Shown here: one piece after another, positions 1 through 64,000 of the stretch
Layout of the letters: every line of letters starts with the position of its first letter
How positions within the stretch are numbered: position 1 is the first letter of the stretch
Origin: Agrobacterium vitis
Lineage (GTDB): Bacteria > Pseudomonadota > Alphaproteobacteria > Rhizobiales > Rhizobiaceae
Reading direction: 5' to 3'
Assembly: GCF_037039395.1 (NCBI RefSeq)
Contig: NZ_CP146244.1
Location: forward strand, 1-64,000
DNA length: 64,000 nt
Position numbers and translations under genes: made by a program
The notes under the pieces: model-generated
Told to the model about the DNA's origin: nothing
Databases searched by the model: none
The model's input: only the letters and a program-made list of their open reading frames with translations

Positions 1-20
1 CCGTCATGGAGATTGGTCTC

Positions 21-1214
21 ATGAATATGCAGGTTCTGGATGGCCGCCGTGACGCGACCGGCGGCTACAAGGTGGATGTCAGCCGCGGCGAACGGATCGG
101 CCGCGTGTCGTCCGAATGGTTCTCGCGCCCAGCGGACGAACGCTATCTGTCACTCAACGAGCTGATGGATTCCGTGCGTAACCGGGCCGAGCGTAGCCGG
201 ACGCGCGTGGTGGAAAGCGCGCTCATCCATGTGGAGGCAAGCCGCACAGATGCCGAGCGGCTGTCCCTGATCTTGCCCGGTTCGGACATGCCGGTCGCGC
301 CGACGCATTGGAGCTTCGGCCAGCTCGCAGCCCAAGTCGGTGCTCCGGCCGCCTATCTACGCCAGCTCCCGGCGGCGCTTGCCGGTATAAATCTGCAATA
401 TGGCCTGACCTCCAATCGGGCTGAGCAGATCAAGACGCTGGAAACCGATGATGGCCGCGTTGAATTGCGTGCCGTGACCGGCCCGGACTATGGGCGCATC
501 TACGATTATGAGCTGGTCGAGGCCGTGCAGCGCATCGCCGGCAATGGCACCGGGGATACCCGGTGGAAGACGCCAGGGGTGCTCGACTGGTCTACCGGGA
601 TCTATAATCCGCGCGTCGACATCACCAAGGACACGACGACGCTCTATGCGAGCGACCGCGACGTATTCCTCTTTCTCGTCGATGATCTGAACCCCATCGA
701 GGCCGGCCGGCTGTCGGATGGCTCGCCCGATCTCTACTTCCGCGGCTTCTATTGCTGGAACTCGGAAGTCGGGGCGAAGACGCTCGGCATGGCCAGCTTC
801 TACCTCCGTGCGGTCTGCCAGAATCGCAATTTGTGGGGCGTCGAGGATTTCGAGGAAATCACCATTCGCTACAGCAAATATGCGGCCTTCCGCTTCGCCC
901 ACGAGGCGGCTCCGGCGCTGCAGAACTTCGCCAACTCCTCGCCAATGCCCTTCATCAACGGCATCAAGGCTGCCCGCGAACGGATCGTCGCGAAGAGCGA
1001 CGAGGACCGCACCGACTTCCTGCGCCGACGTGGCTTCTCCAAGGCGGAAACCGGCAAGATCATCGACACGGTGCTGGCGGAAGAAGGCCGCCCGCCCGAG
1101 TCAATTTTCGATTTTGTGCAGGGGATCACCGCAGTCGCACGTGACAAGCCCCATCAGGATGCCCGCCTCGACCTGGAGGCCAAGGCCAAGAAGCTGCTCG
1201 ATCGCACAGCCTGA
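21..1214 (+). CDS. DUF932 domain protein
   Basis: A 397-aa protein of the DUF932 (phage/plasmid-like) family, a conserved gene of alphaproteobacterial conjugative elements with no established biochemical role. I chose the ATG at 21 because a GGAG lies 9 nt before it; an in-frame ATG at 6 would add five residues and has no visible ribosome site within the window. No signal peptide or membrane segment is seen, so a cytoplasmic protein is expected. It precedes the ParB-like gene on the same strand but a terminator hairpin lies between them, so the two are probably separate units. Family assignment is from overall sequence pattern. Confidence 0.85.
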   Translation: MNMQVLDGRRDATGGYKVDVSRGERIGRVSSEWFSRPADERYLSLNELMDSVRNRAERSRTRVVESALIHVEASRTDAERLSLILPGSDMPVAPTHWSFGQLAAQVGAPAAYLRQLPAALAGINLQYGLTSNRAEQIKTLETDDGRVELRAVTGPDYGRIYDYELVEAVQRIAGNGTGDTRWKTPGVLDWSTGIYNPRVDITKDTTTLYASDRDVFLFLVDDLNPIEAGRLSDGSPDLYFRGFYCWNSEVGAKTLGMASFYLRAVCQNRNLWGVEDFEEITIRYSKYAAFRFAHEAAPALQNFANSSPMPFINGIKAARERIVAKSDEDRTDFLRRRGFSKAETGKIIDTVLAEEGRPPESIFDFVQGITAVARDKPHQDARLDLEAKAKKLLDRTA

Positions 1215-1226
1215 AATCCGTGAAGC

Positions 1227-1249
1227 CGGAGATGCGGGTCTCCGTTTTT
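1227..1249 (+). terminator. Rho-independent terminator after the DUF932 gene
   Basis: Stem CGGAGA (1227-1232), six-base loop, stem TCTCCG (1239-1244), then five T. It starts 13 nt after the stop codon of the DUF932 gene. Confidence 0.7.
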
Positions 1250-1333
1250 CCGGCTATGCGCGTTCCTGCCTTCCCGTATGTCCGGTTGCGTGGCGCTGCC
1301 CTCATAGAGTGAGAGGGCGGCGCTTCGCTTCGT

Positions 1334-1357
1334 GACGGGTTGGAGGTCGAGAGAGAG
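1334..1357 (+). promoter_or_regulatory. Leader element shared with the methyltransferase gene (copy 1)
   Basis: GACGGGTT at 1334-1341 followed by GGTCGAGAGAGAG at 1345-1357, 33 nt before the ParB-like start codon. The same two blocks recur at 6905-6936 before the methyltransferase gene. Function unknown; a shared regulator site or leader RNA element is inferred. Confidence 0.4.
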
Positions 1358-1389
1358 GCTCCCGACCGCTCGTCGCGGAGATTATCCCG

Positions 1390-3549
1390 ATGGCTACTGC
1401 CACTCAAAAAATCACCCTGTCGTCCTCGCGCGACATCCCCTTCAACAAGCTCATTTTGAGCCAATCGAACGTCCGCCGCATAAAGGCCGGAGTCTCGATC
1501 GAAGACCTTGCGGTGTCGATCGCGCGTCGCGGCCTGATCCAGAGCCTTCACGTCCGGCCAGTCCTCGACGCCGACGGACAGGAAACCGGGATGTTCGAGG
1601 TTCCCGCTGGCGGCCGCCGCTATCAGGCTCTCGCGATCCTGGTGAAGCAAAAGCGCCTCGCCAAGACCGCGCCAGTTCCCTGCGTCGTCGGCGACGCTGC
1701 CAGCGGCATCCTCATGGAGGAAATCTCGTTCGCTGAGAACGACGAGCGTGTTCCGCCACATCCGCTCGACCAATACCGTGCCTTCCAGACCATGCGCGAC
1801 AAGGGCATGACCGAGGAAGACATCGCCGCCGCCTTCCTCATCGACGTCAATGTCGTCAAGCAGCGTCTGCGCCTGGCCTCCATCTCGCCGGTGCTGCTTG
1901 ACATCTATGCCGAAGACGGCATCGAACTGAAGCAGCTTATGGCCTTCACCGTCTCGCAGGATCATGCGCGCCAGGAGCAGGTCTGGGCAGCGATCAAGGA
2001 CGGCTGGCAGAAGGAGCCGTGGCAAATCCGCCGCATGCTCACCGAGACTGCGGTACGCGCATCTGACAAGCGCGCCGCGTTCGTCGGCATCGACGCCTAC
2101 GAGGCGGCGGGCGGCTACCTCCTGCGCGATCTGTTTGAGGACGACCATGGCGGCTGGCTGCAGGACCCGGTCCTGCTCGATCGGCTGGTTGGCGAAAAGC
2201 TGAAAACCATCGCCGAGGAAATTGCCGGCGAAGGCTGGAAATGGGTCGAGATCGCCGTCAACTTTCCCTATGGCCATGACGAGGGTCTGCGCGAGCTTGT
2301 CGGCACGACAGCCAATCTGACGGACGAAGAGCGTGCTGCCCGCGAGGCGCTTCGTGACGAACATGATCGTCTGGAAGCCGAATATGCCGAGGCCGACGAT
2401 CTGCCTGACGAGATCGATCATCGCCTTGGAGAGATCGAGCAGTCGCTTGACGCTTTCGAGCAGCGCCCGATGATCTACGATCCGGCTGAGATCGCCCGCG
2501 CCGGCGTTTTCGTCAGCATCGATCGTGATGGCGATCTGGTCGTCGATCGCGGCTATGTCCGCCCCGAGGATGAAGCTCCGCTCGCTATCGATGGCGAAGC
2601 GAGCAATGATGATCCCGATGTCGTTGCTTCAGAAGTCGGCGCCAACGCCACCATCCAGCGGGCCGTCACCACCATCGGCGGTCAACCGGTCGCGCCGGAA
2701 GAGGATGACGAGGAGGATGTCATCAAGCCGCTGCCGGAACGGCTCGTAATCGAGCTGACCGCACATCGGTCGCTGGCGCTTCGCGACGCGGTCGGCGCCA
2801 ATCCTCATGTGGCGCTCACGGCCCTTTTGCATAAGTTGGTTCGCGACACCTTCCAGCGCATCAGTACGTCGGGTGCAAGCCTGCAAGCTTCGGTCAATCA
2901 GGTCTCCTTCCGTGAGCAGGACAAGGATCTCGCCGAGGCACCCTATGCGAAATCCGCTACGCAACGGCATGAGGAGTGGAAGACGGATATTCCGGCCGAC
3001 GATGACGCGCTCTGGGACTGGCTTGCCGTGCTAGACGAGACCAGCCGCCTGGCGCTGCTCGCCCATTGCGTCGCCTACGGGGTCAACGCCCTATACGAGC
3101 GTCCGAATCCCCACAGCGCCACCGGGATATCGCAGGCAGCCCTTGATCGCCGTATGGCCGAGGCTGATCGGCTGGCGCGCTCCACCGGCCTCGACATGGT
3201 GGACGCGGGCTTCCGGCCCACGGTTGAGAACTATCTCGGCCGGGTGACTAAGCCGCGCATCCTCGCCGCCGTCCGTGAAGGCGCTGGCGAGCGTGCGGCC
3301 CAGCTCATCGTCCATCTGAAAAAAGGCGACATGGCGGTGGAGGCCGAGCGCCTTCTGGCGGATACCGGCTGGCTGCCTGAACCGCTGCGCCTTGCCGATC
3401 TCGATGGCGAGGCTGCCGCAGAGGTCACGGCGGCCGAAGCGGATGGCGCGGGGGAGGCGCTGCCCGATTTTCTCGCCGGTGACGACGAGGACGATATGGA
3501 CGATGCCGACAACGACGACGATCATGGTGCGACGATCGCGGCCGCATAG
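1390..3549 (+). CDS. ParB/RepB/Spo0J-family partition-like protein
   Basis: A 719-aa protein whose N-terminal ~120 residues form the ParB nuclease-like fold: the GGRRYQAL box is near residues 74-81 and ENDERVPPHPLDQ near 116-128, followed by a helix-turn-helix region (to ~190). It is over twice the length of a chromosomal ParB. The long C-terminal part is of unknown function, is rich in acidic residues, and ends in an Asp-rich tail (near 695-712). Large ParB-like proteins of this kind are standard in rhizobial conjugative elements. Whether it partitions DNA or only binds it is not shown. A strong terminator follows it, so it is not co-transcribed with the island behind it. Confidence 0.88.
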   Translation: MATATQKITLSSSRDIPFNKLILSQSNVRRIKAGVSIEDLAVSIARRGLIQSLHVRPVLDADGQETGMFEVPAGGRRYQALAILVKQKRLAKTAPVPCVVGDAASGILMEEISFAENDERVPPHPLDQYRAFQTMRDKGMTEEDIAAAFLIDVNVVKQRLRLASISPVLLDIYAEDGIELKQLMAFTVSQDHARQEQVWAAIKDGWQKEPWQIRRMLTETAVRASDKRAAFVGIDAYEAAGGYLLRDLFEDDHGGWLQDPVLLDRLVGEKLKTIAEEIAGEGWKWVEIAVNFPYGHDEGLRELVGTTANLTDEERAAREALRDEHDRLEAEYAEADDLPDEIDHRLGEIEQSLDAFEQRPMIYDPAEIARAGVFVSIDRDGDLVVDRGYVRPEDEAPLAIDGEASNDDPDVVASEVGANATIQRAVTTIGGQPVAPEEDDEEDVIKPLPERLVIELTAHRSLALRDAVGANPHVALTALLHKLVRDTFQRISTSGASLQASVNQVSFREQDKDLAEAPYAKSATQRHEEWKTDIPADDDALWDWLAVLDETSRLALLAHCVAYGVNALYERPNPHSATGISQAALDRRMAEADRLARSTGLDMVDAGFRPTVENYLGRVTKPRILAAVREGAGERAAQLIVHLKKGDMAVEAERLLADTGWLPEPLRLADLDGEAAAEVTAAEADGAGEALPDFLAGDDEDDMDDADNDDDHGATIAAA

Positions 3550-3603
3550 ACGCGACGCAGGGCCGATGTGGTCGGCCCCGCATTTCTGGTCCCCTTCAGA
3601 CAA

Positions 3604-3633
3604 GGCGTTCCGCTGTCCGGCGGAGCGCCTTTT
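3604..3633 (+). terminator. Rho-independent terminator after the ParB-like gene
   Basis: Ten-bp stem GGCGTTCCGC (3604-3613) with GCGGAGCGCC (3620-3629), one G-U pair, six-base loop, then TTTT. It lies 55 nt after the stop codon. Confidence 0.75.
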
Positions 3634-3666
3634 CTCATGCCAGGCTCGGCCATCCCTTCCTGCTTG

Positions 3667-4323
3667 TCAGGGATGGAGCTGTATCAGTGGTGAGCAGCAC
3701 TTCTTGAATTTCTTGCCGCTCCGGCAAAAGCATCGATCATTCGGTCCGGTATGGCGACCGAGGTCGACGAAGACGGCACCAAGCCTTTGCTGGACGTCTC
3801 GTCCGAGTGCTGCGAGATGGTTACGGTCCATCGTGAACTGGTTTCCCACGGAATGCCGCTCGATCGTTCGCTGTAATGTGTCGGCAGCCCGTATCCAGTC
3901 CGAAACGCTCGCAAACCGACCGAGGCTCTTCTTGATATTGATCAGCCGCTTTTGTCCCACGAAATCGTATGTGCGGACAGGGTCCGGGAGAAACAGGATT
4001 CTCGTCTCACCGTTTATCGGCGGGGTGATATCGATCAATACCCCGTCCTTCTCCCACACTGCATGATGTTCCGCCTCGATGAACACGCGCGGCCATTCCC
4101 AGATCAGCCAGCCATAGACGAACGATCCGCCGTCACGGTCCACCTTGGCCGAGACATTGTTGAAGCATTCTGATGGTTGCGCATCGCCATCGGGCCGGAC
4201 TGCAACATAGGACGGCCTGGCGTCGGCATTAATGCCGGCGCAGAACTCCACCACGGCGGGGCTGATCTCATTCGGCGACGTCGTATAGCTCTTCTTGAAC
4301 AGGTCGGTGCTGATTGCGGGCAC
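3667..4323 (-). CDS. SEC-C motif protein of unknown function
   Basis: A 218-aa protein ending in a SEC-C zinc-binding motif: GPNDRCFCRSGKKFKKCCS near residues 190-208, with the expected C-x-C and CC pairs. SEC-C motifs occur at the end of SecA and on many proteins of defence or housekeeping function. The N-terminal ~185 residues match nothing I recognise; they are Trp-rich around residues 70-90 and have no transmembrane segment. The gene lies 30 nt downstream of the 78-aa gene on the same strand, so the two are likely co-transcribed. Both sit in the accessory island between the ParB-like gene and the methyltransferase, genes often adjacent in related elements. Confidence 0.75.
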   Translation of the reverse strand: MPAISTDLFKKSYTTSPNEISPAVVEFCAGINADARPSYVAVRPDGDAQPSECFNNVSAKVDRDGGSFVYGWLIWEWPRVFIEAEHHAVWEKDGVLIDITPPINGETRILFLPDPVRTYDFVGQKRLINIKKSLGRFASVSDWIRAADTLQRTIERHSVGNQFTMDRNHLAALGRDVQQRLGAVFVDLGRHTGPNDRCFCRSGKKFKKCCSPLIQLHP

Positions 4324-4353
4324 GCCGATCCTCCGGGTTCGGTGTTACGGCTA

Positions 4354-4590
4354 TCAGTCGCGTTGCACGACGACGACCTGCGACAGGCCCCGGTCGATGG
4401 CCTGTTCCTTCGCCCGCTCTATCACCTCGTTCAGAAGGATGTCGAAGGGGCCGGAGCCTCTCCGGTCCTCTTTGTCGCTGATGTGGAAATAACCTTTTTC
4501 ACTGGTGCCGGGAACGCCGTCCCTGTGAACGCGCACAACGATGTGGCGTTCGTCCGGCATTTCGGGCGGTGCCCAGATAACTGTTACCAT
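4354..4590 (-). CDS. Small conserved-looking protein, function unknown
   Basis: A 78-aa protein with no recognised domain. The ATG at 4590 is preceded by GGAGG with 7-nt spacing. The upstream in-frame ATG (4611) overlaps that GGAGG and is rejected. The sequence is mixed charged, with a helical-looking stretch near residues 50-70, and no signal peptide or membrane segment. It is first in a two-gene minus-strand unit with the SEC-C gene and divergent from the ESCO-like gene, sharing a ~210-nt intergenic region with it. The strong ribosome site is the main evidence that it is a real gene. Confidence 0.6.
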   Translation of the reverse strand: MVTVIWAPPEMPDERHIVVRVHRDGVPGTSEKGYFHISDKEDRRGSGPFDILLNEVIERAKEQAIDRGLSQVVVVQRD

Positions 4591-4799
4591 TTTTCGGCCT
4601 CCATAACCCATGCACTTGCCGTCACCATAGCGTCATCGACAAGACGGGCCATGTCCGCACCAGGAATCATCCTGTGTAGCGAGAATATCTCAACTCATGG
4701 TGGACGGTTCCGATTTATGATCTTCTCCTGCTTATTTCCTTCTGGACAATAGTTTGAATATCCGACGAAACAATATCGCCGCTACATTTGGGGGATCGC

Positions 4800-5951
4800 A
4801 TGGAAGTCGAAGGACAAACGATCCGGGCGATATGGGATGCGTTGCAAAGACCGGAGCCGTCCGATCGCCCTGTCCCGGTTTCGTTGGCCACAAGGATCGC
4901 GGAAACCGGATGGGCATTGACGGCTGATATCGAAGATTTGCTGCTGATGCTCGACCGCAGATCGGACCCGCCTGCGGTCATCGATATCGAAAAGTTCACC
5001 GCCGCGCTCAACCTGCCGTTTCGCGCTGTGTTCTCGCGCCCGAAACATCGGCTCGATGACGGTTTCGGTCATTCCATGCTTTCCGCGATCGATGCCGCCG
5101 CCTTTTGCATCTTCATCGAACGGCTGGGCTTCCGGATCGATCTGACGACCTTGTGCGCTCGGCTCAAGGGGGCAATTCCGCCGGTTTCCCATCTGAGCGA
5201 GGACGAGATCTCGGTTCTCTTCTATGATCAGAACCGTCATCGCATGCCGCCTGTGACCCTCTCGGCGCCTCATCGGCCATGGCGGGGAATGCGCACGATG
5301 CGACACAAGACGGGATCGGGCTACCGACTGGAATATGTGATTGATGACAATGGCGAGCCCTTGTGGCTGAAGATCGTCGCTCCGAAATATCGCAAGCGCC
5401 CAGAGACGCAATCCGTGACCTGCCCCGATTGCGGAATGCTCTACGTCAAGGGCCTGCGGACCGACGAACAGGTGCACCGGTCGTTCCACCGCAAGCGTTT
5501 TGCCATCATCGACCCGAAGCCGAACCGGCAATTCGCAGATGCATTGTCCCGCGATCTCGACGCTCCCTGGGTGGATGCGTCGTCACCGAAATGGAAACGC
5601 AAGGCGGTTTATGATCGGGCGCTCGAGTTGAAGCGCGAGCTGAGCTACGATTTCGTGCAATGGCAGACCGACCCCGATCACGACAGTGAAGCGGTCGGGT
5701 TTCTGTTTTCCGATGACGAGGACCGGATCGTCGGTGCCTGTGCGTTTCGCCCCCAGCCGGCTGGACGCGGTGACAACCCTTGGCGGCTCGACTGGATATG
5801 GATGTGCCCCGATGCGCGGCGCCGGGGTCTGTTGGGGCGCCAGTGGGATCGCTTTCGTCGGCGGTTCGGTGTCTTCGACATCGAGCCGCCGATCTCGGAA
5901 GCGATGCAGGCGTTTTTACGCAAGCGAGGATGCGCCGGCCTGATCAGGTGA
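4800..5951 (+). CDS. ESCO/Eco1-like zinc finger plus acetyltransferase protein
   Basis: A 383-aa protein starting at the ATG behind GGGGGA; a TTG at 4788 is an unlikely alternative. Residues ~206-233 form a C2H2 finger with C208, C211, H226 and H230 and the spacing and flanks (CPDCGMLY...VHRSFH) typical of the finger that precedes the acetyltransferase domain of eukaryotic cohesin acetyltransferases Eco1/ESCO. The last ~95 residues look like the matching GNAT domain: a strand ending WIWM, then an acetyl-CoA loop-like RRRGLLGRQW, then a final helix. The N-terminal ~200 residues are unrecognised. Family knowledge: Eco1/ESCO acetylate SMC3. What a bacterial homologue would modify is unknown. The 3' end overlaps the convergent hydrolase gene by 8 nt. 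Confidence 0.65.
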   Translation: MEVEGQTIRAIWDALQRPEPSDRPVPVSLATRIAETGWALTADIEDLLLMLDRRSDPPAVIDIEKFTAALNLPFRAVFSRPKHRLDDGFGHSMLSAIDAAAFCIFIERLGFRIDLTTLCARLKGAIPPVSHLSEDEISVLFYDQNRHRMPPVTLSAPHRPWRGMRTMRHKTGSGYRLEYVIDDNGEPLWLKIVAPKYRKRPETQSVTCPDCGMLYVKGLRTDEQVHRSFHRKRFAIIDPKPNRQFADALSRDLDAPWVDASSPKWKRKAVYDRALELKRELSYDFVQWQTDPDHDSEAVGFLFSDDEDRIVGACAFRPQPAGRGDNPWRLDWIWMCPDARRRGLLGRQWDRFRRRFGVFDIEPPISEAMQAFLRKRGCAGLIR

Positions 5952-6762
5952 TCGTTTCGAGGAATTCGGCCAGCAGCCTGTTAAATGCCTGCGCCTCCTC
6001 GCGATGGACGGCATGACCTGTCCCGGCGAGCCGGATCGGCTTGCCCGTCCAGACGTTCCGGTAAGAGAGGCTGTCGACATAGTCCAGATTGACGACGGGA
6101 TCGTCAGCGCCGTTGATGATCAGCAGGGGGATCGCCGTCGTTTCGGCCACCTTGCGCTGGTCGCTGGTTTTGCCGGCCTGTGCGTCTTCCATCATATATT
6201 GCCGCGCCCGGCCGTCGGTGCGCCGGATCGCGGCGAGGAACGTTTCATTGCCTTCGTCCTTTTCCCCGAGCGCCATCCTGGCGATCATCCCAACCTGTTC
6301 TTCGGTAATGACGAGGCTGCCGGTATAGCCCATGTCCGGGCTGGGCACGAAACCGGCGATCAGTCCCTCGATGCTGTTTTCGATCGGCGGCGTGCCGAAA
6401 ATGGCGGCGCCGGCAATCGACGCTTCGTGGCGCGCGAGCAGTTCCAGCGCGACATGACCGCCGAGTGAATGGCCGAGCACCGCGTATCGTGTCATGCCGA
6501 TCCCGGTCAGCAATTCGGAAACGGCATTCGCATAGCCGCTCATGCTGTAGCTTCGACGTGGGTCTGTCGCGTCGGAGGAGCCTCCGTGACCGGGCAGGTC
6601 GATGGCAATGGTTCGGTATGTGTTCCCGAATGCCGCAATCTGGGGCGCAAAGCTCTCCTTGCAAATAGAGTTGGCGTGCAACATTACAATCGCAAGGCCA
6701 TCGGCGCGATTATCGTAAAAAGCTATTCTGCCGTGTGATGTGTCGAAAAACTGTTCTTCCAT
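5944..6762 (-). CDS. Alpha/beta hydrolase
   Basis: A 272-aa single-domain alpha/beta hydrolase. It has the oxyanion-side HxN segment (LHANS near residue 30), the DLPGHGGS motif after strand 4, the nucleophile elbow GHSLGGH (Ser near residue 97), a later NGADDPV acid-bearing loop, and GTGHAVHRE carrying the likely catalytic His near the C-terminus. I chose the ATG at 6762 preceded by GAGAGA; an ATG at 6774 lacks a good site. Substrate unknown: the family covers esterases, lactonases and C-C hydrolases. It ends tail-to-tail with the ESCO-like gene. Confidence 0.85.
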   Translation of the reverse strand: MEEQFFDTSHGRIAFYDNRADGLAIVMLHANSICKESFAPQIAAFGNTYRTIAIDLPGHGGSSDATDPRRSYSMSGYANAVSELLTGIGMTRYAVLGHSLGGHVALELLARHEASIAGAAIFGTPPIENSIEGLIAGFVPSPDMGYTGSLVITEEQVGMIARMALGEKDEGNETFLAAIRRTDGRARQYMMEDAQAGKTSDQRKVAETTAIPLLIINGADDPVVNLDYVDSLSYRNVWTGKPIRLAGTGHAVHREEAQAFNRLLAEFLETIT

Positions 6763-6904
6763 ATGTTCTCTCATGTCGCTTGTCGTTCATGTCGCCGTCC
6801 CCGATTTGATGGGACGGTTGCCACGCATGTTCATGACGCGGAGGGAAGCCGCAATATGCAAATCTGCATGTAACGGCGGTTGTCGGAAAGGAAGAGGACC
6901 GTGG

Positions 6905-6936
6905 GACGGGTTTGAGCCCGGGCGGTCGAGAGAGAG
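6905..6936 (+). promoter_or_regulatory. Leader element shared with the ParB-like gene (copy 2)
   Basis: GACGGGTT at 6905-6912 and GGTCGAGAGAGAG at 6924-6936, 45 nt before the methyltransferase start. Same two blocks as at 1334-1357, with 8 nt more between them. Confidence 0.4.
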
Positions 6937-6980
6937 CGCTGCGCGGGCTTCCCGTTCCCGCTCTCCTGAGGCTTCCTCTC

Positions 6981-8150
6981 ATGAACATCGCCTTGCCCGT
7001 GGCCGCTCCGGTCGCCCCTGTTGCCCATGCGCCCGCCATTCTCGCGGCCGCTAATCATCTTCTCGACTATCTCGAACGCGGTGAGCGCGTCGACACGACT
7101 GTCCTGCGCTCGGCCATGGAAACCGCCTTCGGTGTGTCCGATTCCAGCGGAGTCTGGAATTGGAAAGCGGCCTACGACGCTTGCGAAGTCGCCACGGTCC
7201 TGTTTCTGCGCAAATACGGACGTGCGCTTTTCCGTAAAGCCGTCTCTCCGGTTTCGCGGCTTTCCGCCCTGTCGAAAATCGCCGGCCTCCTACCGACCCA
7301 AACCCGCCGCTCGGAAGAGAGCCAGGCATTCCAGCAGTTCTCGACGCCGGTTCCGTTGGCCTTGGCGGCGGTGACGGCGGCGGCCGTCACTGCGAACGAC
7401 ATCGTGCTCGAACCTTCCGCGGGGACCGGACTTCTCGCCATCCTGGCCGAGATCAGCGGCGGCACGCTCGTCCTGAACGAGTTGGCTGAGGTCCGCGCCG
7501 ATCTGCTCGCCTCTCTCTTTCCGGCCATCGCCGTCACCCGCGTCGACGCCGCGCAAATCGACGATCATCTTGCACCAGGCGCGGTGCCATCCGTCGTACT
7601 GATGAACCCACCGTTCTCCGCCCTGGCGAACGTCTCCGGCCGCGTGGCCGATGCCGGCTTCCGCCATATCGCCTCGGCGTTGAACCGCCTCGCGCCCGGC
7701 GGACGGCTGGTGGCGATCACCGGCGCCAATGTTGGCCCGGATATTCCCGACTGGCGCGACGCCTTCGTCCGCTTGCAGGACCGGAGCACGATCGTCTTTT
7801 CCGCCGGTATCGCCGGCTCGGTCTATGCCAAGCACGGCACGACCTTCCCGACAAGGCTCACGGTCATCGACAAGGTGCCTGCCGAGGATCCCGCCATCGT
7901 CCCGGCCTCGCCGGGCGTGGCGCCGGACGTCACCACGCTGCTCGGCTGGATCGAGGCTCAGGTTCCGCCACGTCGGCCTGTCGCGTTGCCGGAAATCCCG
8001 GCGCAGCGCCCGGCCACGGCGCCCCGCAGCGAGCGCGGCTATCTCGCCCGCTCGGCCGTTTCGCGTCCGGCTGCGTCCGTCGCCGATCCCGAAGGCGTGG
8101 AACTGGCTTATGAGAGGGTGGATTGGACGCCGCCTGAGGCGCGCATCTAA
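6981..8150 (+). CDS. DNA methyltransferase-like N-terminal part of a strawberry-notch protein
   Basis: A 389-aa protein with a Rossmann methyltransferase signature: EPSAGTGLLA near residues 144-153 (SAM-binding motif I) and NPPF near 209-212 (adenine-type motif IV). The start at 6981 has TGAGG upstream; an in-frame start at 6912 is longer but has no site. In related elements, as I know the family, this domain is fused to the strawberry-notch helicase that follows here. In this copy the reading frame hits TAA at 8148-8150 and coding continues in another frame from 8150 (TDAIYEEYGLQS), consistent with a 2-bp insertion (or 1-bp loss). It may still work as a separate polypeptide. Confidence 0.8.
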   Translation: MNIALPVAAPVAPVAHAPAILAAANHLLDYLERGERVDTTVLRSAMETAFGVSDSSGVWNWKAAYDACEVATVLFLRKYGRALFRKAVSPVSRLSALSKIAGLLPTQTRRSEESQAFQQFSTPVPLALAAVTAAAVTANDIVLEPSAGTGLLAILAEISGGTLVLNELAEVRADLLASLFPAIAVTRVDAAQIDDHLAPGAVPSVVLMNPPFSALANVSGRVADAGFRHIASALNRLAPGGRLVAITGANVGPDIPDWRDAFVRLQDRSTIVFSAGIAGSVYAKHGTTFPTRLTVIDKVPAEDPAIVPASPGVAPDVTTLLGWIEAQVPPRRPVALPEIPAQRPATAPRSERGYLARSAVSRPAASVADPEGVELAYERVDWTPPEARI

Positions 8151-11100
8151 CCGACGCCATCTATGAAGAATACGGATTGCAGTCGATCCGCATTCCCGGC
8201 TCTCAGGCCCATCCGACCAAGCTGGTCCTGTCCGCCGCGATGGCGAGCGTCGCGCCGCCGAAGCCGAGCTATCGGCCGATGCTGCCAGCCAACATCCTCG
8301 GCCTCCTGTCCGACGCCCAGTTGGAAACCGTGGTCTATGCCGGTGAGGCCCACTCCGACTATCTCGCCGGATCGTGGACGGTCGATGACACCTTCGACGT
8401 CATTCAGGCCGCACCGGCCGACGCCGCGAAGGCGGTGCGTTTTCGCCGCGGCTTCATGCTCGGCGATGGGACCGGCGCGGGCAAGGGACGCCAGTCGGCC
8501 GGCATTATTCTGGACAATTGGTTGCGCGGTCGCCGCAAGGCCGTCTGGGTCTCGAAATCCGACAAGCTGATCGAGGACGCGCAACGTGACTGGTCGGCGC
8601 TCGGCATGGAGCGCCTTTTGGTTACGCCGCTCTCGCGCTTTCCTCAAGGCGCAAGGATCACCCTGTCGGAAGGCATCCTATTTACAACCTATGCTACGCT
8701 ACGCTCCGACGACCGTGGAGAGAGGGTTTCCAGGGTCAGGCAGATCGTCGAATGGTTGGGCTCCGACTTCGATGGAGTGATCATTTTCGACGAGAGCCAC
8801 GCAATGCAGAACGCCGGCGGAGGCAAGGGAGAACGCGGCGATGTCGCCGCCTCACAGCAAGGACGCGCAGGGCTGCGGCTGCAGCACGCGCTTCCCGACG
8901 CGCGTGTCGTCTATGTCTCCGCCACCGGCGCCACCACCGTCCGCAATCTCGCCTATGCGCAACGGCTTGGCCTCTGGGGGGCTGAGGATTTCCCCTTCGC
9001 CACGCGCGCCGAGTTCGTGGAGGCGATCGAGGACGGCGGCGTCGCGGCCATGGAGGTGCTGGCCCGCGATCTGCGGTCGCTGGGTCTCTATACCGCCCGC
9101 TCGCTCTCCTATGATGGGGTCGAATACGAGCTGGTCGAGCACAAGCTGACGGACGAGCAGCGCCGCATCTACGATGCCTACGCCGGCGCGTTCGCGATCA
9201 TCCATAACCATCTCGATGCGGCGATGGAGGCGGCCAACATCACCGGCAGCGACGGCACGCTGAACAGGCAGGCTAAGTCAGCCGCCCGCAGCGCCTTCGA
9301 ATCGGCCAAGCAGCGGTTCTTCGGGCACCTCTTGACCAGCATGAAAACCCCGACATTGCTCCGCTCGATCGAGCGCGATCTCGCGGCGGGCCACGCTGCC
9401 GTCATCCAGATCGTCTCGACTGGCGAATCGCTGATGGAGCGCCGGCTGGCCGAGATCCCGACCGAGGAATGGAATGACGTCCGCGTGGACATCACGCCGA
9501 GGGAATATGTTCTCGACTACCTTTCTCATTCCTTCCCGGTCCAGCTCTACGAGCCGTTCAGCGACGCGGAGGGCAACCTGTCGTCGCGGCCGGTCTTCCG
9601 TGACGGTCAGCCCGTCGAAAGCCGCGAAGCCGTCGCCCGGCGCGACGAGCTGATCGAGCGGCTCGCCAGTCTGCCGCCAGTTCCCGGTGCGCTCGACCAG
9701 ATCGTCCAGAGATTCGGCACGGACACGGTGGCGGAGGTGACGGGCCGTTCCCGGCGCATCGTCCGCAAGGTGGACGCCACTATGTCGGGCGCCGAATCTC
9801 TGGGCGATCGCCTCGTCGTCGAGAACCGCGCACCATCCGCCAATCTGGCGGAGACGGCCGCCTTCATGGACGACCTGAAGCGCGTGCTGGTCTTCTCGGA
9901 CGCGGGCGGGACGGGGCGTAGTTACCATGCCGAACTGTCGGCCCGGAATCTCCGCCTGCGCGTCCATTATCTGCTGGAGCCCGGCTGGAAAGCCGACGCG
10001 GCCATTCAAGGCCTTGGCCGGACCAACCGGACGAACCAGGCGCAGCCGCCCTTGTTCCGTCCGATCGCGACCGACGTGAAGGCGGAGAAGCGCTTCCTCA
10101 GTACCATCGCCCGGCGTCTCGACACGCTCGGCGCGATCACGCGGGGTCAGCGTCAGACCGGCGGCCAGGGCCTGTTCAGGGCCGAAGACAATCTGGAATC
10201 GCCATACGCGCGCGCTGCGCTGCGCCAGCTTTATCTCCTGCTCGTGCGGGGCAAGATCGAGGGATGCTCGCTTGATCGTTTCGAGGCGGCCACCGGCCTG
10301 AAGCTGATGGACAGTAACGGCATCAAGGATGAGTTGCCGGGTATCACGACCTTCCTGAACCGGCTTCTGGCGCTCACCATCGAGCTTCAGGGAATCCTGT
10401 TCACCGCCTTCGAGCAATTGCTCGACGCCAAGGTGCAGGGAGCCATCGCCAGCGATGTCTACGACATCGGATTGGAGACGCTGACGGCCGAGAGCTTCGT
10501 CGTCACCGACCGCAAGACGATCTACACCCATCCGGCCACCGGAGCCGAAACGCGGCTGCTCACCATCACCGAGCGGCGGCGCAACCGGCCAATGACGCTC
10601 GACGATGCCTTCGGCTGGATCGCCGACGGCAACGGCAAGCTGCTGGCCAATGCCAAGTCAAGTCGTGCCGCCGTGCAGGTTCCGGCGCCTTCGCTGATGC
10701 TGGACGATGGCGAGATCGAGCGGCGGGTGCGGTTGATCCGGCCGATGGAGCACCACCATGCTTCGCTGAAGATGATGGCGGAAAGTCATTGGGAGGAAAT
10801 CGACCGCGAGACGTTCGCCGCCATCTGGAGCCGCGAAGCCTCGGAAGTGCCGGCCTTCTCGGACAGCACCATCCATGTGGTCGCCGGGCTTCTGCTGCCG
10901 GTGTGGAAACGCCTGCCGAATGAATCGACGCGTGTCTATCGGCTACAGACCGATGACGGCGAGCGAATCATCGGTCGCCGCGTCTCTCCGGCCTGGGCCG
11001 CCAATGCGACTGCGCCCGGCAGGACCGTGCTTGCAGGTGATGATGCCTTCGCCGCGCTGATGGACGGCCGCACGATCCTCGATCTTGCCGAGGGCCTGCA

Positions 11101-11317
11101 GCTTCGCCGCGTCCGCGTCATGGGCGCGAACCGCATCGAGCTTTCCGGCTTCAGCGAGGCCATGCGCGAGCGGCTGCGCGCGTATGGCCTCTTCACCGAG
11201 ATCATCTCGTGGAAGCTCCGCTTCTTTGTTCCAACTGATGCCACGGGCGTCACGGCGCTCGGCAAGCTGCTCGAAACCTATCCGGTCGAACGCGTCGCCG
11301 AACGGGAGGTAGCGTGA
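8150..11317 (+). CDS. Strawberry-notch-like helicase/ATPase (split from its N-terminal partner)
   Basis: A superfamily 2 helicase-like protein, 1046 aa if read from the TTG at 8177. The coding frame is open from 8150, directly at the stop of the preceding gene, and no ATG exists there. Visible motifs (counted from 8177): GDGTGAGKGRQ near 96-106 (Walker A), DESH near 205-208 (Walker B), VSATGATT (motif III), then VFSDAGGTGRS near 572 and GLGRTNRTNQ near 612 (second RecA domain with arginine finger). Family knowledge: plasmid proteins of this type carry a methyltransferase domain in front and may handle modified or single-stranded DNA in the recipient. Translation would need reinitiation or frameshifting. 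Confidence 0.8.
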   Translation, partial: TDAIYEEYGLQSIRIPGSQAHPTKLVLSAAMASVAPPKPSYRPMLPANILGLLSDAQLETVVYAGEAHSDYLAGSWTVDDTFDVIQAAPADAAKAVRFRRGFMLGDGTGAGKGRQSAGIILDNWLRGRRKAVWVSKSDKLIEDAQRDWSALGMERLLVTPLSRFPQGARITLSEGILFTTYATLRSDDRGERVSRVRQIVEWLGSDFDGVIIFDESHAMQNAGGGKGERGDVAASQQGRAGLRLQHALPDARVVYVSATGATTVRNLAYAQRLGLWGAEDFPFATRAEFVEAIEDGGVAAMEVLARDLRSLGLYTARSLSYDGVEYELVEHKLTDEQRRIYDAYAGAFAIIHNHLDAAMEAANITGSDGTLNRQAKSAARSAFESAKQRFFGHLLTSMKTPTLLRSIERDLAAGHAAVIQIVSTGESLMERRLAEIPTEEWNDVRVDITPREYVLDYLSHSFPVQLYEPFSDAEGNLSSRPVFRDGQPVESREAVARRDELIERLASLPPVPGALDQIVQRFGTDTVAEVTGRSRRIVRKVDATMSGAESLGDRLVVENRAPSANLAETAAFMDDLKRVLVFSDAGGTGRSYHAELSARNLRLRVHYLLEPGWKADAAIQGLGRTNRTNQAQPPLFRPIATDVKAEKRFLSTIARRLDTLGAITRGQRQTGGQGLFRAEDNLESPYARAALRQLYLLLVRGKIEGCSLDRFEAATGLKLMDSNGIKDELPGITTFLNRLLALTIELQGILFTAFEQLLDAKVQGAIASDVYDIGLETLTAESFVVTDRKTIYTHPATGAETRLLTITERRRNRPMTLDDAFGWIADGNGKLLANAKSSRAAVQVPAPSLMLDDGEIERRVRLIRPMEHHHASLKMMAESHWEEIDRETFAAIWSREASEVPAFSDSTIHVVAGLLLPVWKRLPNESTRVYRLQTDDGERIIGRRVSPAWAANATAPGRTVLAGDDAFAALMDGRTILDLAEGLQLRRVRVMGANRIELSGFSEAMRERLRAYGLFTEIISWKLRFFVPTDATGVTALGKLLETYPVERVAEREVA

Positions 11318-12360
11318 TGTCCCGTCACGATGCCTCAGACCTGGCAATCCGTCTCGGCCGACATGCCGAGGCGGTCTGCCGCCATTATCTCTCGTCCGGC
11401 CACCGTGCCGGGCGGTACTGGCTGGTCGGAGATCCCCAGAACAGCCCCGGCCGGTCGATGTTCGTGCGCCTTGCCGGGCCGGAAACCGGCAAGGGAGCCG
11501 CAGGGAAATGGACGGACGGCGCAACGGGCGAACACGGCGACCTGCTTGATGTCATTCGCGAGGCACTTGGTCTTGTCGACTTCAAGGACGTGGCCGAGGA
11601 AGCACGCCGTTTCCTCTCGCTCCCACACCCCGAGCCGGAAAGGACGAGGACACCGACCGGCAGGACATCGAGCATGGCGGTTAGCTCGCCCGAAGCGTCG
11701 CGGCGGCTCTTCGCCATGTCGCAGCCGATCGGCGGCACGCTTGCGGAAATCTACCTCAACGGGCGGGCGATCACGTCGCTCTTCGGCACCGCCGCGCTGC
11801 GCTACCATCCGCGCTGCTTTTACAGGCCCGACGAGCATTCTCCCACTGAGACATGGCCGGCGATGCTCGCTTCCGTCACCGACCTTGCCGGACGGCAGAC
11901 CGGCGCGCACCGCACTTGGCTCGCCCCGGACGGTTCAGGCAAGGCGCCTGTTGAAACGCCGAGGCGGGCGATGGGCGACCTTCTCGGGCACGGCGTCCGC
12001 TTCGGCGTGGCCGGCGAGGTGCTCGCCGCCGGAGAGGGGATCGAGACCGTGCTGTCGCCCCGCCAGGTCTTGCCCTACATGCCGATGCTGGCGGCGCTGT
12101 CGGCCGCGCACCTCGCTGCCATCCTGTTCCCGGCAACGCTGCGCCGGCTCTATGTCCTTCGCGATCGCGATCCGGCCGGGGATGGGGCAAGGGACAGCCT
12201 GACCGCCCGAGCGGAGAGCGTCGGCATCGAGGCGATTGCGCTATCGCCGGTTGGCGAGGACTTCAACGACGATCTGCGCTGGCGCGGCACCGATGCCCTC
12301 CGGGCGGCTTTGAAGGATCAGCTTCATCCCGAAGACATCAGCCGGTTCATGGAGGGGTAA
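11317..12360 (+). CDS. Toprim domain protein (DUF7146 type)
   Basis: A 347-aa primase-related protein. The ATG at 11317 overlaps the helicase stop codon by one base (TGATG) and has GGGAGG 7 nt upstream, showing translational coupling. The C-terminal Toprim domain shows GEGIETVLS near residue 239 (catalytic Glu) and RDRDPAGDGARD near 283 (DxD metal site). The N-terminal ~150 residues match the partner region found with plasmid Toprim proteins, without a zinc finger. Likely a DNA-binding or primase-like accessory acting during transfer or establishment; primase activity has not been shown for this type. Confidence 0.8.
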   Translation: MSRHDASDLAIRLGRHAEAVCRHYLSSGHRAGRYWLVGDPQNSPGRSMFVRLAGPETGKGAAGKWTDGATGEHGDLLDVIREALGLVDFKDVAEEARRFLSLPHPEPERTRTPTGRTSSMAVSSPEASRRLFAMSQPIGGTLAEIYLNGRAITSLFGTAALRYHPRCFYRPDEHSPTETWPAMLASVTDLAGRQTGAHRTWLAPDGSGKAPVETPRRAMGDLLGHGVRFGVAGEVLAAGEGIETVLSPRQVLPYMPMLAALSAAHLAAILFPATLRRLYVLRDRDPAGDGARDSLTARAESVGIEAIALSPVGEDFNDDLRWRGTDALRAALKDQLHPEDISRFMEG

Positions 12361-12513
12361 GGAGATCGCCGGTGGATGAGGCGCGCCCCAGGCATCCCCA
12401 CCTGCCGTCTCCGTCATGCCCGGAAACATCCTTCCTCGTCGGAGAGAGCGGCGCCCACGGCCTTCTGAGAGGGCGATCGGCTCACAAACAGGCCGGCCGG
12501 GCAATGGCGCGGC

Positions 12514-12577
12514 GGCCGACTATTTTCCGCCGGCGGGGACGAGCCCGCCTTTGCAGCGCGAGACAAAATAGTCGGCC
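12514..12577. repeat. Perfect 13-bp inverted repeat upstream of the DUF2493 gene
   Basis: GGCCGACTATTTT (12514-12526) is exactly complementary to AAAATAGTCGGCC (12565-12577). The 38-nt loop holds a nested inverted repeat GGCGGG/CCCGCC. It sits in the 329-nt gap 12361-12689 between the Toprim and DUF2493 genes. The gap has no other supported feature; an upstream in-frame extension of the DUF2493 ORF across it is of low-complexity, non-family sequence. Confidence 0.75.
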
Positions 12578-12689
12578 TTGGCCATCAAGGCCCTCGCGAG
12601 AGTGCGATGGCTGCCAGTCCGTCTCGCCTGTGAGCTTCGACGCCTGCGAAGGCCGCGATGGACGCGGTCTCAGACGAAGGATGCTCCCG

Positions 12690-13625
12690 ATGATGAACGA
12701 AGACGACAACGTAGGCTTCGAGCCGGTCCACGCCTCATCTCCCGCCGATCATCTCCTCACCGAACTCCAGCTCTATGGCTGGCGTCCGTTTCAGGACGAA
12801 CCCGATCCGAGGCCGCTTCCGGAAGGCAATATGGTCGCCGCCGCGGTCACAGATATCTTCGACGCCCTCGTCGCCACACTCGGCGATACCCGCCTCGAAC
12901 CCGATCTCGACGATCTGCTCTGGGGGACGGTCAATCTCTTCCACCGGGCCACCGGCCGGGTGGAGCGCGACCTCGACGACAACGAGCAGGCGCAGCGCCG
13001 CCTTCAGAGGGAACAGGACGGCAGCGAGGTGAAGTCGGTCGAACTGGAGCGCCTGACGGCAGAGGGGCAGACCCTGATCGAGCGGCGCAACAGCATGGAA
13101 CTCTTCCGAGACCTCTCGGCGGAAGCTTTCGAGCACCACACCGGCACGCCCTGGCGGCCGCGCACCGGCTCGATGGTCAACCATCGCCATCTGACTTCGG
13201 CGATGATCGACAGCCGCGACTTCCTTGCCGCGAAGCGCCGGGCCGACACCGAGGTGATGGTGCCCGCCGGTCCCAAGGTTGCCGTGACCGGCGGTGCCGA
13301 CTTCAGCGACCATCGCCTGATCTGGGCGAAACTCGATCAGGTCCATGCAAAGCACCCCGACATGGTGCTGCTGCACGGCGGTACGCCGAAGGGCGCCGAA
13401 TTGATCGCTTCCCGCTGGGCAGATCACCGCAACGTCCAGCAGGTCAGCTTCAAGCCCGACTGGACAAAGCACGGCAAGGCCGCGCCCTTCAGGCGAAACG
13501 ATGCCATGCTCGATGTCCTGCCGGTCGGCGTCCTCGTCTTCCCAGGCACAGGGATTCAGGAGAACCTTGCGGACAAGGCCCGCAAGCTCGGCATTCCCGT
13601 CATGAAGTTCGACGGTGGCGCGTAA
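12690..13625 (+). CDS. DUF2493 (YspA/cpYpsA-related SLOG) protein
   Basis: A 311-aa protein. The C-terminal domain from about residue 196 (VAVTGGADFSDHRLIW, then LLHGGTPKGAELIASRWA and a final VLVFPGTGIQ) is the DUF2493/SLOG Rossmann-like fold expected to bind a nucleotide-derived ligand. The N-terminal half is a charged helical region (near 60-140) with a coiled-coil feel. The start is the first of two tandem ATGs, with GAAGG 9 nt upstream. Conserved in this backbone; role in transfer unknown. Confidence 0.82.
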   Translation: MMNEDDNVGFEPVHASSPADHLLTELQLYGWRPFQDEPDPRPLPEGNMVAAAVTDIFDALVATLGDTRLEPDLDDLLWGTVNLFHRATGRVERDLDDNEQAQRRLQREQDGSEVKSVELERLTAEGQTLIERRNSMELFRDLSAEAFEHHTGTPWRPRTGSMVNHRHLTSAMIDSRDFLAAKRRADTEVMVPAGPKVAVTGGADFSDHRLIWAKLDQVHAKHPDMVLLHGGTPKGAELIASRWADHRNVQQVSFKPDWTKHGKAAPFRRNDAMLDVLPVGVLVFPGTGIQENLADKARKLGIPVMKFDGGA

Positions 13626-13788
13626 AGCGCCGCCGCCCGGCGCCTGTCTCGGCCGCCTTTACCTGACGGAAGTCCCAATTCCGGGTCAAATAAAGCATCC
13701 TTGCAGCAACGGTGAAACAGCATAGTCGCAGGTGGAACGTATCAGCCGGCAGCCTGTCGTGATCCTCAACCGTTCATCTGGAGTTTCC

Positions 13789-14205
13789 ATGACGCTGATT
13801 CTGCTTGCCATTTCCTTGATGATCACGCTTTGCGTCATCGCCTATAATTTCGTAATCTATGCCTTGCCGTTCATGGCCGGGCTGACCGCCTTTCAATACG
13901 TCTGTGGAATGGAAGCCGGGTTTCTGATGTCAGGACTTGCCGCCATCGTGGCGGCTCTGCTTTCGGTGGCGCTGGTGGTCGCCGTTATCGGCTTTGCCAA
14001 AAATCCGGGTTTGCGCCTGATAGCGCTCGCCGTCTTCGCTGTGCCTGCCATGATCGCCGGCTATGCCCTCGTTCACGGCGTGACGAAGAATTTCGTCGAC
14101 TCCGCGATCGTGTTGAACCTGCTCGGCGGCGCAGGCGGCCTGTTCATCGGCATCTCTGCGATGCTCAATCTCAACGCGCTCGGTACCTCCGTCGTCTCGC
14201 GTTGA
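13789..14205 (+). CDS. Small integral membrane protein
   Basis: A 138-aa protein with four hydrophobic segments (about residues 2-28, 42-70, 75-95 and 110-135) and short loops; no recognised family. The ATG at 13789 follows GGAG with 5-nt spacing; the longer ORF start at 13732 would add 19 residues without a ribosome site. It stands alone between the DUF2493 gene and the inverted ssb remnant. Its position in the element suggests an inner-membrane accessory such as entry exclusion or stability, but nothing in the sequence shows that. Confidence 0.7.
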   Translation: MTLILLAISLMITLCVIAYNFVIYALPFMAGLTAFQYVCGMEAGFLMSGLAAIVAALLSVALVVAVIGFAKNPGLRLIALAVFAVPAMIAGYALVHGVTKNFVDSAIVLNLLGGAGGLFIGISAMLNLNALGTSVVSR

Positions 14206-14234
14206 TACGGCCGTCGCGATCTGCCGCTCCCTCG

Positions 14235-14693
14235 GAAAATCCCGGCGGCTTGCGGCTCGGTGCCTCCGGCTCCCCGATCAAAACGGGCCGTTGTGTCAGC
14301 GTCGTGTCCGCCACGATTTTCTATTTTGCCTCGCTCGGTTCGGAAAGCGGATCATCGAATCCCAACACCGCGGGCGCATGCAGTCGGCGCCCTGCCGGTC
14401 GGCTCGCTTGGCGCAGTGGGCAACCGCGAGCACCTTCATTTCCCCATGTCCCCCAATGTTCCTGGATCGAGCTTTCTGCCATTGGGACGCGGAGCGATGC
14501 CATCGGCCTGAAGCTCGGTAGCCGTTATTGTCCCAGCCCGCCTGTCCGGCTGGAGACAAGGTTGCCGGTAAAGGGGGGGCTTGCTGCTGCCCCGATAATG
14601 GGATTGCAGCGGCATCCTGTCAGAACGGTGCTGCCGGCGGGGACGAAGATCCTGCTGTGCGGCCCCGTTTGGGCTCTCAAAGGGACCATCCCT
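14235..14693 (-). pseudogene. Degenerate inverted copy of ssb with its flanks
   Basis: Read on the minus strand this stretch parallels the intact ssb at 14861-15341: palindrome AGGGATGGTCCCT (14693-14681), a start region where ATG has become CAG, GGGACAATAACGGCTACCG (19/19 with 15030-15048) at 14534-14516, CGATCCAGGAACATTG (16/16 with 15102-15117) at 14469-14454, and GCAAGCCGCCGGGATTTTC of the ssb terminator at 14253-14235. Frames are broken between these blocks; one remnant frame still reads DNNGYR...MKVL...PNRARQ. The coding remnant spans about 14300-14662. No functional product is expected. Confidence 0.8.
14681..14693 (-). promoter_or_regulatory. Palindromic element, copy 1 (with the ssb remnant)
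   Basis: AGGGACCATCCCT, which is AGGGATGGTCCCT on the minus strand: arms AGGGA/TCCCT around TGG. It is oriented upstream of the inverted ssb remnant, as the next copy is upstream of the intact ssb. Confidence 0.5.
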
Positions 14694-14860
14694 CCGACTG
14701 ACTGATCCCCTAAGTCCGTTCAGTTTCCGACCGCAACCCCCGCGGTTTCGGACCGAGTTGGCGCAAAGCGCCTGCCCACACCACTCCGACCTTGGGGGTC
14801 AAGCTGCCGCCGAGGCGTCAGTGCAGGCGTCTCCTGACGGCCTTGGCCGGGTCTCATCGA

Positions 14861-14873
14861 AGGGATGGTCCCT
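14861..14873 (+). promoter_or_regulatory. Palindromic element, copy 2 (upstream of ssb)
   Basis: AGGGATGGTCCCT, 23 nt before the ssb start codon. Placed in the leader or at the promoter edge, it is a candidate repressor operator or RNA hairpin. Confidence 0.5.
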
Positions 14874-14896
14874 CCGAGGAGCAACGGAGACTCACA

Positions 14897-15298
14897 ATGC
14901 AGAACATCGTCATTCTCGCCGGCAACATCGGCCAGGACCCCGAAACCCGCAATACCCAGAGCGGCACTAGCATCACCCACTTTACCCTGGCGACCTCGCG
15001 CCCACGCTACTCGGAAGGCAAGGTGGTCCGGGACAATAACGGCTACCGGGTCCAGGACACCGAATGGCACCGCATCACCGCCTTCAACGGCCTCGGCAAG
15101 ACGATCCAGGAACATTGCGAGAAAGGCATGAAGGTTCTGGTTCGCGGCCGCATCCACTACACCAAGTGGACCGACCAGCAAGGAAACGACCGCTACGGCT
15201 GCGAGATCATCGCCGAGACGGTCGATTTCCTGAACCGGGCGAAGCAGACCGATAACGAAGATGATCAGTTCACTGACGACAGCGACATCCCGTTCTGA
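14897..15298 (+). CDS. ssb: Single-stranded DNA-binding protein
   Basis: A 133-aa SSB. It has a single OB-fold domain (MQNIVILAGNIGQDPE at the start, then WHRI and GMKVLVRGRIHY) and a short acidic tail ending DSDIPF, the conserved tip that recruits repair and replication partners. It is shorter than chromosomal SSB (~170 aa), as usual for mobile elements. The start at 14897 has ACGGAGA 6 nt upstream; ORF extensions to 14792 are not family sequence. It coats transferred single strands in the recipient. A terminator follows 15 nt after the stop. Confidence 0.93.
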   Translation: MQNIVILAGNIGQDPETRNTQSGTSITHFTLATSRPRYSEGKVVRDNNGYRVQDTEWHRITAFNGLGKTIQEHCEKGMKVLVRGRIHYTKWTDQQGNDRYGCEIIAETVDFLNRAKQTDNEDDQFTDDSDIPF

Positions 15299-15313
15299 GC
15301 GGGATGCCAGGAG

Positions 15314-15340
15314 CCCGGCGGCGCAAGCCGCCGGGATTTT
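15314..15340 (+). terminator. Terminator hairpin after ssb
   Basis: Stem CCCGGCGGC (15314-15322) with GCCGCCGGG (15327-15335), tetraloop GCAA, followed by ATTTT. The same block, inverted, ends the ssb remnant at 14235-14253. Confidence 0.7.
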
Positions 15341-15341
15341 C

Positions 15342-15724
15342 GTGTTCGCGTTGATCACGACCATCGGGTTCAGGCCAATCTCGTCCGGCGACGACTGAAG
15401 CCCTGTCCGGCTCAGGCGAACAAATCTCGCCCAGTCCCATCCGGTCATATCTGGAGGCGGGCATCACGTTCCATCTCTGGGGCACGCCAAGGATCGAGAC
15501 CAACAGGGTGGCGCATCGAACAGTTGCAACGATGGGTGCTGCAAGGTTTTCCGGTTCTTGCCTACGCTCACCATTCCCCGCTCTTTGAGACGCAACCTTG
15601 ATTTCAATCCCGGCCTTTCAGGGTCAACCCTTGCAGGGTCCGCTACGCGAGCGTGCGGTCGCGTCGGCCTTGCCTCCGCGATGCCCCCGGTCGGGACCAA
15701 AACACTTCGGGCGCCTGTCGAGCG
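15342..15724. other. Non-coding stretch between ssb and the 54-aa gene
   Basis: No intact gene. On the plus strand two adjacent frames read protein-like pieces (ITFHLWGTPRIETN at about 15468-15509, then WRIEQLQRWVLQGF at about 15512-15553), ending at a stop near 15598. This looks like a frameshifted gene remnant, but I cannot name the family. Confidence 0.3.
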
Positions 15725-15737
15725 GGGGATGGTCCCC
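15725..15737 (+). promoter_or_regulatory. Palindromic element, copy 3 (upstream of the 54-aa gene)
   Basis: GGGGATGGTCCCC, arms GGGGA/TCCCC around TGG, 22 nt before the start codon at 15760. Nearly the same spacing to its gene as copy 2 to ssb. Confidence 0.5.
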
Positions 15738-15759
15738 GCCTCCAAACAGGAGCCGGAAA

Positions 15760-15924
15760 ATGTCCCTTGCAGACGCTCATGCCTACGCCCTCAGCCTCGC
15801 CGCCACCCTGATGGTCTCGATCGTCATCTTCCGTGCCGGCGACGGAACCGTCAGCGTGATGCCCGCCACCGAGTATGACGGTGATGACGAGACCGTCATC
15901 AGGGAGATCGATCCATTCGCCTGA
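15760..15924 (+). CDS. Small conserved element protein (54 aa)
   Basis: A 54-aa protein. It begins with a hydrophobic stretch (ALSLAATLMVSIVIFRA, about residues 9-25) followed by an acidic tail ending DETVIREIDPFA. The ATG is preceded by AGGAG with 7-nt spacing, and a palindromic element like that of ssb lies 22 nt upstream, so expression with ssb is likely. Too short for domain assignment. I know similar short proteins from rhizobial conjugative elements but no function. Confidence 0.65.
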   Translation: MSLADAHAYALSLAATLMVSIVIFRAGDGTVSVMPATEYDGDDETVIREIDPFA

Positions 15925-15995
15925 CGGTAGAGCTTCGGCTCCGCCGTCGGGCCTCGGCGTTGCAGCCGCCGGGCTGCAACCGAACCAGATGAGGG

Positions 15996-16043
15996 CGAAT
16001 GCCATGGTTCACGCCTTTTCAGCACGTTCCCGCTGGCATTCGC
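15996..16043. repeat. Perfect 10-bp inverted repeat upstream of the XRE regulator
   Basis: GCGAATGCCA (15996-16005) and TGGCATTCGC (16034-16043) with a 28-nt loop, in the 186-nt gap before the regulator gene. Preceded by another hairpin (GTTGCAGC.../GCTGCAAC) near 15960-15981. Confidence 0.55.
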
Positions 16044-16110
16044 AGCCAAGAGCGACTAAAATAGCCGTAGTTTTGGAATGCGCGCAGGTCTATGTGGGAG
16101 GTGATCATGC

Positions 16111-16347
16111 ATGATCACCGCCCGACAATTTCGGGCCGCGCGTGCGTTACTGGCTTGGACACAGGAGACGCTCGCTGACAAGGCCCGGGTATCATTGACC
16201 GCGCTCAAGCGCCTCGAATCCGAAAGCGGTCTCGAGGTGTATGAGAGCACGCGCGATCAGGTACGACGGGCTTTTGAAGACAACGGGATCGTCTTCCTCA
16301 ACTCCGGCCCTGATGTGGGAGTGATGCTTGTCAGCGAAAAGCGCTAA
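16111..16347 (+). CDS. XRE-family helix-turn-helix regulator
   Basis: A 78-aa Cro/CI-type DNA-binding protein. The HTH spans about residues 5-45 (FRAARALLAWTQETLADKARVSLTALKRLE), with a short C-terminal extension and no effector domain. The ATG follows GGGAGG with 9-nt spacing. Proteins like this commonly control transfer or replication modules in rhizobial elements, and the unit that follows (87-aa protein, DUF2285, AlpA, repA) is a natural target. Its own upstream region carries inverted repeats that could be its operators. Confidence 0.85.
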   Translation: MITARQFRAARALLAWTQETLADKARVSLTALKRLESESGLEVYESTRDQVRRAFEDNGIVFLNSGPDVGVMLVSEKR

Positions 16348-16460
16348 TTCGGAATCGATCATTAGCAGTGCGCATATTCCCGAGCCCAAATTTTACTATA
16401 CCATTACAATTCCGCTATCGATCGCCAGCAATTTGGGCAAAAGCGGAAGGGGAGGACTGC

Positions 16461-16724
16461 ATGACCAAGGTTAAACTCGCGGACTGTCCGCCGACCGACG
16501 CCGAACTCACGGCCTACGACCGCGAACACCTCAAGCTTTACCTGCGTCTTCTCGATGCGGACGCGGAAGGCGCCGATTGGAAGGAGGTTGCCGAAGTCGT
16601 ACTTCGCCTCGATCCCAAGCGCGACACCGAGCGGGCTCACCGGATCTATGCAGCTCACCTTGCGCGAGCGAAATGGATGGCCGAACACGGCTTTGCCGAC
16701 CTTATGCGCTCAAGTCTTCATTGA
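16461..16724 (+). CDS. Conserved element protein, 87 aa (precedes the DUF2285 gene)
   Basis: An 87-aa, mainly helical protein (AYDREHLKLYLRLLDADAEGADWKEV near residues 15-41, then HLARAKWMAEHGFADL near 69-84). It belongs to a small family found just before DUF2285 genes in this type of element; described as DNA-binding in annotations, without proof. The ATG at 16461 follows GGGGAGGA. The ORF continues upstream to 16368 but that part is AT-rich and not family-like. Confidence 0.75.
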   Translation: MTKVKLADCPPTDAELTAYDREHLKLYLRLLDADAEGADWKEVAEVVLRLDPKRDTERAHRIYAAHLARAKWMAEHGFADLMRSSLH

Positions 16725-16851
16725 TCACTGTCGCACATGATGCAAAACCTGCATCACGTTACGCGACCTTCGTTGTTCCCAAAAGCCGAGCGAGTTGAGA
16801 TTGTCCCCCCTCCGTAACCCACAGTCGTAACGTGCGTGGAGGTTTGGAGGA

Positions 16852-17614
16852 ATGCCGCAAGACCAAGACTGGCGATCGAATGCCAATTATGACTTTGTTG
16901 ATCAATTGACGACGTCCGAACTTGCCTGGGAATTCCTTCGCCGGAACCAGGATTACCGCCAAGCCTACCGCGATCTTTCCGCTCGTGGACAGCTTCACAG
17001 CGACCAGGCGCGCGAGGTCGCTGAAAAATGGGGATTGTGCTTTTGTTGCAGATCCTCAACGCACAGCACTCGACCAGCCCGTCTTCTGGACCCCGATTGC
17101 CGACCCCGGAGCCATTCTGCTCCACAGGGGCTTATTCGCTTCAAGCGATACTGGGACTGCTGAAGAATTCATCCGAGCACACGCGGTCGATAGCTCTGGC
17201 GACGGATGCCTGCGGCTCAGCGTCAACGAAGAACGTCTCGAGGTCACCCGGATCGATTCCGATTCCGGCGGCAATCTGGTCGCCATCATCATCCTCGACG
17301 ACGACGCACCGGATCGGCTTCACGCGCTAATCCGCTTTTCGGCCATGCTGACAGGCCAGCGCGTCCCGACCGACAATCGCCTGACGCCGCAGCGTCGGCG
17401 GCGCACTCGCCAGATGCTGCGGGTCTTCGATGCCCGCTTGGCCGGCGCGACCTACCGTGACATCGCCATCGCGATTTACGGGCGCTCGCGCGTCGCTTCC
17501 GAGCCTTGGAAAACATCCTCCTTGCGAGACGCGGTCATTGGCCTCGTTGAGGGCGGCTTTACGATGGTCGATGGCGGCTATCTCCAGTTGCTACGTCGCC
17601 GCCGCCGATCCTAG
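16852..17614 (+). pseudogene. DUF6499-DUF2285 protein gene with a one-base frameshift
   Basis: The N-terminal domain reads in one frame from ATG 16852 (NANYDFVDQLTTSELAWEFLRR... to AEKWGL, about 62 residues) and the DUF2285 body reads in the next frame from about 17045 (FVADPQRTALDQPVFW... to 17614, with VFDARLAGATYRDIAIAIYG near the end). The join lies at the TTTT run 17041-17044. Removing one T restores a continuous ~253-aa protein of the usual layout. Family knowledge: DUF2285 proteins act as regulators in symbiosis-island transfer (FseA/MsiCDE). Either a real inactivation, a programmed shift, or a read error. Confidence 0.8.
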
Positions 17615-17754
17615 CAGTTTCCGTTCCAGCCATGGGGTGGGGATTTTAGCCCCTTTAAATTCCCCATCCCCCCTGACGACTCTTCTCCGCCACCGTGGTC
17701 GTCATCCACCGCTGAACCGCAGCGGCCACCAGCAACCCCACGGAGGCCCGATCC

Positions 17755-18036
17755 ATGCGACCCGATCTTGCCGTTTTGCCGCCGCGCTACCTGCGCACCA
17801 AGGAAGCCGCGGAATTCCTGAGCCTCTCCGCCCGAACCCTTGAGAAGCACCGGACCTATGGGACCGGCCCGTCCTATCGCAAGCTCGGCGGCCGCGTCGT
17901 CTATGCCGTCGATGACCTCGAAGCCTGGGCCGAACGCGGCGCCGTCACTTCCACCTCCGATCCGCGTGGCCAGGTGCTGCCGGCGAAGCGCCAGACGCTC
18001 CCCGCCGTGCCGCAGCCCGGCCGCTACGCACGCTGA
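17755..18036 (+). CDS. AlpA/excisionase-like helix-turn-helix protein
   Basis: A 93-aa protein with a MerR-type HTH: residues ~10-62 (PRYLRTKEAAEFLSLSARTL... through VVYAVDDLEAWA), the usual layout of excisionase/AlpA-like factors. The ATG follows GGAGG with 7-nt spacing. It lies 18 nt before repA, so the two are co-transcribed. In related elements this protein may activate excision or the replication genes; DNA binding is the only role the sequence supports. Confidence 0.82.
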   Translation: MRPDLAVLPPRYLRTKEAAEFLSLSARTLEKHRTYGTGPSYRKLGGRVVYAVDDLEAWAERGAVTSTSDPRGQVLPAKRQTLPAVPQPGRYAR

Positions 18037-18054
18037 TCGCGGCCTGTTTCCCGA

Positions 18055-19203
18055 ATGGCGGCGCGGCATCGGTCCTCCTCGGAGCGTGGGCAGCTCGATC
18101 TGTTCCGGGCGCTTCCAGGCGACTTCGCGCCAAGAGACGCGCAGGATCTCATGGCTTTCCCATTTTTCTCCCTCTCGAAAACCCATCGTGTCACGCCGAT
18201 CGACTTCATCGCCGGCAATGTGACGATCCGGGTCGAAGCCGTTCCCGATCACGGCATGGCCACGATCTGGGACGCCGACATCCTGATCTGGGCGGCAAGC
18301 CAGATCGTCGAGGCGCGCGACGCGGGGCTGCGCACCTCGCGGCTCATGGCCGCCACCCCCTACGAAATCCTGAAGTTCGTCGGTCGCGGCACCTCGCTTC
18401 GGGATTATCAGCGCCTGAAGGCGGCACTCGACCGGCTCCAGTCCACCACCGTCGCCACCACCATCCGCCAGCCCGCCGAGGGGCGCCGTCACCGCTTCTC
18501 GTGGATCAATGAGTGGAAGGAACGGACGGACCGGCACGGCAGGCCGGACGGCATCGAGATGATCCTTCCAGACTGGTTCTACCAGGCCGTCCTCGATGAC
18601 GCGCTCGTGCTCACCATCGATCGCGCCTATTTCGATCTGACGGGCGGGCTTGATCGCTGGCTTTACCGGATCGTCCGCAAGCACGGTGGCCGCCAACGCG
18701 ATGGGTGGCGCTTTGACTTCCGGCACCTTCATCAGAAATCCGGCAGCCTGTCTCCCTTCCGGCGCTTTGTCTTCGAAATGCGCGACATCATCCGCCGCCA
18801 GCCGTTGCCCGGCTACACGCTGTTCATGGAAGTGGGGGTCGGTGGCCGGATGCTGCTTGCCTTCGCGCCCTGTGGACAACCTGTGGACGGCCTCGTGCTA
18901 TCGGGAACGCCCAATATCGTGCCATCAGGAACGCCGGTATCGTGCTATCGGGAACGCAAACAGGGCTTAACCCACGGCAATAAAACCGGAAATCGCGCTC
19001 TTAACTTAGAATCTAACCCAGAATCTAACTTTGAAGAGCGCGCGCGCGATGTGCAAAAGCTCATCCGGGAGACCGCAAGCGGCCTTAGCGTAACCGCAAA
19101 AAAGAGCGGCTGCGGATTGGTTTCCCGTAAAGACGAAACGACGCAAGCCACGGCAGAGACGCCGGAACTTCCTCTCGACAACCGTTCGGGAGGCACGCGA
19201 TGA
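18055..19203 (+). CDS. repA: RepA-type replication initiator
   Basis: A 382-aa protein of the plasmid replication initiator A family. The conserved body (residues ~30-290) includes QDLMAFPFFSLSKTHR, WDADILIWAASQIVEA and LDRWLYRIVRKHGG, consistent with winged-helix DNA binding. The C-terminal ~100 residues are low-complexity and encoded by a tract of direct repeats, an unusual place for iterons (see 18871-19029). The stop overlaps the parA ATG (ATGA). It implies that the element can replicate as a circle after excision, or that it derives from a plasmid. Confidence 0.85.
   Translation: MAARHRSSSERGQLDLFRALPGDFAPRDAQDLMAFPFFSLSKTHRVTPIDFIAGNVTIRVEAVPDHGMATIWDADILIWAASQIVEARDAGLRTSRLMAATPYEILKFVGRGTSLRDYQRLKAALDRLQSTTVATTIRQPAEGRRHRFSWINEWKERTDRHGRPDGIEMILPDWFYQAVLDDALVLTIDRAYFDLTGGLDRWLYRIVRKHGGRQRDGWRFDFRHLHQKSGSLSPFRRFVFEMRDIIRRQPLPGYTLFMEVGVGGRMLLAFAPCGQPVDGLVLSGTPNIVPSGTPVSCYRERKQGLTHGNKTGNRALNLESNPESNFEERARDVQKLIRETASGLSVTAKKSGCGLVSRKDETTQATAETPELPLDNRSGGTR
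18871..19029 (+). other. Candidate replication origin inside repA (iterons)
   Basis: In order: TGTGGACAA at 18871-18879 (one mismatch from a DnaA box); three direct repeats of TCGTGCTATCGGGAACGCC at 18893, 18917 (two differences) and 18940 (last base missing), 24 and 23 nt apart; then an AT-rich stretch with AGAATCTAAC twice (19008-19017 and 19020-19029). The order DnaA box, iterons at about two helical turns, AT-rich region is that of an iteron-type oriV. All of it lies within the repA reading frame. Confidence 0.5.
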
Positions 19204-19854
19204 TCGTGGCCTTCCTCAATCAGAAGGGCGGTGGCCGGCAAGACGACGCTGGCGCTCAATCTCGCCGGTGAATGGGCACGGCGGGGGCTCCGAGTCACCC
19301 TGGTCGATGCCGACCCGCAGGGCTCGGCGCTCGACTGGTCGCAGCAGCGCGAGCATGAAGGGCTTCCGCGCCTGTTCGGCGTCGTCGGCCTGGCGCGCGA
19401 CACGCTCCATCGCGAGGCGCCTGAGCTCGCACGGAACGGCGATCATGTCGTCATCGACGGCCCGCCTCGGGTCGCCGGGTTGATGCGCTCGGCGCTGCTC
19501 GCCGCCGATCTCGTGCTGATCCCGGTGCAGCCTTCGCCGCTCGACGGCTGGGCGTCGGCCGAGATGCTCGCGCTTCTGCGCGAAGCGCGCGTCTATCGAC
19601 CGGATCTCGCCGCGCGCTTCGTCCTGAACCGCTGCGGCGCGCGCACCGTACTGGCGCGTGAGACAGCCGAGACCCTGGCCGATCACGATCCGCCAGCGCT
19701 TTCCAGCACGATCGGCCAGCGCATCGCCTTCGCCGCGGCTGCGCAGTCTGGCCGCCTTGTCTGCGAACTTGATGATGACATGCCGGCTGCACGCGAGATC
19801 GCGGCGCTGGCCGTCGAGATCGATCGTCTCGGAATCGGTAGGGGGGCATCGTGA
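19200..19854 (+). pseudogene. parA: parA-family ATPase gene, frameshifted in the Walker A motif
   Basis: From ATG 19200 the frame reads MIVAFLNQKGG and is then lost; from about 19233 the next frame gives GKTTLALNLAGEWARRGLRVTLVDADPQGSALDW and a full ParA body to 19854. One extra G in GGTGGCCGGC (near 19229-19236) explains it: without it the motif is KGGAGKTT. A GTG at 19231 could start a 207-aa product but would lack the signature Lys of the deviant Walker A motif. ParA-type ATPases position or segregate the element. The ATG overlaps the repA stop, and the gene ends in a 4-nt overlap with the next. Confidence 0.8.
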
Positions 19855-20102
19855 CCGAGCGTCCGTCCCGCAAAGGTTTCGCCGCTCGGCCTGCCGACCC
19901 GGATCACTGGATCAAGGCCGCCGAGGCGCCGCCACGCAATGCTGACGCCGGCGGGTTCACCGCACGGCTCACCATCGACGTAACACCCGAGCTGCGCGGA
20001 CGGATCAAGATCGCCGCCTTCCGGCGCAGCGTCACCGTCGCCGACATGCTGCGCGAGATGCTCGCGCGCGAATTCCCCCCGACCGAAGGAGATCCCTCAT
20101 GA
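19851..20102 (+). CDS. Small partition-associated protein, ribbon-helix-helix-like
   Basis: An 83-aa protein starting at GTG 19851, overlapping the parA stop (GTGA). The C-terminal half (FTARLTIDVTPELRGRIKIAAFRRSVTVADMLREML, about residues 38-73) fits a strand-helix-helix DNA-binding fold. The N-terminal half is basic and likely flexible. Its place directly after parA suggests the cognate centromere-binding partner. Assignment by pattern and context only. Confidence 0.7.
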   Translation: MTERPSRKGFAARPADPDHWIKAAEAPPRNADAGGFTARLTIDVTPELRGRIKIAAFRRSVTVADMLREMLAREFPPTEGDPS

Positions 20103-20620
20103 CCGGCAACGCGGCTCCCCGCTTGCGCGGCGGCCTGTTGCCGTCCGCACGCTCCACCGACGACATGACTCATGTCGAGCTGACATGGATCGAGAATAAG
20201 GTCGAATACTGGATCAGGTTCGGCGAGCAAGCGCACGAGCTGATCCTCGATCGCCGCCGGCGCGTCGTGTCGTTCCGGCCGAACAGCATGTTCGCGTTCG
20301 TCCGATGGGCAGCCAACGATTTCGGCACGATCATATCGCGCATCGATATCGTGCGCGCCATCGAACCGGGCGAAGCTTATCAGACGCTGCCCTTCGTGCG
20401 CCCCGGCGGCGAAATCCTCCTGAAGATCGAGGGCTGGCCCAAAGTCGAGGACGTGCTGCGCCACATCGACGCCGTGGAGCGCGCCGGCATCGACGCCTGC
20501 GACGTCGCGCCCGATCACTGGCGCCATGTCGCCCACCGGATGCAGGCCGGTCACCTGCCGCGTCCCTACACTGTCGAACGCCATCAGGTATGGCTCAAGC
20601 GGCAGGGGATCGGACGGTGA
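20099..20620 (+). CDS. DUF2840 domain protein
   Basis: A 173-aa protein of the DUF2840 family, always found between the partition genes and traF in this backbone. The body (residues ~24-170) includes HVELTWIENKVEYWIRFG, VSFRPNSMFAFVRWAANDFGT and WPKVEDVLRHIDAVE. The ATG at 20099 overlaps the previous stop (ATGA) and has AAGGAG 7 nt upstream. No membrane segment. Function unknown; tight coupling to traF suggests a role in conjugation. Confidence 0.85.
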   Translation: MTGNAAPRLRGGLLPSARSTDDMTHVELTWIENKVEYWIRFGEQAHELILDRRRRVVSFRPNSMFAFVRWAANDFGTIISRIDIVRAIEPGEAYQTLPFVRPGGEILLKIEGWPKVEDVLRHIDAVERAGIDACDVAPDHWRHVAHRMQAGHLPRPYTVERHQVWLKRQGIGR

Positions 20621-21162
20621 CCCGCCTCGGCTATGTCATGGTGACGTATTTCGCGGCAATGGGCGCTGCCGTTGCTGCGTTCATTCCGACGCCGACCAGG
20701 CTCGTCTGGAACGCCACCGCCAGCGCGCCGCTCGGGCTCTACACCATCGCGCCGGCCGACCGGCTGGAGGTGCCCGAACTGGTCGCCATCATGCCGCCCG
20801 AGCCGCTCGCCAACTTCATGGTCGGGCGTGGCTATGTCGGTCACGGTGTGCCGCTCCTGAAGCGTGTGCTCGGCCTGCCGGGACAGCAGGTTTGCCGGAT
20901 CAGGCGCGACATCATGATAGATGGCATTGCCATCGGTTCCGCCCTCAGCCGAGACAAGATGGGCCGCGACCTGCCGGTCTGGCAGGGCTGCCGCACCGTC
21001 GCCGACGACGAGCTTTTCCTGATGAACTGGGAAGTCGCGGATAGTCTCGACGGCCGCTACTTCGGGCCGCTTCCAGCTTCCGCCGTGATTGGCCGGGCAA
21101 TCCCCCTCTACACCGATGAAGACGGCCACGGCCACTTCGTTTGGCGCGCGCCGACGCGGTGA
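20617..21162 (+). CDS. traF: TraF-type S26 signal peptidase of the conjugation system
   Basis: A 181-aa inner-membrane serine peptidase that matures the TrbC pilin. An N-terminal transmembrane segment (about residues 4-24) is followed by SAPLGLY with the nucleophile S37 and by LLKRVLGLPG with the general base K82, the S26 Ser-Lys dyad. The GTG at 20617 overlaps the DUF2840 stop (GTGA). In RP4, TraF cleaves the TrbC C-terminus and links its ends into a ring; the trbC target is at 27945. Confidence 0.9.
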   Translation: MTRLGYVMVTYFAAMGAAVAAFIPTPTRLVWNATASAPLGLYTIAPADRLEVPELVAIMPPEPLANFMVGRGYVGHGVPLLKRVLGLPGQQVCRIRRDIMIDGIAIGSALSRDKMGRDLPVWQGCRTVADDELFLMNWEVADSLDGRYFGPLPASAVIGRAIPLYTDEDGHGHFVWRAPTR

Positions 21163-21207
21163 CGGCGTGCCCATGCCCATTCCCACCGCAGATCCAAGGA
21201 GGCAAGC

Positions 21208-21543
21208 ATGACCCAGATTGGTCAATTCACCCGGACGGAAACTGGCTTTGAAGGAGAGTTCAGAGCACTCGGCATCAAGGAAGACATCACACTTGTTCCC
21301 GCCGAGCACTCGGGCTCCGAGAACGCTCCGGACTATCGCGTCCTGCTCGCAGGTGACGAGGGTTCCGATATCGGCGCGGGCTGGAAGCATGTCGGTGAAC
21401 GCGCCGGCGAATATGTCTCCATCAAGATCGACAGCCCTCTCTTTGCCAAACCGCTACGCGCCAACCTGTTCCAGTCCGGCGGCGACAGCACGGTCTGGGG
21501 GCTGCACATGAACCGGCCCGCCAAATCACGCAAGGAGGATTGA
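21208..21543 (+). CDS. DUF736 domain protein
   Basis: A 111-aa protein covering the full DUF736 domain (MTQIGQFTRTETGFEGEFRAL at the start, VGERAGEYVSIKIDSPLFAKPLRANLF at the end), a single small beta-rich domain without membrane segments. Common on rhizobial plasmids and conjugative elements beside transfer genes. Start supported by AAGGAGG upstream. No function is established. Confidence 0.9.
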   Translation: MTQIGQFTRTETGFEGEFRALGIKEDITLVPAEHSGSENAPDYRVLLAGDEGSDIGAGWKHVGERAGEYVSIKIDSPLFAKPLRANLFQSGGDSTVWGLHMNRPAKSRKED

Positions 21544-21546
21544 GCG

Positions 21547-22314
21547 GTGCCGGCTCCTTGCAGTAGCTCCTATGCCGGTCGGTCAGCCGTCCGGCATAGG
21601 GCTGTCCTTTTTCTCCTTTCCGGCCTGGCCTTCGCCGCGCCTGCCACGGTCTCGGTATGCGCGCAAACGCTGCCAGCGACACGCACGGCGACTGCCGATC
21701 CTTATGCTGCGCACATCGCCGAGGCATCGCAGCGCTTCGGCATCCCGCAGACATGGATCGTCGCGGTGAAGCGTACCGAAAGCCATGACGACGTGCGCGC
21801 TGTATCGCCTGCCGGTGCCCTCGGGCTCATGCAGATTATGCCCGGCACATGGGCCGAACTGCGCACCCGTTACCGGCTTGGGCGCGATCCTTTCGATCCG
21901 CGCGACAACATCATCGCCGGCACGGCCTATCTGCGCGAGATGCTCGATCGCTACCGCACGGTTCCGGCCATGCTCGCGGCTTACAATGCGGGACCGGCGC
22001 TCTACGACGAATACCTCGCAACCGGCCGTTCCCTGCCGGCCGAAACGCGCGCCTATGTCGCTTTGCTCGCACCCGCTCTGGGCAGTGCAGCTCCTGCGGA
22101 CAGGCCGCGAACCGCATTCCAGCCACCGGCCGATTGGCGCGAGGCACCGCTCTTCGTGGCGCGCGGCGATAACCGCCGGCCTGCCGATGATCGAGCCGCC
22201 GATCATCCGTCGAGCGGCCGGCAACCTTCCGTTCCGGCACAGGACGATCGCGCCGCCGCATCGCAGCCAGACGCCATTTTCCTCACCCGGCGCGAGGGGG
22301 ACGGTCCGCAATGA
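21547..22314 (+). CDS. Lytic transglycosylase of the transfer apparatus
   Basis: A 255-aa periplasmic enzyme that opens peptidoglycan for the mating channel (TrbN/VirB1 role). An N-terminal hydrophobic signal (about residues 18-40, ending near SVCAQ) precedes the SLT domain: KRTESHDD with the catalytic Glu near residue 78, the SPAGALGLMQIMPGTW box, and AAYNAGPAL. The ~60-residue tail is Pro/Asp-rich and disordered. It begins with GTG, 3 nt after the DUF736 stop. Confidence 0.87.
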   Translation: MPAPCSSSYAGRSAVRHRAVLFLLSGLAFAAPATVSVCAQTLPATRTATADPYAAHIAEASQRFGIPQTWIVAVKRTESHDDVRAVSPAGALGLMQIMPGTWAELRTRYRLGRDPFDPRDNIIAGTAYLREMLDRYRTVPAMLAAYNAGPALYDEYLATGRSLPAETRAYVALLAPALGSAAPADRPRTAFQPPADWREAPLFVARGDNRRPADDRAADHPSSGRQPSVPAQDDRAAASQPDAIFLTRREGDGPQ

Positions 22315-22466
22315 CCCTCAACCGGCTCTTTCGCATCCTGTCGGGCTCTGGCGCATCATGGAGGGTGCCGGGGGTGGAGGCAGGAGAAGCAACCGGAGGA
22401 TGGCAGGATAAAAGGACGCACATTGCGTGGCGGTCGGGTGGTTGTTTTTGCTGGGGTTTCTGCCCC

Positions 22467-22506
22467 GTTGCGCACATTTCCCGGCTCTGCCGCAATGTTC
22501 GCCAAC
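22467..22506. other. Candidate origin of transfer upstream of the relaxase
   Basis: In the 243-nt gap before the relaxase gene an imperfect inverted repeat, GTTGCGCACATT (22467-22478) and AATGTTCGCCAAC (22494-22506), flanks a 15-nt loop. A second small hairpin GGGG/CCCC lies at 22453-22466. oriT sites of MOBP elements usually sit next to the relaxase gene with such repeats. I cannot identify a nic consensus. Confidence 0.4.
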
Positions 22507-22557
22507 GACCCAACACCCTGTCTCTACGAGATTTTCTGAACATTGCAGGGCTACGCC

Positions 22558-24297
22558 ATGGCCGATGAGCGCGAGTTCCGCGTCCGTCCGGGGCGCATCC
22601 GGTCCAGCCGGGGGCAATCGGCGCGGCCCTTTATCGCACAGGCGCTCGCCGCGGCGAAGAGGGCCGGCGGCGGCGTATCGCGCTCCGGCCGCGTTGTTCC
22701 CGGTAATCGCTCACGTTTCGGACATGGTCAGCGCGCCAGCATCCAGGCCAATCGCCTGATCTCGTCGCGCTCGCGCGGCGCTGTCGTCAAGGCGCGCGTC
22801 GTGCGGCATTCGGGACGGACAGCGCCACTCGGCACCCACCTCAACTATCTGCGCCGCGAGGGCGTGACCCGTGACGGGGAAAAGGCCCGCCTGTTCGGGC
22901 CGGACACCGAGAATGCTGACGCCGGCGCCTTCGCCGAGCGGAGCCAGGATGACCGGCATCATTTCCGGTTCATCGTCTCGCCAGACGACGCGCTGGAAAT
23001 GTCCGATCTCAAGTCCTTCACCCGTGATCTCGTCGGACAGATGGAGAAGGACCTCGGCACCCGGCTCGACTGGGTGGCCGTCGATCACTGGAACACCGAG
23101 CATCCCCATGTCCATCTGATCGTGCGCGGCGTCCGTGACGACGGCCAGGATCTCGTCATCTCGCGCGACTACATCAAGGAGGGGATGCGTGACCGGGCGC
23201 GCGATCTCATCACCCAGGAGCTGGGGCCGCGCACCGACCTCGACATCCGCCGCACGCTGGAGCGCCAGATTGAATCGGAACGATGGACCCAGCTCGACCG
23301 TCAGCTTGTCCGGGATGCACGAGAAACCGGTATCATCGATCTTGCGCCGCAATCGGATCGCGAGCCAGACGAGTTTCATGCCCTGAAGGTCGGACGCCTG
23401 CGCAAGCTGGAAGTCCTTGGCCTGGCCGGACAGGTCGGCCACTCGCAATGGTTCGTCAAGCCGGAAGCCGAGGCGGTACTGCGCGAACTCGGCGAGCGTG
23501 GCGACATCATCAAACGCATGCACAAGGCGCTGACGGACCGTGGCATCGAACGCGGCTCGGCCAACTATGTGCTCGCAGGTGAAAGCCTCGATGAGCCGAT
23601 CATCGGCCGCCTGGTCGATCGCGGTCTCGACGACGAACTGAAGGGCTCGGCCTATGCCGTCGTCGATGGCGTCGATGGCCGTACCCATCACATCAAGCTG
23701 CCCGATCTCGATGCGGCCGGCGACAGCGCTCCCGGCTCGATTGTCGAGCTGCGCAAGTTCGATGACGCGCGTGGTGAGCGCCGTGTCGCGCTCGCCGTTC
23801 GCTCCGATCTCGACATCGAGCGACAGGTCACGGCATCGGGCGCGACTTGGCTCGACCGGCAGGCGGTGGCAAGAGAACCATTGTCGCTCTCCGATGGCGG
23901 CTTCGGCGCCGAGGTGCAGCAGGCTATGGACCGGCGCGCTGACCATCTGATCTCCGAAGGTCTTGCCGAGCGCCAGGGCCGCAGCGTGGTGTTCGCCCGC
24001 CGGCTGGTCGACACCTTGCGCCGCCGCGAACTCGATACGCTTGGCGAGAAACTCGCCACCGAGACGGGTCAGCCATTCAACGGGGCCGCAGGCGGCGAAC
24101 ATGTCGCCGGCACCTATCGGCAACGCTTCGCGCTCGCGTCGGGCCGCTACGCGATGATCGACGACGGTCTCGGCTTCCAGCTCGTACCGTGGTCGCCATC
24201 CCTGGAAAAACAGCTCGGTCGCCACGTCTCCGGCGTCGCCCGCAACGACGGCGGCATCGACTGGAGTTTTGGCCGCAAGCGGGGGCTCGGCCTTTAA
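22558..24297 (+). CDS. traI: Relaxase (MOBP/VirD2-like, DUF3363)
   Basis: A 579-aa protein that would nick oriT and pilot the strand into the recipient. The N-terminal relaxase domain shows GTHLNYLRREG with candidate nicking Tyr Y97 and the metal-binding HPHVHLIVRG (H182, H184, H186). The remaining ~370 residues are the DUF3363 region typical of rhizobial relaxases. The start is ATG 22558 (AGGG 7 nt upstream) rather than 22543. It is followed after 27 nt by traG. A 504-aa open frame on the opposite strand is a GC-driven shadow. Confidence 0.92.
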   Translation: MADEREFRVRPGRIRSSRGQSARPFIAQALAAAKRAGGGVSRSGRVVPGNRSRFGHGQRASIQANRLISSRSRGAVVKARVVRHSGRTAPLGTHLNYLRREGVTRDGEKARLFGPDTENADAGAFAERSQDDRHHFRFIVSPDDALEMSDLKSFTRDLVGQMEKDLGTRLDWVAVDHWNTEHPHVHLIVRGVRDDGQDLVISRDYIKEGMRDRARDLITQELGPRTDLDIRRTLERQIESERWTQLDRQLVRDARETGIIDLAPQSDREPDEFHALKVGRLRKLEVLGLAGQVGHSQWFVKPEAEAVLRELGERGDIIKRMHKALTDRGIERGSANYVLAGESLDEPIIGRLVDRGLDDELKGSAYAVVDGVDGRTHHIKLPDLDAAGDSAPGSIVELRKFDDARGERRVALAVRSDLDIERQVTASGATWLDRQAVAREPLSLSDGGFGAEVQQAMDRRADHLISEGLAERQGRSVVFARRLVDTLRRRELDTLGEKLATETGQPFNGAAGGEHVAGTYRQRFALASGRYAMIDDGLGFQLVPWSPSLEKQLGRHVSGVARNDGGIDWSFGRKRGLGL

Positions 24298-24324
24298 ACC
24301 TCAATACATGAAAGGACCAACGCC

Positions 24325-26310
24325 ATGTCCGCGACGAAAATTCTCTGGGGCCAGATCCTCACCGTCTTCCTGATCGTGCTGATGACGACCTGGGGAGCGA
24401 CACAGTGGACGGCCTGGCGCCTCGGCTTCCAGCCCCAGCTCGGCCAGCCCTGGTTCGAGCTGGCCGGCTGGCCGATCTATTATCCTCCGGCCTTCTTCTG
24501 GTGGTGGTATTTCTACGATGCCTATGCGCCACCGATCTTCGTCGAAGGCGGTATGATCGCGGCGTCTGGCGGTTTCATCGCCATCGCGGTTGCGATCGGC
24601 ATGTCGGTCTGGCGGGCGCGCGAGGCCAAGAATGTTGCGACCTACGGATCGGCGCGCTGGGCCGAGCCGGAGGAAGTGAAGGCTGCCGGTCTGCTCGACC
24701 AGGACGGTGTTGTTCTCGGCAGGCTTGATCGGGCCTATCTGCGGCATGATGGCCCGGAGCACGTCTTATGTTTTGCGCCCACGAGATCGGGCAAGGGCGT
24801 CGGCCTGGTCGTGCCCTCGCTGCTCACCTGGCCAGGTTCGGCCATCGTCCACGACATCAAGGGGGAGAACTGGACACTCACCGCCGGCTTCCGATCCCGG
24901 CACGGCCGCGTGCTGCTGTTTGACCCGACCAATGCACGATCGGCAGCCTACAATCCGCTACTCGAGGTGCGGCGGGGTGAATGGGAAGTCCGCGACGTCC
25001 AGAACATTGCCGACATCCTGGTCGATCCGGAAGGGTCGCTGGACAAAAGGAACCATTGGGAGAAGACCAGCCACGCGCTGCTGGTCGGAGCGATCCTGCA
25101 CGTCCTTTATGCCGAGAAGGACAAGACGCTGGCCGGCGTCGCGGCATTTCTGTCCGATCCGAAGCGGCCGATCGAATCGACGCTCGCTGCGATGATGAAG
25201 ACCGCGCATCTGGGTGACGCAGGCCCGCACCCGGTTATCGCGTCGGCCGCGCGTGAGCTGCTGAACAAATCCGACAACGAGCGATCGGGCGTGCTGTCGA
25301 CCGCCATGTCGTTTCTGGGCCTGTACCGCGATCCTGTCGTTGCCGAAGTGACGCGGCGCTGCGACTGGCGCATTACCGACATCGTTGGCAGCAAGCGCCC
25401 GACGACGCTTTACCTCGTCGTGCCGCCGTCCGACATCAATCGCACCAAGCCGCTCATTCGCCTCATCCTCAACCAGATTGGCCGCCGTTTGACCGAGGAT
25501 TTGCAGGCGAGGGGCGGGCGTCACCGGCTACTGCTGATGCTGGACGAGTTTCCGGCATTGGGCAGGCTGGATTTTTTCGAGAGCGCCTTGGCCTTCATGG
25601 CGGGCTATGGCCTCAAATCATTCCTGATCGCCCAGTCGCTGAACCAGATCGAGAAAGCCTATGGGCCGAACAACTCGATCCTCGACAACTGCCATGTGAG
25701 GGTGTCGTTCGCGACGAATGACGAAAGGACGGCGAAGAGGGTGAGCGACGCGCTTGGCACCGCCACCGAAATGAAGGCGATGAAGAACTATGCCGGGCAT
25801 CGGCTGTCGCCCTGGCTCGGGCATTTGATGGTCTCGCGCTCGGAAACCGCGCGACCGCTGCTCACCCCTGGCGAGATCATGCAGCTTCCCCCGGCTGACG
25901 AAATCGTCATGGTCGCAGGAACGCCGCCGATCCGGGCGAAGAAGGCGCGATACTTCGAGGACGCAAGGTTTCAGGAGCGGATACTGCCGCCGCCGAAGCT
26001 GGTCCGTACCGGCGAACCGCATCCGGACGACTGGAGCCGCCTGCCGATCCCGGCTCATCTCCCGTTCAACGAAGCTGTGGCGGGCACCGCCGAGGAGGAT
26101 GAGGATCCGACCGAATCCGAGCGCCGGCGTCAACCCGAACTGAGCCGCGTGAAACCTGTCGAGAAGAAGGAGCCCATCGAAAACGAATTCGAGATCGATC
26201 CTCCCGATGAGATGGAGGAGGAAGCCACCCGGAACCGCCGAATGGCCCGCCTCATGCAAGGTGTGGCGCGACAGGTCTCGCTTGATCCGAATGACGGGAT
26301 GGAGCTGTGA
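24325..26310 (+). CDS. traG: Type IV coupling protein TraG/VirD4
   Basis: A 661-aa inner-membrane ATPase linking the relaxase-DNA complex to the mating channel. Two N-terminal transmembrane segments (about residues 10-30 and 70-95) precede the ATPase domain with Walker A TRSGKGVG near 153-160 and Walker B LLMLDEFPALG near 403-413. The C-terminal ~70 residues are acidic and probably engage cargo. Full length for the family. The stop overlaps the start of the next gene. Confidence 0.95.
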   Translation: MSATKILWGQILTVFLIVLMTTWGATQWTAWRLGFQPQLGQPWFELAGWPIYYPPAFFWWWYFYDAYAPPIFVEGGMIAASGGFIAIAVAIGMSVWRAREAKNVATYGSARWAEPEEVKAAGLLDQDGVVLGRLDRAYLRHDGPEHVLCFAPTRSGKGVGLVVPSLLTWPGSAIVHDIKGENWTLTAGFRSRHGRVLLFDPTNARSAAYNPLLEVRRGEWEVRDVQNIADILVDPEGSLDKRNHWEKTSHALLVGAILHVLYAEKDKTLAGVAAFLSDPKRPIESTLAAMMKTAHLGDAGPHPVIASAARELLNKSDNERSGVLSTAMSFLGLYRDPVVAEVTRRCDWRITDIVGSKRPTTLYLVVPPSDINRTKPLIRLILNQIGRRLTEDLQARGGRHRLLLMLDEFPALGRLDFFESALAFMAGYGLKSFLIAQSLNQIEKAYGPNNSILDNCHVRVSFATNDERTAKRVSDALGTATEMKAMKNYAGHRLSPWLGHLMVSRSETARPLLTPGEIMQLPPADEIVMVAGTPPIRAKKARYFEDARFQERILPPPKLVRTGEPHPDDWSRLPIPAHLPFNEAVAGTAEEDEDPTESERRRQPELSRVKPVEKKEPIENEFEIDPPDEMEEEATRNRRMARLMQGVARQVSLDPNDGMEL

Positions 26311-26780
26311 GCACCATGACTGGCAGAAAAAAGAAAGCGCAGATCTCCGTCTATCTCGAACCTGACGTCATGACGATGCTCTCGGATTATGCAGCGCGCC
26401 GGGAGCAGCCGATGTCTTTGATTGCGGAGGCGGCCGTCGCTTCCTTCCTGTCGCCGGACGACGCCGAACGGCGGGAGGCATTGATCGCCAAGCGCCTCGA
26501 TCAGATCGACCGCCGCATGACGCGGCTGGAGCGCGATGTCGGTATCTCGGTCGAAACGCTGGCCGTCTTCGTCCGCTTCTGGCTCGCCACCACGCCAGCC
26601 TTGCCTGAACCGGCCGCACAGGCGGCGCGGGCCAAGGCCGGCGAACGCTACGAGGCGTTCGTCACGGCACTCGGCCGACGTCTGGCACAGGGGCCGAAAC
26701 TCAGGCAGGAAATCTCTGAGGACATCGCCGACTCATCTGACGGACAGGTCTCGCCACACGCGGGTACATACCGCAAATAG
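26307..26780 (+). CDS. Ribbon-helix-helix (CopG-like) protein next to traG
   Basis: A 157-aa protein. The first ~55 residues form a ribbon-helix-helix (AQISVYLEPDVMTMLSDYAARREQPMSLIAEAAVASFL), followed by a coiled-coil-like segment (RLDQIDRRMTRLERDVGIS) and a hydrophobic patch. Usual companion of traG/trbB in this backbone; likely a DNA-binding accessory or regulator of transfer. The GTG at 26307 overlaps the traG stop; an ATG at 26316 is the alternative. Confidence 0.82.
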   Translation: MSTMTGRKKKAQISVYLEPDVMTMLSDYAARREQPMSLIAEAAVASFLSPDDAERREALIAKRLDQIDRRMTRLERDVGISVETLAVFVRFWLATTPALPEPAAQAARAKAGERYEAFVTALGRRLAQGPKLRQEISEDIADSSDGQVSPHAGTYRK

Positions 26781-26946
26781 TCGTCGCCTCGGTTGGTTCA
26801 AGAAGACAGCTCCATCGCCGTTTTCCTGTATTTGCACGCTATACTACTACGACGCCATTTCCTTGTTGAATCGCATGAACTTCCGGCTCTTTTAATCATC
26901 CCCGTCCGGGGACAGTCTGATTTCCCCGGCGAGAAACGGGGATCGG

Positions 26947-27942
26947 ATGGCAGTCTCGCATCGAAATTCGGAAGGCTTTGCGCGTGGCGCTCGGATGTTG
27001 CGCACCGCGCTGGGTGCTGCCATCGCCCGCTTTCTGGAAGATCCCGGCGTTGTCGAAGTGATGCTCAATCCCGATGGGCGCTTGTGGATCGACCGTCTCT
27101 CGGAGGGCATGTCCGACACCGGCGAGCGCATCTTGCCCGCGGATGGCGAACGCATCATCCGACTGGTTGCTCACCATGTCGGCGCGGAGGTTCATGCCGG
27201 CGCCCCGCGTGTTTCGGCCGAATTGCCCGACAGCGGCGAACGCTTCGAAGGTCTCCTGCCTCCGATCGTCACAGGTCCGGCCTTCGCCATCCGCAAGCCG
27301 GCGATCTCGGTGTTCACCCTCGACGACTATGTTTCGGCAGGAACGATGACCGCCGATCAGGCGGCGTTGCTGCGCGAGGCCGTCGCCTCGCACGCCAACG
27401 TGCTGGTCGCAGGCGGCACCGGCACCGGCAAGACGACGCTTACCAATGCACTGCTGGCCGAAGTCGCGAAGGCGCAGGACCGGCTTCTCATCATCGAGGA
27501 CACGCGCGAGCTTCAAAGCCAGTCCGAGAACAAGGTGCCGATGCGCACCAAGGACTTCATCGCCAATCTGACAGATCTGGCGCGCTCGGCGATGCGCTTC
27601 CGGCCCGATCGCATCATCGTCGGCGAAGTGCGAGGTCCGGAAGCCCTTGATCTCCTGAAACTTTGGGGAACGGGGCATCCCGGCGGCATCGGCACCATCC
27701 ACGCCGGCACCAGCATCGGCGCGCTCCGCCGGCTCGAACAGCTCATTCAGGAAGCTGTCGTCACCGTCCCCAAGGCACTGATCGCCGAGACCATCGACAT
27801 CGTGGCGGTTCTCTCCGGTCGCGGGCCCGCGCGCCGGCTCTGCGAACTCGCTCGTGTCGATGGGCTCGGTCCTGACGGCGACTACCGCGTCGCCCCCGCA
27901 CGCTTTTCCCCCGACCGCCAACCGCTCCCGAAAGGAGAATAG
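26947..27942 (+). CDS. trbB: Mating-pair ATPase TrbB (VirB11-like)
   Basis: A 331-aa hexameric secretion ATPase of the type IV system. Walker [11 protein letters not shown] lies near residues 156-165, the acidic box IIEDTRELQ near 182-190, Walker [17 protein letters not shown] near 220-235 and the His box GTIHAG near 250-255. Start at ATG 26947 after a 166-nt gap from the previous gene, so this is a likely point for an operon promoter, though no clear -35/-10 pair is seen. The trb genes behind it are packed with 0-12-nt spacing or overlaps. Confidence 0.95.
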
Positions 27943-27944
27943 TC

Positions 27945-28361
27945 ATGTCCCTCCGTGTCCCGCCTGTTCTGTCGAAGCTCTTCAGCCCGCCCATCATCTT
28001 GTCCATGGTGCCGGTTCAGGCGAGCGGGCACACGCCGTCTTTCGGCGGCTTGCGTCGCCACTTCATGAGCCCGGCGGCCGTCGCCACGATCATGATGACG
28101 GCGGCTGTGCCGGCTCATGCTTCCGGTTCCTCCATGCCGTGGGAGGCGCCGCTTCAGTCGATCCTCGAATCCATCGAAGGGCCGGTCGCCAAGATCGTCG
28201 CCGTCATCATCATTATTGCCACCGGGCTAGCGCTAGCTTTCGGCGACACGAGCGGCGGCTTCAGGAGGCTGATCCAGATCGTCTTCGGGCTGTCGATCGC
28301 CTTTGCGGCCAGTTCCTTCTTTCTCAGCTTCTTCAGCTTCGGCGGCGGGGCGCTCGTCTGA
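27945..28361 (+). CDS. trbC: Pilin TrbC (VirB2-like)
   Basis: A 138-aa prepilin. A long leader ends near VPAHA (about residue 59), and two hydrophobic segments follow (about 80-98 and 108-130), the layout of TrbC/VirB2 subunits. Likely processed by signal peptidase and TraF. Two nt after the trbB stop, and its own stop overlaps the trbD start (TGATG). Confidence 0.9.
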   Translation: MSLRVPPVLSKLFSPPIILSMVPVQASGHTPSFGGLRRHFMSPAAVATIMMTAAVPAHASGSSMPWEAPLQSILESIEGPVAKIVAVIIIIATGLALAFGDTSGGFRRLIQIVFGLSIAFAASSFFLSFFSFGGGALV

Positions 28362-28642
28362 TGGCGGGTATTCTGGAACACACCAACGACCTGCCGGGCT
28401 TTACCGTCACCGTCCATCGGGCGCTAACCGAGCACATCCTGCTCGGCGGCGCTCCGCGAAGCATCGCCATCATGAACGGGACGCTCGCCGGAGCCGTCGG
28501 CCTTGGCCTCCGTCTCTGGCTGGTCGGCCTCGCCATATGGGCCGTCGGGCATTTCGCGGCGGTCTGGGCGGCGAAACGCGATCCGCTGTTCGTGGAAGTC
28601 GGTCGTCGTCACCTTCGTATCCCCGGACATCTGTCGGTGTGA
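28361..28642 (+). CDS. trbD: Conjugal transfer protein TrbD (VirB3-like)
   Basis: A 93-aa inner-membrane protein. VHRALTEHILLGGAPRSIAIMNG near residues 18-40 is the VirB3/TrbD signature, with hydrophobic stretches around 38-70. The ATG at 28361 overlaps the trbC stop by one base. A longer frame reaching back to 27854 is a shadow of trbB/trbC. Confidence 0.92.
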   Translation: MAGILEHTNDLPGFTVTVHRALTEHILLGGAPRSIAIMNGTLAGAVGLGLRLWLVGLAIWAVGHFAAVWAAKRDPLFVEVGRRHLRIPGHLSV

Positions 28643-28652
28643 GGGCGCGTCC

Positions 28653-31109
28653 ATGATGAACCTTGCCGAATACCGCCGCACCGCCAGCCGCCTCGCGGAT
28701 TTCCTGCCCTGGGCCGCGCTTGTCGGCGAAGGTGTCGTTCTCAACAAGGACGGATCGCTGCAAAGGACCGCCCAATTTCGCGGTCCGGATCTCGAATCCT
28801 CTGTTGCTGCCGAACTGGTCGCTGTCGCCGCCAGGCTGAACAATGCCTTCCGGCGTCTCGGCTCCGGCTGGGCGATCTTCGTGGAAGCGCAGCGCCAGGA
28901 GGCCGCGACCTATCCCGACGACCGCTTTCCTGATCCGGCCTCGGGGCTGCTTGACGCCGAACGCAAGGCCGATTTCGAAGAGCAGGGCAGTCATTTCATT
29001 TCCGGCTACTTCCTCACCTTCACCTATCTCTCGCCTGCCGAAGATGCGGCGCGTGCCGAGACCTGGCTCTATGAGGGGCGGGAACGATCTGGCGTTGATC
29101 CGAACGAGATCCTGCGCGGCTTCGTCGATCGCACCGATCGTGTGCTGGCGTTGCTCGACGGCTTTATGCCCGAATGCCACTGGCTCGATGATGCCGAGAC
29201 GCTGACCTACCTGCACTCGACAGTCTCGACCAAACGGCACCGTGTCCGCGTTCCCGAAACACCGATGTACCTGGACGCGCTGCTGGCCGATCAGTCTCTG
29301 ACCGGCGGGCTGGAGCCGCGCCTTGGCGACGCTCATTTGCGCATCCTCACCATCGTCGGTTTCCCGACCGCGACCACGCCCGGAATTCTCGACGAACTGA
29401 ACAGGCTCGCCTTTCCCTATCGCTGGTCGACTCGCGCGATCCTCCTGGACAAGACCGATGCCATCAGGCTGCTCACCCGCATCCGCCGCCAGTGGTTTGC
29501 GAAGCGCAAGTCGATCGCCGCCATTTTGAAAGAAGTCATGACCAACGAGGCTTCGGTTCTGGTCGATACCGATGCCGCGAACAAGGCGACCGACGCGGAC
29601 ATCGCGCTCCAGGAACTCGGCGCAGACTATGCCGGTATGGCCCATGTGACGGCGACCATCGCCGTCTGGGACACCGATCCCCGCCTTGCCGACGAAAAGC
29701 TACGGCTTGTCGAAAAGGTGATCCAGGGTCGCGACTTCACGGCGATGCCGGAATCCATCAATGCCGTCGACGCCTGGCTTGGCTCGCTGCCGGGGCATGT
29801 TTACGCCAACGTGCGCCAGCCGCCGATCTCGACGCTCAATCTCGCCCACATGATTCCCCTCAGTGCCGTGTGGGCGGGGCCGGAACGGGATGACCACCTG
29901 GGTAGCGGCCCCTTGCTCTTTGGCAAGACCGAGGGAAGCACCCCGTTCCGGCTTTCCATTCACGTCGGCGATGTCGGACACACGCTCGTCGTCGGGCCGA
30001 CCGGCTCGGGAAAGAGCGTGTTGCTCGCCTGCATGGCGCTCCAGTTCCGTCGCTACGCCCAGGCCCAGGTCTTCGCCTTCGATTTCGGGGGCTCGATCCG
30101 GGCCGCAGCTCTCGCCATGGGCGGCGACTGGCATGATCTTGGTGGTGATCTCACCGAGGGAGACGCGTTTTCCGTTTCGCTCCAGCCGCTTGCGCGCATC
30201 CATGACGTGCCCGAACGCGCCTGGGCGGCCGACTGGATCGTCGCCATCCTGACGCGTGAGAGCATCGCGATCACGCCTGATGTCAAGGAGCATATCTGGA
30301 CGGCGCTGACCTCTCTGGCTTCGGCGCCGGTCGAGGAACGCACCATCACCGGCCTGACGGTGCTGCTGCAATCGAACGACCTCAAGCAGGCGCTCAGGCC
30401 GTATTGCGTCGGCGGTCCCTATGGCCGGCTGCTCGATGCCGAAACCGAGCACCTCGGCAGCGCGTCGGTGCAGGCCTTCGAGATCGAGGGGCTGGTTGGC
30501 ACCGGCGCAGCACCCGCCGTCCTGTCCTATCTGTTCCATCGCATCGGCGATCGGCTCGATGGCTCGCCCACCTTGCTCATCATCGATGAGGGCTGGCTGG
30601 CGCTCGATGATGAAGCCTTTTCCGGGCAGTTGCGGGAATGGCTGAAAACCCTGCGCAAGAAGAACGCCAGCGTGATCTTCGCCACGCAATCATTGTCGGA
30701 TATCGACAATTCGGCGATCGCCCCGGCGATCATCGAAAGTTGCCCGACGCGTCTGCTTCTTCCAAATGAGCGCGCTGTCGAACCGCAGATCACCGCGATC
30801 TATCAGCGATTTGGCTTGAACGCGCGCCAGATCGAGATCCTCGCGCGGGCCACGCCGAAAAAGGACTACTACTGCCAAAGCCGCAGGGGGAAACGCCTGT
30901 TCGATTTGGGCCTGTCCGAAGTCGGTCTCGCCCTCACGGCTGCCTCCTCGAAATCCGACCAGTCCGCCATCGCCCGCGTCTTCGCCGAGCACGGCCGGGA
31001 CGGCTTCCTTGCCGCCTGGCTGCGCCTGCGCGGCGTCGACTGGGCCGCGGACCTCATTCCTGACCTCGCCAATCTCGTCCCCCAGCCCGACAAGGAGGCT
31101 CAATCATGA
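28653..31109 (+). CDS. trbE: Mating-pair ATPase TrbE (VirB4-like)
   Basis: An 818-aa type IV secretion ATPase. An N-terminal CagE/TrbE/VirB4 domain (residues ~1-420) precedes the ATPase core with Walker A GPTGSGKSVLL near 448-458 and Walker B LLIIDEGWLALDD near 641-653. The start is the first of two tandem ATGs at 28653, with GAGGG 7 nt upstream; the open frame to 28503 is a shadow of trbD. Powers pilus assembly and DNA translocation. Confidence 0.95.
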   Translation: MMNLAEYRRTASRLADFLPWAALVGEGVVLNKDGSLQRTAQFRGPDLESSVAAELVAVAARLNNAFRRLGSGWAIFVEAQRQEAATYPDDRFPDPASGLLDAERKADFEEQGSHFISGYFLTFTYLSPAEDAARAETWLYEGRERSGVDPNEILRGFVDRTDRVLALLDGFMPECHWLDDAETLTYLHSTVSTKRHRVRVPETPMYLDALLADQSLTGGLEPRLGDAHLRILTIVGFPTATTPGILDELNRLAFPYRWSTRAILLDKTDAIRLLTRIRRQWFAKRKSIAAILKEVMTNEASVLVDTDAANKATDADIALQELGADYAGMAHVTATIAVWDTDPRLADEKLRLVEKVIQGRDFTAMPESINAVDAWLGSLPGHVYANVRQPPISTLNLAHMIPLSAVWAGPERDDHLGSGPLLFGKTEGSTPFRLSIHVGDVGHTLVVGPTGSGKSVLLACMALQFRRYAQAQVFAFDFGGSIRAAALAMGGDWHDLGGDLTEGDAFSVSLQPLARIHDVPERAWAADWIVAILTRESIAITPDVKEHIWTALTSLASAPVEERTITGLTVLLQSNDLKQALRPYCVGGPYGRLLDAETEHLGSASVQAFEIEGLVGTGAAPAVLSYLFHRIGDRLDGSPTLLIIDEGWLALDDEAFSGQLREWLKTLRKKNASVIFATQSLSDIDNSAIAPAIIESCPTRLLLPNERAVEPQITAIYQRFGLNARQIEILARATPKKDYYCQSRRGKRLFDLGLSEVGLALTAASSKSDQSAIARVFAEHGRDGFLAAWLRLRGVDWAADLIPDLANLVPQPDKEAQS

Positions 31110-31858
31110 AGACCCACCGTTTCCGCGCGGCACTGCTTGCCGCATCCATTCTCACCTTCTCAGGCCCGGCCTCGATCGTTCTGGCGCCGCCGGCGTCCGC
31201 CGCCTGGATCGTCTACGACCCGACCAACTATTCGCAGAACCTCCTGTCCGCCGCGCGCGCGCTGGAGCAGATCAACAACCAGATCACCAGCTTGCAAAAC
31301 GAAGCGCAGATGCTGATCAACCAGGCCCGCAATCTGGCGAGCCTGCCGTATTCGTCGTTGCAGCAGATCCAACAGTCCGTTCAGCGCACGCAGCAGCTTC
31401 TGTCCCAGGCGCAGAACATCGCGTTCGACGTCGGCCAGATCGATCAGGCATTCCAGTCGAAATACGCCAGCGTCTCGCTTTCGGCCACCGACGCGCAACT
31501 CGTCGCCGATGCAAAGGAGCGCTGGAAGAACAGCGTCGGCGGCCTGCAGGACGCCATGCGCGTGCAGGCCACCGTCGTCGGCAATATCGACACCAACCGC
31601 ACCGAGATGTCGCAACTGGTCGGTCAGAGCCAGAGCGCGACCGGCGCGCTTCAGGCGGCGCAGGCAGGCAACCAGCTTCTCGCCCTTCAGTCGCAGCAGC
31701 TTTCCGACCTCACGGCCCTGCTTGCCGCCAATGGCCGGTCCACTGCACTCACCGAGGCCGAACGCGCCGCCGCGGCCGAACAGGGACGCGTGCAGCGCCA
31801 GCGCTTCCTGATGCCAGGCTCCGGCTATCAGGCCGGCAGCGCCAAGATGTTCAACTGA
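31106..31858 (+). CDS. trbJ: Conjugal transfer protein TrbJ (VirB5-like)
   Basis: A 250-aa periplasmic/pilus-tip protein. A signal peptide (residues ~1-32, ending SAA) precedes WIVYDPTNYSQNLLSAARALEQINNQ, the TrbJ hallmark, and a long helical, Gln-rich coiled-coil region (about 45-105). The ATG overlaps the trbE stop (ATGA). Confidence 0.93.
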   Translation: MKTHRFRAALLAASILTFSGPASIVLAPPASAAWIVYDPTNYSQNLLSAARALEQINNQITSLQNEAQMLINQARNLASLPYSSLQQIQQSVQRTQQLLSQAQNIAFDVGQIDQAFQSKYASVSLSATDAQLVADAKERWKNSVGGLQDAMRVQATVVGNIDTNRTEMSQLVGQSQSATGALQAAQAGNQLLALQSQQLSDLTALLAANGRSTALTEAERAAAAEQGRVQRQRFLMPGSGYQAGSAKMFN

Positions 31859-31869
31859 GGGCGCTGGCC

Positions 31870-32163
31870 ATGGACGGCAAGATGCTGGCCCGTCTGGGCG
31901 CCGTCGTCTTTGTCGCCGTCGCGATCACCGCGACGGCGACCGAGATGATCAGAAAGAGAGAGGCCCCGGCGCCATGGACACGATCCACACCCGCCGTCGG
32001 ATCACCGGCGGATCCCCTCCGGCTCGGCCAGCGCCGGTGCCAGCAGCTTGGGCAGGCTGCCACCAGCGATCCCGAATGCCTGCGTGTCTGGTCGGAAACA
32101 CGAGACCGCTTCCTTGGCAGGACTTCCGTGCCGGTCGCCCCACAAACCATCGAAGGGCAGTGA
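31870..32163 (+). CDS. trbK: Entry exclusion protein TrbK (alternative type)
   Basis: A 97-aa protein of the rhizobial trbK-alt type: one N-terminal membrane anchor (about residues 6-25), a Pro-rich linker, then the conserved CQQLGQAATSDPECLRVW...RDRFLG block. Expected to block redundant entry of the same element by acting at the inner membrane; this role is known for RP4 TrbK and inferred here. Lies between trbJ and trbL as usual. Confidence 0.85.
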   Translation: MDGKMLARLGAVVFVAVAITATATEMIRKREAPAPWTRSTPAVGSPADPLRLGQRRCQQLGQAATSDPECLRVWSETRDRFLGRTSVPVAPQTIEGQ

Positions 32164-32166
32164 ATC

Positions 32167-33540
32167 ATGGGTGGCAGCGGCGTCATCGACAATTTCCTCG
32201 GGGTCTTCACCTCCTATATCGACAGCGGGTTCGGTCTTCTCGGCGGCGAGGTCGCCTTCATCGCCACCACGCTGATCGTCATCGACGTGACGCTCGCCGC
32301 CCTGTTCTGGAGCTGGGGCGCCGACGACGACATCATCGCCCGTCTGGTGAAAAAGACCCTGTTCGTGGGCGTCTTCGCCTACCTGATCTCGAACTGGAAC
32401 AATCTCGCCCGCATCATCTTCGAGAGCTTTGCCGGCCTCGGTCTCAAAGGGTCGGGCACCGGCTTTTCGACGGCGGACCTCCTTCGCCCCGGACGGGTGG
32501 CGCAAGTCGGTCTCGATGCGGCCCGCCCGCTGCTGGAATCCATTTCCGACCTCATGGGCTGGGTCGCATTCTTCGAGAATTTCATTCAGATCGCGTGCCT
32601 GCTGTTTGCCTGGGCACTCGTCCTGCTGGCGTTCTTCATTCTGGCCATCCAGCTGTTCGTCACGCTGATCGAATTCAAGCTGACGACCTTGGCGGGGTTC
32701 GTCCTCATCCCGTTCGGACTGTTCGGAAAGACGGCCTTCATGGCCGAAAGGGTTCTTGGCAATGTCGTCTCTTCCGGCATCAAGGTCCTGGTGCTCGCCG
32801 TCATCATCGGCATCGGCTCCACCCTGTTCAGCCAGTTCACTGCCGGTTTCGGCGGCGCCACACCGACGATCGACGATGCCATGGCCGTTGTGCTGGCCGC
32901 GCTTTCATTGCTGGGCCTCGGGATATTCGGTCCCGGCATCGCCAACGGTCTCGTTTCCGGCGGCCCGCAGCTCGGCGCGGGTGCTGCCGTCGGCACCGGC
33001 CTTGCCGTCGGTGGCGCAGCGCTTGCCGCAGGCGGCGCGGCCGGTCTGGCCTTGCGGAGTGGCGCCGCGGCATTGTCCGGTGGCGCGGCCGCCGTTCGGG
33101 GTGGAGCGGCGGCGGCGGGTGCCGCATCTACCGCCTATAATCTCGGATCGATGGGACAGAGCGGCGCTTTGGGCGTGGCGTCTGGTCTCGGCCGTGTTGC
33201 TCGCGGTGCAGGCTCCGCTGCCGTCTCGCCGCTCAAGCGCGCAGCCGGGCAGGCGGCCGAAAGAGTCAGATCGAATTTTTCCGAAGGCGTGAAAGACGGC
33301 TTCAGCGCGACCGGCGGCTCTTCCACGCTTGGCACCGTCGGCGGTGCCGATCCCGCCAATAACGATTCCTTTGCCGTCACCCCATCGGGTTCGCGCGATG
33401 GCGCCCCCGATTGGGCCAGGCGCATGAAACGCAGCCAGCACGTCAGCCACGGCGTTTCCGCGGCCGCCCATGCCGTCCGTTCCGGCGACAGCCATGGTGG
33501 TGGCTCTTCCGTCAATCTCTCCGAAAGTGACCGCTCATGA
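32167..33540 (+). CDS. trbL: Conjugal transfer membrane channel protein TrbL (VirB6-like)
   Basis: A 457-aa polytopic inner-membrane protein with about six hydrophobic segments in residues 20-260, then a Gly/Ala-rich segment (about 255-330) and a polar C-terminal tail. Typical TrbL layout and length. Forms part of the translocation channel. Starts 3 nt after trbK; its stop overlaps the trbF ATG. Confidence 0.93.
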   Translation: MGGSGVIDNFLGVFTSYIDSGFGLLGGEVAFIATTLIVIDVTLAALFWSWGADDDIIARLVKKTLFVGVFAYLISNWNNLARIIFESFAGLGLKGSGTGFSTADLLRPGRVAQVGLDAARPLLESISDLMGWVAFFENFIQIACLLFAWALVLLAFFILAIQLFVTLIEFKLTTLAGFVLIPFGLFGKTAFMAERVLGNVVSSGIKVLVLAVIIGIGSTLFSQFTAGFGGATPTIDDAMAVVLAALSLLGLGIFGPGIANGLVSGGPQLGAGAAVGTGLAVGGAALAAGGAAGLALRSGAAALSGGAAAVRGGAAAAGAASTAYNLGSMGQSGALGVASGLGRVARGAGSAAVSPLKRAAGQAAERVRSNFSEGVKDGFSATGGSSTLGTVGGADPANNDSFAVTPSGSRDGAPDWARRMKRSQHVSHGVSAAAHAVRSGDSHGGGSSVNLSESDRS

Positions 33541-34226
33541 GCTTGTTCAAACGACCGGCAGCCCATTACGGCAAGACGCCGCAACCCGAAACACCCTATC
33601 AGAAGGCCGCACAGATCTGGGACGAACGTATCGGTTCGGCCCGTGTGCAGGCGCGGAACTGGAGGTTCATGGCCTTCGGAAGCCTGATCCTTTCGGCGGG
33701 CTTTGCCGCAGCACTCGTCTGGCAGTCCACGCGTGGGACCGTCGTGCCGTGGGTCGTACAGGTCGACAAGCTCGGCCAGACCCAGACCGTCGCCGCTGCC
33801 ACGGCCGACTATCGTCCCACCGATCCGCAGGTGGCATGGCATCTGGCGAGATTCATCGAACAGGTCAGGAGCATTCCCGCCGATCCCATCATCGTCCGCC
33901 AGAACTGGCTCCGCGCCTATGACTGGACGACGGATCGGGGTGCGACAGCGCTGAACGACTACGCGCGGTCCAACGACCCCTTCACCAAGGTCGGCAAGCA
34001 ACAGATCGCCGTCGAGGTGTCGAGCGTCATTCGCGCGTCGCCCGACAGCTTCCGTGTCGCCTGGACCGAGCGCCGCTACGAGAATGGTCAGCTTTCCACC
34101 ACCGAGCGCTGGACCGCGATCCTGACCATCGTAATCCAGACGCCCCGCGATGCTGAACGGCTCAAGGCCAATCCTCTCGGCATCTACGTCAACGCGATTT
34201 CATGGTCGAGGGAGATGGGCGAATGA
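33537..34226 (+). CDS. trbF: Conjugal transfer protein TrbF (VirB8-like)
   Basis: A 229-aa protein with a short cytoplasmic head (TPYQKAAQIWDERIGSARVQA near residues 20-40), one transmembrane helix (about 46-66) and a periplasmic VirB8-like domain. Bridges inner-membrane ATPases and the outer core complex. Overlaps trbL and trbG by 4 nt each. Confidence 0.94.
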   Translation: MSLFKRPAAHYGKTPQPETPYQKAAQIWDERIGSARVQARNWRFMAFGSLILSAGFAAALVWQSTRGTVVPWVVQVDKLGQTQTVAAATADYRPTDPQVAWHLARFIEQVRSIPADPIIVRQNWLRAYDWTTDRGATALNDYARSNDPFTKVGKQQIAVEVSSVIRASPDSFRVAWTERRYENGQLSTTERWTAILTIVIQTPRDAERLKANPLGIYVNAISWSREMGE

Positions 34227-35242
34227 ACAAGCCGCCAATCCGCAAAGCCGTAAACCCGTCTTTCCGTAAACCCGCATTTGCTGCCGTGCTCTTGTCTGCC
34301 GCCGCACTGGCCGGCTGCGCCACGCCGCAGAAGCCGCCACAGATCCGCTACGACGCCGATGTGCCGGCACTGCCGGCCGTTCCTGCCGTGCTGACCGATG
34401 ATCGTCCGAAGTCGCTGCACATTCCGCCTGGCTGGACGCCGGCGCGCGGAGGAGCCACGGCAACCACCCCGACCGGGCGGATTCAGAATGCCAATGACGC
34501 GGCCCGTGTCGAGCCACGCCGGGAGGGCTACTACAACGCCATCCAGATCTATCCCTGGAGCGAGGGTGCGCTCTATCAAGTCTATGCCGCACCCGGCCAG
34601 ATCACCGACATCGCGCTCGAACCCGGCGAAAGCCTCACCGGAGCCGGGCCGATCGCCGCCGGCGATACTACGCGCTGGATTATCGGCGATACCGAGAGCG
34701 GCAGCGGCACCACCCGGCGCGTGCATGTCCTAGTGAAACCCGCACGTCCCGACATCACTACCAACCTGGTGATTTCCACCGATCGCCGTACCTACCTGAT
34801 CGAATTACGCTCCGGTGAAAAACCCTACATGCCATCGGTCGCCTGGTCCTATCCACAGGTGCCGGGCTCTCGACAATCCATCCCCGACACGCCGGCTATT
34901 CCGGCCGTGGCGGCGCGAAACTACCGCTATGGCCTCACCGGCGACACGCCGCCCTGGCGGCCGGTCTCCGTCTATGACGATGGCCGCAAGGTCTATGTCG
35001 AATTTCCGCGCGGCATCGTACAGGGGGAATTTCCGCCGCTCTTCGTCATCGGCCCGGAAGGCGAGGCGCAGATCGCCAATACCCGTATCTATAGGAACAT
35101 CCTGATCGTTGATCGCCTCTTCGGTGCGGCGGAATTGCGCCTGGGCAGCGGCAAGCATCAGCAGACTGTGAGGATCGTCCGCACAAGCGGAGTTGTGCAG
35201 GCGCCGACAGCCCAAACCAAGGAAGGAGGGCGGTCGTCATGA
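34223..35242 (+). CDS. trbG: Conjugal transfer protein TrbG (VirB9-like) lipoprotein
   Basis: A 339-aa outer-membrane core component. A lipobox LAGC ends the signal at about residue 33, followed by a Pro-rich linker and two VirB9-type domains (YPWSEGALYQVYAAPGQITDIALEPGE near 112-138). The start is ATG 34223 within the trbF stop; upstream in-frame residues are not part of the protein. The stop overlaps the trbI ATG. Confidence 0.94.
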   Translation: MNKPPIRKAVNPSFRKPAFAAVLLSAAALAGCATPQKPPQIRYDADVPALPAVPAVLTDDRPKSLHIPPGWTPARGGATATTPTGRIQNANDAARVEPRREGYYNAIQIYPWSEGALYQVYAAPGQITDIALEPGESLTGAGPIAAGDTTRWIIGDTESGSGTTRRVHVLVKPARPDITTNLVISTDRRTYLIELRSGEKPYMPSVAWSYPQVPGSRQSIPDTPAIPAVAARNYRYGLTGDTPPWRPVSVYDDGRKVYVEFPRGIVQGEFPPLFVIGPEGEAQIANTRIYRNILIVDRLFGAAELRLGSGKHQQTVRIVRTSGVVQAPTAQTKEGGRSS

Positions 35243-36408
35243 GCGAGGCCGACAACCGCCAAGATGCAACCCAGGCCCCCGGTCCTGTTCCACCCATGCG
35301 CTTGCGAGCGGAACCGCCGCGCGTCACCCGGCTATCGCGCAAGGTGCTCGCCGGACTTGGCCTCGTAGCGTCACTCGGTATCGGTGGCGCATTGATTTAT
35401 GCGCTTCAGACCCGAGATCGCGGCAATGGTGGCGAAGAGCTTTACTCGACCGAGAACCGGACCACTGCCGACGGTTTGGCCGGCTTGCCGCGGGACTATA
35501 CCGGTCCCATCCTGGGGCCGGCTTTGCCGGGGGATCTCGGCCGTCCGATCCTCAGTGCGCGGGATCGTGGTCAGCCTGTCGTTGTGCCGACAATGACGGC
35601 TCCGAACGTCGATCCGGCCGAGCAACGCCGCCTCGCCGAAGCGGAAGCCGCCCGAACCAGCCGCGTGTTCTTCCAGACAGAAACACGGACAACGGCAAGC
35701 GCGATAACGCCCAACGCGAATACGACGCCGAATCTTGCCGGTCTCGATCAGGCCGGCGCTCCCACGGCACAGGACCGGCAGGCCGCCTTCCTCAACGCTG
35801 CCGTCGATCGCCGCACCGTTGCAGCCGATCGCGTGATGTCGCCGGCGTCGCCCTATGTGCTGCAGGCCGGTTCGGTGATATCCGGAGCGCTTATCACCGG
35901 CATTCGCTCCGATCTCCCCGGCCAGATTACCGCCCAGGTCACCGAGAACATCTACGACAGCCCGACTGGCCGCATTCTGCTTGTGCCGCAGGGCACCCGC
36001 ATCATTGGCCAATATGACAACAACGTCGGCTTCGGCCAGAGGCGTGTCCTCCTGGTCTGGAACCGGCTGATATTCCCGAATGGACGATCCATCGTTCTCG
36101 AACGACAGCCTGGTGCCGATACGCAGGGCTATGCCGGTCTCGAGGATGGCGTCGACTACCACTGGTGGGATTTGGCGAAGGCAGCCGGTCTTTCGACGTT
36201 GCTCTCGGTTGGTGCAGAACTCGCCACGGACGACGACGATCGGCTGATCCAGGCCATCCGCAACGGTGGCCAGGATACGATCAATGATGCCGGACAACAG
36301 ATCATCCAACGTCAGTTGCAGATCGCGCCGACGCTGACCATCAGGCCCGGATTTCCGGTCCGAATTATCGTCACCCGGGATCTCGTGATGGAGCCCTATA
36401 GAGGTTGA
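35239..36408 (+). CDS. trbI: Conjugal transfer protein TrbI (VirB10-like)
   Basis: A 389-aa protein spanning both membranes. Cytoplasmic Pro-rich head, one transmembrane helix (about residues 37-55), a low-complexity periplasmic stretch, then the TrbI core with PQGTRIIGQYDNNVGFGQ and LVWNRLIFPNGRSIVL near 250-290. Full length. Last of the trb mating genes. Confidence 0.95.
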   Translation: MSEADNRQDATQAPGPVPPMRLRAEPPRVTRLSRKVLAGLGLVASLGIGGALIYALQTRDRGNGGEELYSTENRTTADGLAGLPRDYTGPILGPALPGDLGRPILSARDRGQPVVVPTMTAPNVDPAEQRRLAEAEAARTSRVFFQTETRTTASAITPNANTTPNLAGLDQAGAPTAQDRQAAFLNAAVDRRTVAADRVMSPASPYVLQAGSVISGALITGIRSDLPGQITAQVTENIYDSPTGRILLVPQGTRIIGQYDNNVGFGQRRVLLVWNRLIFPNGRSIVLERQPGADTQGYAGLEDGVDYHWWDLAKAAGLSTLLSVGAELATDDDDRLIQAIRNGGQDTINDAGQQIIQRQLQIAPTLTIRPGFPVRIIVTRDLVMEPYRG

Positions 36409-36412
36409 CCCA

Positions 36413-36673
36413 ATGGCCAAATTAAAGCTCGGACCCATTGCCGACGATAAGCCCGTGAAGGTCACGGTGGAATTGCCGGCCACACTTCACCGCGATCTGG
36501 TGGCCTACGCTGAGGTACTTGGCGGTGAGACGGGCCAGCCAGCACTCGAACCGGCAAAGCTCATCGCTCCCATGATCGAACGGTTCATGGCGACAGACCG
36601 AGGCTTTGCAAAGGCTCGTCGGATTCCACGGCGAAACGCTGGTCATGGCCCGGATACAGGCCGCTCGGCATAA
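36413..36673 (+). CDS. DUF2274 domain protein
   Basis: An 86-aa protein of the DUF2274 family. It is the constant last gene of the trb operon in alphaproteobacterial elements. The core VKVTVELPATLHRDLVAYAEVL near residues 15-36 resembles a ribbon-helix-helix strand-helix unit, so DNA binding is possible. The C-terminal 20 residues are basic. 4 nt after trbI; convergent with the LysR gene. Confidence 0.88.
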   Translation: MAKLKLGPIADDKPVKVTVELPATLHRDLVAYAEVLGGETGQPALEPAKLIAPMIERFMATDRGFAKARRIPRRNAGHGPDTGRSA

Positions 36674-36682
36674 GACGCCTTG

Positions 36683-37633
36683 CTATGCTCCCGAGGTCGG
36701 CTTCAGATCCGAACGAGCGGCCGGCTTCTCGATCGGATAGAGAGATCGTGCGGCCGCAAATTTCATGAACGGGGAGATCGTGGGATTTTGCTGTTCTGCG
36801 AGCAGTACCGCGCTGAACGCAACTATGTCGGTGTCATCGCCGACAGGAACGAATGCGACGTTCGTGTAATCCTCACTGACTGTCGATTCCAGCGTCATGA
36901 ACACGCCGAAACCGCGAGCCACGAGGGTAAGCAGGTCATCCCGTCCGACATCGTGGACCGAAATGTCTGGGCTTGAGCCGCTCCCGTAGAGCTTCCTCAA
37001 AAGCAGTGATTCCATTTCGGCGCCCTTATCGTTTGCCGGGCTCAAAAAGGTCTCGTCACGCAGGTCGTCCCAAGGAAGGCTTGGCAGTTCCGCTAGACGA
37101 TGACTTTTCGGCAGCGCGACGACGAGACGTTCGTTCCACATCTTTGTCGTCGTGCAGTCATGCACATCGGGCGCACCTGCCAGAAACGCCACATCAAGAC
37201 GCCGGCTAAGCAAACGAGTGCCGGCGATCCGCTGCGAAACCTCTTCCACACGTACGTCGACCGACGGATAAGCCGCACGATAGCTTTCCAGCAGGTCTCC
37301 GAGAAAGCCGTTAGCTAGAGATGTGGCCACACCAATTCGCAACTCCCCGATCTCCCCACGATGAGCTTTGCGTGTGTCAAGGATCGCCCGCTCCATATGG
37401 GATGCACCAACCGCAGCCGACTGGAGGAACCGCGCTCCGGCTGGCGTCAATTCTGCACCTTTGCGGCTGCGATCAAACAACGCAATCCCAATGCGGCGCT
37501 CCAAAAGCTGAACTCGCCGGCTGACTGTCGATTGTGAGAGATCAAGAGCATGTGCCGCTGCTCGAAAACTTCCGTGTTCCGCAACAAGAATGGCATAGGT
37601 CAGGTAACGTAGGTCGAGCGAGAGGTCTGGCAT
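36683..37633 (-). CDS. LysR-family regulator at the end of the trb operon
   Basis: A 316-aa regulator with an N-terminal winged HTH (residues ~6-66: LRYLTYAILVAEHGSFRAAAHALDLSQSTVSRRVQLLERR) and a two-lobed effector-binding domain. A LysR gene convergent with the DUF2274 gene is common here in rhizobial conjugative elements, so it probably belongs to the backbone. Its targets are unknown; trb or cargo control are both possible. The nearest upstream gene is the 62-aa gene, 26 nt away on the same strand. Confidence 0.9.
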   Translation of the reverse strand: MPDLSLDLRYLTYAILVAEHGSFRAAAHALDLSQSTVSRRVQLLERRIGIALFDRSRKGAELTPAGARFLQSAAVGASHMERAILDTRKAHRGEIGELRIGVATSLANGFLGDLLESYRAAYPSVDVRVEEVSQRIAGTRLLSRRLDVAFLAGAPDVHDCTTTKMWNERLVVALPKSHRLAELPSLPWDDLRDETFLSPANDKGAEMESLLLRKLYGSGSSPDISVHDVGRDDLLTLVARGFGVFMTLESTVSEDYTNVAFVPVGDDTDIVAFSAVLLAEQQNPTISPFMKFAAARSLYPIEKPAARSDLKPTSGA

Positions 37634-37659
37634 AAGTACTGTTCCAAGCCATCTTCGCT

Positions 37660-37848
37660 TTATGCGGGTTCTAAAGAGATGGTGGACAAGGCGACATACG
37701 CATCAAGAGTATGTATTAATCTGCCTCGCATGGGGTCGGGCTGATAGAAGCGGATCTCCTCGGTGATCCATGCAAGAACGTCTTTCAGATTGGGCTCATC
37801 GTCTTGAACTGCGGTATGGGCGATCAGCCTGTCGAACAAAAGCTGCAT
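37660..37848 (-). CDS. Small protein downstream of the nitrile hydratase genes
   Basis: A 62-aa protein (RLIAHTAVQDDEPNLKDVLAWI near residues 6-27) with no recognised family. The ATG at 37848 has GGAGG 7 nt upstream, the best argument that it is translated; an in-frame ATG at 37887 has no site. It lies 125 nt after the nitrile hydratase activator and just before the LysR gene on the same strand. It may belong to either unit. Confidence 0.5.
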   Translation of the reverse strand: MQLLFDRLIAHTAVQDDEPNLKDVLAWITEEIRFYQPDPMRGRLIHTLDAYVALSTISLEPA

Positions 37849-37973
37849 TTGTCGTCCTCCGTGAAGCGTTGCTGCCGCGTTCGTCACCCGGATGCAGTGA
37901 GATCGGGTAGCATTGTCGCCAATGCTGCATGCATCGTTCTCTATTAACGCGTGACCGGTTAAATGCCGTCGGG

Positions 37974-38345
37974 CTATCTTCTGGTTTGCTCCGCCCGTAT
38001 CGCCGCGACCGTCTCGCGGATACGCTCGACCTGTCCAGGAATTTCATCGAGCTTTATGAAACCGCGCTCCACCAGGGTGTCCTCGGCAGCCTCTAGCCAA
38101 TACTCGAAGTAATGCGCTGTGATTTCGTCTCCATGACGGCTGTCGTCCTCGTACGCCTTTAGATGCTCGACGAGACGCTGTTGAAAATCCCTCCAGTCGA
38201 TCTTGCCGGTTTCGACCAACGCGACGATCAAGGCAAATATCCGGGCATGCCAGGCCTGCGGAAAGAGCGGCCCGTCGCTGCAGAGTTCGCGGATGTCAGC
38301 TGCCGCTATCTGGCGGAGCGAAGGTTCATAGTCAGACGTGGTCAA
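37974..38345 (-). CDS. Nitrile hydratase activator/accessory protein
   Basis: A 123-aa protein of the nitrile hydratase accessory family, which resembles the N-terminal part of the beta subunit and helps load cobalt into the alpha subunit. FPQAWHARIFALIVALVETGKIDWRDFQQRL near residues 28-58 and YFEYWLEAAEDTLVERG near 83-99 are the family features. It overlaps the beta-subunit gene by 14 nt, so the two are translationally coupled; the order alpha, beta, activator is that of cobalt-type enzymes. Confidence 0.9.
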   Translation of the reverse strand: MTTSDYEPSLRQIAAADIRELCSDGPLFPQAWHARIFALIVALVETGKIDWRDFQQRLVEHLKAYEDDSRHGDEITAHYFEYWLEAAEDTLVERGFIKLDEIPGQVERIRETVAAIRAEQTRR

Positions 38346-39000
38346 GATATGCCTCCGCGAGATCGAGATAGATTTTGTCGTGTCCGTTCTTCACCCCGGT
38401 GCCCCAGAGATCCCTGGCGGAAAAAAGCACTGTGTAGCAATGCTGCGGCTGCGGTCCGGCTCCGGCTGCGACCGCGTCGGCGAATTGGAAGACACCGTTG
38501 TCAGCGACGATCGTCCCGGACTTCGAACGGACATAGCGCGGTACTCGGGTATGTCCTGCGGGGGAGTTGGTAGAGACGCGAACGGCCTGCCCGGCGGAGA
38601 AGCCGGGCTTTATGGTAGAAGAAGGGTAACGCATGTCGACGCCTTTTTTCATCGCGTCGAGAAGTCCTTCCGGTGTGGATGGCACATGTTTCGCCAGGTC
38701 AACATCGAACTGCTTTTTGCCGCTTGTCATTTCCTCAGCGGTTGCCAGTCCTGCATCCTTCACGAGCTCTGAGGTGGCGATCGCCCATTTTTCGAAATAG
38801 TCCATTTGGAGGTAGTCGATCGGCGCCAATTGCTCGATCTTGTAGCGGTGCATGTCGGCGCAGAAAGGGATGGGGCCGGCGAGAGCCTGAGCCAGGCCGA
38901 AAGAGCGGCGCTGCCAGTCGTGCCGGAACACATACTCGCCTTCCTCAATCGGGACCGGCCCGAAACCGTGCATGCCACCTAAGTCGTGAATGCCGTCCAT
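38332..39000 (-). CDS. nthB: Nitrile hydratase beta subunit
   Basis: A 222-aa subunit starting MDGIHDLGGMHGFGPV, the invariant opening of the family. Residues ~30-110 are helical and wrap the alpha subunit. The C-terminal ~100 residues form the SH3-like barrel (FSAGQAVRVSTNSPAGHTRVPRYVR and DLWGTG). With alpha it hydrates nitriles to amides in the cytoplasm. It lies 25 nt after the alpha gene and is full length. Confidence 0.96.
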   Translation of the reverse strand: MDGIHDLGGMHGFGPVPIEEGEYVFRHDWQRRSFGLAQALAGPIPFCADMHRYKIEQLAPIDYLQMDYFEKWAIATSELVKDAGLATAEEMTSGKKQFDVDLAKHVPSTPEGLLDAMKKGVDMRYPSSTIKPGFSAGQAVRVSTNSPAGHTRVPRYVRSKSGTIVADNGVFQFADAVAAGAGPQPQHCYTVLFSARDLWGTGVKNGHDKIYLDLAEAYLDHV

Positions 39001-39025
39001 GGTGATCTTCGCCTCCGTTCGGCGG

Positions 39026-39661
39026 TTACAGAATAGAGGTGCCGATCATGCTGTCCCGGGTGACGAGCAAGGCGAGCTCATCGAGAGACAAACCTTCGGT
39101 TCCATCCGGACGCTCCGGCAGCACCATGTATCGGATTTCGGCGGTGCTATCCCAGACGCGGACTTCCTTTTCGTCGGAAAGGTTCAGGCCAAATTCCTGA
39201 AGGACCGCCCTCGGCTCGCGCACGACGCGGGAGCGGTAAGCGGAACCCTTGTACCAGGCGGGAGGTAGGCCGAGGACCGGCCAAGGGTAGCAGGAGCAAA
39301 GGGTGCAAACGATCACGTTGTGAATGTCGGCGGTGTTTTCAACCACCCGCATGTGTTCGCCCTGATAGCCTTTGAACCCCATGGAATGGATAGCGCCGGT
39401 CCCGTCGCGCAGCAGCCATGCCTTGAATTCCGGATCGGTCCAGGCGCGAGCGACGACCGCGGCCCCATTTCTCGGCCCTGTCTCCCGCTCATAATAATCA
39501 ATTACGCGGTCCAGTGTCTCGGATGTCACGAGACCCTTGGCGACCATCAGTTCTTCCAGCGCGCGAACGCGCAGCATCGCGCCCTCCTCGATGGGATCGT
39601 GCTCATGATCTCCGTGATGATGAGCGTGGGTCAGGCGTTGGTCATGTTTGTCCCTGGACAT
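39026..39661 (-). CDS. nthA: Nitrile hydratase alpha subunit, cobalt type
   Basis: A 211-aa catalytic subunit. The metal site VCTLCSC (C119, C122, S123, C124) has Thr at position 120, the mark of cobalt rather than iron enzymes; C122 and C124 are the ones oxidised in the family. The first 22 residues are unusual: [10 protein letters not shown], a His-rich stretch that could hold metal. The start overlaps the end of the amidase gene by 20 nt. Converts nitriles to amides, which the amidase then hydrolyses. Confidence 0.96.
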
Positions 39662-41057
39662 GCAGTAACTCCCGGAAAGCAGGCGTGCCCGTAGACTGGG
39701 TCATAGGGTATCGGCCGGCGATAATGGCGGCGTAGTTGACGTTGATCGAGAGTATAGTCTCGATTTTCTGAGCGATGGTCAGAAGTTTTTCGTCTTCTCC
39801 ATGGCTTCCGACGAGCTGGATACTGAGAGCCCTTCCGTCGGGGAGGAGTACGGCCGGCATGGAGACGACTGGATGGCCGGTCTGGTTGAATAGCGCGGTG
39901 TAGCGGATCGTCGCCTCAAGCTTCGACAGGGTTCTGCCGCCGAGATCAAACAAGCGGGCGTTTTTCAGCGGAGCGTCGATCGGCATGGTCGGCACAACGA
40001 TCACGTCGACCCGATCTACTGCCGCGTCGACAGCAAGCCGGCAGCGGCGTCGGCTCTCCTGCGCGCGCTCATACGCTTCTAAGGAAATTGTGTTGCCGAG
40101 TTCTACGGTCGCCCGGGCGATATCCGGGTAGGACGGCCATTCATTCGGAAAGAAAGACTGATGGTAGATCGCAGCTTCCCTTGGGAGGTTAACCATATGG
40201 AAGGGGAGGATTTCGTCGGGAAGTGGAAGCGATGTCGTCTCAAACGCTGCGCCGCTGGCGCCGAGCCGCGAAATGACACTGCGCATCGCATCCTTGATCG
40301 CCGGATCCGCATCCTCGAAATATGCCTCGCATAGTCCAAGCCGCAGTCGAGGCGACGCCGTATCGTCCAGAGGTTCGCTGCCCGGCCCTTCGATAATTCT
40401 CTGCAGGATGCGAAGGTCCGCGATGTTCCGGGCGAGCGGACCAACATGATCGAGTGAGTGGGCAAGGGGACGCACACCGGTGACGTCAACGCGGCCCCAG
40501 GTCGGCTTGAAGCCGTAGATCGAGCAGCAGGCCGCGGGAATCCGGATGCTGCCTCCAGTGTCTGTTCCAATCGCACCGGGCACGAGGCCGGCGGCAACCG
40601 CCGCAGCCGATCCCCCGCTTGATCCGCCGGCAGTACGATCAGGGGCGAGCGGATTGACGACCTGGGGTGTCTCCGTGGAGAAAGCGCCTGGATCGGTTTC
40701 GGTCACGCCGATAATGACAGCGCCGGCCTTACGCAGACGCTGGACGACGACGGCGTCGGTGGCGGGCCTGGAGTCCGAAAGATGGGCAAGACCGGCCTTG
40801 CAGATGGCCGGATGCGTATCGATCAGGTCCTTTATCGCAACAGGGATCCCATCGAGGGGACCGCGCGAACGTCCTCCCCTGCGGCGGGCATCGGAGGCTG
40901 CGGCTTCCTGAATTGCGCTTTCGGAGAGAAGGTCGCTGAATGCACCGACCCGCGTGCTGCGGACCGCTGCGAGGAAGCTGTTGCAAACCTCTACCGCAGT
41001 TCGTTCTCCGGTGTTCAGCCGGGCAGAGAGTTCGCCGATCGTCTGGAACAGCTCCAT
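39642..41057 (-). CDS. Amidase (amidase signature family)
   Basis: A 471-aa amide hydrolase with the Ser-Ser-Lys triad: K76 in VAIKDLID, S146 in the GGSSGGS loop, S170 in GTDTGGSIR. Substrate side chains cannot be read from sequence, but its location directly before nitrile hydratase alpha shows it completes nitrile -> amide -> acid. AGGAGG lies upstream with 12-nt spacing. A 150-nt gap with an 18-nt palindrome separates it from the aldoxime dehydratase gene, so a second promoter is possible. Confidence 0.92.
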
Positions 41058-41150
41058 GTTGGTTGATTGCCTCCTGTTGCGCTCTCCGGGGGCGGCTAGC
41101 CGCGCGAAATGTGGTCAGCTTATGGATGGCACCTACCCAGAGAAATTCTG

Positions 41151-41168
41151 AACTGATAATATTCAGTT
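41151..41168. promoter_or_regulatory. Palindrome between the aldoxime dehydratase and amidase genes
   Basis: AACTGA-TAATAT-TCAGTT, perfect 6-bp arms around a self-complementary-like AT core, 94 nt upstream of the amidase start. Candidate operator or promoter element for the amidase/nitrile hydratase part; no convincing -35/-10 pair was found. Confidence 0.3.
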
Positions 41169-41207
41169 TGACGTTTCTAAATGTATCTCAGATGCATGGC
41201 GGTTCGA

Positions 41208-42299
41208 TCACTCGCCATTCCGTACTCCCAGACTGCGCAGCATCCCGGTTTGCTCGTGGCAATTGAAGTATCTGAAAGACTGGTCCTCGGCCTTGAGAAC
41301 CATCATCTCGTGATAAAGCCGCAACTTCGCGGTTTCACCGGCGAGACGGTAATGGCGAAGGCCGGCGGCAAATATCTTGAGATGGGTATCGGCCTTTACC
41401 CAAGCTTCCAGATCGGCGAGTGATCGCCACGCGCTCAGGCTATAGGTTTTTTCGAGTGCGCCGGAGTTCCCTTCGATTTGCATGTAGCGGTTGAAGAAGC
41501 AGCCGACCGAATATCCGTCAAAATCGATCTCGCGCATGCCAGCCTCCAGCATGGTCTTCACCGTTTCGAGGTAGAATGCGCGTTCAGGACCGGATGTGTC
41601 GCTCCAGTCCTGGCCTGATCTCAGCAGACAAAGATTATCGTGAGGTTCGACGGTGACGCACCGGCCTTTGGTCGGCACGTCCGGAACCAATGCATTGCGT
41701 TCATCCGCCGGCGGGGGGACGAGAGCGTCGAACTGGGCACGAGGAATGCGATCGCGGGCCGAGCCCCAGTATTCATGGGTATCGGTTTTGCCACTCATCT
41801 TGTCCGCGAGAAGGCTGTAGCCGTCCGGATGGGGATGGGAAAATGTTGTTTCGGTATCCATGACGGAGGGCAGGAATGCTTCCTCGAAAGCACCGATCGT
41901 CCCTTCGGTCGGTAGATCCCTATACCACCAGTCCGCCGGCATCACGGCCCGCCACTGTCGGAAGCGTTCGCCGTCCCGCCAATAGAGAGCGAAGATCAGG
42001 TTCTCGCAGCCGAGGACGTCAATGAACCGGGCACGGTCGACGTATTCCGGACCCGAGGACCCGGCGATCGCATTCTCGATGCTCGCGATCGCCAGGTCCG
42101 CATTCGTCCCGGGAGGGAATTGGAGGCCGAGGTAAATGATCGGCAGCGTTGTGACGTCTTGGCCGAAACGAGCGGAATAGGAAGCGTGTATGGGCGAAAA
42201 ATTCGACGGGGCGCCGAGTGGGTGAGTGCGTGTTCGCCTGAGATGGTCGGGAATCGCTGGCTCCAGTTCCTCGGCATTGCCAATATGGTCCTCTGTCAC
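41208..42299 (-). CDS. oxd: Heme-dependent aldoxime dehydratase
   Basis: A 363-aa protein of the phenylacetaldoxime dehydratase family, which removes water from aldoximes to give nitriles using a heme b. Family landmarks: RTRTHPLGAPSNFSP near residues 22-36, GYSVGCFFNRYMQ, and the C-terminal DTHLKIFAAGLRHY and LRLYHEMMVL, which carry the His residues expected as heme ligand and catalytic His. The GTG start overlaps the livM stop (GTGA), tying it to the transporter operon. First step of aldoxime -> nitrile -> amide -> acid. Confidence 0.92.
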   Translation of the reverse strand: MTEDHIGNAEELEPAIPDHLRRTRTHPLGAPSNFSPIHASYSARFGQDVTTLPIIYLGLQFPPGTNADLAIASIENAIAGSSGPEYVDRARFIDVLGCENLIFALYWRDGERFRQWRAVMPADWWYRDLPTEGTIGAFEEAFLPSVMDTETTFSHPHPDGYSLLADKMSGKTDTHEYWGSARDRIPRAQFDALVPPPADERNALVPDVPTKGRCVTVEPHDNLCLLRSGQDWSDTSGPERAFYLETVKTMLEAGMREIDFDGYSVGCFFNRYMQIEGNSGALEKTYSLSAWRSLADLEAWVKADTHLKIFAAGLRHYRLAGETAKLRLYHEMMVLKAEDQSFRYFNCHEQTGMLRSLGVRNGE

Positions 42300-43333
42300 G
42301 ATCGTGTAGCCACAAGTGATGACGTTTTATCGTCCTGCTTCCGCGTCTTGCGGATCAGGGCAATAGCTTTGTCGAGTGCCCCGATCAGACCTTTTGGCAT
42401 GAGAACGACAAACAGGACTAGCACGACACCGACCACCGTATTCTTGATATCCCCAACGCTCTGGGCGCCGTCAACCAGCGCGATCATAGCTGCGGCGCCG
42501 AGGACGGGTCCCCACGTTGTTCTGAGGCCCCCGACGATCATCATTCCGAGCAGCATCACGATGGTCGGCAGCTCGAAAAGGCTTGGTCCTGCAAACCGGA
42601 AATGCGTTGCGTAGACCGCGCCCGTCAGACCCGTGAAAAAGGCAGTAATCACAAAGGCAGTGACCTGGAAATGGGTTCTGTCGAGGCCGCGGCTAGCAGC
42701 ATAGATCGCACTGTCGCGCAGGGCACGGAACGCCAGGCCGAGCCGACCGTGGATGACGACGATGGACGCAAGCACCGAGATGCCGAGCGTTGCCAGGACC
42801 ACAAAGTAGTTTCCGACGATCCAGTTGCCCTTCAGTAGTTGCCGGAAGCCGAAATCGGCTATGCCGGAAAACCCGTTTCCACCCCCGAATAGCGGCTGGC
42901 ACAAGCCCCCAGTCATGGTGAAGCAGCCGGAGTCCGTGACGATCAAGGTCTGGACCATGTAGACGATCGCGAAGGTCAGCAGGGCGACATAGGCGTTGGC
43001 AAGACGCAGACATGCGATGCCGATGACGAGCGCGAAGGCAGCTGAGATCGCCGCACCGGCGGGCATGGCAAGCCACGGCGATAGGCCGAGATAGGCGCCA
43101 TTCATCCCTACGGTATAGGCACCGACGGCGAAGAACAGCATTTGGCCAAGGGAAAATACACCAGCGTGCCCCAACAGCACGTTCCATTGCGTCGCAACGG
43201 AGGCCCAGATCATGAACAGGATGATTTCGCCAAGCAAATAGCGCTGGGTAACAAACAGGGGCAACACAGCGAGCAGAGCGAGAAGGACAACTAGGCCGAT
43301 CAGATGCTGGGAGAGACTTCCGGACTTTCTCAT
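42296..43333 (-). CDS. livM: Branched-chain amino acid-type ABC permease LivM
   Basis: A 345-aa permease with about 8-10 hydrophobic segments. GHAGVFSLGQMLFFAVGAYT near residues 60-80 and the EAA-like loop ALRDSAIYAASRGLDRTHFQ are LivM features. The ATG at 43333 overlaps the livH stop; the ORF extension to 43648 is a shadow of livH. Probably paired with LivH to import the pathway substrate or an amide. C-terminal tail is basic. Confidence 0.92.
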   Translation of the reverse strand: MRKSGSLSQHLIGLVVLLALLAVLPLFVTQRYLLGEIILFMIWASVATQWNVLLGHAGVFSLGQMLFFAVGAYTVGMNGAYLGLSPWLAMPAGAAISAAFALVIGIACLRLANAYVALLTFAIVYMVQTLIVTDSGCFTMTGGLCQPLFGGGNGFSGIADFGFRQLLKGNWIVGNYFVVLATLGISVLASIVVIHGRLGLAFRALRDSAIYAASRGLDRTHFQVTAFVITAFFTGLTGAVYATHFRFAGPSLFELPTIVMLLGMMIVGGLRTTWGPVLGAAAMIALVDGAQSVGDIKNTVVGVVLVLFVVLMPKGLIGALDKAIALIRKTRKQDDKTSSLVATRS

Positions 43334-44208
43334 GAGCGCACGGTCTCCTTCTGACCAAAAAGGCCTGCGGGTTTTAAAATCAGGACGAAGATCACGACGG
43401 CTAACATCAGCGGAAGACCGAAGCGGACGCCGAGATAGTATCCGATCGCTGCCTCGATGAGGCCGAAAGCGATGGCGCAGAAACCCGCACCGGTGACACT
43501 GCCCAGGCCGGCAACGACGCAGATGATAAAGGCGCGGATCAGGGGATTGTCGCCGAGAGCGGGAGATAGGCCAGCGAGCGAGGAAATCAGAATGCCGGCC
43601 GCTGCAGCCAGAAGCCCGGAAATTGCCATGACCTGAAGGTAGATCCATTCTGTCTTGACGCCCATCAACTGGGCTGCGTCACGGTTCATCGCCGTGGCAC
43701 GAATTGCACGGCCGAACCGCGTGAAAGTGAGCAACCAGGCCATTGCGCTGATAAGGATGCCGGCGATCACTACGATGAGTACCGACTGATAGGTGATAGC
43801 AATGCCCCCCAGTTTAAAGGAGCCCCCGATCTGGACAGGCTGCTTGAACGGGTAAGCCCCGAACTGCTTTAGTACCAGGTCCTGCAGGAGGATGGCCACA
43901 CCCGCCGTCGCCACCATGATAATGGTCTCGAAATCATCTGCCTTCAGAATGAGGCGGACGACAAGCATGTGCAGTAGGACGCCCGCGAGCGCACCGGCGC
44001 TGATCCCGGATACCAATCCAACGGCAAGCGGCATGCCCCAGATTTGGCAGACGGTATAGGCCGCATAAGCGCCCACCGTCATGAACAGCCCGTGGGCCAT
44101 GTTGAACATGCCCATTGTGCCATAAACGAGGGCCAGACCAACCGAGGCGAGGGCATACAGCGCCCCGAGATAAAGTCCGGTCACTGCAATCTGAAGAAAG
44201 GCGTCCAT
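43330..44208 (-). CDS. livH: Branched-chain amino acid-type ABC permease LivH
   Basis: A 292-aa permease with about eight hydrophobic segments; MDAFLQIAVTGLYLGALYALASVGLALVYG is the LivH opening, and RAIRATAMNRDAAQLMGV near residues 178-195 is the coupling loop to the ATPases. The start at 44208 lies 1 nt past the livF stop. The longer frame to 44394 runs through livF and is not used. Confidence 0.93.
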   Translation of the reverse strand: MDAFLQIAVTGLYLGALYALASVGLALVYGTMGMFNMAHGLFMTVGAYAAYTVCQIWGMPLAVGLVSGISAGALAGVLLHMLVVRLILKADDFETIIMVATAGVAILLQDLVLKQFGAYPFKQPVQIGGSFKLGGIAITYQSVLIVVIAGILISAMAWLLTFTRFGRAIRATAMNRDAAQLMGVKTEWIYLQVMAISGLLAAAAGILISSLAGLSPALGDNPLIRAFIICVVAGLGSVTGAGFCAIAFGLIEAAIGYYLGVRFGLPLMLAVVIFVLILKPAGLFGQKETVRS

Positions 44209-44209
44209 A

Positions 44210-44923
44210 TCATTCGCCTCCAAGATAGGTTTTGATAATACTGCCGGATCTCGAAAGCTCTTCGGCCGACCCGCTCCATTCAAATCGCCCACCGTCCATG
44301 AGGTGGAAGGCGGACGCCAGGTGTTCCACCCTGCTTGGATTTTCCTCCACCACGAGGATAGACTGCCCGCTTGCGGCAATGCCTGCGAGTGCATCGTAGA
44401 TCTGCTCGATAATGAGCGGCGCCAGTCCGAGAGACGGCTCGTCGATCATCATCAACTTGCCCTTAGCCATCATACCGCGGCCGACCCCGACCATTCTCCG
44501 CTCGCCGCCTGACAGCGAGTTGGCCATCTGATTGCGTCGATCCCGAAGTTTTGGGAAAAGTGCATAGACGTCGTCGAGAGTCGCATGAACGCCTGACTGA
44601 TCTGTCCGCGTGTAGGCCCCCATCAAAAGGTTTTCTTCGACGGTCATTCGCATGAACAATTGGTCCCCCTGCGGAACAAGAACCAATCCTGCGCGGGCTC
44701 GTGCAGGTGCGCCCGCCTCCAAAGGCCGCCCGTCGAATTCAATGCTGCCCGTCCAGGCGGGCAAAAGGCCGGATATCGTACGCAGCAGCGTCGATTTCCC
44801 ATGGCCGTTGGGGCCAATTATCGCCGTCAACTGACCGCGCTCGACATCTATATCGAGATCGTGGATGACGCGGATCTGGCGATAGCCCGATGTGAGGCCC
44901 CTGATTTTGAGGAGAGTGGTCAT
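44210..44923 (-). CDS. livF: ABC transporter ATPase LivF
   Basis: A 237-aa ATPase. Walker A GPNGHGKST near residues 38-46, signature LSGGERRMVGVGRGMM near 136-151, Walker B LMMIDEPSLGLAP near 156-168. Full length. Overlaps livG by 4 nt. Together with LivG it drives the LivHM channel. Confidence 0.94.
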   Translation of the reverse strand: MTTLLKIRGLTSGYRQIRVIHDLDIDVERGQLTAIIGPNGHGKSTLLRTISGLLPAWTGSIEFDGRPLEAGAPARARAGLVLVPQGDQLFMRMTVEENLLMGAYTRTDQSGVHATLDDVYALFPKLRDRRNQMANSLSGGERRMVGVGRGMMAKGKLMMIDEPSLGLAPLIIEQIYDALAGIAASGQSILVVEENPSRVEHLASAFHLMDGGRFEWSGSAEELSRSGSIIKTYLGGE

Positions 44924-45687
44924 GATGCGTGTCCCCCGATCTTGTCGGCAGCCGATCCGAGGTAGACGGAACGGACCAACGCGTCGGCCGCTATACCTTT
45001 CGGCTGGCCGTCATAGATCAGTTTCCCCTGGTGGATGATCAGCGCACGGTCTGCCACGGTCGTGAGGAAGTGCATCACGTGTTCGATGAAAACGATGCAG
45101 ATGCCTCTGGAGCGGAGCTTGAACATCAACTGTATGAATTCGTCGATCTCGGCAGGCATCAGTCCTCCCACCGGTTCGTCGAGCAGTAGGATTTTGGGGG
45201 CGTGAACAACCGCAGAGGCAACCATCAGCTTCTTGCGCGCCAACACTGGAATATCTGCCACCGTTTCGTGCGCGAGCTCGTGCAGACCGCAATCTTCAAG
45301 ACAGGCCATTGCCTGCTCGCGATAGGCCTTTCCGACAATGAGCCCTTTCCTTTGACTATTTCCGCCGAAAACGACGGCCGCGAGCATATTCTCAAGAACA
45401 GTCAGGCTAGAGAACCCGCTGGTGACCTGAAACGTCCGCGCCATACCCCTATGGAAAAGACGATGCGGTGGGATGCCGGTAATCGATTGCCCCTCAAAGA
45501 GCACCTGACCGCTGGTGACAGCGGTCAGGCCCGACATGAGATCGAAGAAGGTGGTCTTGCCGGCACCATTAGGTCCGCCGATGCCGACCGTCTCACCTTC
45601 CGCGATCTTCAGATCGATCCCGTCCACGGCAGCGAGAGCGCCGTAATGTTTTTTCACATCACGGCATTCAAGAATGGGCTCTGCCAT
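44920..45687 (-). CDS. livG: ABC transporter ATPase LivG
   Basis: A 255-aa ATPase. Walker A GPNGAGKTTFFDLMSG near residues 38-53 and Walker B ILLLDEPVGGLMP near 165-177 are intact, but the place of the LSGGQ signature holds IPVLARKKLMVAS, lacking the Gly-Gln. I recall a LivG subgroup with a similar xxxRKxL form, so this need not be a defect, since LivF carries a normal signature. Nine nt after the substrate-binding protein gene. Confidence 0.92.
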   Translation of the reverse strand: MAEPILECRDVKKHYGALAAVDGIDLKIAEGETVGIGGPNGAGKTTFFDLMSGLTAVTSGQVLFEGQSITGIPPHRLFHRGMARTFQVTSGFSSLTVLENMLAAVVFGGNSQRKGLIVGKAYREQAMACLEDCGLHELAHETVADIPVLARKKLMVASAVVHAPKILLLDEPVGGLMPAEIDEFIQLMFKLRSRGICIVFIEHVMHFLTTVADRALIIHQGKLIYDGQPKGIAADALVRSVYLGSAADKIGGHAS

Positions 45688-45696
45688 GGCTTCCCC

Positions 45697-47022
45697 TCAA
45701 GACTTGATCCAATTCGGCAGCTCAAACTTGGCCACGTCGTAGGGGAAAGGGGAAATGATCGCGCCGTTTTCGGCCTTGTTCTTGATCTGGCTGAAGATGT
45801 GCGACATCCCGAGCGAGGGATCCTTCGTCTGGACGGGATAGGAGAAAGCCTGCTGGGTTTCCTGATCGAAGCGGATGGCGCCTGTAGGCCCCCGGAATAT
45901 GCTCGCCTTCAGTCGTGCGGCGATCTTCTTGTTCTGCTCTTCCTCATAGGCTTTGCCCACGCCTCCGGCCAGGGCGGCGGCTTGAGCGAATAGATGAAGC
46001 GCTTCATAGGTCTGTGCGCCACCGTTGGGTGAAGCTTTGTCGCCGAACTTCTTGATGTACTTGTCCGCAAACCCCTTGCTGAAATCGTCGGACAGCACGC
46101 CGATATTGGTCGCGTAGAGGACACCGACCGAGGCGTCTCCAGCAATATCGCGGAACGCGGCGAGCGAGGCTCCATATTGGAGATAGACCAAGCTCTTGGT
46201 CGGGTTCGTAAGGAACTGGATCATGAACTGCGCCTGATCCGCCGGGAAGAAATGCGTGACCGCGACGTAGGCCGGCTGATCGGCGCGGATCTTCGCAAGC
46301 GTCGGTCCCCACTCCGAGGTCGGAGCCTGGACCGTCTCATAAAGTGATATTTCATAGCCGTATTCCGCGGCCCGTTCCTTGATCGAGTTGGCGATGTTAA
46401 TGGAATAGGTGAGCGGGCCGGTCACGAGAGCGATCTTTTTGTTCTTGGGCACGTAGTTGCCGTTCGCCTCCAGCGTCTTGATGAATTCGAGGAAGGCGAA
46501 GCCGTAATAAAGTTCCGACGGGCAATACATGAACGAGCCCCAGTATTTGGTGGGGTCGCCCTTGACGAGTTCCGTATGGGCGCGGGCCGTATCGGCGTGC
46601 AGATAGATCACGGACGCGTCAGCGGCGACGTTCTGCAGTGCCGTCTGCGAGCCGAAATTGTAGCCGGAAATAAGAGCACTCGCGCCGTCGTTGTCGATCA
46701 GCCGCTGGCCGGCGCTGGTGATCTTGTCGTCACCGCCGGATTCCGTGTCCGCTACGGCAACCTTGATTTCTCGGCCGAGGATCCCGCCAAGTGCGTTGAT
46801 TTCTTCGGCGGCCAACTCCAGGCCGCGCTTGAACTCGATACCGTCCGCTGCGCCAGCGCCCGTCATCTGAAGCGGCGCGCCAATGATCACAGGTTCTGCG
46901 GATTGTGCTGATGCGGTGGAGTTCAGCCCGGCAAGGATCGCTGCGGAACCGACGCTCCCGACGCCTACGTTTTTCAGGAAGTTGCGGCGAGAGTCACTCT
47001 TGGTATCCTTTTCGTCTTTCAT
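45697..47022 (-). CDS. Substrate-binding protein of the Liv-type transporter, Tat-exported
   Basis: A 441-aa periplasmic binding protein (Peripla_BP_6 type, ABC amide/branched-chain group). The leader has a twin-arginine motif SRRNFLKNVG (about residues 11-20) and a hydrophobic stretch ending near ASAQS, so folded export by Tat is expected. The start at ATG 47022 has GGGGA upstream; the ORF to 47145 lacks a site. First gene of the minus-strand run through the nitrile genes. Its ligand is probably the aldoxime, nitrile or amide, by context only. Confidence 0.9.
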   Translation of the reverse strand: MKDEKDTKSDSRRNFLKNVGVGSVGSAAILAGLNSTASAQSAEPVIIGAPLQMTGAGAADGIEFKRGLELAAEEINALGGILGREIKVAVADTESGGDDKITSAGQRLIDNDGASALISGYNFGSQTALQNVAADASVIYLHADTARAHTELVKGDPTKYWGSFMYCPSELYYGFAFLEFIKTLEANGNYVPKNKKIALVTGPLTYSINIANSIKERAAEYGYEISLYETVQAPTSEWGPTLAKIRADQPAYVAVTHFFPADQAQFMIQFLTNPTKSLVYLQYGASLAAFRDIAGDASVGVLYATNIGVLSDDFSKGFADKYIKKFGDKASPNGGAQTYEALHLFAQAAALAGGVGKAYEEEQNKKIAARLKASIFRGPTGAIRFDQETQQAFSYPVQTKDPSLGMSHIFSQIKNKAENGAIISPFPYDVAKFELPNWIKS

Positions 47023-47255
47023 CTCATTCCCCTTTTTATTGGATTGCTCATCGTGAGAGAATATGCGTCGCGGCTCTTGCCAGCCGCTTTTCGCCTTCCC
47101 GGACGACTGTGATTGTGCAGACAAGCGAAACTTAGAAAATAGCAATGAAACAATATTCGCTTGAATGATTATCTATGTATCCGGGGCTTGGTCTTTCGCT
47201 GTTGAAACCGGGCAAGGATGGGCTTGCTAACGCTGGCAGTAGGCTTCTTGGCCGC

Positions 47256-48173
47256 TCATTGAGCCAAAGCGCTATCGGTTCGAGCCCGTAGAAATTCGAA
47301 GAATTTTTTCTCGGCCGGCGTGCGGGCGACCGCTTTTCGACGAATGGTTTCATAGACGGATGAGTAGGAATATTCCGACGAAAGGAGCGGCCGCATCTGA
47401 CCTGTCGAAACCCAGTTATTGGCGTAGTGCACCGGCAGGAATGCCAGATAGCGCCCGGAAAGGATCAATTGCGCCAGTCCCTCTATCGCCTCTGCGCGGG
47501 CCGTGAAATTGAAAGGCTTCTCGTTGTCCGGCAATTGATCATAGGAGACATAACCTCTCTGCGCATGATCGAAGCGGGCGATTACACCAGGGTCGAGTTC
47601 GGCGTCGGGAACAGCAAATAGAGGATGCTCCCGGCCGCAGTATAATTCCATTTGCGATATAAATGCTGGCTCATATTCGAGTTGTGAAAGGCGCCTTGGG
47701 AAGAACCCGACCGCTAGATGAGCCTGGCCGCCAAGCACCATGAATTCTAGCTGGTTTGGCGGGGCGACATGTACGGTAATATCGACACTGTGATCGAGTG
47801 CGCCAAAATCCTTGATGACCTGAGCAAGCTCGAACCTAGGATGGAATACCGCGTTGTCGATCACAGCGATCTGCAGTTCTCCCACCAGTCGCTCCTGTCC
47901 AAGTGCGACGCTCAGGAAGTCTTCGATATGGTTAAACAGCGCGTTGGAGGCGTCGTAGACGCGCTGCCCATCTTCGGTCAGAGCAAATCCGCTGCGCCCC
48001 CGCTGGCAGAGGGTGAGACCGAGGCGAGTCTCCAGGTTCTTGATCTGAATGCTGATCGTTGCCTGGCTGACGTTTAGTGCGGTTTGTGCCAGTGAAAACC
48101 CGCCGCTTCGAGCGACGGTGCGAAAGACGCTTAGTAGTTTCAGGTCGGCGCTACTGAGTGATTTCAATGACAA
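47256..48173 (-). CDS. LysR-family regulator between the Liv and carbamoylase units
   Basis: A 305-aa LysR regulator: winged HTH at about residues 8-66 (FRTVARSGGFSLAQTALNVSQATISIQIKNLETRL) and an effector domain to the end. It starts with TTG at 48173; GGAG with 7-nt spacing upstream supports this. It is divergent from the carbamoylase gene and upstream, same strand, of the Liv/nitrile run, so it could control either. A dyad ATCTAT-N9-ATAGAT overlaps its start codon. Confidence 0.88.
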   Translation of the reverse strand: MSLKSLSSADLKLLSVFRTVARSGGFSLAQTALNVSQATISIQIKNLETRLGLTLCQRGRSGFALTEDGQRVYDASNALFNHIEDFLSVALGQERLVGELQIAVIDNAVFHPRFELAQVIKDFGALDHSVDITVHVAPPNQLEFMVLGGQAHLAVGFFPRRLSQLEYEPAFISQMELYCGREHPLFAVPDAELDPGVIARFDHAQRGYVSYDQLPDNEKPFNFTARAEAIEGLAQLILSGRYLAFLPVHYANNWVSTGQMRPLLSSEYSYSSVYETIRRKAVARTPAEKKFFEFLRARTDSALAQ

Positions 48174-48193
48174 TCTATTACTCCAACATAGAT
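48173..48193. promoter_or_regulatory. LysR-type dyad at the divergent promoter region
   Basis: ATCTAT (48173-48178) and ATAGAT (48188-48193), 9 nt apart, of the size of a LysR T-N11-A box, between the divergent LysR and carbamoylase genes and overlapping the LysR start. Consistent with autorepression. Confidence 0.4.
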
Positions 48194-48310
48194 ATCTTTC
48201 TAAGTGAACATTGTCGCATTGAGATTTTGCGAGTCAAGTCCGGCTGATAGCTGTACATGTTGCAAGGCTCTGTCCTTGATCTGATAAAACACGACGTTGG
48301 GAAGAGTTTC

Positions 48311-49546
48311 ATGATCAATGCGCTGGAAGTTGACGGGGCGCGTCTGTGGGAAAGCCTGATGGCGTCTGCGGCGATTGGAACGACAGCAAAGGGCGGGTTA
48401 TGTCGCATGGCGCTCACTGATGACGATCGCGCCATGCGCGACCTATTCGTTCGCTGGTGTGAGGACACAGGGCTGGCGGTCTCTGTCGATCGTGTAGGCA
48501 ACATATTCGCCCGGCGTCCGGGCACCTGCGACGGTGAGAAGCCGGTTATGATGGGCAGCCATCTGGACACGCAGATCCGTGGTGGAAGATTCGACGGAAT
48601 CCTTGGTGTTCTGGCCGGGCTCGAAGTCATCCGGACACTCAACGACCGTTCCATCGAAACCCGCAAACCCATCGAGATCGTCTGCTGGACGAACGAGGAA
48701 GGCGTGCGATTCCAGCCACCGATGATGGGGGCTGGAGCCTTCGCTGGTGTTCACGACGTCGCTTGGATCCTGTCGCAAGTCGGCGAGGACGATTCCGTAT
48801 TCGGCGATGAGCTCGAGCGTATCGGTTATGCCGGTCGGCACGATCGGGACTTCCGCGATATCGACTCCTATTTCGAGCTTCACATCGAACAGGGCCCAGT
48901 TCTTTTTGAGGAAGGTGTAAGCGTCGGCATCGTGACAGGAGGCTTCACCTCTTACGGTGCGCAAGTTCACTTCTATGGTGAAAACGCGCATTCCGGCCCA
49001 ACCCAGATGCGTGCCCGCAAGGACGCTTTGGTTGGTCTCGCCGGCCTGGTCAACAGCGTGAATGCGATCGGTTGGGAGTACGAGCCGAAGGGGCGCACGA
49101 CAAGTACGCGTGTCGAAATTTCCCCCAACCGATACGGCATCATTGCTGATGAAGCTGAAGTGACAGTTGATGTGCGGCATCCGAACGCCGCTAAGTCCCT
49201 CGAGATGTACGACAAGGTGAAGGCCGCGGTCTCCGCGAGCGCGCAACACGCCAATGTGAAGGCCGAGGTAGTGAAGGAGTGGTCTTTTGGCGATGTGTCG
49301 TTCGACTCGGGCCTCGTCAATCTCGTACGAAGCGTTTCGGCTGAATTACAGATTTCCCACAAACACATGCTCAGTGCCGCTGGGCATGACGCCTACCACG
49401 TCGCCAAGGTCGCGCCAGCCGTCATGATTTTCACCCCCTGCAAAGACGGGATCAGCCACAACGAAGCCGAGGAAATCAAACTCGACTACACCGTTCCCGG
49501 CGTCAATGTCCTGCTTAATTCCGTCCTGCGGCGGGCCAACCAGTAA
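48311..49546 (+). CDS. M20-family N-carbamoyl amino acid hydrolase
   Basis: A 411-aa zinc hydrolase of the hydantoinase/carbamoylase group (M20). Metal and active-site segments: GSHLDTQIRGGRFDG near residues 81-95, TNEEGVRFQPPMMG near 126-139, ELHIEQGPVLFEEG near 190-203, and SAAGHDAYHVAKV near 356-368. It hydrolyses N-carbamoyl amino acids or ureido acids to the free amino acid, CO2 and ammonia. The start at 48311 follows GGGAAGAG; 48257 is a weaker option. The gabT/gabD genes behind it suggest the product is GABA or beta-alanine. Confidence 0.88.
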   Translation: MINALEVDGARLWESLMASAAIGTTAKGGLCRMALTDDDRAMRDLFVRWCEDTGLAVSVDRVGNIFARRPGTCDGEKPVMMGSHLDTQIRGGRFDGILGVLAGLEVIRTLNDRSIETRKPIEIVCWTNEEGVRFQPPMMGAGAFAGVHDVAWILSQVGEDDSVFGDELERIGYAGRHDRDFRDIDSYFELHIEQGPVLFEEGVSVGIVTGGFTSYGAQVHFYGENAHSGPTQMRARKDALVGLAGLVNSVNAIGWEYEPKGRTTSTRVEISPNRYGIIADEAEVTVDVRHPNAAKSLEMYDKVKAAVSASAQHANVKAEVVKEWSFGDVSFDSGLVNLVRSVSAELQISHKHMLSAAGHDAYHVAKVAPAVMIFTPCKDGISHNEAEEIKLDYTVPGVNVLLNSVLRRANQ

Positions 49547-49637
49547 TACGGCCCACCAATTTTATTTTGCCTGCGTTCTGCGGCTCGGCCCTGACCTTGG
49601 TCAGCGAGCAAAGCCGCGGCCTAGAGAGGAAACGTCC

Positions 49638-50921
49638 ATGATCGAAAACGCCAAAATTGCAGCCCGTCGTGCCGACGCGATCTCGCGCGGCGTCGGCGTT
49701 GCGACGCAAATCTATGCCGACAAGGCGCAAAATGCAGAGATCTGGGATGTCGAAGGCCGCCGCTATATCGATTTCGCCGCCGGCATCGCCGTGGTCAACA
49801 CCGGCCACCGCCACCCAAAGGTGATCGCTGCCGTCAAGGACCAGCTCGATCATTTCACCCACACCTGCCACCAGGTCGTTCCTTACGAAAACTACGTCCG
49901 TCTCGCCGAGCGCCTGAACTATGCGGTGCCCGGCAATTTCAAGAAGAAGACCATCTTCGTCACCACCGGTGCTGAAGCCGTCGAAAATGCCATCAAGATC
50001 GCCCGTGCCGCCACCAATCGTTCGGCGATCATCGCGTTCTCCGGCGCCTTCCATGGCCGCACGTTCATGGGCATGACGCTGACCGGCAAGGTCGTCCCCT
50101 ATAAGGTCGGCTTCGGTGCGATGATGCCCGACGTCTTCCATGTGCCGTTCCCGGTCGAACTCCACGGCACCATGATCGAGGATTCGTTTGGCGTGCTCGA
50201 CAAGCTGTTCAAGGCCGATGTCGATCCCGCCCGTGTCGCCGCCTTCATCGTCGAACCCGTACAGGGCGAGGGCGGCTTCTATGAAGTGCCGCGCGCCTTC
50301 ATGACCAAGCTGCGTGAACTGGCCGACAAGCACGGCATCCTGCTGATCGCCGATGAAGTGCAGACCGGTTTTGCCCGCACCGGCAAACTGTTTGCGATGG
50401 AGCATTACGGCGTCGTCGCGGATATCACCACCATGGCCAAGGGCCTGGGCGGCGGCTTCCCGATCGCCGCCGTCACCGGCCGTGCGGAGATCATGGACGC
50501 ACCGGGCCCCGGCGGCCTCGGCGGCACCTATGGCGGCAACCCGATCGGCGTCGCGGCAGGCAATGCCGTGCTCGACGTCATCGAGGAGGAGGGTCTCAAC
50601 GAACGCGCCGTGTCGCTCGGCAATCGCCTCAAGCAGCGCCTGCAGTCCTTGATCGGAACCGTGCCGCAGATTGCCGATATTCGCGGCCCCGGCTTCATGA
50701 ATGCCGTCGAGTTCAACGTTCCCGGCGGCAAGACCCCCAATGCCGAGTTCACCAACAAGGTGCGCGAGAAGGCGCTCGAGAAGGGCCTGATCCTGCTGAC
50801 CTGCGGTGTCTATGGCAACGTCATCCGTTTCCTTGCGCCGATCACCATCGAGGACAATGTCTTTTCAGAAGCGATGGATATTCTCGAAGACACATTGCGC
50901 GAATGCGCGGCGGAGGCCTGA
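49638..50921 (+). CDS. gabT: 4-aminobutyrate aminotransferase
   Basis: A 427-aa class III PLP aminotransferase. GAEAVENAIKIARA near residues 112-125, the DEVQTGFARTG loop near 240-250 and the PLP lysine in TTMAKGLGGGFP near 266-277 are intact. The start at ATG 49638 has AGAGGA 7 nt upstream. Converts GABA (or another omega-amino acid) to its semialdehyde; gabD follows after 3 nt. Its G/C-ending codons differ visibly from the neighbouring regulator genes, as if it came from a rhizobial chromosome. Confidence 0.94.
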   Translation: MIENAKIAARRADAISRGVGVATQIYADKAQNAEIWDVEGRRYIDFAAGIAVVNTGHRHPKVIAAVKDQLDHFTHTCHQVVPYENYVRLAERLNYAVPGNFKKKTIFVTTGAEAVENAIKIARAATNRSAIIAFSGAFHGRTFMGMTLTGKVVPYKVGFGAMMPDVFHVPFPVELHGTMIEDSFGVLDKLFKADVDPARVAAFIVEPVQGEGGFYEVPRAFMTKLRELADKHGILLIADEVQTGFARTGKLFAMEHYGVVADITTMAKGLGGGFPIAAVTGRAEIMDAPGPGGLGGTYGGNPIGVAAGNAVLDVIEEEGLNERAVSLGNRLKQRLQSLIGTVPQIADIRGPGFMNAVEFNVPGGKTPNAEFTNKVREKALEKGLILLTCGVYGNVIRFLAPITIEDNVFSEAMDILEDTLRECAAEA

Positions 50922-50924
50922 TCG

Positions 50925-52403
50925 ATGTCGATTTCTGAAAAGCTCCTTTCGAAGCTCAAGGACCCGTCTGTTGTCACTGCCAAGGCGTTGATCGCAGACG
51001 AATGGATTGCCAAAAGCGACAGCGGCAAGACTTTCCAGGTCACCAATCCCTCGAATGGCGAGGTGATCGCCACGCTGCCGGACATGAATAGGGCAGAGAC
51101 CGCGCGCGCCATCGACGCCGCCTACAAGGCCCAGAAAATTTGGGCCAAAAAGACCGGCAAGGAGCGCGCCGCCGTGCTCCGCAAGCTCTACGACCTGATG
51201 GTCGCCAATGCCGACGATCTCGCTACCATCCTGACCATGGAAATGGGCAAGCCGGTGGCCGAGGCCAAGGGTGAAATCCTCTATGGTGCGTCCTATGTCG
51301 AATGGTTCGGCGAGGAAGCCAAGCGCGTCTATGGCGACACCATTCCCGGCCATCAACCGGACAAGCGCATCATCGTCATCAAGCAGCCGGTTGGTGTGGT
51401 CGCGGCGATCACGCCGTGGAATTTCCCCAACGCGATGCTGGCCCGCAAGTTCGCGCCCGCCGTGGCCGCCGGCTGCGCTATGATCTCCAAGCCCGCCGCA
51501 GAGACGCCGCTGTCGGCGATCTCACTGGCAATCCTGGCAGAACGTGCAGGACTGCCCGCCGGTATTTTCAACATCATTCTCTCCACGGATTCCTCGTCGG
51601 TCGGCAAGGAATTCACTGAGAATGACAAGGTCCGCAAGCTGACCTTTACCGGCTCGACCAATGTCGGTAAGATCCTGATGCGCCAGGGCGCCGACCAGAT
51701 CATGAAGCTCGGCCTCGAACTGGGCGGCAATGCCCCGTTCATCGTCTTCGACGACGCCGATCTCGATGCCGCCGTCGAAGGCGCGATGGTTTCGAAATAC
51801 CGCAACAACGGCCAGACCTGCGTCTGCGCCAACCGCCTCTACATCCAAGCCGGCGTCTATGATGCCTTTGCTGCCAAGCTGGCCGAGAAGGTCTCGGCAA
51901 TGAAGGTCGGCGATGGTTTCGAGGCCGGCGTCAATGCCGGTCCGCTGATCACCGACAAAGCCGTCGCCAAGGTCGAGGAACACATCGCCGACGCGCTTTC
52001 CAAGGGTGCCAAGGTGGCCGTTGGCGGGAAGCCGGATGCCAAGGGCGGCCTGTTCTTCCAGCCGACCATCCTTACCGGCGTCACCACCGAGATGAAGATC
52101 GCCCGCGAAGAGACCTTCGGCCCCGTCGCACCCCTGTTCAAGTTCGACACCGAGGAGCAGGTGATCGCCATGGCCAACGACACCGAGTTCGGCCTCGCCT
52201 CTTACTTCTACTCCAAGGACATTTCCAAGATCTTCCGCGTCGCCGAGGAACTGGAATATGGCATGGTCGGCATCAACACTGGCCTGATTTCCACGGAAGT
52301 CGCGCCCTTCGGCGGCATCAAGCAATCCGGGCAGGGCCGCGAAGGCTCCAAATACGGCCTCGATGACTATGTCGAGATAAAGTACCTCTGCCTAAGCGTG
52401 TGA
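50925..52403 (+). CDS. gabD: Succinate-semialdehyde dehydrogenase (NADP+)
   Basis: A 492-aa aldehyde dehydrogenase. The NAD(P) turn is in FTGSTNVGK near residues 242-250, the catalytic Glu in [20 protein letters not shown] near 263-283, and the catalytic Cys in [11 protein letters not shown] near 293-303. Full length for GabD. Oxidises the GabT product to succinate, which enters the TCA cycle. Three nt after gabT, so co-transcribed. Confidence 0.94.
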
Positions 52404-52625
52404 GCGTAGAGTGATGATCGAGGTCAACACGCTACTCGATATTTACGGCTACCTCCCGAAGGTTCCCCAACTAGACCCGTTCCTCAGATAAGTTTTGCGC
52501 GGATTGCCCGCGCGACCAGATGGGACAGGTGCGGATTTCGAAGCGTTTCCTGGTCTCGTACAGCTTGCTCTTGACGAAGTTGTATTTGACTCCTTCCAGA
52601 TCTGCCGCTTCTTCCATGGCCTGGC
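52404..52625. other. Decayed stretch after gabD
   Basis: No intact gene. On the minus strand a stop-free frame of about 80 codons (about 52485-52735) reads [20 protein letters not shown] and ends [15 protein letters not shown], protein-like but without a start codon. It looks like a gene fragment of unknown family. Confidence 0.3.
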
Positions 52626-52940
52626 CTACGGCGATCCATCTGCGATAGGCGCCTTCTTTTGCGTCGAGCGACGCTGGGTACTGGGCGTCAGTGGCGGAGC
52701 TCCGGTTCTCGGCTCGCTGCCCGGTACATGTCTACGTGACCCTTGTTCCACCGTTGCCGATAGGCGAGCCGCGCTCCCGACGTGGCACGGATCGCACAAG
52801 AAGACAACGAGCTCTTCCTCAAGCTCTCGAATAAGCTTGCTAATAATCGGCTGGCGGACTGTTCGGGTCATAGCCTGCCGCACTGAAGGCGCGCCGCTGC
52901 GGGCCGCAGCGACAACATATCGGAGATGACGTGGGTCCAT
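52626..52940 (-). pseudogene. LysR-type regulator remnant (N-terminal HTH only)
   Basis: The frame opens MDPRHLRYVVAAARSG and continues RQPIISKLIRELEEELVVFL, recognisably the LysR winged HTH and linker, then loses similarity after about 55 residues. Several expected HTH residues are replaced, and no effector domain follows in any frame nearby. A dead fragment of a cargo regulator; it overlaps the decayed stretch after gabD. Confidence 0.6.
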
Positions 52941-53193
52941 TTCCCGCCCCGTTTATCTTTCGATCGACACTTGTGCCGTTCGTCCTTCTGCCAGACTCAA
53001 CGCTGAGCCATTTGAAACGGCTGCCGCCGATCGTTATCAACGGCAGCCAGGTTGCTCGGCCCATAGTTCGGATAACTGCGAAATCACGGCAAGGAACTGA
53101 TTATGACGCCGCCGCCATCGAGGACGAAATTGTCGCAGCCGTTTCTAAAACACATTGAGCCAAAAAGACCTTGAGGGAGGCCATCCCGGAAGT
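52941..53193. other. Stretch between the LysR remnant and the peptide transporter genes
   Basis: A 75-codon plus-strand frame from a GTG (52931-53158) ends RQGTDYDAAAIEDEIVAAVSKTH. It has no ribosome site and no recognised family, and I do not call it a gene. Nothing else is seen. Confidence 0.3.
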
Positions 53194-54753
53194 TCACTCG
53201 GTGAAGTGCGTGGTTTCGGTCACCATAGGGCCTAGCGACATTGACCCTTTTAGATCGTAGCCCCAGTCAAGCGTATCTTTGCGAACCCAGAGCAGACGGG
53301 TCTCGATTAGCGGAATCGAGCAGACGTTCTCCATGATCTTTCTCTGGGCGGTTTGCCACATGGCGATCCGCTTGGACTCGTCAGTTTCGGACTTCGCCGC
53401 CTTGATCTCCGTGTCGGCAGATTCACAATGCGAAAAGTTTGTAACCTGGGCCGATCCGCCGATCTGGCTAGGGCCGTAGAAGAACTGCGTCAGATAGACG
53501 TCCGCAATCGGAAAACGCGCCGCCGAGTATATTACCATCGGGCTCGCGTCCTGGCGGATCATCTGGTGATAGGTGGCATGTTCAACCGGCTTGATTTCGA
53601 CCTCCACGCCGATTTCGCCCAGTTGCGCTTGCACCACCTGGGCAAGATTTGCGAGCCCGCTAACCTGACTGTTTACCATTGGGATGGTGAAGCCGGTCGG
53701 ATAACCCGCCTCGGTAAGCAGAGCTTTGGCTTTCTCCTGGTCATTGCCCAGCATGCCGTTGTCGGCGGTGAAACCAAGATTGTTCGATGGCACCGCAGAT
53801 TTTGCCGGCTGAGTGAAATCCTCGCCTTGGAAAGTCGCTATCTGCGACTGGTCGATGGCATAGCTAAGCGCCTGCCGAACCCTGATATCGTTCAGTGGTG
53901 GCTTTGTAACGTTAAGGTGCAATTGTGCCTCTTCAGCCGGGGCGAAGACATCAACCACAGCGTGGCCCTCCGCCTTCACCCGCTGAAGCCAATTCTTATC
54001 CTGCACTCCGGCGGCGGCGTCGATCTCACCTGCCGTGAAAGCGAGGTCACGGGCTGAACTTTCCGGCAGAAAGCGCAGAGTAACCGAAGACAGCTTTGGC
54101 TTGCCACGGAAATAGTCTTCGTTGGCGACTAGCTTAACGCCCTGCCCGGCAGTAATCTTTTCGATCTCGAAAGGACCCGAGCCTACCGGATCACGGGTGA
54201 AATTGGCACCCTTTTCCTCAAACGCCTTCTTCGGCAAAATGAATCCGCCCGAGTAGTTTGCAAGTACGCCCAAGACCGATGGAATCTGGTGGTCAAGCGT
54301 AATCTTGACTGTTAGGTCATCAACCATCTCTACGGACTTGAACGCAACGTAATCTCCAGCGTATGCTGAGGTATCCTTCTTCATCGCTTTCTGAATTGAG
54401 AACACTACGTCGGCAGCGGTGACCTCACCATACCCCTTCTGCCACTTTACGCCGGAGCGCAGGTGAAAGGTCCACACCAGCTTGTCGTCCGAGGATTCCC
54501 AGCTTTCGGCAAGATCAGGTTCGATCTGAGCGGGATCAGTTGAGCCAGGTTTGAACCGCACAAGTGCATTAAAGATCCACGCTACGACGATGCGGTCGCT
54601 GCTAGTCGATGCGAAGTCGGGGTCAAGTTGTCCCACGTCAGCCCCTTCGCCACCGAGCACCAAGTCGGTTTTCGGCGCTGCGAAGGCTAGTGCCGGAATC
54701 GCTGCAAGTGATATCGCGATCAGGCCGCGAGATAATGCGTTTCTAATGGTCAT
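53194..54753 (-). CDS. Peptide/opine-type ABC substrate-binding protein (SBP family 5)
   Basis: A 519-aa periplasmic binding protein of the DppA/OppA family. A signal peptide (about residues 1-25, ending AFA) precedes the family start (LNPDFASTSS-like GQLDPDFASTSSDRIVVAWIFNALV), and WTFHLRSGVKWQKG near 96-109 is the SBP_5 hallmark. GGGAG lies 6 nt before the ATG. Last gene of the dpp-like set, 234 nt after the ATPase gene; the gap has no supported feature. Substrate unknown; context suggests a glycated amino acid or peptide. Confidence 0.9.
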   Translation of the reverse strand: MTIRNALSRGLIAISLAAIPALAFAAPKTDLVLGGEGADVGQLDPDFASTSSDRIVVAWIFNALVRFKPGSTDPAQIEPDLAESWESSDDKLVWTFHLRSGVKWQKGYGEVTAADVVFSIQKAMKKDTSAYAGDYVAFKSVEMVDDLTVKITLDHQIPSVLGVLANYSGGFILPKKAFEEKGANFTRDPVGSGPFEIEKITAGQGVKLVANEDYFRGKPKLSSVTLRFLPESSARDLAFTAGEIDAAAGVQDKNWLQRVKAEGHAVVDVFAPAEEAQLHLNVTKPPLNDIRVRQALSYAIDQSQIATFQGEDFTQPAKSAVPSNNLGFTADNGMLGNDQEKAKALLTEAGYPTGFTIPMVNSQVSGLANLAQVVQAQLGEIGVEVEIKPVEHATYHQMIRQDASPMVIYSAARFPIADVYLTQFFYGPSQIGGSAQVTNFSHCESADTEIKAAKSETDESKRIAMWQTAQRKIMENVCSIPLIETRLLWVRKDTLDWGYDLKGSMSLGPMVTETTHFTE

Positions 54754-54987
54754 GCCAGTCTCCCAGTTCTTGTTTCAGGTTCCCACCCCACACCGCGTGC
54801 GGCGAAGGGTCATTTATTCCAGGCCGACGGCGACGCCGCGTCCATTGCCCGGGCATGCGCCACGCACCGTGTGTTTGGAGGGTTTTCTCCACCTCCTTGG
54901 GTGCTTGGGTTAGTGAAATTTCATTGTGTAACGTAGAATGACATCTACGCCGGGTCGTAGGCATGGAAGCGTAGAGTTTCCAAACGT

Positions 54988-56754
54988 TCACCTCGCAGCC
55001 TCACGCACCAGATGGCCGGCCCCTACCTCGCGCCATCGCGCCTCAAGCGGTTCGTATCCCTTGGGGCGTAATGGCGATGGGGGCTTGCCCTCGTGGAGGA
55101 TGCGCTTGCGAGTACCACGGAGGCCCGGATGCGCTATGGGTACCGCCGACAGCAGACGTCGCGTGTATTCGTGCGAGGGGCTGCCAATCACGGCCTCGCG
55201 AGTGCCGAGTTCGACGATCTCTCCGAAGTGCATTACTGCAACGCGGTGGCAAATGCGCTCTACCGCCGCTATGTCGTGGCTGATGAATAGGTACGAGAGC
55301 CCGAACTCCTCCTGAAGCCTGATCATCAGTTCTATAATTTGTGACTTGACCGTGACATCCAGGGCGGACACTGCCTCGTCAGCTATGATTAGCTTTGGCT
55401 CCATCGCCAACGCCCGGGCAATACAGACACGCTGGCGCTGCCCACCCGAAAACTCATGCGGATAGCGTCCGGCCACGTTCGTCGGCAGGCCGACGCGGTC
55501 CAACAGCAACTTCATCCGGTCGCGCGCCTCTGGCTTTGCAGCGAGGCCATGAAAGATGATCGGCTCCATGATTGCGTCGCCCACCGTCTGCCGACCATCG
55601 AGCGATCCATAAGGATCTTGGAAAATCATCTGCACGTCGCGTCGGAGCGCAGCGCAGGAGGCCTGGGAGGCGTAGTCGACAGTCTTCCCTGCGAGGCTCA
55701 CTGCGCCGGAATGAACCCTTTGTAGGTTCATAATCGCCCGGCCGATGGTCGATTTTCCCGAACCTGACTCACCCACGAGCCCCAGCGTCTCTCCCCTGCG
55801 GACCGACAGTGAAACGTCCTCGACTGCGTGGACACTGCCCACGTGACGCGCCAGCAGGCCCGAGCGGATCGGAAAGCGGACCGTCAGGCGATCTACTGAT
55901 AGTAATTCTCCCTCGCGAGGGGCGGGAAGTGGCTTCAGCTTGTCCGACAAGCCCGAGGCGAGTTGCGGCACGGCAGCAATTAGGGAACGCGTGTATTCCG
56001 CTTCGGCCCTGTCGAAGATCGGCGTCACTGGACCACGCTCGATCAGGTCGCCGGCCTTCATCACCAGCACGTCATCGGCGATCTCGGCCACCACGCCCAT
56101 ATCATGGGTGATGAACAGGATAGCCACGCCGGTGTCACGCTGGATCTCCTGCATCAGTTCAAGGATCTGGGCCTGGATCGTCACGTCGAGCGCCGTCGTC
56201 GGCTCGTCCGCGATGAGGATCGCCGGGTTAGATGCAAGCGCCATTGCAATCATCACGCGCTGGCGCATTCCGCCAGAGAAGGTGTGCGGATATGCGCCGA
56301 TGCGGTTATTGACATCTGGGATACCGACACGTTCCATAAGACGCCGTACTTCGTCCATGGCCGCTGCGCCGGTCAAACTGCGGTGATAGCGCACCGCTTC
56401 TGCGATCTGGTCGCCAACACGCTGAACGGGGTTGAGGGAGGTCATCGGCTCTTGGAAGATCATTGAGATCCTCCCTCCCCGGACCTTGCGCATCTGGCGG
56501 TCAGACAGGCGTAGCAAGTCTTTACCCTCAAACATGATGCGTCCTCCAACCTTCGCAGTGGATGGTAGCAGGCCCATCATTGCCAGTGCTGACACCGACT
56601 TACCGGACCCCGACTCACCTACCACCGCCAGCGTTTGACCGAGCCGGATGGCGTAGGACATAGTGTTGACGGCTGAAACGCTGCCAAACGCAACGCTCAA
56701 ATCCTCGACCGACAACAGCGTCTCGCCGACTGCAGGTTTCAGCGTTTCGGTCAT
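54988..56754 (-). CDS. Fused dipeptide ABC transporter ATPase (DppD-DppF)
   Basis: A 588-aa protein joining two ATPase domains. First half: Walker A GESGSGKSVSALAM near residues 45-58, FSGGMRQRVMIAMAL near 165-179 and ADEPTTALDV near 187-196. Second half: GESGSGKSTIGRAIM near 335-349 and FSGGQRQRVCIARAL near 452-466; its Walker B reads ADEAVSALDV, with Ala for the usual Pro. Such fusions are common in proteobacterial peptide importers. ATGA overlap with the permease gene upstream. Confidence 0.93.
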   Translation of the reverse strand: MTETLKPAVGETLLSVEDLSVAFGSVSAVNTMSYAIRLGQTLAVVGESGSGKSVSALAMMGLLPSTAKVGGRIMFEGKDLLRLSDRQMRKVRGGRISMIFQEPMTSLNPVQRVGDQIAEAVRYHRSLTGAAAMDEVRRLMERVGIPDVNNRIGAYPHTFSGGMRQRVMIAMALASNPAILIADEPTTALDVTIQAQILELMQEIQRDTGVAILFITHDMGVVAEIADDVLVMKAGDLIERGPVTPIFDRAEAEYTRSLIAAVPQLASGLSDKLKPLPAPREGELLSVDRLTVRFPIRSGLLARHVGSVHAVEDVSLSVRRGETLGLVGESGSGKSTIGRAIMNLQRVHSGAVSLAGKTVDYASQASCAALRRDVQMIFQDPYGSLDGRQTVGDAIMEPIIFHGLAAKPEARDRMKLLLDRVGLPTNVAGRYPHEFSGGQRQRVCIARALAMEPKLIIADEAVSALDVTVKSQIIELMIRLQEEFGLSYLFISHDIAAVERICHRVAVMHFGEIVELGTREAVIGSPSHEYTRRLLSAVPIAHPGLRGTRKRILHEGKPPSPLRPKGYEPLEARWREVGAGHLVREAAR

Positions 56755-57623
56755 TCGGCTTCTCCATCACGTGTTGCGCGCAGACGAGGGTCGATGGCGT
56801 CACGCAATCCATCGCCGAGTAGATTGAAGGCGAGGACAAGGACCAGGATCGCGACCGAAGGCCAAAGCGCTAGCTGGAATGTGTTGAGGATATTATCGAA
56901 CCCTTGGCGCACCATTCCACCCCATGTCGGCGCAGGCGGCGCTATACCGAGCCCGATGAAGGCCAAAGAGGCCTCGGTCCGGACCGCCGTAGCCATCCAC
57001 AGCGACGCCATGACCAAGATCTCGGGAAGGATGTTCGGCAGGATATGGCGAAACAGCACCCAGCGATTCGACAGACCAAGCGCGCGGGCTGCCTGAATGA
57101 ACTCGCGGTCGCGAAGTGAAATTACTGCGGCACGCGCGATCCGTGCGAAAGCCGGAACCGCCGTAAAGGCAATCGCGATGATAATATTAGTCATCGTGGC
57201 ACCAAGCATTGCGACTAGCGCCAGCCCAAGGATCAGGGACGGGAACGCGAGCACAACATCCATCGTTTGCATAAGCACGATGTCGGTCTTGCCACCGAAG
57301 TTTCCCGCAACCATGCCGATTAGTGAACCGACAATCACTGCAAGGACAATCGAAAGAATCCCGATCGTTAGCGAATAGCGCGCGCCAAATATCAGCCTCG
57401 ACAGCGTGTCGCGTCCGAAAATATCGGCGCCGAGCAGGTACTTGCCCCCCGGCGGGGCGAGTTGCGCCATGATGTTCTGCTTTATTGGGTCCAGCGGTGC
57501 GACCAGGGGTGCGAAAATCGCTGCGGTAATTAGGAGCAACAGAATGCTACCGCCTATCACCACGGAAGGGTTCATCCAGTGCGGCAGGCGACGGGAGGCG
57601 GAGGGGGTCATGGCAACGGTCAT
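56751..57623 (-). CDS. Dipeptide-type ABC permease (DppC-like)
   Basis: A 290-aa inner-membrane permease with an N-terminal transmembrane segment (about residues 22-45) followed by five more. The coupling loop EFIQAARALGLSNRWVLFRHILPN near 172-195 is the DppC/OppC EAA motif. Overlaps both neighbouring genes by 4 nt. Confidence 0.93.
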   Translation of the reverse strand: MTVAMTPSASRRLPHWMNPSVVIGGSILLLLITAAIFAPLVAPLDPIKQNIMAQLAPPGGKYLLGADIFGRDTLSRLIFGARYSLTIGILSIVLAVIVGSLIGMVAGNFGGKTDIVLMQTMDVVLAFPSLILGLALVAMLGATMTNIIIAIAFTAVPAFARIARAAVISLRDREFIQAARALGLSNRWVLFRHILPNILPEILVMASLWMATAVRTEASLAFIGLGIAPPAPTWGGMVRQGFDNILNTFQLALWPSVAILVLVLAFNLLGDGLRDAIDPRLRATRDGEAE

Positions 57624-58561
57624 CTATATTGTACCCTTGGATCGAGGAAGCCATAGGTCAAGTCGGTGATCAGGTTCACCAGCACCACCAGCAGCGTGTA
57701 AACTACAATCAGCCCCTGCAGCAGCGTGTAGTCCCGCTGCGATAGCGCATTGAGGATCAGCTTACCGAGGCCGGGACGGTTGAAAACGATCTCGGTAAGG
57801 ACCGAATTGCCGATCAGGATACCGAGGTAAAGCCCAACAACGGTCGTAATCTGGATGAGGCAATTGCCCAATGCGTGCCGCCATATCACTACGCTCGCGG
57901 GTGCGCCCTTGGCGCGTGCAGTGCGGACGAAGTCTTGGTTCAACACTTCCAGCATCGCTGACCTCGTGACGCGGGTAATGTAGGCCATTAGAAATAGCGC
58001 CAGCGAAACCGTCGGCAGGGCCATGTTCCGCAGATGCTCGCCGATAGTAGCCCCTCCGGCGCCCGATATTACCGGGAACCACCTCAACTTGATGGCAAAG
58101 AGCATCATCAGGATTATTGCGCCCACAAAGGCCGGAGCCGAAAGGCCAATAAGAGAGACTAACCGCATGAGGTAGTCCGGAAACGCGTTCCGTCGTACCG
58201 CCGCCAGAACTCCCGCGGGCACACCAAGCACCAAGCCCAACACTAGCGCAGCGAAGGTTAGCTCTAGTGTCCAAGGCAGGACCGTCATGATTTCCTGAAG
58301 CACTGGGCGATTGCTGATCATCGAGGTTCCGAAGTCGCCACTAAGGATTTGGGCAAGAAACGCGAAATACTGGACGTAGATTGGTTGATCGAGACCTAAT
58401 CGTGTGCGCACGGCGGCGACGGCGACTTCGCTCGCCTGTTCGCCAGCAATTACCAAGGCGGGATCGCCCGGAATTATTCGAACTAGAATGAACACACAAG
58501 TTAGAACGAGGACCAGAGTTACGAAAGCAAAACCTAGGCGTTTAGCCGCATAGGCGATCAT
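57620..58561 (-). CDS. Dipeptide-type ABC permease (DppB-like)
   Basis: A 313-aa permease with six hydrophobic segments. RIIPGDPALVIAGEQAS near residues 28-44 and the EAA-type loop DFVRTARAKGAPASVVIWRHALGN near 209-232 identify DppB/OppB. First gene of the minus-strand transporter operon; the 296-nt region upstream, shared with the divergent MmgE/PrpD gene, carries operator-like repeats. Confidence 0.93.
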   Translation of the reverse strand: MIAYAAKRLGFAFVTLVLVLTCVFILVRIIPGDPALVIAGEQASEVAVAAVRTRLGLDQPIYVQYFAFLAQILSGDFGTSMISNRPVLQEIMTVLPWTLELTFAALVLGLVLGVPAGVLAAVRRNAFPDYLMRLVSLIGLSAPAFVGAIILMMLFAIKLRWFPVISGAGGATIGEHLRNMALPTVSLALFLMAYITRVTRSAMLEVLNQDFVRTARAKGAPASVVIWRHALGNCLIQITTVVGLYLGILIGNSVLTEIVFNRPGLGKLILNALSQRDYTLLQGLIVVYTLLVVLVNLITDLTYGFLDPRVQYR

Positions 58562-58765
58562 AGCCAGGCACCTTGGGACGAAAGGTCGCCAGCGCTAGTC
58601 GTCGACAATTTCGACACTGAGACCAAATCATGTGCGGAAACTACCAAAGCAACGGCGACAATCTCGCCAACGTCAACAATCCCAATCTTCATCGCCACCT
58701 GGCTCCTCGTCTAGCCCAATATACCCCAGCTATCTCGCCGGAGGCTACGTGCATCTGTTGTTGGC

Positions 58766-58787
58766 GTATACCAATTGCTATACCAAT
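58766..58787. promoter_or_regulatory. Tandem GntR/HutC-type operator half-sites
   Basis: On the minus strand ATTGGTATAG (58787-58778) is repeated 12 nt on as ATTGGTATAC (58775-58766). ATTGGTATAG matches the left half of the site recognised by NagR/DasR-type GntR regulators. It lies between the divergent transporter operon and the MmgE/PrpD gene; a related site is at 62055-62070. Confidence 0.5.
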
Positions 58788-58857
58788 GCATTCCTGTCAT
58801 AAACTTGTCAAGCGAATGTTGCTCTAGCCGTTTGTCGAACGTCAAAAAGGAATTGAA

Positions 58858-60165
58858 ATGCGAATGAATGATCTAGCCCAATGGGTTGCCGCACAATCGT
58901 CTGTGGCTCCGCAGGTTCAGAGGGCTGCTGTCCATGTCGTGGCGGATGCTGTCGGCGCAGCCATTGCGGGTTACTCACTGGCGGGTGCAGTGGCCGCGCG
59001 AAAGACGGCCGGCAATATTTGGGGGCCTGGCCCTTGTACGATCTGGTTCACATCGCAAAAGGGATCGCTATCGACTGCAGCTTTTGCCAATTCGATGGCA
59101 ACCTGCATCCTGGATCTCGACGACGGCCACCGTGCCGCTGCCGGGCATCCCGGTGCCGCAATCGTTCCTGCGGTTTTAGCTGCAGCGCAGACACTTGATG
59201 CCACCGGCGAAAAAGCTCTTATCGCTATCGCCATTGGATACGAGGTCGGCATAAGGATCGCAGCGGCTCGGGATTTAAGAGCTATCGACACTCTGATTAC
59301 AGGACGTTGGTGCGGTCAAGGTATTGCGGCCGCAATCGGGTGGCTCAAAGGCGACAATGCCGAGCAGATTGCCGAGGCGATGGCGATTGCCGGCGCGGTT
59401 GCCCCTCACATGCTTGTCGCGGAATACACCCAGATCGGAAACCACACAAAGGAAGCAATACCCTTTGGCACAGCTAACGGTATCCTTGCTGGTGCGCTTG
59501 CAGCAGAAGGATTCAAGGGGCCGCTCGATATTCTGGACCACGATTCTTTTGATCCGAAGGTCTTGGTCAATGGAAATGGCGGGAAATGGTTTATCGAAAC
59601 AACCTATTTCAAACCATATAGCTGCTGCCGGTGGATTCACGCCCCGATAGATGCGATCCTCGCCGTTGGAGAGGATATCGACTGGAACGAAGTTTCAGAG
59701 ATCGAAGTTGAAACATTCGGTCGAACGATGTCGCTCAACAATCAATTTCGCCCGAGCAGTGTTCAAGCCGCACAATATAGCACGCCGTTCTGCGTTGCCG
59801 CGGCGGCAATCAATGGAGCCAAGTGCCTTCAGCCGATGTCAGATCAGTTGTTGACCGACGAGCGCGTTCTCACACTGGCAGCAAAGGTTCGAATGAGCGT
59901 TGATCCGGTGTTGGATAGGATGTTTCCAGCTGGCGTGCCGGGGCGCGTGACCATCAAAACCGGGAGCCTAACAATTTCAAAAGAAGTTCTAGCGCCCAAA
60001 GGAGAAGCAACAAATCCTATGAACTGGGATGAGTTGGTGGCAAAACTCAGCGCAATCTCAGTTCCGCGACTGGGAAGCGCGGGCACTGCTGAAGTAATTG
60101 AGGCGCTGTTAGTACTGCGGAACCAGTCTGAAATCAGCCCACTTCTTAAATGCTTGGCTCGATAG
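58858..60165 (+). CDS. MmgE/PrpD family protein
   Basis: A 435-aa protein of the MmgE/PrpD family (2-methylcitrate dehydratase, cis-aconitate decarboxylase, iminodisuccinate epimerase fold). Recognisable parts are the Ala-rich N-terminal helical bundle, LDLDDGHRAAAGHPGAAIVPAVLAAAQ near residues 82-108, and FKPYSCCRWIHAPIDAI near 248-264. AAGGA lies 6 nt before the ATG. It acts on small carboxylic acids in the family; here, with a kinase and SIS deglycase-like enzyme, its substrate is open. Ends convergent with the kinase at a shared terminator. Confidence 0.9.
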   Translation: MRMNDLAQWVAAQSSVAPQVQRAAVHVVADAVGAAIAGYSLAGAVAARKTAGNIWGPGPCTIWFTSQKGSLSTAAFANSMATCILDLDDGHRAAAGHPGAAIVPAVLAAAQTLDATGEKALIAIAIGYEVGIRIAAARDLRAIDTLITGRWCGQGIAAAIGWLKGDNAEQIAEAMAIAGAVAPHMLVAEYTQIGNHTKEAIPFGTANGILAGALAAEGFKGPLDILDHDSFDPKVLVNGNGGKWFIETTYFKPYSCCRWIHAPIDAILAVGEDIDWNEVSEIEVETFGRTMSLNNQFRPSSVQAAQYSTPFCVAAAAINGAKCLQPMSDQLLTDERVLTLAAKVRMSVDPVLDRMFPAGVPGRVTIKTGSLTISKEVLAPKGEATNPMNWDELVAKLSAISVPRLGSAGTAEVIEALLVLRNQSEISPLLKCLAR

Positions 60166-60166
60166 A

Positions 60167-60197
60167 AAAAAGGTGGCGAGGCTTATGCCTCGCCACC
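60167..60197. terminator. Bidirectional terminator between the MmgE/PrpD and kinase genes
   Basis: An 11-bp perfect stem GGTGGCGAGGC (60172-60182) with GCCTCGCCACC (60187-60197) and a 4-base loop. On the minus strand it is followed by six T; on the plus strand by ATCTTT. The first minus-strand arm encodes the last residues of the kinase (GGEA) and its stop codon is in the loop. Confidence 0.85.
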
Positions 60198-61010
60198 ATC
60201 TTTGTAATCGATGCCATGGCCAAATCCACCCTCGAATTGGCAGGCTCTAGCAGCGTTTGAGGCTCCCGCGAGCAACGCGTCGGGGAAGGCTCCTTGTTTC
60301 ATAAGTGTCGTAGTGACCCCGGAGATGAAAGCATCACCCGCACCAAGGGTATCCACTACATTGGTGGGGAGCGGCTCCTGAACATGAAGCCTGCCTTCAA
60401 ACAGGCCTATGCACGGCATTTCACCACGAGTGGCGACCACCATTTGTGGCCCTAGTGACGCTGCGAAACGTACCAGCGGTTCAACATCGTCGATCGCCAG
60501 TTCAGATGCCGAAAGAAACGCCCACCGGCAGTACGGAAGCACTTTTTCTAAGTAGGCTTTGGTCCACCGATTCGAAAGGTCGAATGAGAGCGCCCATTTC
60601 GGGTTTATTCTTGGAAGATATTCGTCCAACTCGCTATAGATGCTGGTGTGAACAACGTCGAACTCGGCTATGTAGGCAAAATCCACATCGCCGAATTCGT
60701 ATTGTGCTCTCACACCCGCATTTGCTCGAATAAAGTACCGATCACCATTGCGATGACCGATAAACGCCCGCGCATTATTTCCGTTGCGCCGTCGAACGCG
60801 AGGTACTCCGACGCCTTCTGCGGTGAGCGAAGAGAGGAGCAGATCTCCACCTTCATCACTTCCTATACATCCGAGGTAGTGACTGTCGACGCCGAGTCCC
60901 TTCGCCATAACTGCAACATTGACGGCATTGCCGCCTGGATATTGAAGCTTACGATCGAGATAGGTGTCGATGGTATTGTCCCCAAGTCCGAGAAGTCGCA
61001 TCTGCGTCAA
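60183..61010 (-). CDS. PfkB-family kinase, fructoselysine 6-kinase-like
   Basis: A 275-aa sugar kinase of the PfkB/ribokinase family. The substrate-binding N-part has LGLGDNTIDTYLDRKLQYPGGNAVNVAV near residues 6-33, and the catalytic motif DTLGAGDAF lies near 225-233 (Asp as base). Short length and the opening match FrlD, the kinase that phosphorylates fructoselysine before cleavage. The SIS gene lies 1 nt upstream, the classic FrlB-FrlD pair. The substrate could also be another Amadori compound or an opine-like conjugate. Confidence 0.85.
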   Translation of the reverse strand: MTQMRLLGLGDNTIDTYLDRKLQYPGGNAVNVAVMAKGLGVDSHYLGCIGSDEGGDLLLSSLTAEGVGVPRVRRRNGNNARAFIGHRNGDRYFIRANAGVRAQYEFGDVDFAYIAEFDVVHTSIYSELDEYLPRINPKWALSFDLSNRWTKAYLEKVLPYCRWAFLSASELAIDDVEPLVRFAASLGPQMVVATRGEMPCIGLFEGRLHVQEPLPTNVVDTLGAGDAFISGVTTTLMKQGAFPDALLAGASNAARACQFEGGFGHGIDYKDGGEA

Positions 61011-61011
61011 A

Positions 61012-62025
61012 TCAATACTCGCTCTTCCACATATATCGGCGCGTCGAAAGAGGCTGATCGCGCCAGATGGATAGTCTCACAGAAAGGCGCTTCAAGGCAG
61101 CTTGGATCACATAAGGCGCAACTATGGGTCGGATTTCCGGATCCACACCTTCCATAGCGTACTCGCGCGAATCATAGATCATCAGGCGCTCAGTGTGCTT
61201 TTGGGAAAAGGTCTTTACTCGCTCCATCAGTGGCCGGCTAGGATCTTCACCGATAATCAAAACGAGCGGCGTTTTTGGCGTAACGATCTCGAAGGGTCCG
61301 TGGAAAAACTCGGCGGCGTCAATAGGGTAAGCGTGAATCCACAGCATCTCCATCAGAATGCAAACGCCAAATACGTAAGCACTGGTCGCGCCAGGGCCTG
61401 AGGCGACGAAGTAAATCTGATTGTCATCCTTGTAGAGCCGCGCATCTTCCGCCGCCCGTGACTCGTTCTGTTTTGCGGCCGCGACAACGGCCGAGGGGAG
61501 CGACTTCAAAGACGAAACAAGTTTCGGCAATAGTGGCCAGCCTTCTTTCTCTTCCCAAACCGCCCCAACAAGGGCTTGCATCAGCATAAAGATGGCAAGA
61601 AATGTTTCCTCGGTCTCGCCCAGGAGAAATACCTCGTCGCCGTGAGCGGCGAGCGGAGAGGATCCAGATTGAGTAAAGACAATTGTCTTGCAGGGCTTCC
61701 CCTTTACGAATTCTGCGGCGGCCAGCGTTTCGGGAGTGGTACCAGACTTCGAAGCAAGCAGAACAAGTGTGCGATCGTTCAATTTAGGCGGGTTCATAGC
61801 CATGAACTCGGCAGGGAAGAATGTGCGGACATCAATGTCTGACGCGATCTGATCCGCCCAATACTGAATGCCCTGCATTGCACGGTTCGCAGAACCGCAA
61901 GCGATCATATAGATGCGGTCAATCTTCGGGGCGACGTCGCGTCCCACCCGAACAGCGCGATCAATCGAACTGACAGCGTGGTCGAGGCTTTTGACTATTT
62001 CGTTTTCATTCAGTTCGATGGCCAT
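61012..62025 (-). CDS. SIS-domain protein, fructosamine-6-phosphate deglycase-like
   Basis: A 337-aa protein with two SIS domains. IYMIACGSANRAMQGIQYWA near residues 38-57 and LLASKSGTTPETLAAAE near 88-104 form the phosphosugar site; DAAEFFHGPFEI near 237-248 carries the His/Glu of the second domain, as in FrlB and GlmS isomerase. FrlB cleaves phosphorylated fructoselysine to glucose 6-phosphate and the amino acid. AAGG precedes the ATG. Its upstream region, shared with the divergent GntR gene, holds an operator-like site. Confidence 0.87.
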   Translation of the reverse strand: MAIELNENEIVKSLDHAVSSIDRAVRVGRDVAPKIDRIYMIACGSANRAMQGIQYWADQIASDIDVRTFFPAEFMAMNPPKLNDRTLVLLASKSGTTPETLAAAEFVKGKPCKTIVFTQSGSSPLAAHGDEVFLLGETEETFLAIFMLMQALVGAVWEEKEGWPLLPKLVSSLKSLPSAVVAAAKQNESRAAEDARLYKDDNQIYFVASGPGATSAYVFGVCILMEMLWIHAYPIDAAEFFHGPFEIVTPKTPLVLIIGEDPSRPLMERVKTFSQKHTERLMIYDSREYAMEGVDPEIRPIVAPYVIQAALKRLSVRLSIWRDQPLSTRRYMWKSEY

Positions 62026-62054
62026 TCAAATTGCCTTTATGATTGGAGTACTCC

Positions 62055-62070
62055 AGTGGTATAGTTCACT
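62055..62070. promoter_or_regulatory. GntR/HutC-type operator upstream of the SIS and regulator genes
   Basis: AGTGGTATAGTTCACT, close to the published NagR/DasR-type consensus ATTGGTATAGATCACT, located 30 nt upstream of the SIS start and 77 nt upstream of the GntR start. Likely operator of the neighbouring UTRA regulator. Confidence 0.6.
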
Positions 62071-62146
62071 GAACTCCCATGCGCAATAATTTTTTGCAAA
62101 CTTTGGCGCTGAGGTGTAAGCGGGAGCAAGGAATTCGGAGTCTGGC

Positions 62147-62887
62147 ATGGTCCAAAAACAATCCAAGGTGCCTGTTTATCTACAGATCAAGCATTTTCTT
62201 GAGGAACTTATTGATGGGTCAGATTATGGCCCTGGCGATCATATTCCAGCCGAACGGACCCTTGCTGACCAGTTGCAAGTCAACAGGCTAACTGTGAGGA
62301 AGGCAATTGATCGCTTGGTATCTGAGGGAAAGCTCGAGCGGAACAGTACCAATGGAACCCGGGTGCCTGTACCCAGACTACTTCGTCCAGTCGAACCTCA
62401 AAATTCAGGCGGCATAGCGCGTGTTATCCAGCTAAGCGGTGGGATATCCAGCAACAGGCTTCTTCATTTTGAACTGGCTAGAGCAAAGGAATCTATCGCC
62501 AGTCATCTCAAAATTCCTGTAGGATCTGACATAGTTATCGTGCGACGACTTTGGCGCGTTGACAACACTCCTATCATTATTGAAACCAGCCATATTCCCG
62601 CTCAGTACGTGCCCGGCTTAGAGGCAGAAGACTTAATTTCGGGGCAGTCTCTCTATAACATATTGGGGGAGCGGTATGGTATAGTTGCTGCATTCAGCAC
62701 CCGAACATTCTCTGTACATACTCCGACAAGTTTCGAAGAACAAACACTTATGTTGCCGCCGCACTCATCTACACTTCTTATGCGACTACTCGTCGAAGAT
62801 GCAAACCGACGACCCATTGAGTACGTCAGGTCTGTCAACCATCCTACTCATGTAAATTTCCGTAATTCGGTTCCTGCAAGAGAATAG
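62147..62887 (+). CDS. GntR-family regulator with UTRA domain
   Basis: A 246-aa HutC-subfamily regulator. The winged HTH spans about residues 8-72 (VYLQIKHFLEELIDG... and ERTLADQLQVNRLTVRKAIDRLVSEGKLER). The UTRA ligand-binding domain runs from about 95 (LLHFELARAKESIASHLKIPVGSDIVIVRRLWRVDNTPI) to the end. CGGAG lies upstream with 6-nt spacing. Divergent from the SIS-kinase pair, like FrlR of Bacillus; the ligand is likely a phosphorylated sugar intermediate. The gene is distinctly AT-rich compared with the backbone. Confidence 0.9.
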   Translation: MVQKQSKVPVYLQIKHFLEELIDGSDYGPGDHIPAERTLADQLQVNRLTVRKAIDRLVSEGKLERNSTNGTRVPVPRLLRPVEPQNSGGIARVIQLSGGISSNRLLHFELARAKESIASHLKIPVGSDIVIVRRLWRVDNTPIIIETSHIPAQYVPGLEAEDLISGQSLYNILGERYGIVAAFSTRTFSVHTPTSFEEQTLMLPPHSSTLLMRLLVEDANRRPIEYVRSVNHPTHVNFRNSVPARE

Positions 62888-62919
62888 TCTCTGCTGCGAA
62901 TTCCGATGATGCCGGACGG

Positions 62920-63470
62920 CTATTCCAATCTGAAGCCGGACAGTTGGTTTGCCTCTGGGTCGTTAGGTTTTTTGACCTGAAGCCGCTTGGCGGTCAAGGC
63001 CCGGGTTGTTTCAGCAGCGGTCACGGAACGTTGCTTTCGCGTGCTCTCGTCGGAGAGTTCGATGCGGTAGGCATTGTGGACAAGCCGGTCGAGGATGGCG
63101 TCGGCGATCGTGGGATTACCGATCATGTCGTACCAATGTTCGACGGGCACCTGACTGGTTACAATCGTGGACCTTTTCTCATAGCGGTCCTCAACGATCT
63201 CCAGGAGGTCGCGCCGTTGCTCGTCGCTGAGTTTCTCCGGGCCTCAGTCATCAAGGATGAGCAGGTCAGTTCTGGCGAGCGTCTTCAGGACTTTTAGATA
63301 TCGGCCGTCGCCACGCGCCAAGCAAGGGTGGCGAAGAGCCTGGGGAGGCGATGATAGGCGACGGAGAAGTCTTCACGGCATGCCTTGTATCCGAGAGCGC
63401 AGGCAAGCCAGCTCTTGCCCACGCCGGCTGGCCCGATCATGAGCAGGCTGTTACGCTGCCGGATTCCGCC
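62920..63470 (-). pseudogene. istB: IS21-family istB helper ATPase remnant
   Basis: On the minus strand: NSLLMIGPAGVGKSWLACALGYKACRED (Walker A) from about 63460, a frame change near 63324, then LARGDGRYLKVLKTLARTDLLILDD, an in-frame TGA at 63244-63246 where family members have Trp, and then [12 protein letters not shown]...[32 protein letters not shown] to 62920. The N-terminal third is missing. No istA is present. Non-functional. Confidence 0.88.
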
Positions 63471-63610
63471 AACCCCAGACCTTCACACCACTCGGAACCG
63501 AGGTCATCGCAGACCCTGCATACAATCGAGAATGCGGCCCAGCGCATCCGTGTCAATATCGCTATCCACGCGGATGCGTCTGCCCCGACCAAGTTCGATC
63601 GTTACATCGC
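63470..63610 (-). pseudogene. IS66-family fragment (end of TnpA, start of TnpB)
   Basis: The minus strand reads VTIELGRGRRIRVDSDIDTDALGRILDCMQG then TGA (63504-63506), the C-terminus of an IS66 accessory TnpA. The overlapping ATG at 63507 opens MTSVPSGVKVW, the first 11 residues of an IS66 TnpB. Similarity then stops abruptly where istB sequence begins, marking a junction between two elements near 63470. Confidence 0.65.
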
Positions 63611-63702
63611 TGCACTTCCGGCGTGATGTCATCGGCGATTCCGTGGCCGCGGGCTGGCAGTCAGCGGTCTATCTTCGCAAGACGGCCTTCAACGTCTTCC
63701 GA

Positions 63703-63974
63703 TTACCCACATTGTCGGCGAGTTCCGATGGAGATGCCGAAGGCGATGTCATTGAGGCGGGTCAGGCCTCGCCATACGACCATGTTTCCGGGAGGTGGAT
63801 CGTGCTTGCGAGCGAGATAGCCACCGGCATGGCGATCTGGAGCAAATAGGAGGCAAGGGTCCTGCGCTGGATGCGCGGCGTGGGGCGCGCTGCATCGATG
63901 CTGTCGAGTGTCGCGATTTCAGTCGGGGTAAGAATTATCTCCGGCTTCGCCTCGGGCTTTTCCCGTGCAGACAT
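63703..63974 (-). pseudogene. IS4/Tn5-type transposase C-terminal remnant
   Basis: The minus strand reads PEIILTPTEIATLDSIDAARPTPRIQRRTLASYLLQIA, then after a frame change HAGGYLARKHDPPPGNMVVW and RGLTRLNDIAFGISIG to a TAA at 63703-63705. This is the C-terminal dimerisation end of IS4/IS50-type transposases. No catalytic DDE part is in the window; it may continue beyond 64000. Confidence 0.7.
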
Positions 63975-64000
63975 GGTGAGGAAAAATATCCGCCAGCTGA

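Follow-up and report, generated by a model that had tools for sequence, protein, structure and literature searches.

Does a conjugative element of Agrobacterium vitis encode a prokaryotic relative of the Eco1/ESCO acetyltransferases, which fasten cohesin rings around the chromosomes of eukaryotes and are central to sister-chromatid cohesion? The question is raised by a gene near the start of the window (the whole stretch of DNA analysed here, 64,000 nucleotides at one end of a 1.23-Mb contig; genome 6.04 Mb), for which a preliminary description had proposed such a relative with an SMC-like target. The reading that we favour, and hold with about even confidence, is that of a three-module mobile-element protein serving as an acetyl-CoA-dependent protein acetyltransferase in element–host conflict, with an ESCO-class finger presenting the target. 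The sequence itself shows which modules are present, how they are ordered and conserved, and that their context is mobile:

4800..5951, + strand: CDS of the ESCO-finger/GNAT protein (383 aa, ATG start, open frame)
4800..5396, + strand: N-terminal module, aa 1–199 (no Pfam match over cut-off)
5409..5495, + strand: ESCO-class zinc finger, aa 204–232 (C208, C211, H226, H230; PF13878, 36.2 bits)
5571..5948, + strand: GNAT-like module, aa 258–383 (PF00583 at 18.3 bits, below cut-off; phrog_36762; alignment A2)
5883..5885, + strand: codon of E362, candidate general base (E in 19/19; equivalence to ESCO2 D567 by eye)

The open frame is a real gene under purifying selection relative to its Brucella daejeonensis orthologue, with a dN/dS of about 0.14 (dN 0.038, dS 0.263); synonymous sites are saturated in more distant pairs. 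An alternative in-frame TTG at 4788 would add four residues. The protein matches no NCBIfam model and none of the PADLOC 2.0.0 families (E up to 1), and a single-sequence search of the PDB gave nothing sensible (best E 0.25). All the residues and motifs on which the preliminary description was built (C208, C211, H226, H230, CPDCGMLY, VHRSFH, WIWM at 332–335 and RRRGLLGRQW at 340–349) are present in the translation; the distance from finger to WIWM, put there at ~65 residues, is actually ~100 after H230, and a conserved YDFVQW block starts ~53 residues past that histidine.

An HMM search with PF13878, one of the checks proposed earlier, places the finger in the ESCO class at 36.2 bits against a cut-off of 27, with no other finger class close; the sole other finger-type model matching the protein was ZNF512_C2HC (E 0.22). 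All 15 aligned finger-bearing sequences, the window included, keep the four zinc ligands and the C-X2-C-X14-H-X3-H spacing, which is also that of the ESCO1 and ESCO2 chains. PF13878 is matched by seven of the eight members of family alignment A1 (E up to 10), and one relative (L013) stays under the cut-off at 20.7 bits. ESCO-class fingers are rare among the bacteria searched: the cut-off is passed in 1/385 class genomes and 2/299 phylum genomes (the window's own genome counted in each), and none of 14 control genomes gave a match. The second phylum genome to pass is G967, where the finger that clears the cut-off belongs to a 140-aa frame (L088:1462-1884) in which no GNAT can be seen.

The C-terminal module features the conserved blocks YDFVQW, GACAF, WIWM, RRxG and FDIEPPISEAM. 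The GNAT-like end that had been proposed scores 18.3 bits with PF00583 in the window protein itself, under the cut-off of 20.7; a finger-less relative from a viral-collection contig (L016) passes at 25.7 bits. R340, G343, E362, P364, S366 and M369 are invariant in all 19 aligned sequences (window included); a GNAT-only relative outside that alignment (L045) has Q at the place of E362, as judged by eye. The protein resembles two families of unknown function, phrog_36762 at E 1.8e-15 and, more faintly, phrog_16994 at E 4.7e-4, and the likeness is confined to the GNAT part; phrog_36762 comprises 165 positions and therefore should be a GNAT-only protein.

How far the likeness to Eco1/ESCO extends past the finger is where the main alternative has to be weighed, namely a chance pairing in which an ESCO-resembling bacterial finger was joined to an ordinary GNAT, without any closer kinship to Eco1/ESCO, giving a protein that would still be an acetyltransferase of any substrate; we consider this quite possible, if short of probable. 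When a profile of the eight family members was searched against all PDB sequences, ESCO2 came first (E 0.012, finger), followed jointly at E 0.051 by ESCO1 (finger) and a bacterial acetyltransferase (C-terminus), all of them weak E-values. Profile–profile alignment with ESCO, represented by a shallow set of four vertebrate chains, gave a probability of 94% and a score of 57.4 in local mode and 96% in global mode. This alignment is collinear from the finger to the GNAT motif (WIWM/RIWV), in the order of finger and then C-terminal GNAT that the preliminary description had taken from Eco1/ESCO. The linker between finger and GNAT core (V-x4-P-x-[WY]) can be aligned as well and, like the finger spacing identical in 15/15, speaks against a chance pairing. 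So do the shuffling controls: when ESCO was shuffled everywhere except in the finger, none of 200 sequences reached the observed score (mean 46.7, maximum 52.5), and therefore the region past the finger contributes signal; the GNAT half alone scores 22.5 against ESCO, a value reached by 0/200 shuffles of that half.

That value is nevertheless exceeded by ordinary GNATs of the same genome, three of 30 outscoring it against the family (33.1, 26.9 and 24.1) and three of 30 against ESCO (28.3, 25.1 and 23.3), where the 30 come from the genome's 48 GNAT matches and one is ended early by a stop. By itself, the GNAT half fits generic GNATs as well as it fits ESCO. Chance pairing is further favoured by the final 64 residues, which 6/100 shuffles match as well, and by the separate occurrence of the parts, as a finger with no visible GNAT in the 140-aa frame and as finger-less GNAT relatives. 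The model of the ESCO acetyltransferase itself, PF13880, points the same way: the HMM search suggested earlier gave no match, PF13880 being absent from the 10 families matched by any of the eight family members (E up to 10), and its matches in the window's own genome lie at four other places and not at this locus.

The catalytic positions given for mouse Esco2 are E491, S527 and S566, all three invariant, and D567, which is Q in yeast Eco1 (PMC7300003). E491, S527 and S566, three of the four, are not conserved in the bacterial family. E491 corresponds to R317 (relatives also have L, M, S or A) and S527 to D331 (also Q, S or A), and S566 corresponds by eye to I361 (also V, L or P). D567 is matched, again by eye, by E362, a position that is acidic in 19/19 and that lies at an end placed differently by hhalign in global mode. 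About 30 ESCO residues have no counterpart in the bacterial family, and the large alignment gap lies in an ESCO region including a loop between two strands that is described as unresolved in mouse Esco2 (PMC7300003). Because the evidence from PF13880, from the catalytic positions and from the GNAT half stands against it, we do not regard the protein as a member of the ESCO family; it is ESCO-like only in finger and order. The "bacterial relative" of the preliminary description thus survives for finger class and domain order, and fails for PF13880 and three of four catalytic positions. A literature search of limited depth for PF13878, PF13880 or bacterial Eco1 found no bacterial relative of the cohesin acetyltransferase.

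The N-terminal ~200 residues had been called an unknown domain, and Pfam indeed gives nothing over a cut-off there. A 219-aa protein on a small Methylobacterium plasmid (L096:5995-6654) resembles this module alone (24% identity, E 3e-10). The GNAT module likewise occurs alone (L015–L018 and L045) or behind another N-terminus, as in an Enterobacterales plasmid protein and in a relative from G1129 (L046:8726-9742), which has a different, unrecognised N-terminus of ~200 aa. The N-terminal module, the finger and the GNAT are each met separately, and the window protein is therefore best described as an assembly of three modules. Further afield, a two-gene unit (L051:6408-8387) pairs a HEPN-like gene (PF18870 below cut-off) with one for a 333-aa protein that ends in a distant GNAT relative; it is matched in 208/5,426 E. 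coli genomes, with 206/209 places chromosomal, and is possibly a conflict pair, with no PADLOC match.

The surroundings of the gene bear out the conjugative element of the preliminary description, with relaxase and T4SS genes downstream. This ICE also carries an RPA-type replication gene and ParA, and its relevant features are:

1390..3549, + strand: ParB-N-like gene of the ICE, upstream conserved flank (PF02195 below cut-off; synteny)
3667-4323, − strand: SEC-C motif protein, divergent from the ESCO-finger/GNAT gene (Pfam)
6912..8150, + strand: downstream conserved flank of the ICE, resembling a methyltransferase by eye (NPPF motif; Pfam gives nothing at E 0.001)
8177..11317, + strand: Strawberry-notch-type helicase of the ICE (PF13872, PF13871)
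22543..24297, + strand: relaxase of the ICE (DUF3363; PF11843, PF03432)
24325..26310, + strand: T4SS coupling protein of the ICE (PF02534)

The ESCO-finger/GNAT gene sits between the ParB-like and methyltransferase-like genes, and the same position is kept in ICEs of Agrobacterium vitis (L006), Brucella daejeonensis (L007) and Rhizobium subbaraonis (L008) and in L042, in which DNA identity is 76–80% for the ICE backbone and ~72% for the gene; a short contig (L041) keeps the gene and the downstream flank. The neighbouring hydrolase is absent from L007 and L042. Retention of the same place across related ICEs marks the gene as a resident component of the lineage. In L041, an ORF beside the gene is similar by eye to the SEC-C motif protein. 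The same genome holds a second copy of the ICE, 98.3% identical over one part and 99.9% over the next, in which the ESCO-finger/GNAT gene (L039, G000:C2:1386643-1387792) is frameshifted near residue 285.

Relatives (E up to 1e-5) were found in 137 of 72,556 plasmid records, 126 of the 137 being from Pseudomonas, and in one of 50,697 phage records; scans of viral contigs gave either no relatives or only contigs found before. A DNA search with the megaplasmid version returned 114 records, as did the TraM-recognition gene of the same plasmid, the two sets having equal tallies by organism and mobility (a comparison of tallies and not row by row). By this count the gene equals a transfer gene in frequency within one group of Pseudomonas megaplasmids. 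AR439, the strain of the query plasmid, is named among the pBT2436-like (IncP-2) megaplasmids, with a core genome of 261 groups (PMC7070040). Chromosomal presence is sporadic (6/394 family genomes and 3/60 relatives, the window's own genome in both), and the GNAT profile occurs in 4/398 phylum genomes, again including the window's own.

The survey of homologues on other mobile elements that had been proposed as a check revealed defence genes near the gene at some loci; in the window ICE, where 20 window proteins were compared with Pfam alone, none was recognised. In L009, an A. tumefaciens plasmid, a Gabija pair is one gene away and a CBASS-type effector ~9 kb away; on a Rhodovastum plasmid (L010) the gene is immediately upstream of MzaB and MzaC; and in G021 (L047) its neighbour on the opposite strand is Mokosh MkoA, an Abi-like gene following three genes later. 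In G596 (L043) and on pQ15_94_4 (L092, where the gene is broken and Gabija was assigned by annotation and similarity) it is followed on the same strand by gajA and gajB. Identities between these two loci of 83% (GajA), 76% (GajB) and 73–78% (pieces of the ESCO-finger/GNAT gene) indicate one inherited three-gene unit observed twice, whereas the Gabija genes of L009 are of a different lineage and on the opposite strand. Among the neighbours of L014, RmrA was the only PADLOC match, several genes distant; PADLOC recognised none for L044 (two proteins) or L011 (one protein), annotation names no defence gene in five Pseudomonas plasmid regions, and neither the window ICE nor any of the annotated Pseudomonas regions showed gajA/gajB beside the gene. 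These are raw observations, from neighbours submitted to PADLOC with annotation or ORF starts already in view. A genome-wide link to OLD-type TOPRIM genes was rejected (3/9 carriers versus 12/29 non-carriers).

For the SMC-like target once suggested, nothing in these data shows one. A link to SMC-based restriction was rejected, as the type I Wadjet gene JetA (PF11855) occurs in 0/9 carriers and 0/29 non-carriers (0/38 genomes), the carriers coming from six genera and the non-carriers all from the window's genus, and the set omitting the incomplete same-genus genomes G004, G016, G018 and G030, 24 other-family genomes and the GNAT-only carriers G1048 and G1129. The single SMC-like lead is the three-gene unit with gajA at the two related loci. 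L043 GajA matches PF02463 (RecF/RecN/SMC N-terminal) at 51.3 bits against a cut-off of 40, and its best Pfam match is AAA_15 at 75.4 bits. GajA, an ABC-type ATPase, is no more than a remote analogue of Smc3, and it is the one head-bearing candidate target found. We regard it as improbable that the finger–GNAT enzyme has as its target the ATPase head of an SMC/ABC-type protein (GajA or a host SMC), switching that protein on or off by acetylation, with the eukaryotic cohesin acetyltransferase derived from, or sharing a source with, this conflict cassette; we have lowered this reading because GajA-type ATPases are placed in the OLD family and their SMC assignment is called a misclassification (PMC12839542). 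If it were true, the mobile-element finger–GNAT protein would be a bacterial counterpart of Eco1.

In the mechanism that we propose for the conflict acetyltransferase, the GNAT module would bind acetyl-CoA through its R-x-x-G motif, E362 would act as general base, and a lysine (or the N-terminus) of a protein would be acetylated, the finger and the N-terminal module together recognising this substrate. Acetylation may then switch the activity of a defence or DNA-maintenance protein in a conflict between element and host or between two elements, which would protect either the element against its host or the host against a competitor. A conflict protein is the most likely substrate, given that conjugative elements retain the gene on its own and that at several other loci it lies near anti-phage systems; DNA, RNA or a small molecule could also serve.

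Those alternatives correspond in part to two further readings. A toxin-like GNAT or an effector of abortive infection, with tRNA or a translation factor as the molecule acetylated, would suit the defence-type neighbours at several loci and the pairing of the distant GNAT-module relative with a HEPN-like gene in those E. coli genomes (PF18870 below cut-off), yet no partner gene shared by the loci was seen, and the backbones of ICEs and megaplasmids retain the gene amid differing surroundings; we judge this reading unlikely. A DNA-modifying GNAT like phage Mu Mom, whose finger would bind DNA and whose modification of bases would protect the entering element from restriction, fits a solo gene on entering elements, a relative (L019) with phage-like neighbours by eye and the discussion of GNATs as DNA modifiers in defence loci (PMC12839542), but is improbable, and no profile similarity to Mu Mom was found (hhalign score 6.9, P 0.98).

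The family is of interest on two counts. A bacterial family with the ESCO finger class, order and alignable linker is either a prokaryotic relative that can be put to the test or a plain instance of convergence, and an uncharacterised gene at transfer-gene frequency in more than 100 Pseudomonas megaplasmid records makes a role in plasmid spread or defence directly testable.

Three known systems invite comparison, the first two as precedents for the proposed mechanism. We know of no zinc finger in AcrVA5. It is a GNAT acetyltransferase of mobile elements, as is proposed for the window protein, a likeness of description and not of sequence, and it differs in inhibiting Cas12a, which it acetylates and so disarms as a defence protein (PMC9114340). 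GNATs of polyvalent proteins, likewise compared by description and not by sequence, belong to T4SS-bearing conjugative elements and are predicted to be protein modifiers; they are described as RimI-like, and the term "zinc finger" has no occurrence in the available text of that source (PMC5512222). From Eco1/ESCO the protein differs in lacking a PF13880 match, in the positions of E491, S527 and S566 and in its N-terminus. It shares with Eco1, ESCO1 and ESCO2 the class and spacing of the finger, the placement of that finger before a C-terminal GNAT and a collinear profile alignment; its CGMLY block is identical to that of ESCO1 and, by eye, it has an acidic residue (E362) where Esco2 has D567.
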